51,367 bases of DNA from Clostridium sp. (lineage in GTDB: Bacteria > Bacteroidota > Bacteroidia > Bacteroidales > Bacteroidaceae). The stretch spans positions 1-51,367 of the forward strand of contig JAMPGY010000018.1 of NCBI GenBank assembly GCA_023663705.1, in the 5' to 3' direction. The notes below the pieces were generated by a model. It was not told the DNA's origin. It was given only the letters and a program-made list of their open reading frames with translations, and searched no databases. This document shows positions 1 to 51,367 of the stretch, one piece after another. Every line of letters starts with the position of its first letter. The first letter of the stretch is position 1. The position numbers were made by a program, and so were the translations under genes.

Positions 1-55
1 GAACCGGTATCGGGTGGTTCGAAACTGAGGAGGCACACATGCAGGCCAAATACAG
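1..55 (+). repeat. terminal inverted repeat, left copy (55 bp)
   Basis: Bases 1-55 are identical to the reverse complement of 51313-51367. The identity stops exactly at base 55 on both sides. No other copy was noticed in the window. See the right copy and the findings for interpretation. Confidence 0.95.
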
Positions 56-113
56 ACTGAAATGTAGGAGGCTGTCTAATAAGTTTAGGCGGCCTTCTTC
101 TATTACTGGATAA
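3..113 (+). CDS. partial 3' end of an unrecognised ORF, possibly a transposase tail
   Basis: An open frame enters from the left edge and stops at 111-113, giving 36 residues (TGIGWFETEEAHMQAKYR, then a basic CRRLSNKFRR stretch). I do not recognise the sequence as a standard IS3 orfB C-terminus, although its place directly before an IS3-type terminal repeat suggests that role. The reading frame may also be a chance one running through a junction between two repeats, because the shared 55-bp terminal repeat ends in the middle of it. Confidence 0.3.
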   Translation, partial: TGIGWFETEEAHMQAKYRLKCRRLSNKFRRPSSITG

Positions 114-183
114 TGTTTAACCTGTCCAACTTTTTGGGGTCATTTCAGATTGACCAAGCATATATTATATGTTTATCAGCATG

Positions 184-1566
184 TTATCCCATAGTTATTA
201 ATATTTGCCAAGAGCCGTCATTATCCTTGCCTTCGTGTCTCAGAACACCTTTCTTCTGCAAAACGGCAAGGTCGCGCTCTATCGTACGTTGGCTCACCGA
301 CAGTATCTCCGACATTTGACGCCCAGTTATTGTCGGAGACTCTTTGATGAGATTCAGTATTTTCTGTTGACGCTCAGTAATTTTCGTCTCCGACACATCT
401 CCGTCATTATCTCCGACATTTATCATATCGGTGGAGGCAAATATGATAGTCTGAAATTGAGTTGGAGTGGATTTGAAAACAGGTTTCAGTTCATCCCTAT
501 ACCCATCCAATACTTTAGTCTCATTGCAGATGCGTGTGAGTCCACTGCCTCGTTTCTCCATATAGTCAAGCTGAGCCATTACATTAGCGAGTATTGGATT
601 GCGTCTTTCAGAAGAAACGTCTGCGATGTCTAAGTCCTGAATCAGCATACCATTATACATTCCACCTGGAGATGTTACGGTGAGACGGTCATCGTAGATA
701 TCAAGATGCACCTCGCTTCCCATCACCGTATAGTCACGATGAATGAAGTGGTTAACCATAGCCTCGAGAATAGCACGTTCTGCATACTCTGGTTTGTTCT
801 TTCGCCCATCAGGTAACTTTTCCCAGCCTTTCTTTGTATTTGATTTCACAAAGTTCATAGCTTCACGAAGTAGCATAAGGACGTTTCCGGTAAACTCTGC
901 ATCATTAATTGCATCACTCTTTTCCTTTCCAACCCAACGTGTACAGTATAGGCGAGATTGCCATAATGGACAATCATCGGCAAACAATGCGCCTGCATTT
1001 GTAAGGTTACCTGTACTGGTTACCAGTCCGAACGATAATAGATACTTCTTATCCCATTCTTGTTTAGTACGGTCTTTAAAAGCATTCGCTATTATCGTGA
1101 AAGCATAGTCTTCAATCTTATAATTCGTATGAAGGGAATCGTAGGTTTTATTAGAACCTTTCAGTACCAAGCGTACCATTTGCTCTGCCGTGGCAGGAAT
1201 ACTCTCATCACCAACACGAACAAAGGCTATGCGCTGACCATCGCCGACGTAGTAATATGGTGTATAATGCCCGGCATTGACTTTGAACTGCAAGATGCGC
1301 AAGCCATCCATATCATGCGGAATCATTTCCACTTCTGGCAGGGGATCTATGTAATCACGAATCTTACTACTGATAGCTTCGCAAACATGCTGTACATCAT
1401 CAAGCCCTTTGACAATTCCATCATTATCTATACCGAAGAAAAGTGAGCCACCTAAGCCATTGGCGAAAGCACTTACGCTCTTCAGCCAACTCTTAGGTTT
1501 CTTTTCTTCAAGCATCACCTTGAAATCGTATGCTGTACATTCTACTATCAGAGTATTCAAATCCAT
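184..1566 (-). CDS. AlbA_2/Schlafen-domain ATP-binding protein with C-terminal winged helix
   Basis: The product is about 460 residues from the ATG at 1566; 17 further codons are open upstream, but they are AT-rich and unlike the family. The N-terminal ~130 residues are an AlbA_2 (Schlafen AlbA) domain, with SAFANGLGGSLFFGIDNDG and the following R-V-GDES region. The middle and C-terminal part resembles the RecG-related ATP-binding domain (EAMVNHFIHRDYT, NPILANVMAQLDYMEKRGSG). The last ~65 residues form a winged helix (ITGRQMSEILSVSQRTIERD). Proteins of this build are annotated as putative DNA-binding or transcriptional regulators; their biochemical role is mostly unknown. It lies 36 bp from an IS3-type end, in AT-rich DNA, which fits an accessory gene. 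It does not show full RecG helicase motifs. Confidence 0.85.
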   Translation of the reverse strand: MDLNTLIVECTAYDFKVMLEEKKPKSWLKSVSAFANGLGGSLFFGIDNDGIVKGLDDVQHVCEAISSKIRDYIDPLPEVEMIPHDMDGLRILQFKVNAGHYTPYYYVGDGQRIAFVRVGDESIPATAEQMVRLVLKGSNKTYDSLHTNYKIEDYAFTIIANAFKDRTKQEWDKKYLLSFGLVTSTGNLTNAGALFADDCPLWQSRLYCTRWVGKEKSDAINDAEFTGNVLMLLREAMNFVKSNTKKGWEKLPDGRKNKPEYAERAILEAMVNHFIHRDYTVMGSEVHLDIYDDRLTVTSPGGMYNGMLIQDLDIADVSSERRNPILANVMAQLDYMEKRGSGLTRICNETKVLDGYRDELKPVFKSTPTQFQTIIFASTDMINVGDNDGDVSETKITERQQKILNLIKESPTITGRQMSEILSVSQRTIERDLAVLQKKGVLRHEGKDNDGSWQILITMG

Positions 1567-1812
1567 TGTTATGATGACTACTATATTATCAATTAGTAAA
1601 AATATTTCTATCCACAAGCGTAAAGTTACAACTAATTATCCGAAAACCAGCATAAAAGTCTTTGTTTCGTATAGTTCTAAGCATCATTGGTACACTTTTA
1701 ATAGCAAATAGAATAAAAGAGCTCAATTCCATCGCTATATATTCTTCATTTTCAAATTTTATGAGTAATTTTGCATTTGATTTGGGCGCCCTTTTCCAGA
1801 CATTTGAAATAA

Positions 1813-1917
1813 AAGGAGCGTTATACTACTCTTGTAAGTGCTAAGCCTGAGAAACTGAAACACGAAATCAACAAGAATTGGCATGGCAGTTCCCACGTTA
1901 CAGCGTGGGATGCTTAA
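1813..1917 (+). pseudogene. possible relic of a YitT-family C-terminal (DUF2179) domain
   Basis: One frame between stops gives 34 residues, including TTLVSAKPEKLKHEINKN and a closing VTAWDA. This pattern (KPE-x-L-K-H-x-I, then V-T-x-W-D-A) recalls the start of the DUF2179 domain at the end of YitT-type membrane proteins, where a GxYTG motif would follow. Here a TAA comes first. There is no start codon or membrane segment nearby. The match is from memory of the family and short, so it may be chance. Confidence 0.25.
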
Positions 1918-2079
1918 CCATATCTGTTGATTAAAGTTTTCTGGGCCAGCGGACAGGAGCGGTTGGTAGACTAATCGTATAACGCGTTTAACCTGGAGAT
2001 TTCGCTTAATTTTACATTTACAGTTGAATTCTACACAAAGTTTGGCACAACCAACACAGAACCACATCGAGTCATTTGT

Positions 2080-2112
2080 TTTGGACACTATTAGAAAAAA
2101 TACTATATTTGC
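2080..2112 (+). promoter_or_regulatory. Bacteroidetes-type promoter of the candidate small RNA
   Basis: TTTG at 2080-2083 is followed after 20 bases by TATATTTGC at 2104-2112. This matches the Bacteroidetes primary-sigma consensus (-33 TTTG, -7 TAnnTTTG) in both boxes and in spacing. The start point is expected at about 2118-2120. Confidence 0.65.
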
Positions 2113-2118
2113 ATGTTA

Positions 2119-2222
2119 AATTTTATCCACCATTAATAACTGGACGGAACCAAGTAAACACTCCGGACAGAGTCCGACAATAATCACAATGGAGGCACCT
2201 CGAAAGCAGGTGCATCTTTTTT
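2119..2222 (+). ncRNA. candidate intergenic small RNA (~105 nt)
   Basis: The span lies between a consensus promoter (2080-2112) and an intrinsic terminator (2195-2222). It has no open frame worth calling; the only ATG frame (from 2190) gives 17 residues and runs through the terminator. Inside, CGGAC and GTCCG around 2164-2176 can form a small stem with an AGA loop, and the 3' stem GCACCT/AGGTGC carries a 7-nt loop. It is not tRNA, tmRNA or a riboswitch that I recognise. The start site is inferred from the promoter. It could also be a leader whose gene was lost. Confidence 0.5.
2195..2222 (+). terminator. intrinsic terminator of the candidate small RNA
   Basis: GCACCT (2195-2200) pairs with AGGTGC (2208-2213) around the loop CGAAAGC. 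It is followed by ATCTTTTTT (2214-2222). Confidence 0.7.
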
Positions 2223-2282
2223 ATCTCTATGAGCAGACTTAGATTCGCCGTCCCTGTATAATCTGGAAATGTGTTACTGCTA

Positions 2283-2314
2283 CCCTAAAAACGTATAACC
2301 ATCCGTTTTTTGGG
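2283..2314 (-). terminator. hairpin at the end of the polysaccharide operon
   Basis: CCCTAAAAACG (2283-2293) pairs with CGTTTTTTGGG (2304-2314), ten pairs with one U-U mismatch and a 10-nt loop. It starts 10 bases after the GT14 stop codon, where a terminator of the minus-strand operon is expected. The U-rich part lies inside the stem on both strands, so it may act in both directions. Confidence 0.55.
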
Positions 2315-2323
2315 GCATATAGA

Positions 2324-3253
2324 TCAAAAATAAGTGCCTCCACGTTCAATATCTATTCGGTCCATTAAAGAATCCGAGATTCCAGATTCCATTTTACGCG
2401 CAAACATCATTCCACTCTCTTTCAATTCATCATAATCACGCTCTGTAAATACTTGAATAGATTGTCCATAATTAAAGTACGTAATAGCAGACAAATATTT
2501 AAGTCCTTTATAAACTCCTTTTTCTTCTATTGCATGCTCTTTATATGGCGAATTAAAAATTATTGTTGCCAGCATCAACTCATCCGGAGCGTAGGTAAAA
2601 CGAAAATAATCAGTCAATCGTTTCTCCTCCCTTATCATTTTGTAAAGATACTTTGCACATTCAAATGTGATACACATATATGCCGATGATTGCCATACAT
2701 CCCACTTAGAATTAATTTTCAACGGCTTAGGACTTATCTGCAATATTCTCATTAATACCCGCAGGCTCCAAACCCATAGTCTCTTCATGTCGTGAGGCAA
2801 ATTAATATCACGCCCAAAATGATAGTAAGCTATTTTAGATGTTATTTTATCCGGTTGATTGCCTCTACAAATATTAAGTCCCTTGATATACTGTTTCAAT
2901 GGATGCGATTCAAGTTCCTCACTAATTTCTTCATTACTCCATAATGGATAATCCTGCCCCGTTAGAATAAAAACACGCTTGAAATCTATTTCAGACTGAA
3001 TACACGATTTTAAAAGCTCTATTTAATATTTAACCTGAGTCCATCCACCCCAATGGATTCTATACCTTGCCTGGGTAAAAGCGACATGGTATTTTCTCCA
3101 CTCAATATCAGCAAAATAAGAAGAGAAGTCTTCCTCATTGGCTCTTTTATCCACATGGATATAAAAGTAAGATTCTTCGGAAAACAATGCTCGAACCATC
3201 CGATACAATAGTTTCGGATCTTTATGGACCGATATTAAATATGCAATTTTCAT
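2324..3253 (-). pseudogene. GT14-type (core-2/I-branching) glycosyltransferase interrupted by one in-frame stop
   Basis: Translated straight through, this is a 309-codon gene of the beta-1,6-N-acetylglucosaminyltransferase type (GT14). The N-terminus MKIAYLISVHKDP and the segments YFYIHVDKRA, RYRIHWGGWTQVKY, VFILTGQDYPLW and FRFTYAPDE are in order in one frame. A single TAA at 3023-3025 replaces codon 77; the surrounding sequence (VKY-stop-IELLKS) suggests a CAA glutamine changed by one base. No frameshift is present. The downstream 2324-2898 part lacks the N-terminal half of the fold, and the upstream part is only 76 residues, so neither is likely to work alone. It is the last gene of the polysaccharide operon, 28 bp after wzy. 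Without it one sugar or branch of the repeat unit would be missing, unless the stop is a sequencing error or a strain-level mixture. Confidence 0.85.
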
Positions 3254-3281
3254 ATCATTAACTGACTAATATTATTATACA

Positions 3282-4457
3282 TCACATAATGACTGGAGGT
3301 TTTAAATCATACAAGTCCTCCTGCCAAAAAAATATAAACTCGGCCGTATTCTCTGACATCCTATATATAATGGCAAGAAAACGTAAGCCGACCAACGATA
3401 AAAGCCCTACCTGCCAATATTTATATTCTAATTCATCCCGCTTCTGATACAGAAATAAAAGAGTCAATGCCAACCATATAAATTCAATACCGAAAAAATA
3501 GTAATTTATTCTCTGCAACAAGTTTGATGAAAAAAATAATAAGCGATACAGCACCCCAATGAAATAAATATCGTATAGACGATTATATGCTCGTATGTTG
3601 AACCAAGCTTTTACCTGGCTGCTAAGATATACCAATGCCACAGTAATGGCCAAATTGATAAAATATCCCAATCCGAGTTTCTCGCCGACGTTGTTACTAA
3701 ACAACCCTGTATCCTTATTGAAATTATCTATATAAAAGTCGTAATTCAGAAATACAGCATATTGCCCCCACCTACTAATCACATACTGAACAAGAAAATC
3801 ACCATATGAAAGTATACCAGCCAATAACATCAAAACAAGTTGGAGTTTTCTGTGTGAAAAAAACTCCCGTTCAATGAATATAAAAGGTAGGAGTAGAAAC
3901 AACACTACAGCCGAACGATGAAAACACGATGCCAATAACAGGAGCAATATATATAACCAACATTGTCGTTTATTCAGAAACAAAAAGGCACATGCCATAA
4001 TCGAAACGGCTATCTGTTGTCTCAAACCATTCATCATGGTTAGCCATACTCCACCAATCATAATTGAAAAGACAAGAAAGGGATAAACCGAAACATGCCT
4101 TCTGAACATTAAGAACAAAGGAAACATCTGCAATAAACAAACAAATCCGAAAAAAAAGGTATAATGCAGATTTAAACGAGAGAATAGTCCTAACAACCAT
4201 GCGAAGCCATATTCCATATTTTCAGGGTCGAACAATTCGCTTGAAGACAGTTTTGTCAGTCGGATGTAAGACAAATGATCCTGTCCCACTCCATATCGCA
4301 TACCAAAGATTAAAGAAAACAACAAAACCGCATATAACACAAAACGATATCCATGAATCGGCAAAACAGTTCCTAAGGGGTATGTCCTATAATGCCAAGT
4401 GCATAAGAACATAAACAGGAACAACCCTGTATATACAACTATCGTCTGGAGTAACAT
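3282..4457 (-). CDS. EpsG-family polysaccharide polymerase (Wzy-type)
   Basis: A 391-residue protein with about ten hydrophobic segments and the EpsG-family signature MRYGVGQDHLSY at residues 53-64. Such proteins polymerise lipid-linked repeat units at the outer face of the inner membrane in Wzx/Wzy pathways. Its place between a GT2 gene (one base after that gene's stop) and a GT14 gene, in an operon with a flippase and a Wzc, supports this. Sequence is AT-rich like its neighbours. Specificity cannot be read. Confidence 0.85.
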   Translation of the reverse strand: MLLQTIVVYTGLFLFMFLCTWHYRTYPLGTVLPIHGYRFVLYAVLLFSLIFGMRYGVGQDHLSYIRLTKLSSSELFDPENMEYGFAWLLGLFSRLNLHYTFFFGFVCLLQMFPLFLMFRRHVSVYPFLVFSIMIGGVWLTMMNGLRQQIAVSIMACAFLFLNKRQCWLYILLLLLASCFHRSAVVLFLLLPFIFIEREFFSHRKLQLVLMLLAGILSYGDFLVQYVISRWGQYAVFLNYDFYIDNFNKDTGLFSNNVGEKLGLGYFINLAITVALVYLSSQVKAWFNIRAYNRLYDIYFIGVLYRLLFFSSNLLQRINYYFFGIEFIWLALTLLFLYQKRDELEYKYWQVGLLSLVGLRFLAIIYRMSENTAEFIFFWQEDLYDLKPPVIM

Positions 4458-4458
4458 T

Positions 4459-5424
4459 TTATAATCTCCTATATTTCATCAAATTATAAATATGCAGGCA
4501 CTGTTTTGGAAACAAGCGAAACAGAAATCCTTCCAAGCGGTATTTCAAAGTCTTACTTTCACAAAGATATTTAAACAGAAACCTATTTTTAAGCAAAACC
4601 TCAACCAGCTTTTTTTGATCGTCTTGACTATATAAGCGGTTAGGATACATTGCATTATTTATTAGTATGCAGATGTATTCATTGAATGCCACACGTATTG
4701 ATTCCGTCAATGTATTATTGCATACAGACAGTGTCTTGGCAATTTCGACAAGATCGAAAGATCTCTTTGAATTGACTGTTCGTGTTATTGAATTGGGATT
4801 TTGGAAAACATGATATACCAATACATTAAGCGTAAGAACCGACCTTGCAGCCCAAAAGGCACGTGGTGTAAACTCACAATCCTCATGCAAAACATGTGGC
4901 ATGAAAAACAATTTGTTTTCCTCCAGAAAACTTCTTTTATAAAGATTGGACGTGGCACACACATAACCAATATTTGTGGTCCAGACATACGCACCCCTTC
5001 CTACCGTTTCATGTTCATGCTCATAGCTTGTGCGCATACGGATATTCGTACCATCTGTATTACACGCATTAAACCTTACCATTTCCGGATTATCATGAGA
5101 AACAACAGCGTCAGCTAAAATAGACAAACAATTCTCTTCAATCCAATCATCCGCATCCAAAAACAATATATAATCGCCTTGTGCTATCCTCATGCCTGCA
5201 TTACGAGCCATACTCAATCCCTGATTATCTTGCGTTATATAAGAAATATTAGGCGACCAATGACAGACCCGTGTAATGACATCTTGTGTAAAATCCGAAG
5301 AACCATCATTGACAATGATTAATTCATAATTATCACATAGCAAGTCTTGTTTAAGACAGCTTCTGACACATCTTTCTAAAAAAGAGGCCGCATTATATGC
5401 CGGTATGATGACAGATAAAAACAT
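4459..5424 (-). CDS. family 2 glycosyltransferase
   Basis: A 321-residue GT-A fold transferase. The start MFLSVIIPAYN, the nucleotide-binding VNDGSSD (38-44) and the metal-binding DAD (90-92, within LFLDADDW) are all in place, as is the conserved GLSMARNAG (69-77). It adds one sugar of the repeat unit to the lipid-linked intermediate at the cytoplasmic face of the membrane. The C-terminal ~100 residues are less conserved and probably set acceptor choice. It lies 4 bp after the GT32-like gene and 1 bp before wzy, so all are co-transcribed. Confidence 0.92.
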   Translation of the reverse strand: MFLSVIIPAYNAASFLERCVRSCLKQDLLCDNYELIIVNDGSSDFTQDVITRVCHWSPNISYITQDNQGLSMARNAGMRIAQGDYILFLDADDWIEENCLSILADAVVSHDNPEMVRFNACNTDGTNIRMRTSYEHEHETVGRGAYVWTTNIGYVCATSNLYKRSFLEENKLFFMPHVLHEDCEFTPRAFWAARSVLTLNVLVYHVFQNPNSITRTVNSKRSFDLVEIAKTLSVCNNTLTESIRVAFNEYICILINNAMYPNRLYSQDDQKKLVEVLLKNRFLFKYLCESKTLKYRLEGFLFRLFPKQCLHIYNLMKYRRL

Positions 5425-5428
5425 GTAT

Positions 5429-6163
5429 TTATTTCAATAGTTTTTTTATAGAAACCACAAATGATGTAATACGACCTCCCAATAAGTGAGAACTCATATA
5501 AACAAAACGTTCATATGGAGTTTGCCAGCTTGCGGCAAAGTGGTGTATTGTTTTCGTGTTAGCTGTAAGTAATCTCATTCGGCCTTTAGTATCCTTGGGA
5601 CAAAACACCTCTGCCGGATATATTGTTATGTCATTAAAACATTGTAAATTCCCCGTATTTTGTGCACCTGCAGACAATAATATATCAGTGGTATAACTGA
5701 CCACTGTAGTCGTATTGACCGACTTCCCGTCCGGCAATAAAAAACGTCTGTCCTTATAAGACTCCAACATGGATCTTAGAAACACATGATGAGGTTCGAA
5801 TCCTAATCCTAATCCGGGAGCCACCATCAAACCGGGGTGATCTGACAATTCATTTGCCAAAAAGTTTCCTTTAGAAACAATCTCATCCAGCGATGCTATG
5901 ACCTCTACGTCCGTATCAAAATACAAACCTCCATATTTTTCCAACACCCAAAAACGGACATAATCAGTTACAAACGCATAGCGATGGGCGGCATAAGCCT
6001 CCTGCACATACTGCACACTGGATGAAATATCGAATGTATCCTCATTCCACAAACGTATTTCATAGTCTGGAAGAAATTTCTGCCATGATGCAATGCACTT
6101 TTTAGCCAAGGACGGCAATGGAGAGTGACCAAACCAACAACAATGCAATATCTTCGGAATCAT
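5429..6163 (-). CDS. GT32-like (DXD sugar-binding) glycosyltransferase
   Basis: A 244-residue protein starting MIPKILHCCWFG with the Gly_transf_sug pattern: LPDYEIRLWNED (31-42) and, at 67-85, DYVRFWVLEKYGGLYFDTD, which carries the DXD metal and sugar-nucleotide site (83-85). A conserved HH...W (IHHFAASW) follows near the end. This family contains OCH1-like and capsular mannosyl-, galactosyl- or hexosaminyltransferases. The ATG overlaps the flippase stop by four bases, so translation is probably coupled. Donor and acceptor are not predictable from sequence. Confidence 0.9.
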   Translation of the reverse strand: MIPKILHCCWFGHSPLPSLAKKCIASWQKFLPDYEIRLWNEDTFDISSSVQYVQEAYAAHRYAFVTDYVRFWVLEKYGGLYFDTDVEVIASLDEIVSKGNFLANELSDHPGLMVAPGLGLGFEPHHVFLRSMLESYKDRRFLLPDGKSVNTTTVVSYTTDILLSAGAQNTGNLQCFNDITIYPAEVFCPKDTKGRMRLLTANTKTIHHFAASWQTPYERFVYMSSHLLGGRITSFVVSIKKLLK

Positions 6164-7446
6164 AGTTTCTTCATTCTAACATATGTATTTACGGCCAGAC
6201 AAAAAGTAAAAACCATATATGCACACAAATTTGCATAGGCCAAGCCATTTTCATTTTTCAACTCAGACACCCAATAATATGAAAACAATACAATGGACAC
6301 GCCCAGTATGATATTGCAGAGCAACACTTTCATCGGCATCCCTAACGCAAAAAAGAATGTTCCCATCACATTGGTAAGCGACATTAAGACTGCCGTCAAG
6401 GACAGTATAAACAATGGTGTGGAATTGGAATATGTATTTCCATACAACTGCATAATAAAGTCTTTCATCAAGAACACAAGACCTGAAAAGCAAACTGTTA
6501 CAGCTACATTAATCAATAAATTGAATTTCAGAACCTTCTTTATATCATCTTTATGAGATGCACCAGCTAATATAGGTAGAAGCACCGATGCAACCATAGA
6601 AGGTATGAATAAAATCTGAGTTCTCCATTGATCTGCCACATCAAACACCGCCAATGCCTCATAACCGGCTTTCTGCGTCAAATAGGTTTTGGACCACCAT
6701 AAGGCTGGCATACAAACTAATGAAGTTAAAGCAACAGGTAGACTGTACGTCCGAATAACCTTAAAATCATTCCGACTGAGCTGACGTATCGCATTTAATA
6801 TTTCCATCTTAGAATATGTAATATGCCGCCTTATCCGTAAAGCATTAAATATCAATACAGAAAAATATGTCATGCCAAATCCGCCTATTGTGCCTATTGT
6901 GCCTCCACAATACGCTCCCAATGACAAGAATACCATTTCACATACCCCCATAAGCAAATTAGCCATAGCTATGCCCTTAAAATCCTCAAAACCGGCCAAT
7001 ACGCCTTGTTGGGCCCCATTAATAATACAACACAACAGTATTAAACCGGACAGTCTCAACTCTCCGGACAGTGTCCCATCGTGCATACTATATTCGGCCA
7101 ACCACGGAGCGCTTACAACAACACATACACAAGCTACAATGCCAACACCCCACGCAAATGAATTTGACACCAAATACATTTTAAATGCCTCTAAAAAGTT
7201 TTCTTTGCGATATTGCGAAATAAACTTAGCTGCTGTAGCCCCCATCCCCAAACCCAACAAAGATGCAAAAGTTTGAATTGTAGTACGAACCAAACCAACA
7301 CGGCCATATTCATATTGAGTCAAAAGATGAGTTATAACAAACGTAGACAGCAAGACAAGGCACTTCGACAATACCGATCCTGTCAACGACCAAAAAGAGC
7401 CGCTAACCAACCGCTTCACGATTGTCTGCTGGTTATCCGTTCCCAT
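6160..7446 (-). CDS. oligosaccharide flippase (Wzx-type)
   Basis: A 428-residue membrane protein with about 12 hydrophobic segments, beginning with the typical SGSFWSLTGSVLSKCLVLLS and an early TQYEYGRVGL turn, as in the polysaccharide transporter (PST/RfbX, MOP) superfamily. It is expected to flip undecaprenyl-linked repeat units across the inner membrane before Wzy joins them. It lies directly after the wzc gene (11 bp) and overlaps the GT32-like gene by four bases. Confidence 0.9.
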   Translation of the reverse strand: MGTDNQQTIVKRLVSGSFWSLTGSVLSKCLVLLSTFVITHLLTQYEYGRVGLVRTTIQTFASLLGLGMGATAAKFISQYRKENFLEAFKMYLVSNSFAWGVGIVACVCVVVSAPWLAEYSMHDGTLSGELRLSGLILLCCIINGAQQGVLAGFEDFKGIAMANLLMGVCEMVFLSLGAYCGGTIGTIGGFGMTYFSVLIFNALRIRRHITYSKMEILNAIRQLSRNDFKVIRTYSLPVALTSLVCMPALWWSKTYLTQKAGYEALAVFDVADQWRTQILFIPSMVASVLLPILAGASHKDDIKKVLKFNLLINVAVTVCFSGLVFLMKDFIMQLYGNTYSNSTPLFILSLTAVLMSLTNVMGTFFFALGMPMKVLLCNIILGVSIVLFSYYWVSELKNENGLAYANLCAYMVFTFCLAVNTYVRMKKL

Positions 7447-7457
7447 CTAAAACTATT

Positions 7458-9854
7458 TCAATTCTTCTTCCAAATCTTCCTTAACCCCTTTTGCGAGGAT
7501 GGAATATATTCATATCCACGCCCATAACCATATTTATGTTCCACAGATACATCGTTCAACACAATGTACATATCATGGAATATTCCTTCCTGATGCAAAC
7601 GCTCCAATTCCGGTAAATATCTCCGGTCGATACCACCAACACGAATCACATAAAGGGTAAGGTCAACAACACGATTAACAATACTTGCGTCCACAACAAC
7701 CTGAGCCGGAACATTGTCGATGATGATATAATCATACTGCTTCTTCAATTCCTGAATACACTGTTCCAATCTATCGCTCATTAACAGTTCTGCCGGATTG
7801 GGGGGGGTGATTCCTGCGGGCAGAAAATCAACCATACCTTGCGAATGATCCTTCACAATTAAATCATTCAAATCTGAGATACCACCGGAAAGATATGCAG
7901 TCAATCCACTATCTATATTATTAAGGCCCAACACTTTCGACTGTGTCCGTTTGCGTATATCCGTATCTACTAAAATAACCTTTTTCCCGGTCATAGCCAA
8001 TGTTGCTGCAAAATTTCGTGACACGAACGATTTACCCTCACCTGGTGTCGTTGACGTAAACATAATACATATACCGTTTCCTTTCTTAAGGAAGTCTAAT
8101 GAGAATCTTAATATTCTAAACGCCTCTGTCACTGAATCATTTCCATATTTCGAAACAACTATACCATCTCCTTTATGCCCAGATTCACGCATACGCGGAA
8201 TCTCACCCAATATAGGTATAGACGTATATTTTTCCACATCTTGACGTCCACGAACACCCATATTAAGAACTGCCTTGATTTGAAAGAATACAAATGGCAA
8301 AATAAAGCCCAGTAACAAGGCTATACCTATTACCATAGTCTTACGTGGAGCGATTGGTATCAACAAACCGAATGGTTTTTCCACAATACGGATATTTGCC
8401 TCTGTAATGGCAAGTTGTAATGCTGTTTCCTCGCGCTTGTTCAACAGGAATGTATACAAGACCTCCTTGATTCCCTGTTGGCGGACAATATCCAAAGCCA
8501 TACGTTCCTTTTCGGGCACCGAAGATATTGCCCCCGACACAGAAGCCTCCAACTGCATGGCACGTTGTAACTGCAAATTAAGAGAATGAACATAACCATC
8601 CATGGAAGCAACAATTGCTTCTTTCTGAAACTCAATCGCACGTGCCATATCTGCAACTGCCGGACTGTTTTCACCGGCATTCTGCTCCAACCGGTTATGT
8701 TGAAGTACTAACTCATTATATTTGTTTATTTGGCTTTGTATGCTTTGATCACTTACGCCTAAAATAGAGGGTATCAAAGCATTTTCCTTGCTTTTGTCCT
8801 TGAGATAATCCAAGAGATATTCAGCCACCTTGACCTGTGATTCCAGCTGTATGCTCTTTTCCCGCGCATTCTTTCCCTGTTCCAAATACAGCACTGAATT
8901 TTGCTTCAGGTCTACCAACTGATTCTCTTTCTTAAACTGAGCCAAATGCGTTTCCACCGAGTCCAAATCAGCATTTATCAACCGGATACGTTCTTCTATG
9001 AAGTTGGCCGTACTACGGGCTATCTGATTCTTATCTTCAATGATACTTTGTTTATACACCGATAAGATAGTGGACAATATATCATCGGCACGCTGCACAT
9101 TGGTATCCTTGCAAGTAAGGCGAATCAATGTGCTTTCCTTATCCATCTCCCCCGTGGATATTTTACCACGGTAAATATTTGTTGCCATCTCTACACTGGT
9201 TCGGGAGACCGCAACAGGCGTATTCTCAAAATCCTCCAAATATTCAGGACAAGCATGCAAGCAGATACGCCCTGCTCCGGAAGGCAGGTTTATCTCTTCC
9301 TCCATCTTAACGTCCTTGAAATAATCCAATTCCTTCTTACCCACCGTGATCCGGGAGATTCGTGCCGTCTTGGCATCCTTCATCTCCACCGTGAACGAAA
9401 CCGGTTCGGTAAACGAATCCAAAAAGTCCACCACAAAAGGTTTCTTGTCATAAAGCGAAACCTGCTGTAGGCCTCGTTTGCAGGAATAGGAGACATCCAA
9501 ACGCAACGTACGTACAACTTCCTGCATCAGTTGATTGGATTGCAGGATATAGACCTCGTTTTTTACGCTTGTACCCATCATGACACCATTGAGTTGCATC
9601 AGGGCATCCGTACTCATACTGGATCTTCTGCCTCCGGCTCCATCCTCCTTCACCAGCATCACAGCCTGACGTTGATACACAGAAGGCTTCGTGGCCAGAT
9701 AGAGACGGGCGGCTCCCACACACACGATGACGGAGAGAAGAAACCACTTCCAATGAATGAGGAAAATATCAAGGATGTCGCGCAGGGTGAGACTCTCGTC
9801 CACAGTCTTCAATTGCGACTTGCCTGCTGTATGCTGTGCTGTTTCCATTTGCAT
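7458..9854 (-). CDS. Wzc-like polysaccharide co-polymerase and tyrosine autokinase
   Basis: About 798 residues from the ATG at 9854; the frame is open to a TTG at 9863, but the ATG lies just after the upstream stop and fits better. Order: Wzz domain with a first membrane helix (~38-56, LIHWKWFLLSVIVCVGAA), a long periplasmic coiled-coil part, a second helix (~510-530, MVIGIALLLGFILPF), then a BY-kinase. The kinase shows Walker A (TTPGEGKS, ~605-612), Walker A' (ILVDTDIRK) and Walker B (YIIIDNVP). The C-terminus has a short tyrosine cluster (YGYGRGYEY) that is the probable autophosphorylation site. It sets chain length and couples synthesis to the export lipoprotein upstream. No tyrosine phosphatase gene is nearby. 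Base composition shifts from GC-rich to AT-rich within this gene. Confidence 0.92.
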   Translation of the reverse strand: MQMETAQHTAGKSQLKTVDESLTLRDILDIFLIHWKWFLLSVIVCVGAARLYLATKPSVYQRQAVMLVKEDGAGGRRSSMSTDALMQLNGVMMGTSVKNEVYILQSNQLMQEVVRTLRLDVSYSCKRGLQQVSLYDKKPFVVDFLDSFTEPVSFTVEMKDAKTARISRITVGKKELDYFKDVKMEEEINLPSGAGRICLHACPEYLEDFENTPVAVSRTSVEMATNIYRGKISTGEMDKESTLIRLTCKDTNVQRADDILSTILSVYKQSIIEDKNQIARSTANFIEERIRLINADLDSVETHLAQFKKENQLVDLKQNSVLYLEQGKNAREKSIQLESQVKVAEYLLDYLKDKSKENALIPSILGVSDQSIQSQINKYNELVLQHNRLEQNAGENSPAVADMARAIEFQKEAIVASMDGYVHSLNLQLQRAMQLEASVSGAISSVPEKERMALDIVRQQGIKEVLYTFLLNKREETALQLAITEANIRIVEKPFGLLIPIAPRKTMVIGIALLLGFILPFVFFQIKAVLNMGVRGRQDVEKYTSIPILGEIPRMRESGHKGDGIVVSKYGNDSVTEAFRILRFSLDFLKKGNGICIMFTSTTPGEGKSFVSRNFAATLAMTGKKVILVDTDIRKRTQSKVLGLNNIDSGLTAYLSGGISDLNDLIVKDHSQGMVDFLPAGITPPNPAELLMSDRLEQCIQELKKQYDYIIIDNVPAQVVVDASIVNRVVDLTLYVIRVGGIDRRYLPELERLHQEGIFHDMYIVLNDVSVEHKYGYGRGYEYIPSSQKGLRKIWKKN

Positions 9855-9859
9855 AGTTA

Positions 9860-10675
9860 TCAACGGTTAAGAGAAATGATCAGAGAAACGATGGATACGA
9901 CCATGCCCACCAATGTGCTGCTCACCGAAAGGAGCGTGTAGCTGGTGCTGCCCTTCACGCGCACCGACTTGTTGGGCGCCACGTAGACCACATCGTTCTG
10001 CTGCAGATAGTAGGCCGGAGAAGAGAAGACACTCTGTTCGTCACGCAAATCAATGAGATAGGTGGCACGCTGTCCGTTCTCCTCACGCACCACCAGGACG
10101 TTCTCGCGCTTGGCCGAACTGTTCAGGTCGCCGGCCTTACCTATGGCTTCAAGCACCGTGAGACGCTCTCCCTCAAACTTCTGCATGCCGGGATTTTTCA
10201 CATCACCCAGCACAGTCACCTTGAAACTCATGATTTTGGTGTTTACCACGGCGTCCTTGATATAGTTCCCGTCTATCAACCTATGCTGTATCTCGCGGGA
10301 CAGTTCCACGCAGGTTTTGCCCCCCACATGGACCGTGCCGAAGATGGGAAACTCGATGTTGCCTTCCTTGTTCACCTGAAAGTAGGACACTCCGGAGGAA
10401 ACGTTGGTCGTGTTGCTGTAGTTGCTGTTGGAGCCGCCGCCTATCAAGGTGTTGTTGTTGAACGGCTCTATCAGTTCCTTATTCTTACTGGTCACGGAGA
10501 TGGCCAACTGATCATCGGGCTGTATGCGCAGTTCGAAGGCTTGCTGAATATCGGCCGGAACAGCATACGTGGTCTCCGCTCCCTGCAGGTAGATGATTTT
10601 TTTATCCGAAAGACAGGAGCTGAGTCCTATTGCCGCTACGCCAAGCAGGCATATTATCTTTGCAAGGTGTTTCAT
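9860..10675 (-). CDS. polysaccharide export outer-membrane lipoprotein (Wza-type)
   Basis: A 271-residue lipoprotein. The signal peptide ends in the lipobox LSSC with Cys21. The Poly_export domain starts at about residue 50 (RIQPDDQLAISV) and runs through FGTVHVGGKTCVELS; an SLBB-like segment follows (VTVLGDVKNPGMQKFEGERL), then the VYVAPN turn and a C-terminal hydrophobic stretch (VSSTLVGMVVSIVSLI) typical of Bacteroidetes versions. It forms the export channel for the polysaccharide together with the Wzc-like protein encoded next. The ATG overlaps the stop of the upstream gene by four bases. Confidence 0.92.
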   Translation of the reverse strand: MKHLAKIICLLGVAAIGLSSCLSDKKIIYLQGAETTYAVPADIQQAFELRIQPDDQLAISVTSKNKELIEPFNNNTLIGGGSNSNYSNTTNVSSGVSYFQVNKEGNIEFPIFGTVHVGGKTCVELSREIQHRLIDGNYIKDAVVNTKIMSFKVTVLGDVKNPGMQKFEGERLTVLEAIGKAGDLNSSAKRENVLVVREENGQRATYLIDLRDEQSVFSSPAYYLQQNDVVYVAPNKSVRVKGSTSYTLLSVSSTLVGMVVSIVSLIISLNR

Positions 10676-11844
10676 AATTGCACGTTCTTGTTTTCTGGTA
10701 TAGTATTTTTAGGGTTTTCAAAACGGGTGACAAGCTCCGGATTCCGCAACGAAGCTCTTGTGATGTATCTGTTGATGATCAGGTGCATGACGGTCCAACT
10801 CAGCAAGTCGGCCACCACAATCCACGTACCGGACACGTATTGCGCCAGGAGGGAATTGATGCCAATGAACCACAGGGTGAGCAGGAGCAACACCACCATG
10901 GTGGCATGAGGGCTAAGCCCCGTGCGCATCAGTTTGTGATGGATGTGGCGCTTGTCGGGCAGGAACAGGGGTACCCTGTCGCGATAACGGGCAAACACCA
11001 CACGCAGGATGTCCAGCAAAGGAATGACCAAGGCGCCCAATGCCGGCCACAAGGCACCCGACCTGACAAACAGGCGCCCGCAGTGGAATGTGGAAACGTA
11101 GACCAGCAGATAGGAGATGAAATAGCCCAGCGTCAGACTGCCGCAGTCACCCATGAACACCTTACGCACACGGCCACGCCCACCGAACACATTGAAAAAG
11201 AAGAAGACCATCAGCACACCCAAGATGGAGAGGCACATGGCCACAAATACCGGACGCTCCAGAAAGATGAACATCGCGGCATAGAGAGACAGGGACAGGA
11301 TGCACACCCCGGAGGCCAAGCCGTCGATACCGTCGATGAGATTGACGGCATTGATGACGTATACCACGGCAAAGACAGTGAGCGGGACGCCTATCACCGG
11401 CGGTATGTCGTATATGCCGAGGAAACCGCCCAGTTTGTTTATCCACAATCCGGACAGAGGCAGGCAGGAAGCCGCGATAATCTGTGCGGCGAACTTGCAT
11501 TTGTAACCGATGCCCACCAAGTCGTCGGCCAGACCGATGAGAAACAATAGCATGGCACCTACGCCCATGGCCTGCATGCGCAGGAAAGTAGTCGTGTCCG
11601 TGGATGTGACCTGCACATCCAGGCTCACCACACACAAGGCGTTGAACAGAAAGAGACACATCACCGCCAACGGCAGAAAGCAGAAGCCGCCCAACCGGGG
11701 CACGGGAGTGCTGTGCACCTTGCGCTGATCCGGCTGGTCCATCAGTTTCTTCTTGTACGAGATAGAGATGATTTTGGGCATCAACAGGCTCCCCATCAAC
11801 AATGAACAAGCGAACGTCAAGGCATATAAGATATATAATTCCAT
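10672..11844 (-). CDS. WecA/MraY-family undecaprenyl-phosphate sugar-1-phosphate transferase
   Basis: A 390-residue membrane protein with about 11 helices. It carries the family motifs RKVHSTPVPRLGG (41-53), LADDL (105-109) and NAVNLIDGIDGLASG (165-179), then FMGDCGSLTLGY and the cytoplasmic HIHH loop (DKRHIHHKLMRTG). It starts the repeat unit by moving a HexNAc-1-phosphate from UDP-sugar to undecaprenyl phosphate. As the first gene of the operon it probably provides the priming step. GlcNAc is the usual substrate of WecA, but the exact sugar is not shown. A TAAATTTG -7 box lies 23 bp upstream. Confidence 0.92.
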   Translation of the reverse strand: MELYILYALTFACSLLMGSLLMPKIISISYKKKLMDQPDQRKVHSTPVPRLGGFCFLPLAVMCLFLFNALCVVSLDVQVTSTDTTTFLRMQAMGVGAMLLFLIGLADDLVGIGYKCKFAAQIIAASCLPLSGLWINKLGGFLGIYDIPPVIGVPLTVFAVVYVINAVNLIDGIDGLASGVCILSLSLYAAMFIFLERPVFVAMCLSILGVLMVFFFFNVFGGRGRVRKVFMGDCGSLTLGYFISYLLVYVSTFHCGRLFVRSGALWPALGALVIPLLDILRVVFARYRDRVPLFLPDKRHIHHKLMRTGLSPHATMVVLLLLTLWFIGINSLLAQYVSGTWIVVADLLSWTVMHLIINRYITRASLRNPELVTRFENPKNTIPENKNVQL

Positions 11845-11866
11845 CTATTTGCAGAACATTACGCCA

Positions 11867-11874
11867 CAAATTTA
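11867..11874 (-). promoter_or_regulatory. -7 element of the polysaccharide operon promoter
   Basis: The minus strand reads TAAATTTG, matching the Bacteroidetes -7 consensus TAnnTTTG, 23 bases before the wecA-like start codon. No convincing TTTG at -33 is seen, so an activator or a weak promoter is possible. No upxY-type antiterminator gene precedes it. Confidence 0.45.
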
Positions 11875-11943
11875 ATACAAATAAATGACATAGCAGACCT
11901 TTTGATTCATAATCTTGACAAGAAGACGGCGATGCTTACTATA

Positions 11944-11991
11944 ATAGCCCGATAACAGCAATGCCTACAGACATTCGCCGTTCCGGGCTAT
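11944..11991 (-). terminator. hairpin at the end of the tetR-efflux operon
   Basis: ATAGCCCG (11944-11951) and CGGGCTAT (11984-11991) form a perfect 8-bp stem, and the enclosed bases can form a further, imperfect stem. It lies 22 bp after the PII-like gene's stop. No U-tract follows on the minus strand, so it may protect the 3' end or act with Rho rather than terminate alone. Confidence 0.45.
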
Positions 11992-12012
11992 AACAAGAAA
12001 TCCACACAGGAC

Positions 12013-12324
12013 TCAGATGGTTTTCTCCACGTTCCAGACAAAGGCACGCAGACCGAGCTGCACGGTCTCCACATCCATGGCGTGGAGAGCTTCGAGCAAC
12101 GGATCCACCTTGGTCTCATCCACCACCGTGAGGATGGCCGAGCACATCGAGGGCCAGGCATGCGATCCGTAGTGGGGTTCCCCTGTGCGGGTGCCCCGCC
12201 CCTGCACCTGAGGCAGGTAGCTGAAGCCACGGCAGTTGAGCCGATCGAGCAACGAGATGATGCGCTCGTAAAAGGCTTGGTCGAAGGTGATCAATACTGA
12301 TTTCATAGCGTTCTGTTTTTTCAT
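12013..12324 (-). CDS. PII-like small protein linked to an RND pump
   Basis: A protein of 103 residues (97 if the second ATG at 12306 is used). The beta-alpha-beta order and length fit the PII/CutA-like ferredoxin fold: SVLITFDQAFYERIISLLDR, then a glycine- and charge-rich loop (QVQGRGTRTGEPHYGSHAWP) where PII proteins carry the T-loop, then SAILTVVDETKVDPLLEAL and a last strand. PII proteins sense nucleotides or metabolites and bind membrane transporters. It starts 6 bp after the RND gene's stop, so the two are probably co-translated. No uridylylation-type tyrosine motif of GlnB is seen. The fold is inferred from pattern, and the ligand is unknown. Confidence 0.65.
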   Translation of the reverse strand: MKKQNAMKSVLITFDQAFYERIISLLDRLNCRGFSYLPQVQGRGTRTGEPHYGSHAWPSMCSAILTVVDETKVDPLLEALHAMDVETVQLGLRAFVWNVEKTI

Positions 12325-12330
12325 TCATAT

Positions 12331-15300
12331 TCAAACGTCCGTCTCTCCATCACGACGTGCCTGATAACGGCCGCCCTTCACATGGGTCATCTTGTCCTTG
12401 TGCGACTGATAGTAGTCGTTCAGCTCACGCGTGCGTCTCAACCGGCGACGGGCAAAGCGGACACCGTTGCCGGCAAACATACAGTAGGCCACCGGCACGA
12501 AGATGAGCGTCATCACGGTGGAAACGGCCAGTCCACCAATCACCGCACGACCCAACGGGCGCCACATCTCGGCTCCCACTCCCGTGCCCACCGCCATCGG
12601 CACCATGCCCAGGATGGTGGTGAGCGTGGTCATCAGCACGGGACGCAGACGGCTGCGACCGGCCGTAGTGACCGAACGGATGATACCCATGCCGCGCTCG
12701 CGGCACAACAGAATGTAGTCGATGAGCACGATACCGTTTTTCACCACGATACCGGCCAGCATGATGGCGCCGAGCATGGACATGATGTTGAGTTTCTCGC
12801 CCCACAGGAACAAGGCCAGCATGATGCCACTGATGGCAAACGGGATGGAGAACATGATGATGAACGGATAGGTAAGCGACTCGAACTGGGCGGCCATAAC
12901 GATGTAGACCAGAATGATGATGAGCATGAAAAGCATTCCCAAGTCCTGGTTGGAGTCCTGCTGATCCTCGTAAGAACCGGCCACCTTGATGTTGATGCCC
13001 TGGGGGATGTCCATGCTCTCGATGATTTCCCTTCCGACGGCTACACCCTCGCTCAGGGCTATACCGGAGAGCACGGCACTCACCGTGACGATGCGCTCGC
13101 GGTCCTTGCGCTCGATGGTGGGCGGAGCGTATCGTTCGACCACCACACCCACGTCTTTCACCCGAACGGGTTTGCCGGCTGCGTTGTAGAGCACCACGTT
13201 CTCCAGGTCCTCGATGCTCGTGCGGCTGTCCGGCTCGTAGCGCACCTTTATCTTGTATTCGTCTCCATCCTCACGGTAATAGGTGGACGAGGCTCCGTTC
13301 ACCCGATTGCGCAGACTGGTGGCGGCGGTGGAGAGATTCAGTCCGTTGAGCGCCAGCTTCTCGCGGTCAAAATCCACCTGATATTCGGGCTGATAGTCGC
13401 TGCGGCTGATGTTCACCTGCCCCACTCCCGGCACGGCTTCCATACGGGCTTTCAGTTCGGCCGCCACGCGGTCGGTCTCGGTGAAGTCGTATCCGTAAAT
13501 CTCGAAGTCGGCGGCCGACTGTCCGGCCATGCCTCCGTTTCCTCCGCCATACATCACGTCATATTTGGCCAGTTCGGGGCGCATCTTCAGATCGGCACGC
13601 ATCTGGTCGCAGACGTCGAGCAGCGAGATGCTGCGCTCCGTCACAGGCACCATCTGTATGTTGAAACTGATGATGTGGGAACCGTTGTCGCTCAGCGAAC
13701 TGAATGTGTCGTCCTCTCCGGCCTGTCCCACACGGAAGTTGATGGCCTGCATGGCCGCCCCGTAGCGTTCCTGCCACAGACCGGACATCTCCAGCGCCAA
13801 GGCCTCGGCCTTCTCTACCCTCGTGCCCACGGGCAACTGCATCGTGATGCCGATGCGTCCGCTGTCCTGCGGCGGAAAGAACTCCGACTTGATGCCTCCG
13901 GCCAGCATGAAACTGGCCACCACCAGCAACAGACAGGCACCCACTGTGGCCCAACGATGGCGTGTAGCCCAGTCCAGACGGGCGGCATACCAATTGTCCA
14001 GCCGGTCGAGCATACGCTGCACCGGCGTGTAGAGGAACAAGAAGAGCTTGCTCTGCTTCTTCTGCAGGCGCAGCAATTGCGAGCACATCATGGGTGTAAA
14101 ACTCAGGGCCGACACCGTGGAGATAGTCATGATGACGCACATCATCCATCCCAACTGCTTGAACAGCACACCGGACATACCGGTCACCATGGTCAGGGGG
14201 AAGAACACGGCTATCATGGTGAGTGTGGAGGCAATGACGGAGATAGCCACCTCGTTCGTGCCATGCACGGCGGCCTGTTTCGGCTCGGAACCGCGTTCGA
14301 TGTGGGTGGTGACGTTCTCGAGCACCACTATGGCATCGTCCACCACATTGCCGATGGCGATGCTCAGACACGACAGGGATATCATGTTGAGCGAGCCGTC
14401 CGTCACCAGCAGATAGATGAACGAGGCTATCAGCGACATGGGAATGGTGATGCAGATGATGACCGTGGCACGCCAGCGACCCAGGAATACGAACACCACG
14501 AGGATGACAAACAACAGGGCGTAACAGATGGTCTCCCACAGCGACCCCACGGTGTTCTCGATGTTATCGGATGTGTTGACGATGACACCCAGTTTGACGT
14601 CGGAAGGCAACTGCTTCTGCAGGGTGGGCAGCATGCGCTCCACCTTTTTGGAAATCTCCACCGAGTTGGCACCCGACTGTTTCTGCACGATAATCATGGC
14701 ACCCTGACGCCCGTTGTTGAACGCACGCTGGGCACGCTCCTGCACACCGTCGTGTACGCGGGCCACATCGCGCAGATAGACCGGCGCACCGTTGTAGGTG
14801 CCTACGATGATGTCGAGCATCTGCTGCGGGTCTTTAAACTCCCCCTCCACACGCAAGGCGTAGGTGTTGCTGCCCACATCGAACGAGCCGCCGGGCACGT
14901 TGCGGTTTTCCATGGATATGGCCTGGCTGACGGCTTCCACCGTCATGCCGTAGGCTTCCATCTTCAGCGGATCCATGTAGACGTTGATCTCGCGCTCGGG
15001 CGCTCCGGAGATAGACACCGTGCCCACACCGTCTATACGGGCCAGGGGATTGGCCACACCGTCGTCCAGTATCTTGTAGAGTGCATTCTGGCTCTCGCCG
15101 GCCTGCACGGACAGCATCATGATGGGAATCATGTCGGTGGAGAACTTGAAGATGATGGGTGTGTTGGCATCATCGGGAAGCGCCGAGCTCACCATATCCA
15201 GCTTGTCGCGCACGTCGTTGGTGAGCACTTCAATGTCGTTGCCGTATTCAAATTCGAGTGTCACCACGGAGGTGTTCTCGCGCGAGGCCGAAGTGATGTG

Positions 15301-15534
15301 TTTCAGATGTTCCACGGAGTTCAGCGTGTTCTCCAGCGGACGGGTCACGTTGGTCTCGATATCCGAGGCCGACGCACCTGAATAGGTGGTGATCACCATA
15401 ATGGTGTTCGTGTCTATGTCCGGGTACAGGTCGATCGGCAAACGGGACAGGGAGAACAATCCCAGTATCATCACCGCTACAAAACAGAGCGTGGTCATAA
15501 TCGGTTTTTTCACCGCTCCTTCATACAGACTCAT
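12331..15534 (-). CDS. RND efflux pump inner-membrane transporter (HAE type), pump 1
   Basis: 1067 residues with the AcrB architecture: an N-terminal helix (KKPIMTTLCFVAVMILGL), a first periplasmic half starting YPDIDTN, a block of helices with IGNVVDDAIVVLENV in TM4 (the proton-relay double Asp), a second periplasmic half, and VVKNGIVLIDY in TM10 with the relay Lys. All three relay residues are present, so it should be proton-driven. The substrate is probably an organic toxic compound rather than a metal, because the sequence follows the multidrug (HAE) type and lacks Met-rich metal relays. It lies between its adaptor gene (38 bp) and the PII-like gene (6 bp). Confidence 0.93.
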   Translation of the reverse strand: MSLYEGAVKKPIMTTLCFVAVMILGLFSLSRLPIDLYPDIDTNTIMVITTYSGASASDIETNVTRPLENTLNSVEHLKHITSASRENTSVVTLEFEYGNDIEVLTNDVRDKLDMVSSALPDDANTPIIFKFSTDMIPIMMLSVQAGESQNALYKILDDGVANPLARIDGVGTVSISGAPEREINVYMDPLKMEAYGMTVEAVSQAISMENRNVPGGSFDVGSNTYALRVEGEFKDPQQMLDIIVGTYNGAPVYLRDVARVHDGVQERAQRAFNNGRQGAMIIVQKQSGANSVEISKKVERMLPTLQKQLPSDVKLGVIVNTSDNIENTVGSLWETICYALLFVILVVFVFLGRWRATVIICITIPMSLIASFIYLLVTDGSLNMISLSCLSIAIGNVVDDAIVVLENVTTHIERGSEPKQAAVHGTNEVAISVIASTLTMIAVFFPLTMVTGMSGVLFKQLGWMMCVIMTISTVSALSFTPMMCSQLLRLQKKQSKLFLFLYTPVQRMLDRLDNWYAARLDWATRHRWATVGACLLLVVASFMLAGGIKSEFFPPQDSGRIGITMQLPVGTRVEKAEALALEMSGLWQERYGAAMQAINFRVGQAGEDDTFSSLSDNGSHIISFNIQMVPVTERSISLLDVCDQMRADLKMRPELAKYDVMYGGGNGGMAGQSAADFEIYGYDFTETDRVAAELKARMEAVPGVGQVNISRSDYQPEYQVDFDREKLALNGLNLSTAATSLRNRVNGASSTYYREDGDEYKIKVRYEPDSRTSIEDLENVVLYNAAGKPVRVKDVGVVVERYAPPTIERKDRERIVTVSAVLSGIALSEGVAVGREIIESMDIPQGINIKVAGSYEDQQDSNQDLGMLFMLIIILVYIVMAAQFESLTYPFIIMFSIPFAISGIMLALFLWGEKLNIMSMLGAIMLAGIVVKNGIVLIDYILLCRERGMGIIRSVTTAGRSRLRPVLMTTLTTILGMVPMAVGTGVGAEMWRPLGRAVIGGLAVSTVMTLIFVPVAYCMFAGNGVRFARRRLRRTRELNDYYQSHKDKMTHVKGGRYQARRDGETDV

Positions 15535-15572
15535 AAATTCAGAGGTTTAAGGGTTAATGCTACTTGCCATGC

Positions 15573-16589
15573 TCATTTCACGACCTCCACGCCGATGCCG
15601 TCAGCCAATTTGTTCTGTCCGGCCACCACCACCTGCGCTCCGGCGGGCACTCCGCTCACAATCTCGTATTCGGCACCCAGACGACGCCCCACCTCCACCT
15701 TGTTGTGGGTCACCTTGCCATCGGCATACACATACACGTAGCGGTCGCCGGCTCCCATCTGTTTCACCACAGCCTCATCGGGCACCACGGTGCGTTCGGC
15801 CACTCCATAGGTGATCGTGGCACGGGCGAACATGCCCGGACGGACACGCCTGTCGGCATTGGCCAGCGTGATTTCCACCGGGAACGTGTGCGACACGGGA
15901 TCTATCGTGGGATAGACGATGCTCACCTTGCCGGCGAAGCGTTCGTCGCCATAGGTGTCGAGCCTCACATCCACCGGCATACCGGTCTTCACGCGGGGAT
16001 ACCAGGTTTCGGACACGTGGATGGTCATCTTCACCGGCGAGAGTGTCTCCACCGTCAGGATGGGATTGGCACCGGCCATGTCGCCGTCGTCGTAGTTGCG
16101 CGCGGTCACCACTCCGTTGATGGGGCTCACCAGCCGGGTGTTCACAAGCATGTTGTTGTACATGGTCTCGTTCACGTCCAGCTGTGTCTTGATGTTGTCC
16201 CACTCGGCCTTGCTGGCTCCGCCTACCTTATACAGTTCGTCGATGCGGTTGAACTCCACCCTTTGGTTCTCTATCTGGAGTTTGAGCTGATGCAGACCGG
16301 AAGCGTCCATCTGCACCAGTGTCTGTCCTTTTCTGACGGGGTCGCCCACCTCCACGTGGATTTTCTCTATGCGCAGGGCGGAATTGGAGGATATGTTGTT
16401 CCTCACATCGCTCTCCACCGTGGCCGTGTATTCCTCAATCTGCGGCACCTCGCGCACCTCGCTGAGTGCCAGCCTCACCTTGGGCTTTTCTTCCTGCCGT
16501 GGCGCGGCCGTCTCTTCCTTCTTGCCGGAGCAAGCGGCCAGGGCGACTGCCAGAGACGCCAAGGCCAACATGTGCATGTATCTTTTCAT
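15573..16589 (-). CDS. RND membrane-fusion protein (lipoprotein adaptor), pump 1
   Basis: A 338-residue adaptor of the HlyD/AcrA type. A short lipoprotein signal ends at Cys20 (LAAC), then ATVESDVRNNISSNSALRIEKIHVEVGDPVRKGQTLVQMD forms the barrel-sandwich half motif (in two parts), followed by a short helical hairpin and TRLVSPINGVVTARNYDDG, the second half. Further on are the beta-barrel and membrane-proximal domains (PVDVRLDTYGDERFAGKVS, VRPGMFARATI). It joins the transporter encoded downstream to the TolC-type channel encoded upstream. Spacing is 21 bp from the OMF gene. Confidence 0.93.
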   Translation of the reverse strand: MKRYMHMLALASLAVALAACSGKKEETAAPRQEEKPKVRLALSEVREVPQIEEYTATVESDVRNNISSNSALRIEKIHVEVGDPVRKGQTLVQMDASGLHQLKLQIENQRVEFNRIDELYKVGGASKAEWDNIKTQLDVNETMYNNMLVNTRLVSPINGVVTARNYDDGDMAGANPILTVETLSPVKMTIHVSETWYPRVKTGMPVDVRLDTYGDERFAGKVSIVYPTIDPVSHTFPVEITLANADRRVRPGMFARATITYGVAERTVVPDEAVVKQMGAGDRYVYVYADGKVTHNKVEVGRRLGAEYEIVSGVPAGAQVVVAGQNKLADGIGVEVVK

Positions 16590-16610
16590 ATTCCGATTGT
16601 TTTCGTTCGT

Positions 16611-17963
16611 TTACTGCTTGTTTGTGGCGTATTCGCCGGCACCGGTCACATAGTCGAGATCCGCACGGGCCACCAGATAGTCGTAGATAGACTGGTTGAA
16701 GGCCAGGCGCGCCTGGGTGAGCGCCACCTCGCTGCTGTTCATCTCCAGCACCGTGCCCTTGCCCACTTCGTAACGTTTCTCAGCAATCAGCAGCCCCTTC
16801 TCGGCCTGAGCCATCGACTCGCGGTTGCTGCTCACCTGAGCGGCGCTGGCCTGCATGTTGTCCAGACAGCTCTGTGCCTGCATGCCCAGCTGCCGCTCGG
16901 TGTGAAGGCGGTTTTCGGCCAATTGGCGCAACTGTATGCGCGTTGTTTTCAGCTTGGTGAAGTTGGAGGCACGGTAGAGAGGGACAGACAGGGTGAGCCC
17001 GAAGGTGGAACTGGGGAACCAGTCGTAGTGCCACAACTCGAAGTTGTTGTTGTAGAGTGACTGGTACTGATAGGCGTAATTGAAAGCCAGCGTTGGGATA
17101 AAGTTGGTCTTCTGGATCTTCAGATTGTGCTCCAACAGCCTTCCGTTCAAATCGATCTGCCTCAATTGAGTGTTGCCGGCCAGACTGATTTCACCGTCCG
17201 TCCGATGTTCGGACACGCGTTCTTCATAACGGGCCAGACTGTCGTCTATCTCCACCAGCAGTTCCTTGTCCGAAACGCCCAGCAGCACCTTCAGTTGCAG
17301 ACGGGCCAGCGAAATGGCATTTTCCGCCGCCACCACACCGGGCTTGAGATTACGCATCTGCACCTCGGCCGAAATCTTGTCGTACTCGCTCACGCTGCCC
17401 TGCCGGTACTTGGCACTGACCACATTGAAGTTTCGTTCGCTGTGGTCGTAACTGCGACGCAGGACATCGTAGCTGTCCTGGGCCAGCATCAGCTGATAGT
17501 AGGCCTTGGCCACCTGGTTGACCACATCCTGACGGGAACCGCGGCTCTTCTCCACCGCCAGTTCAATGTCCGTCCGGGTCATTTTCATCGTGCGGTACAC
17601 GGCCGGAGCATACAGGGGAAGATTGACCGACAACGCACCGTTCCACGTGCTGGTGCCGTCCTGCCCCATCTTGAACTTGTTGCCCCCTAAGTTCATCGTG
17701 GCCGCCTTGACGGTATAGGTCATTCCACCGTTCAGTTCCACCGTTGGCAACAGGCTTTGCCAAGCCTCCTTGCGGCTCACCTTTTTCAGTTCGATGTCCT
17801 GCTCGGCCACATGGATGACGGGATTGTCGGCCAGCGCTATCTCCACCGCCCGATCCAGTGTCAGCCTCAGCGTGCGCGGCGCCTGTTGTGCCCACGTCAG
17901 GCAGGCACAGGGCATCACCGCCGCCCACACCAACCAACGCCTCAGTCCAGATTTTCTTTTCAT
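16611..17963 (-). CDS. TolC-family outer-membrane efflux protein, pump 1
   Basis: 450 residues with a signal peptide (RRWLVWAAVMPCACLTWAQQ) and two repeated OEP halves: LTLDRAVEIALADNPVIHVA at about 32-51, and in the second half LTLSVPLYRASNFTKLKTTR and a long coiled coil ending with VALTQARLAFNQSIYDYLVA. This is the trimeric channel for the pump. It follows tetR by 18 bp and precedes the adaptor gene by 21 bp, an OMF-MFP-RND order common in Bacteroidetes. Confidence 0.93.
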   Translation of the reverse strand: MKRKSGLRRWLVWAAVMPCACLTWAQQAPRTLRLTLDRAVEIALADNPVIHVAEQDIELKKVSRKEAWQSLLPTVELNGGMTYTVKAATMNLGGNKFKMGQDGTSTWNGALSVNLPLYAPAVYRTMKMTRTDIELAVEKSRGSRQDVVNQVAKAYYQLMLAQDSYDVLRRSYDHSERNFNVVSAKYRQGSVSEYDKISAEVQMRNLKPGVVAAENAISLARLQLKVLLGVSDKELLVEIDDSLARYEERVSEHRTDGEISLAGNTQLRQIDLNGRLLEHNLKIQKTNFIPTLAFNYAYQYQSLYNNNFELWHYDWFPSSTFGLTLSVPLYRASNFTKLKTTRIQLRQLAENRLHTERQLGMQAQSCLDNMQASAAQVSSNRESMAQAEKGLLIAEKRYEVGKGTVLEMNSSEVALTQARLAFNQSIYDYLVARADLDYVTGAGEYATNKQ

Positions 17964-17981
17964 TGTCCTTTATACTTGTAT

Positions 17982-18611
17982 TTAGGTAAATTCTATCCGA
18001 TTGACGGCAAGGAAGTTTTCCAGCACCCGTAATCCATCGGCCGTACAGATGCCCCGGATATTCACCAGAAAACTGGACGAATAGAGTTCCGACACGGGAA
18101 ATCCGTGACACGCCTCCGTGCCGAACACAAAGCGGAACGCAGCGTCCTGCATCAGCAGGAAGATACGCAGATTGACATCCTGCCGGAACAACCCCTGCCG
18201 CACGCCTTTGGCCAGACACTCCAGCGCTTTGCCCGCATTGTGGTCGTGCACCTGACGCTGGTAGGCCTCCACCAGAGGATAACGCCTTAAGTCATCATAA
18301 AACCGGGGATTGACATGCTTGACACACCGGTATTCGAGCAAAAAGGAATGGAGTATGAGGTCGAGCACGTTGTCCGTCTGCTTCTCCACAGCCTCCATCT
18401 CCCGCCGGAATTCATCGTGGAAATGCACGGACACGGCCAGCAACAAGGCTTCCTTGTTCTCAAACATCTCGTAGAGCGTGCGCTTGGAGATGGCCAGCCC
18501 CTCGGCTATGTCGTCCATCTTCACCGGACGTATGCCGTGCTCCATAAACGCGGCTCCGGCACAAGCGATCACCTCCTGCCTCAACTTTTCCCTGTCTGTA
18601 CTCTCTTTCAC
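17982..18611 (-). CDS. TetR-family regulator of efflux operon 1
   Basis: About 209 residues from the GTG at 18611; the frame is open to a TTG at 18650, which would give 222. The N-terminal TetR helix-turn-helix is clear (VKMDDIAEGLAISKRTLYEM, then FENKEALL). The C-terminal ligand domain is divergent. It is the first gene of an operon with the OMF, adaptor, transporter and PII-like genes, so it probably represses its own operon and is released by a pump substrate. A 13-bp palindrome (18690-18702) lies upstream and is a good operator candidate. Start choice is uncertain because neither candidate is ATG. Confidence 0.88.
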   Translation of the reverse strand: MKESTDREKLRQEVIACAGAAFMEHGIRPVKMDDIAEGLAISKRTLYEMFENKEALLLAVSVHFHDEFRREMEAVEKQTDNVLDLILHSFLLEYRCVKHVNPRFYDDLRRYPLVEAYQRQVHDHNAGKALECLAKGVRQGLFRQDVNLRIFLLMQDAAFRFVFGTEACHGFPVSELYSSSFLVNIRGICTADGLRVLENFLAVNRIEFT

Positions 18612-18689
18612 GACTTGCTGTTTTTCATGCCAATGTTCATCCGGCCACAAATGTATACATAAAACTTTTGTCGCAAGGAAAGTTTTCTA

Positions 18690-18702
18690 CCGAACCGTTC
18701 GG
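18690..18702. promoter_or_regulatory. palindromic operator candidate for the TetR regulator
   Basis: CCGAAC-C-GTTCGG is a perfect inverted repeat with a one-base centre, 79 bp before the GTG start of tetR. Size and symmetry fit a TetR dimer site. No consensus -7 box was seen on the minus strand beside it, so the exact promoter is unknown. Confidence 0.5.
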
Positions 18703-18857
18703 ATTAAAGGTTATTTAAGAGTTTTGTCGGGTTCGATAGAGTATATTCTTGTTTTTTCACACTCTTCCGCAGAGAAACTCCGGCTGACACCGCCCATGGA
18801 ACGGGACTGAGCAAGAATAGGAAACAAGCCCGCGGAAAGATGATTTTTCGCTTTTTC

Positions 18858-18889
18858 TTTGCTCAGGCCGATGGTTTTTCGTATTTTGC
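18858..18889 (+). promoter_or_regulatory. probable promoter of the rlpA-metY pair
   Basis: TTTG at 18858-18861 is followed after 20 bases by TATTTTGC (18882-18889), one base short of the TAnnTTTGC consensus. Expected start is near 18896, giving a leader of about 75 nt before rlpA. Confidence 0.45.
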
Positions 18890-18970
18890 ACCTGTTTTAC
18901 AGCAAATACATCTGCCGCGGACCTTTCCCGACAAAGCGCCACGGCGGATGCATCAAAGAGATGAGCGCCT

Positions 18971-19489
18971 ATGAACAAACCTTTTTCCTTATTCCTGGCC
19001 GCATGCCTGGCCGTGTATCCCGTGGCGGCACAGGACACCGTGAGAGGGCGTGCATCCTACTACTCCGACCAGCTGCACGGCCGACGGATGAGCAACGGGC
19101 AGCGATACAATAGGGATAGTCTGACCTGCGCCCACCTGAAATTTCCGCTCGGCACCATGCTGCGCGTGAAAAACCTGCGCAACGGCAAGGAAGTGGTGGT
19201 GAAGGTGACAGACAGAGGGCCGCACAGCAAGCGCTTCACCATCGACCTGTCCAAAGCGGCTGCCCGCCAGCTGGACATGTTGCGTGCCGGACATGTGCAG
19301 GTGGAGATCACTCCCTATAAAGCAGTGCTGAAATCCTTCCGCATGAAGAACGGAGAGGATATCCCCCAGCTGAAACTCAGCAATCACACATGGCCGGGAG
19401 AGCCGGCAGACACTGTGGCAAAGCCTGCCGGAAACCGGCAGACACCGCAAAAGGCCGACACATTGCAAAGCGACACTACCCGCAAATAG
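18971..19489 (+). CDS. RlpA-like double-psi beta-barrel protein
   Basis: 172 residues: a signal peptide cleaved after about residue 20 (VAAQD), an RlpA barrel (ASYYSDQLHGRRMSNGQRYN to VTDRGPHSKRFTIDLS, residues 28-94), and a Pro/Lys/Thr-rich tail. RlpA proteins bind or cleave naked glycan strands of peptidoglycan in the periplasm. The region that carries the catalytic acids in Pseudomonas RlpA (G-E-x-F-D) reads G-Q-R-Y-N here (Gln44, Asn47), while His55 and Asp81 are kept. It may therefore bind rather than cleave glycans. No SPOR domain is present. The next gene, metY, follows after 31 bp. Confidence 0.85.
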   Translation: MNKPFSLFLAACLAVYPVAAQDTVRGRASYYSDQLHGRRMSNGQRYNRDSLTCAHLKFPLGTMLRVKNLRNGKEVVVKVTDRGPHSKRFTIDLSKAAARQLDMLRAGHVQVEITPYKAVLKSFRMKNGEDIPQLKLSNHTWPGEPADTVAKPAGNRQTPQKADTLQSDTTRK

Positions 19490-19520
19490 CATCACATTAT
19501 CATATAATCAGAGACACATC

Positions 19521-20810
19521 ATGGAAAAGAAACTGAAGAGAGAATCACTGTGTGTGCAGGCCGGATGGAATCCCTCCAAGGGAGAACCCCGCGTGCTGCC
19601 CATCTATCAGAGCACTACATTCAAATACGACAACAGCGAGCAGATGGCCCGCCTGTTTGACCTCGAGGACTCGGGCTACTTCTACACCCGGCTGAAGAAC
19701 CCCACCAATGATGCCGTAGCCGCAAAAATCGCCCAACTGGAAGGCGGCGTGGCGGCCATGCTCACCTCATCGGGACAGGCAGCCAACTTCTACGCCGTGT
19801 TCAACATCTGCCAGGCCGGCGATCATCTCATCGCCACCAACAGCCTCTATGGCGGCACGTTCAACCTTTTCGGTGTCACGCTGAAGAAACTGGGCATCGA
19901 CTGCACGTTCATCGACACCGACTGGGACGACCGGCAGATTGAGGAAGCCTTCCGCCCCAACACGAAATGCGTGTTTGGCGAAACCATCTCCAATCCCGGA
20001 TGCAACGTGTTCGACATCGAGCGCTTTGCCCGCATAGCGCACCGCCACGGCGTGCCCCTGATCGTGGACAATACCTTTGCCACCCCCATCAACTGCCGCC
20101 CCTTTGAATGGGGCGCGGACATTGTCACCCACTCCACCACCAAGTATATGGACGGGCACGCCACGTCTGTGGGAGGTGCCGTGGTGGACAGCGGAAACTT
20201 CGACTGGGAAGCCCACGCCGACAAGTTTCCCGGACTGTGCCAACCTGACGAGAGCTACCACGGACTCACCTACACCAAGTCGTTCGGCAAGATGGCCTAT
20301 ATCACCAAGGCAACAGCCCAACTGATGCGCGACCTGGGCTCGATACAGAGCCCGCAGAATGCCTTCCTGCTCAATCTGGGACTGGAGACACTCCATCTGC
20401 GCATGCCGCGTCACTGCACGAACGCACAGGCCGTGGCCGAATTTCTGGAAAAGGACGGACGCGTGGCCTGGGTAAACTATTGCGGACTGAAAGGCAACAA
20501 ATATCACAAACTTGCACAGAAGTATCTGCCCAACGGTTCCTGCGGCGTAATCGCCTTCGGACTGAAAGGATCTCGCGAGGAGGCAATCCGCTTCATGGAC
20601 AGCCTGAAGATGATCTGTATCGTCACACACGTGGCCGACGCACGTACCTGCGTGCTCCATCCGGCCAGCCACACCCACCGCCAGCTCACGGACGAACAGC
20701 TGCACCAGGCCGGCATCGCACCGGATCTGATCCGTCTGTCGGTGGGTATAGAGAACGTGGAGGACATTCTGGACGACATACGTCAGGCACTGGCCACCGC
20801 GCTGGCCTGA
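19521..20810 (+). CDS. metY: O-acetylhomoserine sulfhydrylase (PLP-dependent)
   Basis: 429 residues of the Cys/Met metabolism PLP family. Present are YTRLKNPTNDAVAAKIAQLEGG (phosphate-binding Tyr/Arg, about 55-76, in overlapping parts), SSGQAA (83-88), the substrate-binding SLYGGT (108-113), VDNTF (182-186) and the PLP Schiff-base Lys208 in THSTTKYMDGH. The length and the long insert after the PLP lysine fit O-acetylhomoserine aminocarboxypropyltransferase, which makes homocysteine from O-acetylhomoserine and sulfide. Methionine gamma-lyase and cystathionine gamma-synthase are shorter, about 390-400 residues. It is probably co-transcribed with the RlpA-like gene, an unrelated partner. Confidence 0.88.
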   Translation: MEKKLKRESLCVQAGWNPSKGEPRVLPIYQSTTFKYDNSEQMARLFDLEDSGYFYTRLKNPTNDAVAAKIAQLEGGVAAMLTSSGQAANFYAVFNICQAGDHLIATNSLYGGTFNLFGVTLKKLGIDCTFIDTDWDDRQIEEAFRPNTKCVFGETISNPGCNVFDIERFARIAHRHGVPLIVDNTFATPINCRPFEWGADIVTHSTTKYMDGHATSVGGAVVDSGNFDWEAHADKFPGLCQPDESYHGLTYTKSFGKMAYITKATAQLMRDLGSIQSPQNAFLLNLGLETLHLRMPRHCTNAQAVAEFLEKDGRVAWVNYCGLKGNKYHKLAQKYLPNGSCGVIAFGLKGSREEAIRFMDSLKMICIVTHVADARTCVLHPASHTHRQLTDEQLHQAGIAPDLIRLSVGIENVEDILDDIRQALATALA

Positions 20811-21084
20811 CGGGCTACGGACGGTTCGGACGGCAGTTCCCGCAGTACGGACACCGGCAGAAGGCCTTGGCCGCAGGGCTGACCGGACAAGCCGACCCGC
20901 CCGTTACGAACACCGGGGGATGAGAAGGTGACAGTCTGCCTGTGCCTTATCATCCCTCTTTTGTTTTCATACGCAGACAGCGTAGCGCAACTTACCGGTC
21001 TGCCGGACGGACAGTTGTCTTTATGACGCCGGAACAGTCTGTCCTGTGCCGCCGGAACCGCCTTCGCCCTGCCCGCCAACCCGC

Positions 21085-21170
21085 TACCGAAAAGGTGTCA
21101 ACCCCCTATCGAAAGTCTGTCAACCTTCTGTCGAAAAACCGTCAACCCCCTATCGAAAACGGGTAAAGCC
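21085..21170. repeat. 22-bp tandem repeat, about 3.5 units
   Basis: Units start at 21085, 21107 and 21129, with a partial one at 21151. Each reads approximately TATCGAAAAnnnGTCAACCCCC; the three variable bases and the last bases differ. The period is not a multiple of three and no gene spans it, so it is non-coding. Possible roles are protein binding or replication slippage. Confidence 0.8.
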
Positions 21171-21211
21171 GACGTCCCGGCGCACTGCACCGACAACCGC
21201 AACCACACAAT

Positions 21212-21243
21212 CGGCGCGCCGCTCCCAAAGGGGCAACGCGCCG
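21212..21243. terminator. GC-rich hairpin between convergent genes
   Basis: CGGCGCG (21212-21218) pairs with CGCGCCG (21237-21243), and inside it GCTCCC can pair with GGGGC across AAA. It may stop transcription from metY (plus) and from the efflux operon (minus). No long U-tract follows on either strand. Confidence 0.45.
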
Positions 21244-21293
21244 ACTGCTATTCCACAACGCCTCCGGTTCAGAACCGAACCGCAAATCACGAA

Positions 21294-22652
21294 TTACAAA
21301 TCAACAAGTTTTCCGGCAGCCTTGCGATAATCCACACCGGCCAGATAAAGACGGAAATAGGCATCCACCTTGCTCTCGTAGGCCTGTTGCCACAAGGCCT
21401 GCGCTTCCAGCACGTCCGACAGCGTCTCCACACCGGCCCGGTAGCTCTTCTCGCTCAGCAGACGGTTCTCCTCGGCCTGCTCCAGCGACCTCATGGCCAG
21501 TTCGCACTCCAGCCGGGCTTCGTCCAGATTGTTGCAGGCACGGCTCAATTCCAGCATCATCTGCTCGTTGAGGTCCTCCTGCTCGGCACGGGCCTGCTCC
21601 AGTTTCGCACGGGCAGCCTTCACCTTTCCGGTGCGCTCGCCGAAGTGGAAAAGCGGGATGGACACGGAGAGCATAGCGGAAAAGTTGGCACCCTCAAACA
21701 GCTTCTCGTCGTTTACCTTGATACCGTTCAGGTAGTCGTAGGCTCCCACCAGTCCCACCTGCGGCAACAGGTCGGCACGGCTGTACTTCACCTGCAGGGC
21801 AGCCGCCTCGGTCTGTTTCTCCAGCAAGGCATACTCGGGTCGTGCACTAAGCATGGCCCCACCCTCCTGCAACAGGCCATCCACCTCGGGCAAAGACGAC
21901 GAGACCGTCAGGCTGTCGGTAAGAGGGCGTCCCATCACGTGGCATAGATTCATCATAGCCAACCGACGGGCATTCTCGGCCTTTCGCAGCGACAGCTCGC
22001 TCTCGTTGAGCTTCACCTTCACCTTCAGCTCATCGTTGGTCAGCTTCAACCCGTGCTTCACGGCACTCTGCACGTTGCGCAGCAGTTCTTCGAGCAACTG
22101 CCTGTAGGTGTAGGCCACACGGGTCATCTCCTGCGCCTTCACCACTTGCACATAGGCGCGGTCTGCCGCCACGATCACTTCCGTCTCGGTGAGTGCCTCC
22201 TGCAGACGCGCCGCCTCGAGCTGGCATTTGGCCAATCCGTAACCGGCACGTATCTTACCTCCGGTGTAGAGCGGCTGCTTCAGGGTGACTCCGGCCATAA
22301 ACACCGGCCCCACCTCGTAGTCCAGTCCCACACCGGGAAAATAGGCAAAGGAGCCTCCGGGTGCCAGCTGCCCCGTGGGCAGCGGCTGCAACACGGGCAG
22401 CAATCCGCCGGGTATCTGCAGTCCGCCGTCGGCCGTGCTGTAGGCAGCCCCGCCGGTGATTTTCAGATCGGGAAAGAACAGGGCACGCGTGCTTCTGAGC
22501 GTGTAAGCCGCCGCCTCGGTGCCACGTGCGGCAGCGGCACGCTTCTTATTGTATTGCAAGGCCGACTCGCGGCATTGTTCCATCGTCAGTTCCTGCGCCT
22601 GCACCGCAATCATCGGCAAGGCAAGCGCCACAGTCAGTATCAGAGCTTTCAT
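21294..22652 (-). CDS. TolC-family outer-membrane efflux protein, pump 2
   Basis: 452 residues with a signal peptide (LILTVALALPMIAVQAQE) and the start LTMEQCRESALQYN, then two OEP repeats with long helices; the second contains LSVSIPLFHFGERTGKVKAA and ends VLEAQALWQQAYESKVDAYF. It should form the outer-membrane channel of pump 2. Its start codon overlaps the transporter stop by one base, so the gene is the last of the MFP-RND-OMF operon. It differs clearly from the pump 1 channel. Confidence 0.92.
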   Translation of the reverse strand: MKALILTVALALPMIAVQAQELTMEQCRESALQYNKKRAAAARGTEAAAYTLRSTRALFFPDLKITGGAAYSTADGGLQIPGGLLPVLQPLPTGQLAPGGSFAYFPGVGLDYEVGPVFMAGVTLKQPLYTGGKIRAGYGLAKCQLEAARLQEALTETEVIVAADRAYVQVVKAQEMTRVAYTYRQLLEELLRNVQSAVKHGLKLTNDELKVKVKLNESELSLRKAENARRLAMMNLCHVMGRPLTDSLTVSSSLPEVDGLLQEGGAMLSARPEYALLEKQTEAAALQVKYSRADLLPQVGLVGAYDYLNGIKVNDEKLFEGANFSAMLSVSIPLFHFGERTGKVKAARAKLEQARAEQEDLNEQMMLELSRACNNLDEARLECELAMRSLEQAEENRLLSEKSYRAGVETLSDVLEAQALWQQAYESKVDAYFRLYLAGVDYRKAAGKLVDL

Positions 22653-25600
22653 CAGTCGGTTATTTTAACGTGAAAAAAGATTGCATATAGAATGGGTATG
22701 AACAGCAGCGTGACAATCGTGCCGAAGAGCAGACCGCCCATGATGGTGGCAGCCAGCGAGCCGAACATGGCATCGGGCAACAGAGGTATCATGCCGAGTA
22801 TCGTGGTGAGCGAAGCCATCATCACCGGCCGCAGACGGCTCTGCGAACTGCCGATCAGGGCGTCCACCGGAGAGCGTCCCTGCGAGAGTTGCAGGTCGAT
22901 CTCGTCCATCAGCACAATGCCGTTCTTCACGATCATGCCGATCAGTCCCAGCGCTCCCACTATGGCCACGAAACCGAACGACTTGCCACTGAGTATCATC
23001 GTCAGCACCACACCCACCAGCAACATCGGGATGCAACAGAAGATGATGGCCGGCTTGCGGTAGTCCTTGAACAGCATGATGAGGATGGTGATCATGATGA
23101 TGACTGCCAACGGCAGATTGGCGAACAGATATTTCATGGATTGCGTACTGGCCTTACGCTCGCCTTCCCACACGAAGCTGTAACCCTCCGGCAGAGGTAT
23201 CTTTTCAATTTCCTCCGCTATGGCCTGACGGGCTTTCTCTGTCTCCAGCCCCGGCACGGGAGAGCACTGGGCACGCTGGGCACGCTGTCCGTTGTAGCGG
23301 GGCACCACGGGATCCTCCCAGCGCACGTCAATACCCCGGCTCACCTGCTCGAGCGGAGTGGTGCCCATCACGGCTTCCACCACATCCTCCTTGGAGAGGG
23401 TACCGGTCTTCAGCTTGAGCAACATGCTTTCGTCCATCAGTCCGTTGACCGAGGGGAGCGTGGAGAACACCTGCACACTCTCCAGATTGTCCACCGGCTG
23501 TCCGGCCTCGTCCACCGTTTTCAGATAGAGGTTGTTGCTATGGATGCCCTCGTAGAAAGTGCCCACCGGCACACCGCCCGTGGCCGTGAGCAGCGACAAA
23601 CTGACATCCGTGCGGCTCAGGCCGATGCTGCGGGCCACGCTTTGGTCGTAGTCCACGGTCAGCACAGGCACCTGCGGATCCCAGTCGGAAGTGACCAGGC
23701 ACACGGCATCGCTCCGCTTCATGATGGCGCGTGCACTGTCGGTGAGTGCATGGAGCACGGCCGGATCGGGTCCCATGAAGACGGCCTCTATGGGGAATTT
23801 CTTGAACATCAGATTGTAGCGTTTGAGCTTGACATAAGCATCGGGATAGGCCTCGGAGAGACGGGTCTGTATGTCGTCCATATTCTCCACCAGCGACTCG
23901 GGAGTGTCGAAATCGATAATGAGCTCGCCGTAGGACAACGAGGGGTTGGGGATGCTGCGCACCAGATTGTAGCGACAGGGAGCGCCACCGGTGGAGGTGG
24001 TCACATGCTTCACCTCAGGACGCGTCTTCAGATAGGCTTCGATCTCGGCCAGATCGCGCTGCACACGGGTGTAGTTGGTGCCCTCCGGCAATTTGTATTC
24101 CATATACAGCTGGTCGTACACCATGTCGGGGAAGAATCCCTGCTTCATATAGCGGTAACCGAATCCCGTCAGGACAAGCAGGCCCACCATACCGGCCGTG
24201 AACAGCCAGCGATGTCTGATGCCGCCCCGGAGCAAACGGGCCAGCAGATTGTAGAAACGCCCCTCGTACACCATGCCGCCATCGGCCGTGGTGGTCTTCA
24301 GGGCCGGATGCAGCATGCGGTCGGCCATGAGAGGGACATGTGTGAGCGCCAGCACCCAACTGAGCATCAGCGACACGGCCAACACGATGAAGAGGTCGCG
24401 CACATAGATGCCGGCAGTGTCGGGCGAAAGGAAGATGGGCAGGAAGGACACGATGGCTATCAGTGTGGCGCCCAACAAGGGCATGGCCGTGCGGCGCCCG
24501 ATGGCGGTCAACGCCTCTTTCCGGGGCACTCCCCTCTGCATATCCACCTGTATGCCGTCCACAATGACAATGGCATTGTCCACCAGCATTCCCATGGCCA
24601 GGATGAAAGCCCCGAGCGACACACGTTGCATCGTGCCGTCGGCCACACCCAGCAACAGAAACGAACCGAAGACAATGATGACCAGACTGGCCCCGATGAT
24701 CAGTCCGCTCTTAAAACCCATCGTTATCATCAGTATGATGACCACGATGAGCACCGACTCGATGAGGTTGATGATGAAGGTGCTCAGTGCCGTGGACACG
24801 CGCTCGGGCTGGTAGAACACCTTGTGGTATTCCGTGCCTGCGGGCAGACGTTCCTCCTGTATCTGGCGGAGCTTCTCCTCCACACGGGCTCCCACCTTGA
24901 TGACATCCGCATCCGATGCGGCCGACATGACAATGCCCAGCGCATGCTGTCCGTCGTAGGCCAGGGAGTTGCGCACCGGTGTTTCTTCCGCCTTCTCGAT
25001 GTGGGCGATGTCCGACAGCCGGAGCTGGTCGTTCTCATGGCCCTGCACCAGCATGCGGCCTATGTCCTCCACCGTGTGGAACTTGTCGCTCACGGTGACG
25101 CGTATCCGCTCATCGCCGCTGTCGTAGTATCCGCCATACACGGTTTTGTTCTGCCCGTTGAGCGTGGCCAGCACCTCGGCCGGCTTCACGCCCAGCCCCG
25201 CCATCTTGTCCTGATAGAGGGATATGTTGATACACTCTTCGTTCCGGCCGTAAATGTCCACGCGGGCCACGCCTTCCACCTCGTCCATCTCGCGTTTGAT
25301 GAGTTCGGCATAGTCGGACAACTCGCGCAGGGAAAGCCCGTCGCCCGTCAGGGCGTAAAACATACCGTAGACAGTGCTGAAGTCATCCCTCACCTGCGAG
25401 GGGCCGGCACCGGCCGGCATGGAAGCCTGCGCATCGGTCACCTTTCGGCGCAACATGTCCCAGCATTGTTCCACCTGCTCGTTGGGAATCGTGCTTTTCA
25501 GTTCCACCTGTATCAGCGAAAGATCGTTGTAGGAGTAACTCTCCACGTTGTCCACCTCACCCATCTTGCGGATGCTCTTCTCCAGCACATCGGTCACCTC

Positions 25601-25786
25601 CAGTTCCACCTGATGAGCCGAGGCTCCGGGATACACCGTGACCACCATGGCCAGCTTCGCTTTGATCTCAGGATCCTCGAGTTTACTCATATCGTAGGCC
25701 GAGAACGCACCTCCGATCAGCAGTATGGCAACCAGAAACAAGACCAGCTTGCGGTTGCGGAATGCCCATTGTCCCCAGTCCATCAT
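22652..25786 (-). CDS. RND efflux transporter, pump 2
   Basis: 1044 residues with the RND layout: an N-terminal helix (FRNRKLVLFLVAILLIGGAF), periplasmic halves starting KLEDPEIKAKLAMVVTVYPG, TM4 with AMGMLVDNAIVIVDGI and TM10 with GMIVKNGIVLMDEIDL. The TM4 pair is Asp-Asn rather than the AcrB Asp-Asp, while the TM10 lysine is kept; this Asp-Asn form occurs in one branch of HAE transporters. Proton-driven export of small organic compounds is probable, and substrates are unknown. It overlaps the adaptor gene by four bases and the OMF gene by one, so all three are tightly coupled. Confidence 0.92.
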   Translation of the reverse strand: MMDWGQWAFRNRKLVLFLVAILLIGGAFSAYDMSKLEDPEIKAKLAMVVTVYPGASAHQVELEVTDVLEKSIRKMGEVDNVESYSYNDLSLIQVELKSTIPNEQVEQCWDMLRRKVTDAQASMPAGAGPSQVRDDFSTVYGMFYALTGDGLSLRELSDYAELIKREMDEVEGVARVDIYGRNEECINISLYQDKMAGLGVKPAEVLATLNGQNKTVYGGYYDSGDERIRVTVSDKFHTVEDIGRMLVQGHENDQLRLSDIAHIEKAEETPVRNSLAYDGQHALGIVMSAASDADVIKVGARVEEKLRQIQEERLPAGTEYHKVFYQPERVSTALSTFIINLIESVLIVVIILMITMGFKSGLIIGASLVIIVFGSFLLLGVADGTMQRVSLGAFILAMGMLVDNAIVIVDGIQVDMQRGVPRKEALTAIGRRTAMPLLGATLIAIVSFLPIFLSPDTAGIYVRDLFIVLAVSLMLSWVLALTHVPLMADRMLHPALKTTTADGGMVYEGRFYNLLARLLRGGIRHRWLFTAGMVGLLVLTGFGYRYMKQGFFPDMVYDQLYMEYKLPEGTNYTRVQRDLAEIEAYLKTRPEVKHVTTSTGGAPCRYNLVRSIPNPSLSYGELIIDFDTPESLVENMDDIQTRLSEAYPDAYVKLKRYNLMFKKFPIEAVFMGPDPAVLHALTDSARAIMKRSDAVCLVTSDWDPQVPVLTVDYDQSVARSIGLSRTDVSLSLLTATGGVPVGTFYEGIHSNNLYLKTVDEAGQPVDNLESVQVFSTLPSVNGLMDESMLLKLKTGTLSKEDVVEAVMGTTPLEQVSRGIDVRWEDPVVPRYNGQRAQRAQCSPVPGLETEKARQAIAEEIEKIPLPEGYSFVWEGERKASTQSMKYLFANLPLAVIIMITILIMLFKDYRKPAIIFCCIPMLLVGVVLTMILSGKSFGFVAIVGALGLIGMIVKNGIVLMDEIDLQLSQGRSPVDALIGSSQSRLRPVMMASLTTILGMIPLLPDAMFGSLAATIMGGLLFGTIVTLLFIPILYAIFFHVKITD

Positions 25787-26853
25787 AACAGTCCTCCCAC
25801 ATTAGTTTCCGACTTGCTTTGCATAATCGTCACGCGGTCGCCATCAGCCAGATGGTGCATGCCGGAAGTCACCACCAAAGCACCGGCCCGTAAGGCTCCG
25901 GTCACCACAGCCCGGCCGTCGGTCTGCACCCGCTCCACCGTCACGGGAGTTTTCCTCACCACACCGCTTCCGGAGTCGCAAAGATAGATATGGCTCTTCC
26001 CGTTTTCAGCTACCACGGCCGTGGCCGGCACCCACATACGGCTATCGGCACTACCGCCGCCCCGTATGGTCACCCAGGTTGCCATGCCCGGTGTAGGCTT
26101 GGTATCGGCCGTACCGGCCAGCCGGAAACGTACGGTGTAGAGCTGGTTGGCATTGGCCCGGGGCATGATGTTGATCAGCTCCAACGGGAAGGTCTGGCCG
26201 GGATAGACGTCAAACACGCAATCAAACGACGAGAATTGCTCCCGACGGATATAGGCTGCGGCCGGAATACTGATCTCTACTTCCGGACGATCGGTACACA
26301 ACAACGACAGCACAGGCATGCCGGCCGCCACCGTCTCGCCTCCATCGAAGAGCCGTTGCTGGATATAGCCGTTGAACGGCGCATAGATTTTGGTATAGGA
26401 CAACTGGTTGCGATGATTTTCGCGCTTGGCCGTGATCTGCTTCAATCCGTAGCGAGCCTTGTCATAGGCAACGGCAGTGGCACCGTTTTCCTTATACAGG
26501 GCCTCCACGCGGTCGGCCTCCGACTTGATGCTTTGGTATTCCGCTTCCGTGGCCGACAATTGCACTTTGTAGTCCGTGTCATCCATCTCAGCCAGCAACT
26601 GCCCCTTACGCACATATTCTCCTTCTTTCACAGCTACACGCGACAACGTGCCGCTCACACGGAAAGCAAGCCGTACGTCCTGCGCAGCCTTCACCCTGCC
26701 GGGATACTGCCACACGAAGTCCTGACCGCACGTCATCACCGTGTCCACCTTTACGGCCAATGTCACGGCCTCTTCTTTCGCTTTCTTGCCGTCCGAGCAA
26801 GAAACCCCGATTGTAGCCACCAAGGCTAACAGAAAACCTATTCTCTTTTTCAT
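25783..26853 (-). CDS. RND membrane-fusion protein (lipoprotein adaptor), pump 2
   Basis: 356 residues. A lipoprotein signal ends at Cys19 (GVSC), then comes YPGRVKAAQDVRLAFRVSGT, the first lipoyl half (VKEGEYVRKGQLLAEMDD), a helical hairpin, the second half (TKIYAPFNGYIQQRLFDGGE), and the beta-barrel with PTPGMATWVTI. It links the RND transporter to the OMF. First gene of the pump 2 operon, with a perfect -7 element 28-36 bp upstream of its start. It diverges from the araC-type gene across 169 bp. Confidence 0.92.
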   Translation of the reverse strand: MKKRIGFLLALVATIGVSCSDGKKAKEEAVTLAVKVDTVMTCGQDFVWQYPGRVKAAQDVRLAFRVSGTLSRVAVKEGEYVRKGQLLAEMDDTDYKVQLSATEAEYQSIKSEADRVEALYKENGATAVAYDKARYGLKQITAKRENHRNQLSYTKIYAPFNGYIQQRLFDGGETVAAGMPVLSLLCTDRPEVEISIPAAAYIRREQFSSFDCVFDVYPGQTFPLELINIMPRANANQLYTVRFRLAGTADTKPTPGMATWVTIRGGGSADSRMWVPATAVVAENGKSHIYLCDSGSGVVRKTPVTVERVQTDGRAVVTGALRAGALVVTSGMHHLADGDRVTIMQSKSETNVGGLL

Positions 26854-26880
26854 AATATACCGTTACTTTCGATTGATGAT

Positions 26881-26889
26881 GCAAAATTA
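26881..26889 (-). promoter_or_regulatory. -7 element of the pump 2 operon
   Basis: The minus strand reads TAATTTTGC, a perfect match to TAnnTTTGC. No TTG is seen 19-20 bases upstream. This looks like a promoter that needs an activator, and a palindrome lies where the -33 box would be. Confidence 0.6.
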
Positions 26890-26913
26890 CGACGTTTAGT
26901 GCACACGATAAAG

Positions 26914-26927
26914 TCCTATTCATAGGA
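26914..26927. promoter_or_regulatory. inverted repeat, possible regulator-binding site
   Basis: TCCTAT-TC-ATAGGA has perfect 6-bp arms with a 2-bp centre. It sits about 25 bp upstream of the pump 2 -7 element, in the divergent space with the AraC-type gene. It could bind that regulator or another activator. AraC proteins more often use direct repeats, so the link is tentative. Confidence 0.4.
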
Positions 26928-27022
26928 GTAAGTGTTCTATTTGAGCGATTTCTACTTAAATAAAACTAAAGAAAAGGTATTTTATTTACTTTATGCGTTA
27001 TTTTGCATTTTAAAAAAGGATT

Positions 27023-27889
27023 ATGCCACTCTCTCATCCCTACGGACGAATCACAACACCGGAACTGGACTCCGCCTTGCAAAGAAGCGGCAACCACATC
27101 GCCTTGATGGACCGATGCGGCTTTTTCCTGTGCAAGGAAGGTGAGGTGGAAGTCACTCTGAACGATCAGGAATATCGTATCCGGAAAGGTGACCTGTATA
27201 TCTACGTACCCATGACACTGGTGCAGATACGGCACAGAAGCAACAACCTGCAAGGATTGATGTATCAAGCGGAAACGGACTTTATCGCTCCCGCACTGAA
27301 CACCCTGATCGATACACGCAACCGTATGTTTATCCGTGAGCATCCCTGTGTGTCGCTCACTGCCCGGCAACAGGAGCGTATCGAACAGCTGACCGATCTG
27401 ATACGGCAACGGGAAAAATTAAGTAAGGAACCGGACTTCCCGCCTTCTCAGGCACGTTTGCTCAGAAATTTGATCGGACATCTGGCACAGGCTCTCTGCG
27501 GAGAGATCGTGATGATCTACTGTGCCAACCAACCGATCGAACCGCTGAGACAGGATAAGAAGGACAGGATTTTCCATCGCTTCATGCTCTCCGTGTCCAA
27601 GCACTACCGCAAGGAACGGGAAGTGGGTTTCTATGCCAACGAACAGTGCCTGACTCCCCGCTACTTCTCATCGCTCATCAAGGAGAAATCCGGCTATACG
27701 GCTTCGCAATGGATCGTGCAGACCGTGATCCACAACGCCAAGATGTTGCTGGAACGGAGCGATTTGAGCATCAAGGACATTGCTCTGACAATGAACTTCC
27801 CCAGCCTGTCGTTCTTCGGTAAATACTTTAAGCAATATACAGGGATGTCTCCCAAGGCCTACCGCAAGAACTTGCTGCAAGTGAAGTGA
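27023..27889 (+). CDS. AraC-family transcriptional regulator
   Basis: 288 residues. The N-terminal half is a cupin-like sensor (GFFLCKEGEVEVTLNDQEYR, RKGDLYIYVPMTLVQIRHRS). The C-terminal ~100 residues are the AraC double helix-turn-helix, with CLTPRYFSSLIKEKSGYTAS and then IKDIALTMNFPSLSFFGKYF and the closing GMSPKAYRKN. Divergent from the pump 2 operon, so it probably controls that pump, most likely as an activator because the pump promoter lacks a -33 box. The ligand is unknown. The next gene on the other strand converges 33 bp later. Confidence 0.9.
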   Translation: MPLSHPYGRITTPELDSALQRSGNHIALMDRCGFFLCKEGEVEVTLNDQEYRIRKGDLYIYVPMTLVQIRHRSNNLQGLMYQAETDFIAPALNTLIDTRNRMFIREHPCVSLTARQQERIEQLTDLIRQREKLSKEPDFPPSQARLLRNLIGHLAQALCGEIVMIYCANQPIEPLRQDKKDRIFHRFMLSVSKHYRKEREVGFYANEQCLTPRYFSSLIKEKSGYTASQWIVQTVIHNAKMLLERSDLSIKDIALTMNFPSLSFFGKYFKQYTGMSPKAYRKNLLQVK

Positions 27890-27922
27890 CGGCCTGCATC
27901 CCTCGAAGATCTTTGTACCGTA

Positions 27923-28648
27923 CTACTTGGCTGTGGGCAGGGTGAACTCACGGAGAGTGACAAACGGCCCGTCATCACACGATACATCTATACGGAAACG
28001 GGCCGTACCGGCTTTCAAGCGTGTGCCACCCTTAACTTCCACGGTATAGCGTATGCCGTCGCCCGGAGCTATGCTTTCTATACGCACAGAAGGGGAAATG
28101 ATGATTTGATTGTTCCCATTGGCTTCAGCCACATAAGGTACCACCCCTGCAATGGCACGATGGGTGGGATTAATCAGTTCAAAAATAAGTTTGCTGCTTT
28201 CTTTCCGGTTGAGGACTTGATTGCGTCCGTCATCAATAAAACGCAAGTTACGTAACACCAACGGACAGTCTCCAGACACGACGGAAGACGTAATTGTTTT
28301 TTCGCCTTTCTCACAATCCTGAACCTGAGAACTATGCACAGACGACCAGACGGATGCCTTACGCGCCTTGCGTGAACGGCTGTCCGACACAGCGTTTTCA
28401 CCATCAGCGACCTGCGTCTGCTTTTTGTTGCGGGGAGCAGTCGCAGCTACACCCACCAGTCCACCAGCCACGGTACCCACCAAGGTTCCCATGTCATGGC
28501 CGCGATAACCGCCCAAGATCCCTCCGAGACTTGAACCCAGTACAGCTCCCACTGTTGTCCCGACCGACAAGCCCTGTATCTGTCTGCTGGAACTGCAGGA
28601 CATCAGCAACAGACTACATGCACTTATATACGCTATGGCTTTTCTCAT
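27923..28648 (-). CDS. lipoprotein with glycine-zipper segment
   Basis: 241 residues: a lipoprotein signal ending at Cys18 (LLLMSC), then a glycine-zipper stretch at about 30-70 (GTTVGAVLGSSLGGILGG, then GTLVGTVAGGLVG) interrupted by YRGHDM, a Lys/Arg-rich linker, and a C-terminal beta-rich domain of about 120 residues (LRNLRFIDDGRNQVLNRKES to FRIDVSCDDGPFVTLREF). Glycine zippers of this type insert into or associate with membranes. The C-terminal domain is not recognised. It has its own promoter and stands alone. Outer-membrane location is inferred. Confidence 0.75.
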   Translation of the reverse strand: MRKAIAYISACSLLLMSCSSSRQIQGLSVGTTVGAVLGSSLGGILGGYRGHDMGTLVGTVAGGLVGVAATAPRNKKQTQVADGENAVSDSRSRKARKASVWSSVHSSQVQDCEKGEKTITSSVVSGDCPLVLRNLRFIDDGRNQVLNRKESSKLIFELINPTHRAIAGVVPYVAEANGNNQIIISPSVRIESIAPGDGIRYTVEVKGGTRLKAGTARFRIDVSCDDGPFVTLREFTLPTAK

Positions 28649-28698
28649 ATTTTATTCTCTTTTTACAGAACCACGTGAAACACAATTGTTGTACAAGC

Positions 28699-28730
28699 GC
28701 AAATATATGGATAATTAGCGGACAACCCAA
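28699..28730 (-). promoter_or_regulatory. promoter of the glycine-zipper lipoprotein gene
   Basis: On the minus strand TTG (28728-28730) precedes TATATTTGC (28699-28707) by 20 bases. A second perfect -7 box, TAAATTTGC (28737-28745), lies upstream without a visible -33 box and may be an alternative start. Confidence 0.65.
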
Positions 28731-28757
28731 CCTGACGCAAATTTATCTTTCGTGAGT

Positions 28758-28943
28758 TTACTCGTCCTCCCAAATATCTGAGGCCCCCCATTCACCCAGT
28801 GAAAGGCCGTCAAGTACCTGTTCTTTTGTATTCACATCAAGAATGGTTGGCTCTTCCAATGGTTCATCTGTACTTGTCGCCAACATGCCTTCCCCCTCCA
28901 TCTCCACCACAATTGTCTTCGGGCAATAATACGTTCTACGCAT
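28758..28943 (-). CDS. small acidic protein of a Bacteroidales-type short-peptide class
   Basis: 61 residues from the ATG at 28943; eight more codons are open to 28967, but the upper part would overlap the preceding gene. The N-terminus MRRTYYCPKTIVVEMEGEGM and the following LATS fit a pattern seen in many short Bacteroidales proteins (basic start, P-x-[IT]-x-V-V, acidic, then LA-S). The rest is strongly acidic (DEPLEEPTILDVNTKEQ, EWGASDIWEDE). No signal peptide or membrane helix is present. It starts 14 bp after the stop of the large secreted protein and is probably in the same transcript. Function unknown. Confidence 0.65.
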   Translation of the reverse strand: MRRTYYCPKTIVVEMEGEGMLATSTDEPLEEPTILDVNTKEQVLDGLSLGEWGASDIWEDE

Positions 28944-28957
28944 AGGTATTCCTTGCT

Positions 28958-31381
28958 TTACTTGCAACTAATTACTATTTTCTTCCCGTCTTTTATATAA
29001 ATACCCGACGGCAGGTTACCGTTTTCGCCCTCGCCCACACAGATGCCCTGCAACGTATAAATCTTGGCTTGCGTTGCATTCGGCTCGGCTGTAGCATCCG
29101 TGATATGTGTCGGCACCTCCACCATAGGTAGCGAGAGTCCTTCAAGAGGACGTTCTTCACAAACGGGCACACGGGACATGTTGATGTAAGCCCGGTTTGC
29201 ACCCAATGAAGAACCGGCAGCACAGAGTCCCACCACATTGTTGGCCGCAAGCACATAATGTCCCTCCAGAGAAGCGTCAGAAAGATCCTTGTCGGGATTG
29301 ATTGCCTCAAATGTTCCCACCAAACCATTATGCTCATACGGAGCGTCCACCTTGCTTCCCGTATACATCAAACGCAACTGGGCGTTGTCGCAAATGAACA
29401 AATAGGGATATCCGGCTTCCAACCTCTTCAACGGACCTTCCAGCACCAGTTCCGTAGCCAGTCCGTCCGCATCCACCATCTTGCCGGTCAATGAATAAAA
29501 GCGGCAATCGGGCACCTGCGTGCAATCCACGGCATAGGGCAAACATACTGTTGCAAAGTTTTTCTGCAATACGCTGCGGGTGTAACCGAGCTTGATGGGG
29601 AGTTCACGGAAGATGTCGGAGTAGCCGGCAGTATTTTGGTTCGTTGCTAAATACAACTTAATGCCATAGCTCTTGTCATATAACAAAGTACGCTTACCAT
29701 CGTCCTTGATCGTTCTTGACCAATATCCATCGGATTCATCCCATCCCCAAGCACAAAGTTCTTTGGAATAGTTATCGTGAAGGTTAATGTTTGTACCTGT
29801 CGTTGTTGCGCTACCCAAATATTTCCCATTTGAAGAGGTAATTCGGCCATTCTCTATCATCCAAGCAATTGCAGGAGCCTCCTCTTCCATACTTACCAGC
29901 ACAGCGTCAGCAAGCAAAGTGACTTTTCTTGCATTCAACGCTTTGTTGCTGTTAACCTCCGCAACAGCCGCATAATCTGTAGCTTCACCGCTTTTATTAT
30001 CTGTATATCTTGCCACCAAAGCAGTTCCCAATAATATGGGAGATTCCTCACTGGCAGACGATGTGACGGTCAAAGGTGCAAGCACCAATTTATCCTCTTC
30101 GTACATCGATATGCACGTCAACGAGAATTGTTCCGGCCACTCATAATCAGCACTGAACTTCCCGAAACAGTCAACGAGCGGAATCAAATGCCCATCCTGA
30201 GCCACGCAGCCATCCTGAATACCCACGTCATCCAATTTCACCAGACGAAGCATATACCCCTCATCCAGCAAATCCACCAATGATACGACCTCGGGAATCA
30301 CCGACACAACCATTCCTTGCGTCACACCACTTAAATTGGCCTCCGTTATCACCACATAATCTCCATTCCCCTGAACTGTTCCGATTAACGTTCCTTCCAC
30401 GTAATATCCGACAGGGATTGTCCACTGCTCAGTTTGCACCAACAAACCACGTGTCTCATTCTGCATCACCACTTCGTTCTCACCCATGGCCGTCACATAC
30501 AAGCCATTCAAGGGGAAACGAACCAAACAACCCTCCTCCATTGCAACAAGTTCCTCAAGAGAAGCCACATCTACAAACGGCAAATACTCGTACTTCGCCT
30601 CCACAACTTTACTCCGATATACACCGGCGATAGCTATAGCCTTCAGCGTACAACTTTCGGTCAACTCAATCGGATTTTCATAAAGAAAGGACGTCTCGTC
30701 CGGCTCACTGCCATCCATCGTATAATAGATGGACGCTTCCGGTGTCTTACAACTCAACAACACCTGCTGACCAACGTAAACGACACCGGAAGGTAGAGAA
30801 AACTCCGGCTCATAGGGATTCAGACGCTGTTCCGCCGTGATACGCAAATCATCAATATATACATAATGCCCACTACCTATGTTAGGAATCTGAATACGAA
30901 GGTATAAATTATCTACAGCAGGCAATTCAGCGGTACAGGCTACCGACTGCCAGGCAGTCTTAGATTCAGAAGAGAAGGAGAGACTTTCATAGTTTACGCC
31001 ATCCTCACTATAAGCAACCTTCAAATTACTCTTTTCCGCTATTACAGAAAAACTAACGTTAAATGACAGTTTGCATGACTCATACCCCAAAGTACGTATA
31101 CCATTTACAAAAAATGCTTTGGCGCTCGAAGAAAACAGCAAATAATTCACTTTGCTGCTATTGGACAAAGTACACCGCCTACTATCCGTACTACCAACTT
31201 TTGCATCCCCCTCATACACACAACCGGCTTCCGACCAAGCATTATACTCTGATGCCGTATATTGCATATTTCCATCCGTCGTTCCGAATGTCTCATAATA
31301 AATCACATCTTGCGCCACAGCGCATAGAATACAACAAAACAAAGCGGGAAACAAAAGGCAATACCTGCGTAGCTTTTTCAT
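28958..31381 (-). CDS. large secreted protein with chitobiase-like C-terminal domain and sorting-type tail
   Basis: 807 residues from the ATG at 31381; an upstream extension to 31459 is open but carries no signal. The signal peptide is LRRYCLLFPALFCCILCAVA followed by QD. Next comes a jelly-roll-like adhesive or anchor domain (about 22-185, YYETFGTTDGNMQYT), then a CHB_HEX_C_1/FN3-like segment (PEASIYYTMDGSEPDETS). The remainder is unassigned and repeats beta-rich patterns. The end (IYTLQGICVGEGENG, LPSGIYIKDGKKIVI) resembles a type IX secretion C-terminal sorting domain, so export to the cell surface is expected. No glycosidase active site is recognised. Confidence 0.78.
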   Translation of the reverse strand: MKKLRRYCLLFPALFCCILCAVAQDVIYYETFGTTDGNMQYTASEYNAWSEAGCVYEGDAKVGSTDSRRCTLSNSSKVNYLLFSSSAKAFFVNGIRTLGYESCKLSFNVSFSVIAEKSNLKVAYSEDGVNYESLSFSSESKTAWQSVACTAELPAVDNLYLRIQIPNIGSGHYVYIDDLRITAEQRLNPYEPEFSLPSGVVYVGQQVLLSCKTPEASIYYTMDGSEPDETSFLYENPIELTESCTLKAIAIAGVYRSKVVEAKYEYLPFVDVASLEELVAMEEGCLVRFPLNGLYVTAMGENEVVMQNETRGLLVQTEQWTIPVGYYVEGTLIGTVQGNGDYVVITEANLSGVTQGMVVSVIPEVVSLVDLLDEGYMLRLVKLDDVGIQDGCVAQDGHLIPLVDCFGKFSADYEWPEQFSLTCISMYEEDKLVLAPLTVTSSASEESPILLGTALVARYTDNKSGEATDYAAVAEVNSNKALNARKVTLLADAVLVSMEEEAPAIAWMIENGRITSSNGKYLGSATTTGTNINLHDNYSKELCAWGWDESDGYWSRTIKDDGKRTLLYDKSYGIKLYLATNQNTAGYSDIFRELPIKLGYTRSVLQKNFATVCLPYAVDCTQVPDCRFYSLTGKMVDADGLATELVLEGPLKRLEAGYPYLFICDNAQLRLMYTGSKVDAPYEHNGLVGTFEAINPDKDLSDASLEGHYVLAANNVVGLCAAGSSLGANRAYINMSRVPVCEERPLEGLSLPMVEVPTHITDATAEPNATQAKIYTLQGICVGEGENGNLPSGIYIKDGKKIVISCK

Positions 31382-31444
31382 GAGCATACTGTTTAAGATT
31401 AACACTACGTCAATTGCCTCTATATAATAAGACAACAACAAGCA

Positions 31445-31474
31445 CAAAGATAGATACAAAATCTAATAAAACAA
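31445..31474 (-). promoter_or_regulatory. promoter of the large secreted protein gene
   Basis: On the minus strand TTG (31472-31474) precedes TATCTTTG (31445-31452) by 19 bases. It lies 64 bp before the chosen ATG, which supports the start at 31381 and argues against the longer frame. Confidence 0.65.
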
Positions 31475-31515
31475 TATGTAAATCAATTTATTTGTAAATA
31501 TGAGCCCTATACATA

Positions 31516-31549
31516 TAAAAAACGTGTCCGGAAAATATTCCGGACACGT
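31516..31549 (-). terminator. intrinsic terminator of the ribosomal protein cluster
   Basis: ACGTGTCCGGAA (31522-31533) and TTCCGGACACGT (31538-31549) form a perfect 12-bp stem with an AATA loop. A run of six Us follows on the minus strand (31516-31521). It lies 20 bp after the rplQ stop. Confidence 0.9.
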
Positions 31550-31569
31550 CATCGTTATGCAAATTAGAA

Positions 31570-32055
31570 TTATTCTACAGTCTCAGCAGATGTTGTCTCA
31601 ACATTCTCTGTTGCAGGAGCAGCTTCTACAGTTGAAGCAGCCTTCTTTGAACGACGAGTGCGTGTAGCCTTCTTCGCAGGAGTCTTAGCCATATTCTCAT
31701 CGTAGTCTACCAACTCGATAAAGCACATGGGAGCGTTATCGTTGGCACGGAAACCAGTCTTGATGATACGAGTGTAACCACCGGGACGGTCAGCTACCTT
31801 AACGGAGATCTCCTGGAACAACTCGGTAATGGCATGCTTGTCCTGCAAATAGCTGAACACAACACGACGGGAGTTGGTCGTATCATTCTTTGACTTGGTG
31901 ATCAAAGGCTCAACATACTTCTTCAAAGCCTTGGCCTTCGGCAGAGTCGTAGTGATTCTTTTGTGCATGATCAGAGAGATGGCCATGTTAGCCAACATTG
32001 CATTTCTGTGGGATGCAGTACGACCCAAATGATTAAATTTCTTATTATGTCTCAT
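31570..32055 (-). CDS. rplQ: 50S ribosomal protein L17
   Basis: 161 residues. The conserved start [20 protein letters not shown] and the middle [18 protein letters not shown] identify it. The Ala/Thr/Glu-rich tail after about residue 125 makes it longer than the 127-residue E. coli protein, as in other Bacteroidetes. It sits near the polypeptide exit of the large subunit. Last gene of the cluster, 5 bp after rpoA, and followed by the terminator at 31516-31549. Confidence 0.97.
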
Positions 32056-32060
32056 TTTAC

Positions 32061-33053
32061 TTATTCTTTATCTAATTTATATTTAGAAATGTCGGTTCCA
32101 AACGACAGATTCAGACTCTCGAGCAAATCATCAAGCTCCGTGAGCGATTTCTTTCCGAAGTTTCTGAATTTCAGCAGGTCTGTCTTGTTAAACTGAACAA
32201 GGTCACCCAGTGTTTCCACATCAGCAGCCTTCAAACAGTTCAAGGCACGTACGGACAAGTCCATATCAACCAACTTAGTCTTGAGAAGTTGACGCATATG
32301 CAGAACCTCTTCATCAAACTCTTCATTGCCATCACCATCGGAATTCTCCAATGTGATCTTCTCATCAGAGAAGAGCATGAAGTGGTAGATCAAGATTTTC
32401 GCAGCCTCCTTGAGGGCATCCTTCGGATGGATGGAACCATCAGTAGAAATTTCAAGAACGAGTTTCTCGTAGTCAGTTTTCTGCTCTACGCGGTAGTTGT
32501 CCACTGCGTACTTGACATTTCTAATTGGAGTGTAAATTGAATCGATTGGAATCACGTTCACATCCGTGCAGAACTCACGGTTTTCGTCCGCAGGCACATA
32601 CCCACGTCCCTTGTTAATAGTGATCTCAATCTGCATCGTTGCTTTGGCATCTAAATGGCAAATAACTAATTCAGGGTTTAACACTTCAAATCCAGTCAAA
32701 TACTTGTTCATATCACCGGCCTTGAACTCAGTAGTGTTCTCAACGGTTATACTAACTTTCTCATTCTCGAATTCTTCTACTGTCTTTTTGAATCTGATCT
32801 GCTTCAGATTCAAGATAATGTTGGTTACATCCTCCTTCACACCGGGTACGGAAGCAAATTCATGCTCAACACCGGAAATGCGCACCGTATTGATGGCATA
32901 ACCTTCCAGTGAGGAGAGAAGAATACGGCGCAAAGCATTACCAACAGTAATACCGAAACCGGGTTCCAACGGACGAAACTCGAACTTACCGTACTTGTCG
33001 TCCGCCTCCAACATTAATACTTTATCAGGTTTTTGAAATGCTAATATCGCCAT
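32061..33053 (-). CDS. rpoA: RNA polymerase subunit alpha
   Basis: 330 residues. The N-terminal dimerisation domain shows [20 protein letters not shown] (32-51) and [17 protein letters not shown]. The C-terminal domain ([33 protein letters not shown]) binds UP elements and activators. The two alpha subunits start assembly of RNA polymerase. It lies 11 bp after rpsD, in the classical alpha-operon position. Confidence 0.98.
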
Positions 33054-33064
33054 TATGTTATTTA

Positions 33065-33670
33065 TTATTTAGAGTACAACTCAACGATCAACTGCTCCTT
33101 AATATTCTCGGGAATATCTGCACGCTCGGGCTTGTGAAGCAACTTACCAGCCTTGGCATTCTCATCCCATTCAATCCAAGGATACTTGCTGTGGTTGAAA
33201 CCTGCCAATGCATCAGCAACCACCTCCAAAGACTTGGACTTTTCGCGAACACCAACGATCTGACCCGGCTTAACCGAATAAGAAGGAATGTTCACAACAT
33301 TTCCGTCAACAACAATGTGCTTGTGACTTACCAACTGACGGGCAGCAGCACGTGTGGGCGCAATACCCAAACGGAAAACAACATTATCCAAACGACATTC
33401 AAGGTTCTGCAACAGGATTTCACCGGTGATACCGCTTGTACGTGCAGCTTTCTCAAACATGTTGCGGAATTGCTTTTCCAATACACCATAAGTATATTTA
33501 GCCTTCTGCTTCTCTGCCAACATCACGCCATATTCGGAAGTCTTTCTTCTACGTGAATTACCGTGCTGACCGGGAGGAAAATTTCTTTTCGACAAAACCT
33601 TATCAGGTCCGAAAATAGCCTCCCCGAATCTACGGGCAATTTTTGATTTTGGTCCAGTATATCTAGCCAT
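33065..33670 (-). CDS. rpsD: 30S ribosomal protein S4
   Basis: 201 residues. The start [20 protein letters not shown] is typical, and the S4 RNA-binding domain is at about 93-155 ([37 protein letters not shown]). It begins small-subunit assembly on 16S rRNA and often represses its own operon by binding mRNA. An 80-bp space separates it from rpsK, longer than most in the cluster, and could hold such a control site, but no clear structure was recognised. Confidence 0.97.
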
Positions 33671-33750
33671 CTTTATTCTAAATTTTAATGTTCATTTTTA
33701 TCGGACTTTATATCCGTCAAATATGTCCGATTGAATTTAGCTTCTCTTTA

Positions 33751-34140
33751 TTATACTCTTCTTCTCTTCGGAGGACGACAACCGTTGTGCGGCAGCGGAG
33801 TAACATCAACAATCTCCGTTACCTCAATACCGGCACCATGCACCGTACGGATGGCAGACTCACGACCGTTACCCGGTCCCTTTACATAAGCCTTCACCTT
33901 TCTCAGACCAAGATCATAGGCCACCTTTGCACAATCCTGTGCTGCCATTTGAGCTGCATAAGGAGTGTTCTTCTTTGAACCGCGGAAACCCATCTTTCCG
34001 GCTGATGACCAAGAGATAATCTGGCCTTCACTATTTGCTAAAGAGACGATAATGTTGTTGAATGAGCTATGAACATGCAATTGACCCATAGCATCAACTT
34101 TTACATTTCTTTTTTTAGCTGCGACTGTTTTCTTTGCCAT
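33751..34140 (-). CDS. rpsK: 30S ribosomal protein S11
   Basis: 129 residues with [38 protein letters not shown] and the C-terminal [15 protein letters not shown] typical of S11. It lies in the platform of the small subunit and touches the Shine-Dalgarno helix region. It is nine bases after rpsM and part of the alpha operon. Confidence 0.97.
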
Positions 34141-34149
34141 ATTTAGTTA

Positions 34150-34530
34150 TTATTTAGTAGCTTTTTTCTTATTTGCAACTGTCTTCTTCTTACCCTTTCT
34201 TGTACGGGCGTTGTTCTTCGTGCTTTGGCCACGTACGGGCAAACCGATACGATGACGAACACCACGATAACAACCGATATCCATCAGTCGCTTGATATTC
34301 AATTGAATTTCCGAACGCAAATCACCCTCCACCTTGAACTCGGCACCGATGATTTCACGAATCTTACCAGCCTGATCGTCCGTCCAATCCTTAACCTTGA
34401 TACCACGATCCACACCAGCCTTATCCAAAATCTTAGTAGCGCTACTGCGACCTATACCATAAATATAAGTCAAAGCGATTTCCCCTCTTTTATTCTGGGG
34501 CAAATCAACACCAACAATTCTAATTGCCAT
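34150..34530 (-). CDS. rpsM: 30S ribosomal protein S13
   Basis: 126 residues; [27 protein letters not shown] and the C-terminal [20 protein letters not shown] mark S13. It sits in the head of the small subunit and contacts L5 (intersubunit bridge) and P-site tRNA through its basic tail. It follows rpmJ by 30 bp. Confidence 0.97.
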
Positions 34531-34560
34531 ATACTATTATATTTTCTTTTGCACTAACGA

Positions 34561-34677
34561 TTAACCCTGACGCATTTTAAACTTAGGGTTCTTCTTGTTA
34601 ATCACGTATAAACGTCCTTTACGACGCACAATCTTGCACTCGGGAGTACGTTTTTTTAAAGATGCTCTTGTTTTCAT
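34561..34677 (-). CDS. rpmJ: 50S ribosomal protein L36 (zinc-free form)
   Basis: A 38-residue gene: [20 protein letters not shown], then [18 protein letters not shown]. The pattern is that of L36, but only one cysteine (Cys14) remains of the C-C-C-H zinc ligands, so it is the C-minus form that does not need zinc. It lies between infA and rpsM as in most bacteria. No second, zinc-type copy is in this window. Confidence 0.95.
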
Positions 34678-34686
34678 ATTTTTTCC

Positions 34687-34905
34687 TTATTTATATCTGA
34701 ATACTATGCGACCTTTCGACAAGTCATAAGGGCTCATTTCCACTCTTACCTTATCTCCAGGCAAAATCTTTATGTAATGCATTCTCATCTTACCAGAGAT
34801 ATGCGCCGTAATTTCGTGACCATTCTCCAACTCTACGCGAAACATCGCATTGGATAATGCTTCAACAATTACTCCATCTTGTTCTATCGCAGACTGCTTT
34901 GCCAT
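34687..34905 (-). CDS. infA: translation initiation factor IF-1
   Basis: 72 residues, an S1/OB-fold with [40 protein letters not shown] and the closing [15 protein letters not shown], all standard for IF-1. It occupies the A site of the 30S subunit during initiation. The start codon lies two bases after the map stop codon, so translation may be coupled. Confidence 0.98.
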
Positions 34906-34907
34906 AC

Positions 34908-35693
34908 CTATTTTATTATTTTTTCAATTTCTTCAAAAGAAGACAGGATATCCGGTTTCCCGTGATGAATGGCAATGGTATGCTCGTAGTGAGCCGCCAT
35001 CTTCCCGTCACGGGTTCTGATTGTCCACCTGTCAGGCATCATATAGATTTGAGGACTGCCCATCGTTATCATGGGCTCAATAGCAATACAAAGACCATTC
35101 TTTATCTGTACACCATTACCTCTGCGACCGAAATTGGGCACATGAGGTTCCTCGTGCATTTCCTTACCGATACCGTGTCCCACAAACTCACGGACAACAC
35201 CCAAACCACAACTTTCGCAATGCGTCTGGACTGCATAACCGATATCTCCGATTCTCTTACCGGCCAAAGCCGCTTCTATACCCAAATACAAGGCCTCTTT
35301 CGTTGTCTTAAGCAACATCTTTACATCCTCTGCAACGTCTCCGACACAAAAGGTATAACAAGAATCACCGTTATATCCGTTCAGAAGGGTACCGCAATCA
35401 ATCGAAACAATATCTCCGTCCTTCAAAGGTGTGTCGTTGGGGACCCCATGCACAACCTCATCGTTTACGGAAGCACAGATAGATCCGGGAAAAGGAGAAC
35501 CATAAGGATTCGGGAACCCCTTGAATGTAGGAGTTGCACCATGATCCCTTATGTATTCCTCTGCAACCTTATCCAATTGAGCAGTTGTCACGCCCGGCTT
35601 AATCATCTTGGCCAGCTCCGCCAATGTGGAACCCACCAGAAGGTTGGCCGCGCGCATCAACTCAATCTCTTCTTCTGTCTTCAGAAATATCAT
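34908..35693 (-). CDS. map: methionine aminopeptidase, type I
   Basis: 261 residues of the pita-bread fold. Metal ligands can be placed in [20 protein letters not shown] (two Asp), [16 protein letters not shown] (His), IEPMI (Glu) and near the end HYEHTIAI (Glu). It removes the initiator methionine from new proteins. There is no zinc-finger extension, so it is the short type Ia form. It lies between secY and infA with no adk, the arrangement usual for Bacteroidetes. Confidence 0.97.
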
Positions 35694-35707
35694 TCTTTCA
35701 ACAAATC

Positions 35708-37060
35708 TTAATAGGCAGACATACCTGAGCGTCCCTGAATCCTACCCGAACTCAAAAGACCATCATAATGTCTCATTAGCAAATGGCTCTCCACCTGCTG
35801 CAAAGTATCCAGCACAACACCGACCAAAATCAGCAGGGATGTGCCACCAAAGAACTGAGCAAAACCAGCCTGTACATTCAACAAACCGGCCAATGCAGGC
35901 ATACATGCAATGAATGCCAGGAATATTGAACCGGGGAATGTTATATGAGACATGATCCGGTCTATATATTCAGCTGTATCCTTACCCGGTTTAATCCCAG
36001 GGATAAAACCGTTGTTACGCTTCATATCCTCTGCCATCTGCATCGGATCCATTGTAATCGCCGTATAGAAATACGTGAAAGCAATAATCAGAACCGAGAA
36101 CGTCAGATTGTAAGCCCAGCTCGTCTGGTCAGACAAGGCACGTGCCACCGTCATAAATGCGGAGTCACTTTCAGGAGCGAAATTGGACAGAACAGCCATA
36201 GGAACGAACATCAGTGCCTGTGCAAAGATAATCGGCATCACATTGGCGGCGAAAATCTTCAACGGGATATACTGACGTGCGCCACCCATCTGACGGTTAC
36301 CAACCAATCTTTTGGCGTACTGAACAGGCACACGACGCGTACCCTGAACCAGCAGAATAGCCGCACAAATGACAGCAGCCAACACCACCAACTCTATCAA
36401 GAACATCACGACACCACCACCGCTCAAATTATACAAGCGGGAAGTAACCTCCTGTATGAAGGACTCCGGCAAACGTGCAATGATACCAACCATGATGATC
36501 AAAGACACACCGTTACCGATACCTTTGTCTGTGATACGCTCGCCCAGCCACAGCACAAACATGCTACCTGCAGCCAAGATGATTGTAGAAGTGATGATGA
36601 ACGTAGTCCAATCAATAGCCGGATTGAGAGCACCCCCCGACTGTACCTTCAAGTTGCCCAAATAGAACGGAGCCTGGAACACCAGAATAAAGATAGTCAG
36701 ATAACGGGTATACTGATTTATCTTACGTCTACCACTCTCACCCTCACGCTGCAACTTATGGAAATAAGGCACCGCGATAGCCAGCAACTGAATCACAATC
36801 GAGGCCGAGATATACGGCATGATTCCCAATGCGAAAATAGACGCATTGGAAAAAGCGCCTCCTGAGAACATATTGAGCAACGACATCAAACCCTCACTGG
36901 TCTGTTCACGCAGAGCCGCCAACTTCGCGGGATCAATACCCGGCAAAACGATAAACGAACCCAAACGATATATCAGAACCAAGAAAAGGGTGAAGAAGAT
37001 CCGATTACGCAGATCTTCTATCGCCCAAATGTTCTTCAATGTCTCAATTAACTTTTTCAT
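35708..37060 (-). CDS. secY: preprotein translocase channel subunit SecY
   Basis: 450 residues with ten membrane helices. The plug and TM2 region GAFSNASIFALGIMPYISAS, the cytoplasmic loop around RRVPVQYAKR and the TM7-TM8 stretch are typical, as is FIPGIKPGKDTAEYI. It forms the inner-membrane channel for secreted and membrane proteins, including the many envelope proteins encoded in this window. It follows rplO by five bases. Confidence 0.98.
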   Translation of the reverse strand: MKKLIETLKNIWAIEDLRNRIFFTLFLVLIYRLGSFIVLPGIDPAKLAALREQTSEGLMSLLNMFSGGAFSNASIFALGIMPYISASIVIQLLAIAVPYFHKLQREGESGRRKINQYTRYLTIFILVFQAPFYLGNLKVQSGGALNPAIDWTTFIITSTIILAAGSMFVLWLGERITDKGIGNGVSLIIMVGIIARLPESFIQEVTSRLYNLSGGGVVMFLIELVVLAAVICAAILLVQGTRRVPVQYAKRLVGNRQMGGARQYIPLKIFAANVMPIIFAQALMFVPMAVLSNFAPESDSAFMTVARALSDQTSWAYNLTFSVLIIAFTYFYTAITMDPMQMAEDMKRNNGFIPGIKPGKDTAEYIDRIMSHITFPGSIFLAFIACMPALAGLLNVQAGFAQFFGGTSLLILVGVVLDTLQQVESHLLMRHYDGLLSSGRIQGRSGMSAY

Positions 37061-37065
37061 TGAAT

Positions 37066-37512
37066 TTAAAGCTTTATTGCATTACCACCCAAGGCCTGAA
37101 TAGCAGCCTCTGCCGTCTTTGAGAATGCGTGTGCCTCAACGTCAACTTTCTTTGTAAGCTGTCCGTTGGAAAGCACCTTCACACGGCTGTCCTTCTTGAT
37201 TAAACCTGCAGCATAGAAATCTGCAATGCCAATCTTCTCCAGACCGTTCTTCTCAGCAATAGCCTGCACAGAACAAAGGTTTACAGCAACATACTCTACT
37301 CTGTTTACATTCTTAAAGCCAAACTTCGGCAAACGACGCTGCAAAGGCATCTGACCTCCTTCGAAGCCAACTTTTTTCTTGTAACCAGATCTTGCCTTCG
37401 CACCCTTGTGACCGCGGGTAGAAGTACCGCCTAAACCGGAACCGGGACCACGTCCGATTCTCTTACGGCTATGTACGGCACCGGCAGCGGGTTGGATATT
37501 ATTTAATTTCAT
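37066..37512 (-). CDS. rplO: 50S ribosomal protein L15
   Basis: 148 residues with the glycine-rich basic N-terminus (KRIGRGPGSGLGGTSTRGHK, GAKARSGYKKKVGFEGGQMP, LQRRLPKFGF) that threads through 23S rRNA, then a globular part ending VDVEAHAFSKTAEAAIQALG. It takes part in late assembly of the large subunit. It lies 29 bp after rpmD. Confidence 0.97.
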   Translation of the reverse strand: MKLNNIQPAAGAVHSRKRIGRGPGSGLGGTSTRGHKGAKARSGYKKKVGFEGGQMPLQRRLPKFGFKNVNRVEYVAVNLCSVQAIAEKNGLEKIGIADFYAAGLIKKDSRVKVLSNGQLTKKVDVEAHAFSKTAEAAIQALGGNAIKL

Positions 37513-37541
37513 ATCAGTTTTTTTTAAAGTAATCTATGTTA

Positions 37542-37718
37542 TTAGTCCAAAACAGTAACAAGGTGCTTAACCTTAGCCACCATTCCGCGAGTTGTAGGAG
37601 TATCTTCAACCTCAACCACACGATTCAACTTTGTCAGTTTAAGTGCATCCAATGTTCTCTTCTGATCAATGGGAGCACCGATTCTGCTCTTCACTTGTTT
37701 AATCTTAATAGTTGCCAT
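37542..37718 (-). CDS. rpmD: 50S ribosomal protein L30
   Basis: A 58-residue gene: MATIKIKQVKSRIGAPIDQK, then RTLDALKLTKLNRVVEVEDT and a C-terminus ending HLVTVLD. The ferredoxin-like L30 pattern, including GMVAKVKHLV, is clear. It lies between rpsE and rplO as in the spc operon of most bacteria. Confidence 0.95.
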   Translation of the reverse strand: MATIKIKQVKSRIGAPIDQKRTLDALKLTKLNRVVEVEDTPTTRGMVAKVKHLVTVLD

Positions 37719-37732
37719 ATCTGTATCTCCTA

Positions 37733-38245
37733 TTATCCTCTAAATACTTTATCCAAACTTATACCACGGTTTTGTGCAATCATTTTGGCATCTCTCATTT
37801 CTGCCAGAGCCAAAATAGTAGCCTTCACGAGGTTGTGAGGATTTGAAGATCCCTTAGACTTAGCCAGGCAATCCTTAATACCCACGCTCTCCAAAACGGC
37901 ACGCATTGCACCGCCTGCCACCACACCGGTACCGGTAGAGGCCGGCTTGATGAACACCTCGGCACCACCAAACTTGGCAGCCTGCTCGTGAGGTACAGTA
38001 CCCTTCAAAACGGGCACCTTCACCAAATTCTTCTTTGCAGCTTCAACACCTTTAGCGATGGCGGCAGTCACCTCTCCGGCTTTACCCAAGCCCCAACCGA
38101 TGATGCCATCTTCGTTACCGACAACAACGATAGCAGCAAACGTAAACGTTCTACCACCCTTCGTTACCTTCGTAACACGATTGATAGCAACCAATCTGTC
38201 TTTCAATTCGATATCGCTATTTATCTTAACTTTATTAATTGCCAT
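37733..38245 (-). CDS. rpsE: 30S ribosomal protein S5
   Basis: 170 residues. The N-terminal dsRNA-binding-like domain has [20 protein letters not shown] and [17 protein letters not shown]; the C-terminal domain has [20 protein letters not shown] and [12 protein letters not shown]. It acts in decoding accuracy and in the helicase activity at the mRNA entry. It starts six bases after the rplR stop. Confidence 0.97.
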
Positions 38246-38251
38246 AATCTT

Positions 38252-38593
38252 TTAAAATTTAAGTCCACCGTTACGTGCTGCATCTGCAACTTCTTTCACA
38301 CGTCCATGATACAGATAACCGTTACGGTCGAATACAACCGCTGTGATACCTGCCTCCAGGGCCTTCTTGGCAATCAACTCACCAACCTTAGCAGCCTGTT
38401 CCTTCTTGGGCATCGCTTCCATGCCTGCCGAAGAAGCGGCAACGAGTGTGCGACCGGTGAGATCGTTAATTACCTGTACGTAGATCTGCTTATTACTTCT
38501 GAAAACAGACATACGGGGACGTTCCGTTGTACCAGAAATCTTGTTACGGACTCTGTATTTAATCTTGATTCGTCTTTCTATTTTAGTTGTCAT
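38252..38593 (-). CDS. rplR: 50S ribosomal protein L18
   Basis: 113 residues with [20 protein letters not shown] and [19 protein letters not shown], then [13 protein letters not shown] at the end, all typical of L18, which binds 5S rRNA together with L5 in the central protuberance. It follows rplF by 18 bp. Confidence 0.97.
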
Positions 38594-38611
38594 AATCTTA
38601 CGGTTTTAAAA

Positions 38612-39184
38612 TTATTTTGCACCAGCTGATTTACCAGACTTTCTACGAATCTGTTCACCAACAAACAAGACGCCCTTACCCTTGTAAGGTTCAGGCTTAC
38701 GGAAAGAACGAATTTTGGCGCAAACTTGTCCCAAAAGCTGCTTATCACAAGATTCCAGGATAATAAGCGGATTCTGATTTCTCTCAGACTTTGTCTCTAC
38801 CTTGATTTCCTTCGGCAACTGAATGAAGATGCTGTGAGTGAAACCTAATGAGAACTCAACCAGATTGCCCTGATTGGAAGCACGGAAACCGACACCTACC
38901 AATTCAAGCTTCTTCACATAGCCCTCGGAAACACCTACAACCATATTGTGTACCAATGAACGATACAAACCGTGGAAAGCCTGCTTCTGCTTTGTTTCCA
39001 CCGTGTCGTTCTGCTCATCGATAGTGAAGACAATCTGAGAACCGTCTACGTCTACCTTAATAGAAGGATGTACAGCTTGAGTCATTTCACCCTTGGGGCC
39101 CTTGACAGCCACCACATTCTCGGGACTTACAGTAACAGTAACACCTGCGGGAATGATAACCGGCAATTTTCCTATTCTTGACAT
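38612..39184 (-). CDS. rplF: 50S ribosomal protein L6
   Basis: 190 residues of two similar domains. The start MSRIGKLPVIIPAGVTVTVS, FHGLYRSLVHNMVVGVSEGY in the first half and RSFRKPEPYKGKGVLFVGEQ near the end identify it. It lies near the GTPase-associated centre of the large subunit. It follows rpsH by 15 bp. Confidence 0.97.
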   Translation of the reverse strand: MSRIGKLPVIIPAGVTVTVSPENVVAVKGPKGEMTQAVHPSIKVDVDGSQIVFTIDEQNDTVETKQKQAFHGLYRSLVHNMVVGVSEGYVKKLELVGVGFRASNQGNLVEFSLGFTHSIFIQLPKEIKVETKSERNQNPLIILESCDKQLLGQVCAKIRSFRKPEPYKGKGVLFVGEQIRRKSGKSAGAK

Positions 39185-39199
39185 ATACTATCCTCCAAA

Positions 39200-39595
39200 T
39201 TAATATACATAACAAAGAACCTCACCACCGATCTTCAGTTCAGAGGCTTCCTTATCAGTCATTACACCTTTGGATGTAGATATAATAGCTATACCCAATC
39301 CATTAATCACACTCGGCATGTCCTTGTAACCGGTATACTTACGCATACCCGGAGTGGAAACACGAATCAACTTCTTGATTGCGTTTACCTTGTTCACTGA
39401 ATCATACTTCAGTGCCACCTTGATAGTACCCTGAGGACCCTCCTCAATGAACTTGTAGTTCAAAATGTACCCCTTGTCGAAAAGAATCTTTGTAATTTCC
39501 TTCTTCAAGTTAGACGCAGGAACTTCAACGACTCTGTGCTTTGCCTGAATCGCGTTTCTCAATCGCGTCAAAAAATCTGCTATTGGATCTGTCAT
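39200..39595 (-). CDS. rpsH: 30S ribosomal protein S8
   Basis: 131 residues: MTDPIADFLTRLRNAIQAKH at the start and GLGIAIISTSKGVMTDKEAS near the end. S8 binds helix 21 of 16S rRNA; in enterobacteria it also represses the spc operon by binding mRNA near rplE, and nothing here shows whether this holds. It follows rpsN by 52 bp. Confidence 0.97.
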   Translation of the reverse strand: MTDPIADFLTRLRNAIQAKHRVVEVPASNLKKEITKILFDKGYILNYKFIEEGPQGTIKVALKYDSVNKVNAIKKLIRVSTPGMRKYTGYKDMPSVINGLGIAIISTSKGVMTDKEASELKIGGEVLCYVY

Positions 39596-39647
39596 ATAAA
39601 TAATTTAATTAATCGGGCCTACCCCGACAATATTAAACAATAGTTTC

Positions 39648-39947
39648 TTACCAGCTTGCTTTCTTAACACCCGGTATCAAACCGCTTGATGCCATCTCGC
39701 GGAACTGAATACGTGAAATGCCGAACTGACGGATATATCCCTTTGGACGACCGGTAAGTTTGCAACGGTTGTGCAAACGAATCGGGTTTGCATTCTTGGG
39801 GATAGCCTGCAATTTCTGTGCTGCCTCATAAGCCTCTGCGGGTTCCCCCGTGTTCACGATCTTCTTCAAAGCAGCACGCTTTTCAGCATACTTAGCTACC
39901 AGTCTGGCTCTCTTCACCTCGCGAGCCTTCATTGATTCTTTTGCCAT
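39648..39947 (-). CDS. rpsN: 30S ribosomal protein S14 (zinc-free, long form)
   Basis: 99 residues: [20 protein letters not shown], then [20 protein letters not shown] and [20 protein letters not shown]. The single Cys and the ~35-residue insert mark the long C-minus S14, which does not bind zinc. It sits in the head of the small subunit. It follows rplE by five bases. Confidence 0.97.
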
Positions 39948-39952
39948 ATCAA

Positions 39953-40510
39953 TTAATTGTTTTTAGCATTTTTAAAAGGCAAACCAAACTCCTTCAGCAG
40001 AGCATAACCTTCTTCGTCGGTCTGAGCCGTTGTCACGAAAGTGATGTTCATACCCAAGATACGGTCGATGGCGTCAATATTGATTTCAGGGAATATGATC
40101 TGTTCCTGAATACCCAACGTATAGTTACCACGGCCATCGAACTTGCTTTCGATACCCTTGAAGTCTCTGATACGCGGCAGAGCCACTCTGACAAGTTTCT
40201 CCAGGAATTCATACATTCTCTCACGACGCAAGGTGACCATCACGCCAATCGGCATCTTCTTACGAAGCTTGAAGTTGGCAACGTCCTTCTTAGAGTATGT
40301 TGCAACAGCCTTCTGACCAGTAATGGCGGAAATTTCGTTAATAGCAACATCGATAATCTTCTTATCAGCAGTAGCCATACCCAAGCCCTGATTGATAACA
40401 ATCTTCTTGAGTACGGGGATCTGCATAGAAGAAGAGTAATTAAATTGCTTCTGTAATGCAGGAGCAATGCGCTCTGCATATTCTTTTTTAAGACTTGCAG
40501 TATTTTCCAT
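39953..40510 (-). CDS. rplE: 50S ribosomal protein L5
   Basis: 185 residues with [20 protein letters not shown], the [20 protein letters not shown] strand-helix, [20 protein letters not shown] and [20 protein letters not shown]. It binds 5S rRNA and contacts S13 and tRNA. Its start codon overlaps the rplX stop by one base. Confidence 0.97.
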
Positions 40511-40830
40511 TACTTAATTTCCTCCCCTGACTTTTTAGCATAACGAACCAACTTGCCGTCAGCATTTAATTTGCGGCCAATTCGCGTAGGCTTTCCCGTC
40601 TTCGGGTCAACCACATTCAAATTAGAAATATGAATCGGCGCTTCCTGTTTTACAATTCCTCCCTGAGGATTTTTCGCATTGGGCTTCTGGCTCTTGGATA
40701 CCATGTTGACGCCCTCCACAATAGCACGCTGCTTCTCAACAAGCACCTTCAGAACCTTGCCAGTCTGGCCCTTGTTCTCACCGGCATTGACGTATACTGT
40801 GTCGCCTTTTTTGATATGTAACTTACTCAT
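40510..40830 (-). CDS. rplX: 50S ribosomal protein L24
   Basis: 106 residues with the KOW motif in [20 protein letters not shown] and the segment [20 protein letters not shown]. It is one of the first proteins to bind the 5' end of 23S rRNA. It follows rplN by 16 bp. Confidence 0.97.
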
Positions 40831-40846
40831 CTTACTCCTTTAAAAA

Positions 40847-41212
40847 TTAAAGTACTTCAGGTGCCAATGAAACAACCTTCATGTTTGCAGCACGCAACTC
40901 ACGAGCCACGGGGCCGAAAATACGGCTACCTCTGAGCTCTCCTGCATTGTTCAGCAATACACAGGCATTATCATCAAATCTGATATAGGAACCGTCTGCA
41001 CGACGAACTTCCTTCTTAGTACGTACGATCAAAGCCTTTGATACTGCACCCTTTTTAATATCACTTGACGGAATGACGTTCTTCACTGAAACGACGATTA
41101 CGTCACCTACAGAAGCATAGCGTCTCTTTGTTCCACCCAGCACACGAATGCAAAGGGCTTCACGGGCACCGCTATTATCTGCAACTACCAATCTAGATTC
41201 TGCTTGTATCAT
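40847..41212 (-). CDS. rplN: 50S ribosomal protein L14
   Basis: 121 residues: [20 protein letters not shown], the [20 protein letters not shown] loop and [20 protein letters not shown]. It lies at the subunit interface next to L19 and is the docking site of the silencing factor RsfS. It follows rpsQ by two bases. Confidence 0.98.
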
Positions 41213-41214
41213 GT

Positions 41215-41472
41215 TTACTTAGCTCTTTCAACGATTTCTACTACTCTCCATCTCTTTGTCTTACTCAAAGGACGAGTTTCCATTATCTGAACCGTGTCAC
41301 CCACATGACAGTCATTCTTTTCATCATGAGCATGATACTTTTTCGTCTTGGAAACGAACTTGCCATATATGGGGTGCTTCTCCTTGAACTTAGCAGCCAC
41401 AACAATGGTCTTATCCATCTTGTCGCTCACTACAACACCGGTTCTTGTCTTTCTTAAATTTCTAGCTTCCAT
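41215..41472 (-). CDS. rpsQ: 30S ribosomal protein S17
   Basis: 85 residues of OB fold with [40 protein letters not shown] and [20 protein letters not shown]. It is a primary binder of the 5' domain of 16S rRNA. It follows rpmC by nine bases. Confidence 0.97.
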
Positions 41473-41481
41473 GTTGGACCA

Positions 41482-41685
41482 TTATTTAACGTTAAGTTCT
41501 CTCTTACGCAATTCCGTCTTCAGACGTGCGATTGTACGACGGGCGGCTTTAATCAGAGCAGGATTCTCAAGGGGAGAAATTGAATGATTAAGCAACATCT
41601 GTGCATAATTCGCCTCCTCTGTCTGAATCTTTTCAACCAACTCGTTGTCGGCCAAACCTATAATTTCTGCATTCTTCATAATCAA
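41482..41685 (-). CDS. rpmC: 50S ribosomal protein L29
   Basis: 67 residues, two long helices. The first carries [20 protein letters not shown] and the second [20 protein letters not shown]. It lies beside the nascent-chain exit near L23. Its start codon overlaps the rplP stop by four bases (ATGA type), so translation is probably coupled. Confidence 0.95.
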
Positions 41686-42107
41686 GCATTTTTATCGTAA
41701 TCACGTCTAACAATAAACTTTGTAGTCACAGGCAGCTTCTGTGCAGCCAGACGCAAAGCTTCTTTTGCAATTTCATAGGATACACCCTCTACCTCGAAGA
41801 TGATACGTCCCGGAGTAATGGGGAAAACATAACCTACAGGATCTCCCTTACCTTTACCCATACGCACATCAGCAGGCTTCTTGGTGATAGGCTTATCCGG
41901 GAAAATACGGATCCAAATCTGTCCCTCACGCTGCATGTAACGTGTCACGGCAACACGGGCAGCTTCAATCTGACGACCTGTAATCCAATGCGTATCCAGA
42001 GACTTGATACCGAATGATCCGAAAGCCAACTGGTTGCCACGCTGGGCGTTGCCTTTGCAGCGCCCTTTTTGCGGTCTTCTATATTTAGTTCTTTTCGGTT
42101 GTAACAT
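41682..42107 (-). CDS. rplP: 50S ribosomal protein L16
   Basis: 141 residues with [60 protein letters not shown] and the helix [20 protein letters not shown]. It organises the A-site region of the large subunit. It follows rpsC by 18 bp. Confidence 0.98.
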
Positions 42108-42125
42108 AATTCCTAAAATTCAAAA

Positions 42126-42851
42126 TTAACGATTGTTGTTCTTCTTCTTACGGAAGTTTCTTGAACCACCGTTTGAAGAACGGCCATTCTCCTTGGTTTG
42201 GGTAAAGTTCGGAGCCAGGTCACGCTTACCGTAAACCTCGCCTCGGCAAATCCACACCTTGATACCAAGAAGGCCAACCTTTGTCAAGGCCTCGGCCTGA
42301 CAGTAGTCGATATCAGCACGGAATGTGTGAAGAGGAGTACGTCCCTCCTTATACATTTCAGAACGTGCGATTTCTGCACCATTCAGACGGCCGGAAATCA
42401 ACACCTTGATACCTTCGGCACCGCTACGCATTGTGTTTGCAATAGCCATCTTGATGGCACGGCGATAAGCGATCTTGCCCTCAACCTGACGAGCGATATT
42501 GTTGGCAACAATAACAGCATCCATTTCAGGCTTCTTCACCTCGAAGATATTGATTTGGATATCCTTGTCGGTAATCTTCTTCAATTCCTCCTTCAGCTTA
42601 TCGACATCCTGACCACCCTTACCAATGATAATACCCGGACGAGCAGTGCAAATGGTGATCGTCACGAGTTTAAGAGTACGTTCGATGACAATTCTTGAAA
42701 TGCTCGCCTGAGCCAGACGAACGTTCAAGTATTTACGAATTCTGGTATCTTCCAACAAAGAATCTCCAAAGTCCTTGCCACCGTACCAGTTAGAATCCCA
42801 ACCTCTGACAATACCAAGTCGGTTGCTTATCGGATTTACTTTCTGTCCCAT
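42126..42851 (-). CDS. rpsC: 30S ribosomal protein S3
   Basis: 241 residues: [20 protein letters not shown] at the start, the KH domain with [20 protein letters not shown], and the C-terminal [20 protein letters not shown] and [11 protein letters not shown]. The last ~20 residues are basic and Asn-rich. It forms part of the mRNA entry tunnel and its helicase. It follows rplV by 13 bp. Confidence 0.98.
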
Positions 42852-42864
42852 ACTACTTAATCAA

Positions 42865-43263
42865 TTAATCATTAGTTTTTGTGTCTACGAACAAAGTCAC
42901 GTGATTCGAACGTTTACGAATTCTGTAACCTCTTCCCTGCGGAGCAGGTCTCATTCTCTTCAGCGTTGCTCCACAATCCACGAACACTTTAGAAACGAAC
43001 AATTCACCATCTTCGGCTTTACGTTCGTTCTTCTGTTCCCAGTTAGCTATAGCAGAACGCAATAATTTCTCAACAACGGCAGAAGCTGCCTTTGAAGAGA
43101 ATTTGAGGGTACCAAGAGCTCTGTTCACCTCCATACCGCGAATCATATCAACCACATATCTCATCTTGCGCGGGGAAGAAGGCACATTCTGTGCTTTAGC
43201 AAAATACTGGGTCTTCAGGGCCTCTTTTCTTTTCTCGGCCGCTAATTTCTTTCTTGCTCCCAT
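42865..43263 (-). CDS. rplV: 50S ribosomal protein L22
   Basis: 132 residues with [20 protein letters not shown], a helix around [18 protein letters not shown], and the beta hairpin [20 protein letters not shown] that reaches into the exit tunnel. It follows rpsS by 36 bp. Confidence 0.97.
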
Positions 43264-43299
43264 TTATATATTTACTTTATTATTTCGGAAAAATACCTG

Positions 43300-43569
43300 T
43301 TATTTCTTCTTGTTACCGGCATGGCCGCCAAACTTACGCGTCGGAGCGAACTCACCCAACTTGTGTCCAACCATGTTTTCAGTAACATAAACAGGAATAA
43401 ACTTATTACCGTTGTGAACTGCAACTGTATGTCCCACGAAATCGGGGGAAATCATTGAAGCTCTGGCCCATGTTTTAACCACGCTCTTTTTTCCGCTCTC
43501 ATTCATAGCGAGAACTTTCTTTTCGAGCTTAACTTCTATATATGGACCTTTTTTTAATGAACGACTCAT
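43300..43569 (-). CDS. rpsS: 30S ribosomal protein S19
   Basis: 89 residues with [60 protein letters not shown] and [18 protein letters not shown]. It sits in the head of the small subunit together with S13. It follows rplB by 20 bp. Confidence 0.98.
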
Positions 43570-43589
43570 AATTTACTCAATTAACTTTG

Positions 43590-44414
43590 TTACTTATTAC
43601 ATCTTTCGATAATATACTTGTTGGACTGCTTCTTCGGAGCTCTGGTCTTCAGACCCTTTGCATACAAGCCCTTACGTGAACGCGGATGACCGCCGGACTG
43701 ACGTCCTTCACCACCACCCATCGGATGATCGTGCGGGTTCATAACCACACCACGGTTGTGAGGACGACGACCCAACCAACGTGAGCGACCGGCCTTACCC
43801 GAGCATTCCAAAGCATGGTCGGAATTACCGACACTACCTACAGTAGCCTTACAAGCACTCAATACCAAACGAGTTTCACCTGAAGGCAATTTGATAACGC
43901 AATAGCGTCCTTCACGTGAAGTCAATTGAGCAAAATTACCAGCCGAACGAACAAGCAGGGCACCCTGTCCCGGACGCAATTCAATGTTGTGAATCACGGT
44001 ACCGACAGGAATATTCTGCAAGGGAAGTGCATTACCAATCTCAGGCGCTGCCTTCTCTCCTGACATCAACGTCATGCCTACTTGCAATCCGTTAGGAGCA
44101 ATAATATAACGCTTTTCACCGTCAGCGTAAAATAACAAAGCAATACGAGCCGAACGATTCGGATCGTATTCAATTGTCTTTACCACTGCCGGCACACCGT
44201 CTTTTTCTCTCTTGAAGTCGATAAAACGGAACTTTCTCTTGTGGCCGCCACCCAAGTAGCGCATTGTCATCTTGCCGACATTGTTGCGGCCGCCAGTTGA
44301 ACGTTTTCCACATACAAGAGACTTCTCTGGTACCGATGCAGTAATCTCTTCAAAAGTACCAATAATCTTGTGTCTCTGCCCCGGTGTCGTGGGCTTAAAT
44401 TTTCGTACTGCCAT
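43590..44414 (-). CDS. rplB: 50S ribosomal protein L2
   Basis: 274 residues with [20 protein letters not shown], the OB and SH3-like domains, and the C-terminal [20 protein letters not shown] that carries the conserved histidine near the peptidyl-transferase centre. It is needed for subunit joining. It follows rplW by five bases. Confidence 0.98.
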
Positions 44415-44419
44415 CTTTA

Positions 44420-44710
44420 TTAAATATTGCTATAGAAATCAATCGTTTCGCCCTCTTTCAGAGTAACGATAGCCTTTTTAAAAGAATTCTTACGGCCTTT
44501 CACAAGACCGGCCTTCGTATAACGGCTCACAGACTTGCCGGCATAAACCATTGTGTTTACAGCCACAACGGTTACATTATACAAAGCCTCGACTTCCTTC
44601 TTAATTTCCAACTTATTAGCCTCAGGACGAACAATGAAGCCGAACTTGTTCTGCTTCTCTGTGATTGTGGTCATCTTTTCTGTGACCAACGGTTTAATGA
44701 TATATCCCAT
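44420..44710 (-). CDS. rplW: 50S ribosomal protein L23
   Basis: 96 residues with [40 protein letters not shown] and [19 protein letters not shown]. It lies at the exit of the tunnel and is the docking site of trigger factor and SRP. It follows rplD by 14 bp. Confidence 0.97.
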
Positions 44711-44724
44711 AACGGTTCAGAGTC

Positions 44725-45354
44725 TTATTTCGTTAAGATTTCGTCGACAACTTTGAGCGCGCCTTCAGTCACAACCATAACATCTGCGTTCAACACGTTA
44801 TACGTATTCAGCGCAGAAGCCATCATAACATTTGCACGTTCGATGTTACGAGCCGACAAATATACATTTTTATCCGCAGCGGGCAAAACGAACAACGCCT
44901 TCTTGCCTTCAACTTTAAGATTATTTATGATTTCCATAAAGTTCTTAGTCTTAGGAGTATCCATTGTGAAGTCTTCAACCACAACAATAGCATTTTCCTG
45001 AGCCTTGTAAGACAGAGCAGACTTACGAGCCAAAACCTTAACTTTCTTGTTCAACTTGAAACCATAATCACGGGGCGTGGGACCGAATACACGACCTCCA
45101 CCAACCAATACAGGAGACTTGATGTCACCACGACGTGCACCGCCGCCGCCCTTCTGGCGACCCAGCTTACGAGTGGAACCGGCAATCTCACTTCTTTCCT
45201 TTGACTTGGCAGTACCCTGACGCTGATTGGCCATATACTGCTTCACGTCCAGATAAATAACATGGTCGTTAGGTTCAATTCCGAAGATAGAATCATTCAA
45301 GGCAACCTTTCTTCCAGTATCCTCTCCTTTTATATTCAATACACTGATTTCCAT
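44725..45354 (-). CDS. rplD: 50S ribosomal protein L4
   Basis: 209 residues with the loop [20 protein letters not shown] and [20 protein letters not shown] that reaches into the exit tunnel, then [17 protein letters not shown] and [16 protein letters not shown]. In enterobacteria it also represses the S10 operon; whether it does here is not shown. Its start overlaps the rplC stop by one base. Confidence 0.97.
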
Positions 45355-45971
45355 TACTTCTCAATTATTACGATTGAACCATTGTAACCGGGAACAGAAC
45401 CCTTAATCATAAGCAGATTGTGTTCGGGGATTACCTTTAATACCTGCAGGTTGTGTGTAGTCACACGGGCATTACCCATCTGACCGCCCATACGGAGACC
45501 TTTAAACACCTTTGCGGGATATGAACAAGCACCGATTGAACCCGGCTTGCGCAGACGGTCATCCTGACCGTGTGTAGACTGACCTACACCGCCAAAACCG
45601 TGACGCTTAACAACACCCTGGAAACCGCGACCCTTAGAGGTGCCGATAACGTCTACATACGTAGTGCCCTCGAAGAGCTCTACTGTCAGGGTATCACCCA
45701 AATTCAACTCCTGTTCAAAACCTGTGAACTCGGCCAAGTGTCTCTTGGGGGTTGTACCAGCCTTTTTGAAGTGTCCGGCCAACGGAGCTGTCGTGTTCTT
45801 CTCCTTAGCTTCTTCGAAACCGAGCTGAACAGCGGCATAACCGTCTTTCTCGACACTCTTAATCTGAGTAACCACACAAGGACCTACTTCGATAACAGTG
45901 CATGGTACATTCTTACCATCGGCACTGAAAACGGATGTCATTCCGATTTTCTTTCCTATTAATCCTGGCAT
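45354..45971 (-). CDS. rplC: 50S ribosomal protein L3
   Basis: 205 residues: [20 protein letters not shown] at the start, then [40 protein letters not shown] and [20 protein letters not shown]-like [15 protein letters not shown]. The central loop touches the peptidyl-transferase centre. It follows rpsJ by 27 bp. Confidence 0.97.
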
Positions 45972-45998
45972 TTCAGTTAATTTTTAAATAAAATAGTA

Positions 45999-46304
45999 CT
46001 AAACTTTAATCTCTACTTCCACACCGCTCGGCAATTCCAGCTTCATCAGCGCGTCTACAGTCTTTGTGGTTGAGCTGTAGATGTCAATCAATCTCTTGTA
46101 GGTAGACAGTTCAAACTGCTCACGTGACTTCTTGTTAACGAACGTTGAGCGGTTAACAGTGAAAATACGCTTGTGCGTGGGGAGAGGTATCGGACCGCTC
46201 ACGATAGCACCGGTGAGTTTTACTGTCTTGACGATCTTCTCAGCAGACTTGTCAACCAAGTTGTGGTCGTAAGACTTCAGCTTAATTCTAATTTTCTGAC
46301 TCAT
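45999..46304 (-). CDS. rpsJ: 30S ribosomal protein S10
   Basis: 101 residues: [40 protein letters not shown] and [20 protein letters not shown]. It sits in the head of the small subunit and also serves as NusE in antitermination of rRNA operons. It opens the S10 part of the cluster. A 96-bp space with a hairpin separates it from fusA. Confidence 0.98.
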
Positions 46305-46341
46305 TGTTTTTATTAATTTATGATTATTAATAGAAGAGAGA

Positions 46342-46385
46342 GGAAAGTATGCCGGCTAAGAGTCATTCGCTAACCGACACTTTCC
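46342..46385 (-). promoter_or_regulatory. hairpin between fusA and rpsJ
   Basis: GGAAAGT (46342-46348) pairs with ACTTTCC (46379-46385), and inside it CCGGCTA pairs with TAACCG apart from one G-U. The result is a two-part stem in the fusA-rpsJ space on the minus-strand transcript. No U-run follows directly. It could be an attenuator or L4-type leader of the S10 genes, a partial terminator, or a processing site. Confidence 0.5.
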
Positions 46386-46400
46386 CTTCTCGTTTTTTGT

Positions 46401-48518
46401 TTATACCAAATCCGTACGGCCCTTGATTTCCTCAAGTACTGCCTTTGCAATAGAGCTTGATACAGGAGCGTGATGATCGTAAGTCATTGAAGACGTTGCA
46501 CGGCCGGAAGTGATCGTACGCAAAGCCGTCACATAACCGAACATCTCTGCCAGAGGAACCATAGCCTTCACGATGCGGGCACCGCTACGACTGGTATCCA
46601 TACCTTCCACCTGACCGCGACGCTTATTCAAGTCGCCGATCACGTCACCCATATTTTCTTCCGGAGTCACAACCTCCAGTTTCATGATGGGCTCCATCAA
46701 CACGGGCTTAGCCTGAGAGCAAGCGCTCTTGTAAGCATTCAGCGCGCAGATTTCGAAAGACAACTGATCGGAGTCAACCGGATGGAAAGAACCGTCAAGC
46801 AGTTCCACCTTCAAGCTATCCATCGGGAAACCACCCAAGATACCGTTCTTCATGGCATTTTCAAAGCCCTTCTGAACAGAGGGAATGAATTCTTTGGGAA
46901 TGTTACCGCCGGTCACCTTGTTCTCAAACTGCAGACCACCTTCCTTGCGATCTTCGTCCACAGGACCAACATTCACGATGATGTCGGCAAACTTACCGCG
47001 ACCACCGGACTGCTTCTTGTAGACCTCACGCAGGTTAACCGTCTTCGTGATAGCTTCCTTGTAGTTCACCTGAGGCTTACCCTGGTTACATTCCACCTTG
47101 AACTCACGCTTCAGACGGTCGATAATGATATCCAAGTGAAGCTCACCCATACCGGAGATAACCGTCTGACCGCTCTGTTCGTCGGTACGAACCGTGAAAG
47201 TGGGGTCTTCTTCGGCCAACTTAGCCAAACCGTTAGACAGCTTGTCCAAGTCCTTCTGAGTCTTCGGCTCTACTGCGATACCGATAACGGGATCGGGGAA
47301 GTCCATCGATTCCAATACAATCGGAGCATCCTCTTCGCACAAAGTATCACCGGTACGGATGTCCTTGAAACCTACACCGGCACCGATATCACCGGCACTG
47401 ATCACCTCTACGGGATTCTGATGATTGGAGTGCATCTGGAACAAACGAGACACACGCTCCTTCTTGCCGGAACGAGAGTTATATACGTAAGAACCGGCTT
47501 CAACCTTACCTGAGTACACACGGATGAAAGTCAGACGACCTACATACGGGTCGGTAGCGATCTTGAACGCCAAAGCCGAAGTCTTTTCATCCTCCGTCGG
47601 CTTACGATCTTCCTCTTCACCGGTCTCGGGGTTCGTTCCAACCACGTTAGGAGTATCCAGCGGTGAGGGCAAGAAAGCACACACATAGTCAAGCAAAGTC
47701 TGCACACCCTTATTCTTGAACGAAGATCCGCAGAGCATCGGAGTCACTTCCATCGCTACGGTAGCGGCACGCAATGCACGAAGAATCTCCTCTTCAGTGA
47801 TCGTTGAAGGATCATCGAAGAACTTCTCCATCAAAGCATCATCAAACTCGGCCACCTTCTCCAGCATCTTGCCTCTCCATTCCTCGGCTTCGGCAACCAG
47901 GTCGGCAGGAATTTCCTCCGTGCTGTAATCGGCACCCATCGTCTCGTCGTGCCACAGGATAGCCTTCATCTTCACCAGGTCAACCACGCCCTTGAATGTC
48001 TCCTCAGCACCGATAGGAATCACGATGGGGCAAGGATTTGCGCCCAGAACATCCTTCATCTGACGAACCACCTCGAAGAAGTCGGCACCCGAACGGTCCA
48101 TCTTGTTCACATAGCCGATACGGGGCACGTTGTACTTGTCAGCCTGACGCCATACAGTCTCAGACTGAGGCTCAACACCACCCACAGCACAATACGTAGC
48201 CACAGCACCGTCGAGAACGCGCAAAGAGCGCTCAACCTCGGCCGTGAAATCCACGTGTCCCGGAGTATCGATCAAGTTGATTTTATACTTCTGACCGTTC
48301 CAGTTCCAGCTGGTAGTGGTAGCAGCAGAAGTAATGGTGATACCACGCTCCTGCTCCTGGGCCATCCAGTCCATCGTAGCAGCTCCGTCGTGTACTTCAC
48401 CAATTTTATGAGTCAAACCCGTGTAGAACAGAATACGTTCCGACGTTGTGGTCTTTCCGGCGTCGATGTGCGCCATGATACCAATATTACGGGTCAAATG
48501 CAAATCATGTTTAGCCAT
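46401..48518 (-). CDS. fusA: elongation factor G
   Basis: 705 residues. The G domain shows G1 [12 protein letters not shown] (16-27), G3 DTPGHVDF and G4 NKMDRSG; later come domain II, the domain III-IV region with [18 protein letters not shown], domain [11 protein letters not shown] and domain [20 protein letters not shown]. It drives translocation of mRNA and tRNA. The gene lies between rpsG and rpsJ; no tuf follows, as in other Bacteroidetes. The frame is intact. Confidence 0.98.
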
Positions 48519-48538
48519 TTTGAAACTTCGTCTAAAGA

Positions 48539-49015
48539 TTAGAATCTAAAGTGAGCGAACGCACGGTTAGCCTCGGCCATACGGTGCATATCCTCCTTAC
48601 GCTTGAAGGCACCGCCCTGCTCGTTGAACGCATCCATAATCTCGGCTGCCAATTTATCGGCCATCGTCTTACCGCCACGCTTGCGTGCATAGAGGATAAG
48701 GTTCTTCATGGATACAGACTCCTTACGGTCGGGACGGATTTCCGTGGGCACCTGGAACGTAGCACCACCCACACGGCGAGACTTAACCTCAACCTGGGGA
48801 GTCACATTGTCCAAAGCCTTCTTCCAGATCTCCAATGCGCTCATCTCCTCGTTGGGCATCTTGGCCTTCACTGCCTCAAGAGCCGCATAGAAAATGGTAT
48901 AAGAAATATTCTTCTTACCGTCATACATCAGATGGTTTACAAACTTAGAAACCTTCACGTCATTGTAAACGGGATCCGGAAGAATCACACGTTTTTTTGG
49001 TTTTGCTTTTCTCAT
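48539..49015 (-). CDS. rpsG: 30S ribosomal protein S7
   Basis: 158 residues from the ATG at 49015; the longer frame to 49051 adds 12 residues absent from the family, so the shorter start is chosen. Present are [40 protein letters not shown] and [16 protein letters not shown]. It nucleates the head of the small subunit and in enterobacteria represses the str operon. It lies 132 bp after rpsL, the longest space in the cluster apart from the promoter. Confidence 0.97.
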
Positions 49016-49147
49016 TGTCTTTTTTAAAATAATGTTCAGTTTGGGCTGCACTATCTGTCCTTCAACTCTCCCACCGGAGAAATTTACTCAACCTTCAGTC
49101 TCCAACAAACCAAAACTTGTTAATAGATTCTTTTCAGTTTTTACCGA

Positions 49148-49543
49148 TTACTTTTTACCAGCGGGCTTACCTGCTTTCGGACGCTTGGCACCATACTTGG
49201 AACGACGCTGCGTGCGGTTGGCCACACCGGCCGTATCCAACGTACCACGAACGATGTGGTAACGAACACCCGGCAGATCCTTCACACGACCACCGCGAAC
49301 CAGCACGATCGAGTGTTCCTGCAGATTGTGGCCTTCTCCGGGAATGTAAGAGTTCACTTCCTTGGTGTTTGTCAAACGAACACGAGCCACCTTACGCATG
49401 GCCGAATTCGGCTTCTTCGGAGTTGTAGTGTACACACGAACACACACACCGCGACGCTGCGGACAGCTGTCCAAAGCGGGTGACTTGCTCTTGTCCACCA
49501 ACGCCGTTCTTCCCTTTCTAACTAACTGTTGAATAGTTGGCAT
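49148..49543 (-). CDS. rpsL: 30S ribosomal protein S12
   Basis: 131 residues. [40 protein letters not shown] and [20 protein letters not shown] are standard. The lysine in TPKKPNSA and the lysine in [10 protein letters not shown] are wild type, so no streptomycin-resistance change is seen. It monitors codon-anticodon pairing. First gene of the whole ribosomal cluster, preceded by a consensus promoter. Confidence 0.98.
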
Positions 49544-49624
49544 TGTCTTTTAATTTTTAATGATTATATATTGTTTTTATTTATTTCCACCATTAAACCA
49601 GAGCCTACTAAGCTCTTTTGGGCT

Positions 49625-49656
49625 GCAAAGTTACAAATAATATCCCAAAAGACCAA
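49625..49656 (-). promoter_or_regulatory. promoter of the rpsL-fusA-S10-spc-alpha cluster
   Basis: On the minus strand TTG (49654-49656) precedes TAACTTTGC (49625-49633) by 20 bases, a full Bacteroidetes-type promoter. The expected start is near 49618, about 75 nt before rpsL. It may drive the whole cluster. Confidence 0.75.
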
Positions 49657-49750
49657 CGTTCCACATCTATTTTATAGAGACACACACAAGGCATTAAGTA
49701 AAAATAAAAGTGTTTTAAGAAGATTTAACCATACATCCGGACCTGTGTCT

Positions 49751-49831
49751 CAAACAAAGGCGACAAGACAATGATTGCCGACCTCCTTCCACATCAGAGA
49801 AACCGACGGCATTTGTCATTGTCTTGTCGCC
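49751..49831 (-). terminator. long-stem terminator after the DUF3467 gene
   Basis: GGCGACAAGACAATGA (49759-49774) and TCATTGTCTTGTCGCC (49816-49831) form a perfect 16-bp stem; the 41-nt interior can form a smaller GCCG/CGGC stem. On the minus strand the stem is followed by TTTGTTTG. It lies 67 bp after the DUF3467 stop and would separate that gene from rpsL. Confidence 0.65.
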
Positions 49832-49897
49832 TACCGGCAGTCCGATCACCCCGGGTAAAGCCCACGGCTATCGCACCGCCTCAACACAACATCCGCA

Positions 49898-50227
49898 TCA
49901 AGCCTCACCCGTGCCCATCTTGAACGGAGCAACGGTGCGCGGACCTTGTTGCTGCTGCTCGGGCATACGGATGGGACCGAATGTCTGTTCATAGCGCATT
50001 ATATTGTCCTGCAAGGCATAAAGTAATCTTTTGGCATGTTCCGGAGCCATAATGATACGCGACTGCACACCGGCCTTCGGCAGTCCGGGCAACACGCGTA
50101 TGAAATCCAGCACCACTTCCGAACTACCGTGTGCGATAAGTGCCATGTTTGCATAAACACCCTGCGCCACTTCGGGCGTCAACTCAATCTGAATCTGATT
50201 TGCCTGTGGCTTATCTTCGTTTGCCAT
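49898..50227 (-). CDS. DUF3467 family protein
   Basis: 109 residues with the DUF3467 pattern: IQIELTPEVAQGVYANMALI, SSEVVLDFIRVLPGLPKAGV, SRIIMAPEHAKRLLYAL and then NIMRYEQTFGPI. The C-terminal ~20 residues are Gln/Pro-rich. The family is conserved in Bacteroidetes and its function is not known; the gene is usually found between rpoC and rpsL. Here it has its own promoter and its upstream neighbour is on the opposite strand, so it is not read with rpoBC. Confidence 0.92.
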   Translation of the reverse strand: MANEDKPQANQIQIELTPEVAQGVYANMALIAHGSSEVVLDFIRVLPGLPKAGVQSRIIMAPEHAKRLLYALQDNIMRYEQTFGPIRMPEQQQQGPRTVAPFKMGTGEA

Positions 50228-50294
50228 ACTCTCTGTTTTTCGTTTTATATATTATAATAAGGTATATACATACGGCCGCTCACCGACCGTCAAA

Positions 50295-50325
50295 CAAAGA
50301 TAAGTAATATTTTCCTACCGCGCAA
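50295..50325 (-). promoter_or_regulatory. promoter of the DUF3467 gene
   Basis: On the minus strand TTG (50323-50325) precedes TATCTTTG (50295-50302) by 20 bases, about 70 bp before the start codon. Confidence 0.65.
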
Positions 50326-50487
50326 CATCCCCGCCACGAAAATCCGGACACATTCCCTATCCTTTATCATATAGCAGGTTTGTTGTCGCAAAAACCAACT
50401 TCCCTTATTTTAGAGGGACACAGATTTGGTCACCGTCTGCAAAGTTCGTAACTTTACCGTCCCGTCCGGATAGAGCGGAATTCCGAT

Positions 50488-51252
50488 ATGAAGAAGATAC
50501 TGTTCATTCTCATCACACTGACAGCAGCCCCCTTACTCCACGCCCACCACACCGTGGAGCGCAGCGTGTTTACCGACAACTGGCGGTTCGGACTGCAGAC
50601 CGGAGGCTCCCTGCCGTTTGCCCACGCTGCCCTGTGCAGACAGGCGGCCGCTATCGTCGGCCTGAGAGCGGAGCGCTACCTCACGCCGGCCTACGGACTG
50701 GGACTTCACCTGCAGGCAATACCGGGCCATCACTCTCCGTCATCCGCAGTCGGTTCGTTGAACCAGTCCACCCAACTCAGTCTGGAACATCTGGTCAATC
50801 TCAACAATTTTATCTGCGGCTACAACGGTCGGCCGGATATTTTCGAACTGACCCTTTCCGCAGGCTTGGGATGGGGACACAGTTGGAAGCACCTCATACC
50901 GGCCTACACCGCCCGCGACTATTTCACCTCCCGCCTCGGCTTGCAGATAGCCGTCAACCCCGGTCGACCACGCGCCTGGTATGTCTATCTCGAACCGGCC
51001 ATCACGTGGCGCCTCACCGGTCAACCCGACTACAGCGCCCCGCGTTTCCATCGCTCCTACTCCGCCGTCAGTCTCTCGGCCGGCGTGTCCTATCGCATCA
51101 AGAACCGCAACGGCACACATTACTTCAAGCCCGCACGACTCTACGACCAAGTGGAGGTGGATGCCCTGAACGCCAAGATCAACGACCTGAGACGCATGCT
51201 TCATATCGCGCGAAAGAAGGGCATACAAGGACAGCCCACAGCAAACGAATAA
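50488..51252 (+). CDS. putative outer-membrane beta-barrel protein
   Basis: 254 residues: a signal peptide (KILFILITLTAAPLLHAHH, cleaved near residue 20) and alternating hydrophobic strands (WRFGLQTGGSLPFAHAAL, AYGLGLHLQAIPGHH, FELTLSAGLGWGHSWK, AVSLSAGVSYRIKNR) that suggest a barrel of about eight strands. The end (LYDQVEVDALNAKINDLRRM, then LHIARKKG) resembles the linker that leads into an OmpA peptidoglycan-binding domain in Bacteroidetes proteins, but the protein stops there. It may be a short form or have lost that domain. The plus-strand gene stands between DUF3467 and the window edge. Function unknown. Confidence 0.7.
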   Translation: MKKILFILITLTAAPLLHAHHTVERSVFTDNWRFGLQTGGSLPFAHAALCRQAAAIVGLRAERYLTPAYGLGLHLQAIPGHHSPSSAVGSLNQSTQLSLEHLVNLNNFICGYNGRPDIFELTLSAGLGWGHSWKHLIPAYTARDYFTSRLGLQIAVNPGRPRAWYVYLEPAITWRLTGQPDYSAPRFHRSYSAVSLSAGVSYRIKNRNGTHYFKPARLYDQVEVDALNAKINDLRRMLHIARKKGIQGQPTANE

Positions 51253-51312
51253 AGCGGATGCTGCACAAACACCCATATTTCCCTGACTTGCCTTGACATT
51301 CCAAAGATCGGC

Positions 51313-51367
51313 CTGTATTTGGCCTGCATGTGTGCCTCCTCAGTTTCGAACCACCCGATACCGGTTC
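51313..51367 (-). repeat. terminal inverted repeat, right copy (55 bp)
   Basis: This is the perfect reverse complement of bases 1-55. It begins CTGTATTTGGCC on the plus strand and runs to the window edge, 60 bp after the stop of the beta-barrel gene. Because it ends at the edge, the true length of the genomic repeat cannot be seen. A length of exactly 55 fits a de Bruijn k-mer overlap at a repeat boundary. Confidence 0.95.

Follow-up and report, generated by a model that had tools for sequence, protein, structure and literature searches.

The window, by which we mean the whole stretch of DNA that was analysed (51,367 nucleotides of a Clostridium sp. contig), carries a PII-like gene of the PG0541 family that probably closes a tetR-OMF-MFP-RND unit of five genes (Table 1). 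For this family our computations recovered a predicted PII fold, a match with one clade of RND permeases and a smaller second one, and a conserved loop at the position of the PII T-loop, within a usual gene order of OMF-MFP-RND-PII. These data are best read as post-translational control of the pump, on the basis of the genomic linkage, the symmetry to be expected and a fragile covariation signal; the sequence-only reading had likewise proposed that the protein may adjust the pump after translation, but the nucleotide response that it attached to this proposal is unsupported. In our judgement there is an even chance that this PII-type protein serves the pump of its own operon, its trimer docking from the cytosol and changing pump activity.

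Table 1. Features of the efflux unit in the window and the evidence for each
Feature	Position	Strand	Evidence
PII-like protein, PG0541 family, 97 aa	12013..12306	-	NF045581 113.8 bits, AlphaFold2 model, family start from alignments
RND permease, AcrB-like multidrug type	12331..15534	-	1067 aa; ACR_tran 3.2e-251
Periplasmic adaptor (MFP)	15573..16589	-	TIGR01730 RND_mfp 197 bits vs cut-off 94.9; HlyD_D23 match
TolC-like outer membrane factor (OMF)	16611..17963	-	PF02321 OEP 5.4e-55
TetR-family regulator	17982..18650	-	PF00440 TetR_N 1e-10
Stem-loop 3' of the PII-like gene	11939..11996	-	Predicted RNA folding of bases 11920-12015
Loop codons, residues 35-54, conserved and at the T-loop position	12145..12204	-	GxGxxxGEPHxGxHxWP

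The window protein falls within the NCBIfam entry NF045581, 'PG0541 family transporter-associated protein', whose curated cut-off of 45 bits it far exceeds, and 54/54 members of set A2 match the same profile at E<=0.001. NCBIfam thus already lists the family together with its association with a transporter; the literature searched yielded no function, mechanism, structure or pump clade for it. XepCAB of Porphyromonas (PMC4790292) may be the pump beside PG0541. In the available portions of other sources, PG0541 appears as a table entry for a conserved hypothetical protein (PMC1887533) and as an up-regulated hypothetical gene with a value of 2.1291, PG0539 and PG0540 being absent from that portion of the text (PMC4493947), while PG_0539 is tied to efflux (PMC12382797).

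An AlphaFold2 model of the 97-aa protein (mean pLDDT 84.9) predicts PII topology, laid out as b1 2-9, a1 10-22, b2 28-34, loop 35-54, b3 55-62, a2 64-80 and b4 87-91, with loop residues 41-50 at a pLDDT of about 58. The model and the fold matches agree on two b-a-b units, strands 2 and 3 being joined by a long loop, and the best matches listed in the fold search include CPII, GlnK and SbtB; the predicted structure thus bears out the PII fold first proposed from the letters alone. The P-II profile PF00543 reached 24.5 bits for the 103-aa form and 24.8 for the 97-aa form against a gathering score of 25, and matched 35/35 family proteins scanned at E<=0.1. A comparison with DUF3240 (PF11582), suggested at the outset, left the window protein unmatched at E<=1, with 1/35 family proteins matching at E 0.073. 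As an RND-linked relative, DUF3240 was also set aside: PF11582 occurs in 2/296 phylum genomes, and the one locus read (L201) encodes a classic PII with GDGK and RIRTGE. CutA gave no family match at E<=1, and its absence from the 50 fold matches listed excludes nothing.

In its longest reading the PII-like ORF spans 12013-12324 (-), encodes 103 aa and begins 6 bp after the RND stop, whereas the internal ATG at 12306, at whose MK nearly all relatives begin in alignments, gives the 97-aa protein 24 bp after that stop. The 6-bp distance reported by the sequence-only reading accordingly holds for the 103-aa form and gives way to 24 bp at the family start, and its description of the two genes as translationally linked is too strong, because the family-profile start overlaps the RND stop in 9/195 distinct type 1 pairs. 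Across these 195 pairs the median gap is 28 bp; it is negative for 9 pairs, while 94 fall at 0-30 bp, 77 at 31-100 bp and 15 above 100 bp. The RND permease has MdtB 9lyq as its best solved match and carries the motifs VVDDAIVV at 397 and VKNGIVL at 931; upstream of it, on the same strand, MFP, OMF and TetR genes follow with gaps of 38, 21 and 18 bp. Beyond the PII-like stop, the 96 bases around the hairpin fold at -34.7 kcal/mol in all, a value without a shuffled control, and no clear U-tract was seen after the stem-loop, which is probably the transcript end. Where the DNA of relatives extends far enough downstream (64 cases), the next ORF of at least 120 aa, called mechanically, lies on the same strand in 36 and on the opposite strand in 28, and its largest homologous group comprises 9/64. 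Since this next ORF is unconserved in relatives, the PII-like gene is probably the last in the unit, in agreement with its earlier placement as the final member of the operon. Downstream in the window, same-strand ORFs at 7458-11844 (-) resemble, judged by eye, a polysaccharide export and sugar-transferase cluster.

The linkage to RND genes was surveyed in several sets of loci. The phylum search matched the family in 35/392 genomes at E<=0.001, 22 of them over the cut-off, and the order search in 202/393, all over the cut-off. An RND gene lies upstream in 50/51 over-cut-off loci from both searches (window included), in 78/80 named loci (the best 80 of 584) and in 99/100 further loci chosen non-randomly among the order matches listed, 20 of these being genomes of an earlier set taken with longer DNA; the below-cut-off loci fetched had an RND match in 0/8. 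As the sets overlap, we recounted by distinct gene: 202/206 family genes examined (one type 2 set included) have a same-strand RND gene no more than 1500 bp upstream, and the other four (L057, L134, L138 and L246) lie 0-249 bp before the sequence end. RND linkage is therefore complete wherever the upstream DNA permits judging. All these sets were picked via the PII-like protein and so show that the protein predicts the pump. Two outcomes had been set beforehand as refuting the proposal, and both were examined: the fold did not prove to be other than PII, and homologues, rather than lying mostly away from RND genes, stand beside them. No RND-PII fusion occurred among the matches listed. At L044 an open frame of 138 codons separates the RND and PII-like genes, and the pair is linked across it.

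The invariance of this partner bears on whether the protein might instead be a soluble sensor acting on transcription, for example through TetR or another regulator, rather than on the pump. A TetR-like gene lies upstream in many linked operons, and PII proteins are able to act on regulators; however, it is the RND gene that invariably accompanies the PII-like gene, and in many linked loci (e.g. L084, L085, L107, L111 and L132) the RND-PII pair stays where a same-strand search of the upstream DNA, which would miss a divergent or unlike regulator, gave no match to the window TetR. We consider a purely transcriptional role quite improbable.

The reverse relationship, from pump to PII-like gene, follows RND phylogeny. 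When 31 genomes (the window's own and related ones) were searched with the RND protein, nine RND genes scored 958 bits or more and the next one 558, a sharp break. All nine have a PII-like gene, as does, by coordinates, an RND fragment in genome G392. Conversely, the gene was found beside 0/33 RND genes at 558 bits or less, a sample made up of the second RND of the window plus others selected from the match list; L174, with only 71 bp downstream, is unjudgeable. In a tree of 133 RND proteins, the type 1 linked pumps form one clade (93/93, support 1.0) and the eight type 2 linked pumps a second (support 1.0). Because the smallest clade holding both types also includes 14 to 19 unlinked pumps, depending on the outgroup tried, the PII link either arose on two occasions or disappeared in the intervening lineages. 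Linked pumps usually show the order given above, and unlinked pumps mostly have an OMF-like ORF next, judged by eye. The window genome has ten RND matches and one match of the PII-like protein; a pump of the linked clade was present in only 2/9 genomes searched of the window's genus, where it is thus accessory.

Several individual loci complement this picture. The second RND in the window (22652-25801, -; 239.7 bits against the first) is without a PII-like gene, a built-in negative control, and is followed by a long ORF, maybe an outer-membrane factor. At L185, two RND operons about 7 kb apart each carry a PII-like gene, one of type 1 and one of type 2; a 322-aa ORF lies between the type 2 gene and its pump. 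The RND protein of L149 groups as sister to the linked clade of type 2 but has no PII-like gene beside it, and may mark a loss.

The constancy of the linkage, together with the conserved loop, would suit a regulator and a fixed partner equally well, and the protein could in principle act independently of any signal, helping the RND trimer to assemble, stabilizing it or delivering to it, in the manner of a chaperone or a carrier of cytosolic substrate. Such a role appears unlikely, given that the predicted fold is that of PII signalling proteins and that RND pumps outside the linked clades manage without the gene (0/33).

Sequence conservation within the family centers on the loop. In 35 aligned family proteins, G36, G38, G42, P44, H49, W51 and P52 are invariant and N55 is nearly so, and the loop pattern is present in 121/123 family proteins (119 distinct, window included). 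The seven aligned type 2 proteins have a similar loop, with H49 replaced by Arg and W51 by Phe or Tyr. Each of three hallmarks of nitrogen-type PII proteins was found in 0/123 family proteins: the GDGK B-loop with the C-terminal signature, the uridylylation motif Y[KR]G[AS][AE]Y and the C-terminal (C-loop) RxR, the last by a pattern of our own, and the C-terminal signature and uridylylation patterns in the forms that we presume to be standard. Aligned with PII, the window protein ends before the position of the C-loop Arg-x-Arg. On these motifs, a classic PII reading of ATP by the PG0541-family protein is unlikely, and a response to nucleotides, as originally suggested, is unsupported, with GDGK, the C-terminal RxR and the uridylylation site missing in 123/123. 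Because T29 is kept at 90% or more in the family alignment and the residue aligned with PII Lys90 is mostly basic, an atypical ligand at the same place as the PII site is possible. An SbtB-like T-loop motif, suspected at first, is not claimed here, as a PDB search with the loop fragment returned chance matches only (best E 4.2).

The same motif survey bears on two further alternatives. A general metabolic PII protein might merely be located in an efflux operon, and the window genome (G000) yielded no canonical PII by PF00543 at E<=1, whereas 13/14 control genomes have one; that search, however, also missed the window's own PII-like gene, so its sensitivity is limited and the absence is not proven. 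The missing nitrogen-PII signatures argue against a general PII, as does an RND linkage that is complete where judgeable while the next gene varies, and we attach little probability to this explanation. Alternatively, the protein could be an enzyme or bind metal, with the loop His, Trp and Asn as its active or metal site, and process something related to efflux, as the invariance of H49, W51 and P52 and the near-invariance of N55 would allow. SAM-AMP lyases have a PII-like fold. Their appearance in connection with the PII superfamily, in the available part of PMC12255297, lends such a function some precedent; it is nonetheless a slim prospect here, since H49 is Arg in the seven aligned type 2 proteins and the loop fragment found no PDB match better than chance.

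For the preferred reading, contact with the pump was approached through covariation, which gives the most direct evidence to be had. We compiled 196 full-length PII-RND pairs, of which 188 were type 1 (183 distinct RND proteins) and 185 also had the MFP piece; columns with at least 30% gaps were dropped, near-identical sequences were down-weighted, and the borders of the RND cytosolic segments are those we assume by homology with AcrB. Across the 185 operons (Neff 99), 13/20 top PII-RND pairs fell in cytosolic segments of the RND protein, a share that entropy-matched shuffles put at 17% (p 0.0002), compared with 2/20 for the MFP used as control partner, and twelve 70% subsamples gave a mean of 0.52 for PII against 0.23 for MFP. 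At 300 and 1000 pairs the MFP control was also enriched (p 0.012 and 0.014). With 114 operons (Neff 57), the top 20, 50 and 100 PII-RND pairs were not significant (p 0.33, 0.49 and 0.14), significance being confined to the top 300 and 1000 (p 0.017 and 0.0005; MFP control 0.07 at both, OMF control null). The cytosolic signal was absent from the nearest 103 relatives (0.15 of the top 20 vs 0.20 for MFP), and the 82 farther relatives gave 0.40 against 0.25 for MFP. Loop positions make up a minority of the cytosolic pairs (3/14 in the top 30). Overall, the covariation is suggestive in pointing at the cytosolic face of the pump, and it is fragile and fails in smaller subsets.

Conservation of the pump itself was less distinctive. 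Cytosolic positions are mildly more conserved relative to the periplasm in both linked groups (1.16) than in three unlinked ones (0.89-1.02), and relative to membrane helices they do not stand out (0.88-0.89 linked vs 0.80-0.92). RND positions specific to the linked clade are not concentrated on the cytosolic face (5/37; those common to both clades 4/20). A common docking tail was discarded as a candidate, the RND C-terminal tail beyond the last helix differing between subclades.

RND pumps are trimers, and their known control is mostly transcriptional. The strict pairing with a pump gene in Bacteroidales suggests that pump activity, not just production, is controlled from inside the cell. If the PG0541-family protein also forms a trimer, its three conserved loops could dock on the three-fold cytosolic face of the RND trimer, which is the most economical reading. 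Docking would then raise or lower the activity of the pump, depending on a small ligand that would bind the loop base or close to it and is probably not sensed through the classic PII ATP site. Such an arrangement would supply a rapid tier of control beneath TetR.

A few small membrane proteins also modulate RND pumps, and the available part of that source describes AcrZ and WatS1, which resemble the proposed protein in being small and acting on an RND pump, as a single membrane helix around AcrB and a protein of 55 aa, respectively, neither being described there as PII (PMC10710835). The GlnK-AmtB pair shares with the present system a PII fold and a gene adjoining that of a trimeric transporter, according to the same partial text (PMC10710835), whereas the PG0541-family protein is without the uridylylation site, GDGK and C-terminal RxR and accompanies an exporter rather than an ammonium channel. 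SbtB, which binds adenyl nucleotides and acts with the bicarbonate transporter SbtA in the portion available of PMC10991534, has 9% identity in alignment. By its PDB titles, CPII of Thiomonas (5d4l, 5ds7) binds ADP/AMP and bicarbonate, and the rest of its loop differs from that of the PG0541-family protein. In the open-access literature that we searched, no PII protein was described as acting on an RND pump; if the preferred reading is true, this pump would be, as far as that literature shows, the first drug exporter among PII targets. The gene partnership is real and strikingly strict, and a family hitherto named but unexplained offers a testable new target class for PII-type control.

A dedicated PII partner, if true, would link drug and bile efflux to cell state in abundant gut anaerobes. 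We extend this tentatively, and with some doubt, to a Bacteroidales-wide scheme in which bile/xenobiotic RND pumps would be switched post-translationally by a dedicated PII-like trimer. Having lost the classic motifs, this protein would use its conserved loop to sense a different signal, which might be a lipid, a substrate of the pump or a bile compound in the cytosol. An acrR-RND-tolC locus with BT2687, in the available part of PMC12669032, was set aside, as its numbering suggests another gene order. In the portions available of two other sources, the Bacteroides thetaiotaomicron operon BT_2792-BT_2795 encodes a bile-tolerance efflux pump (PMC10994844), and the pump itself is BT2793-2795 (PMC11078008); because the operon thus holds a fourth gene beyond the pump, BT_2792 fits the place of the PII-like gene and may be its homologue.
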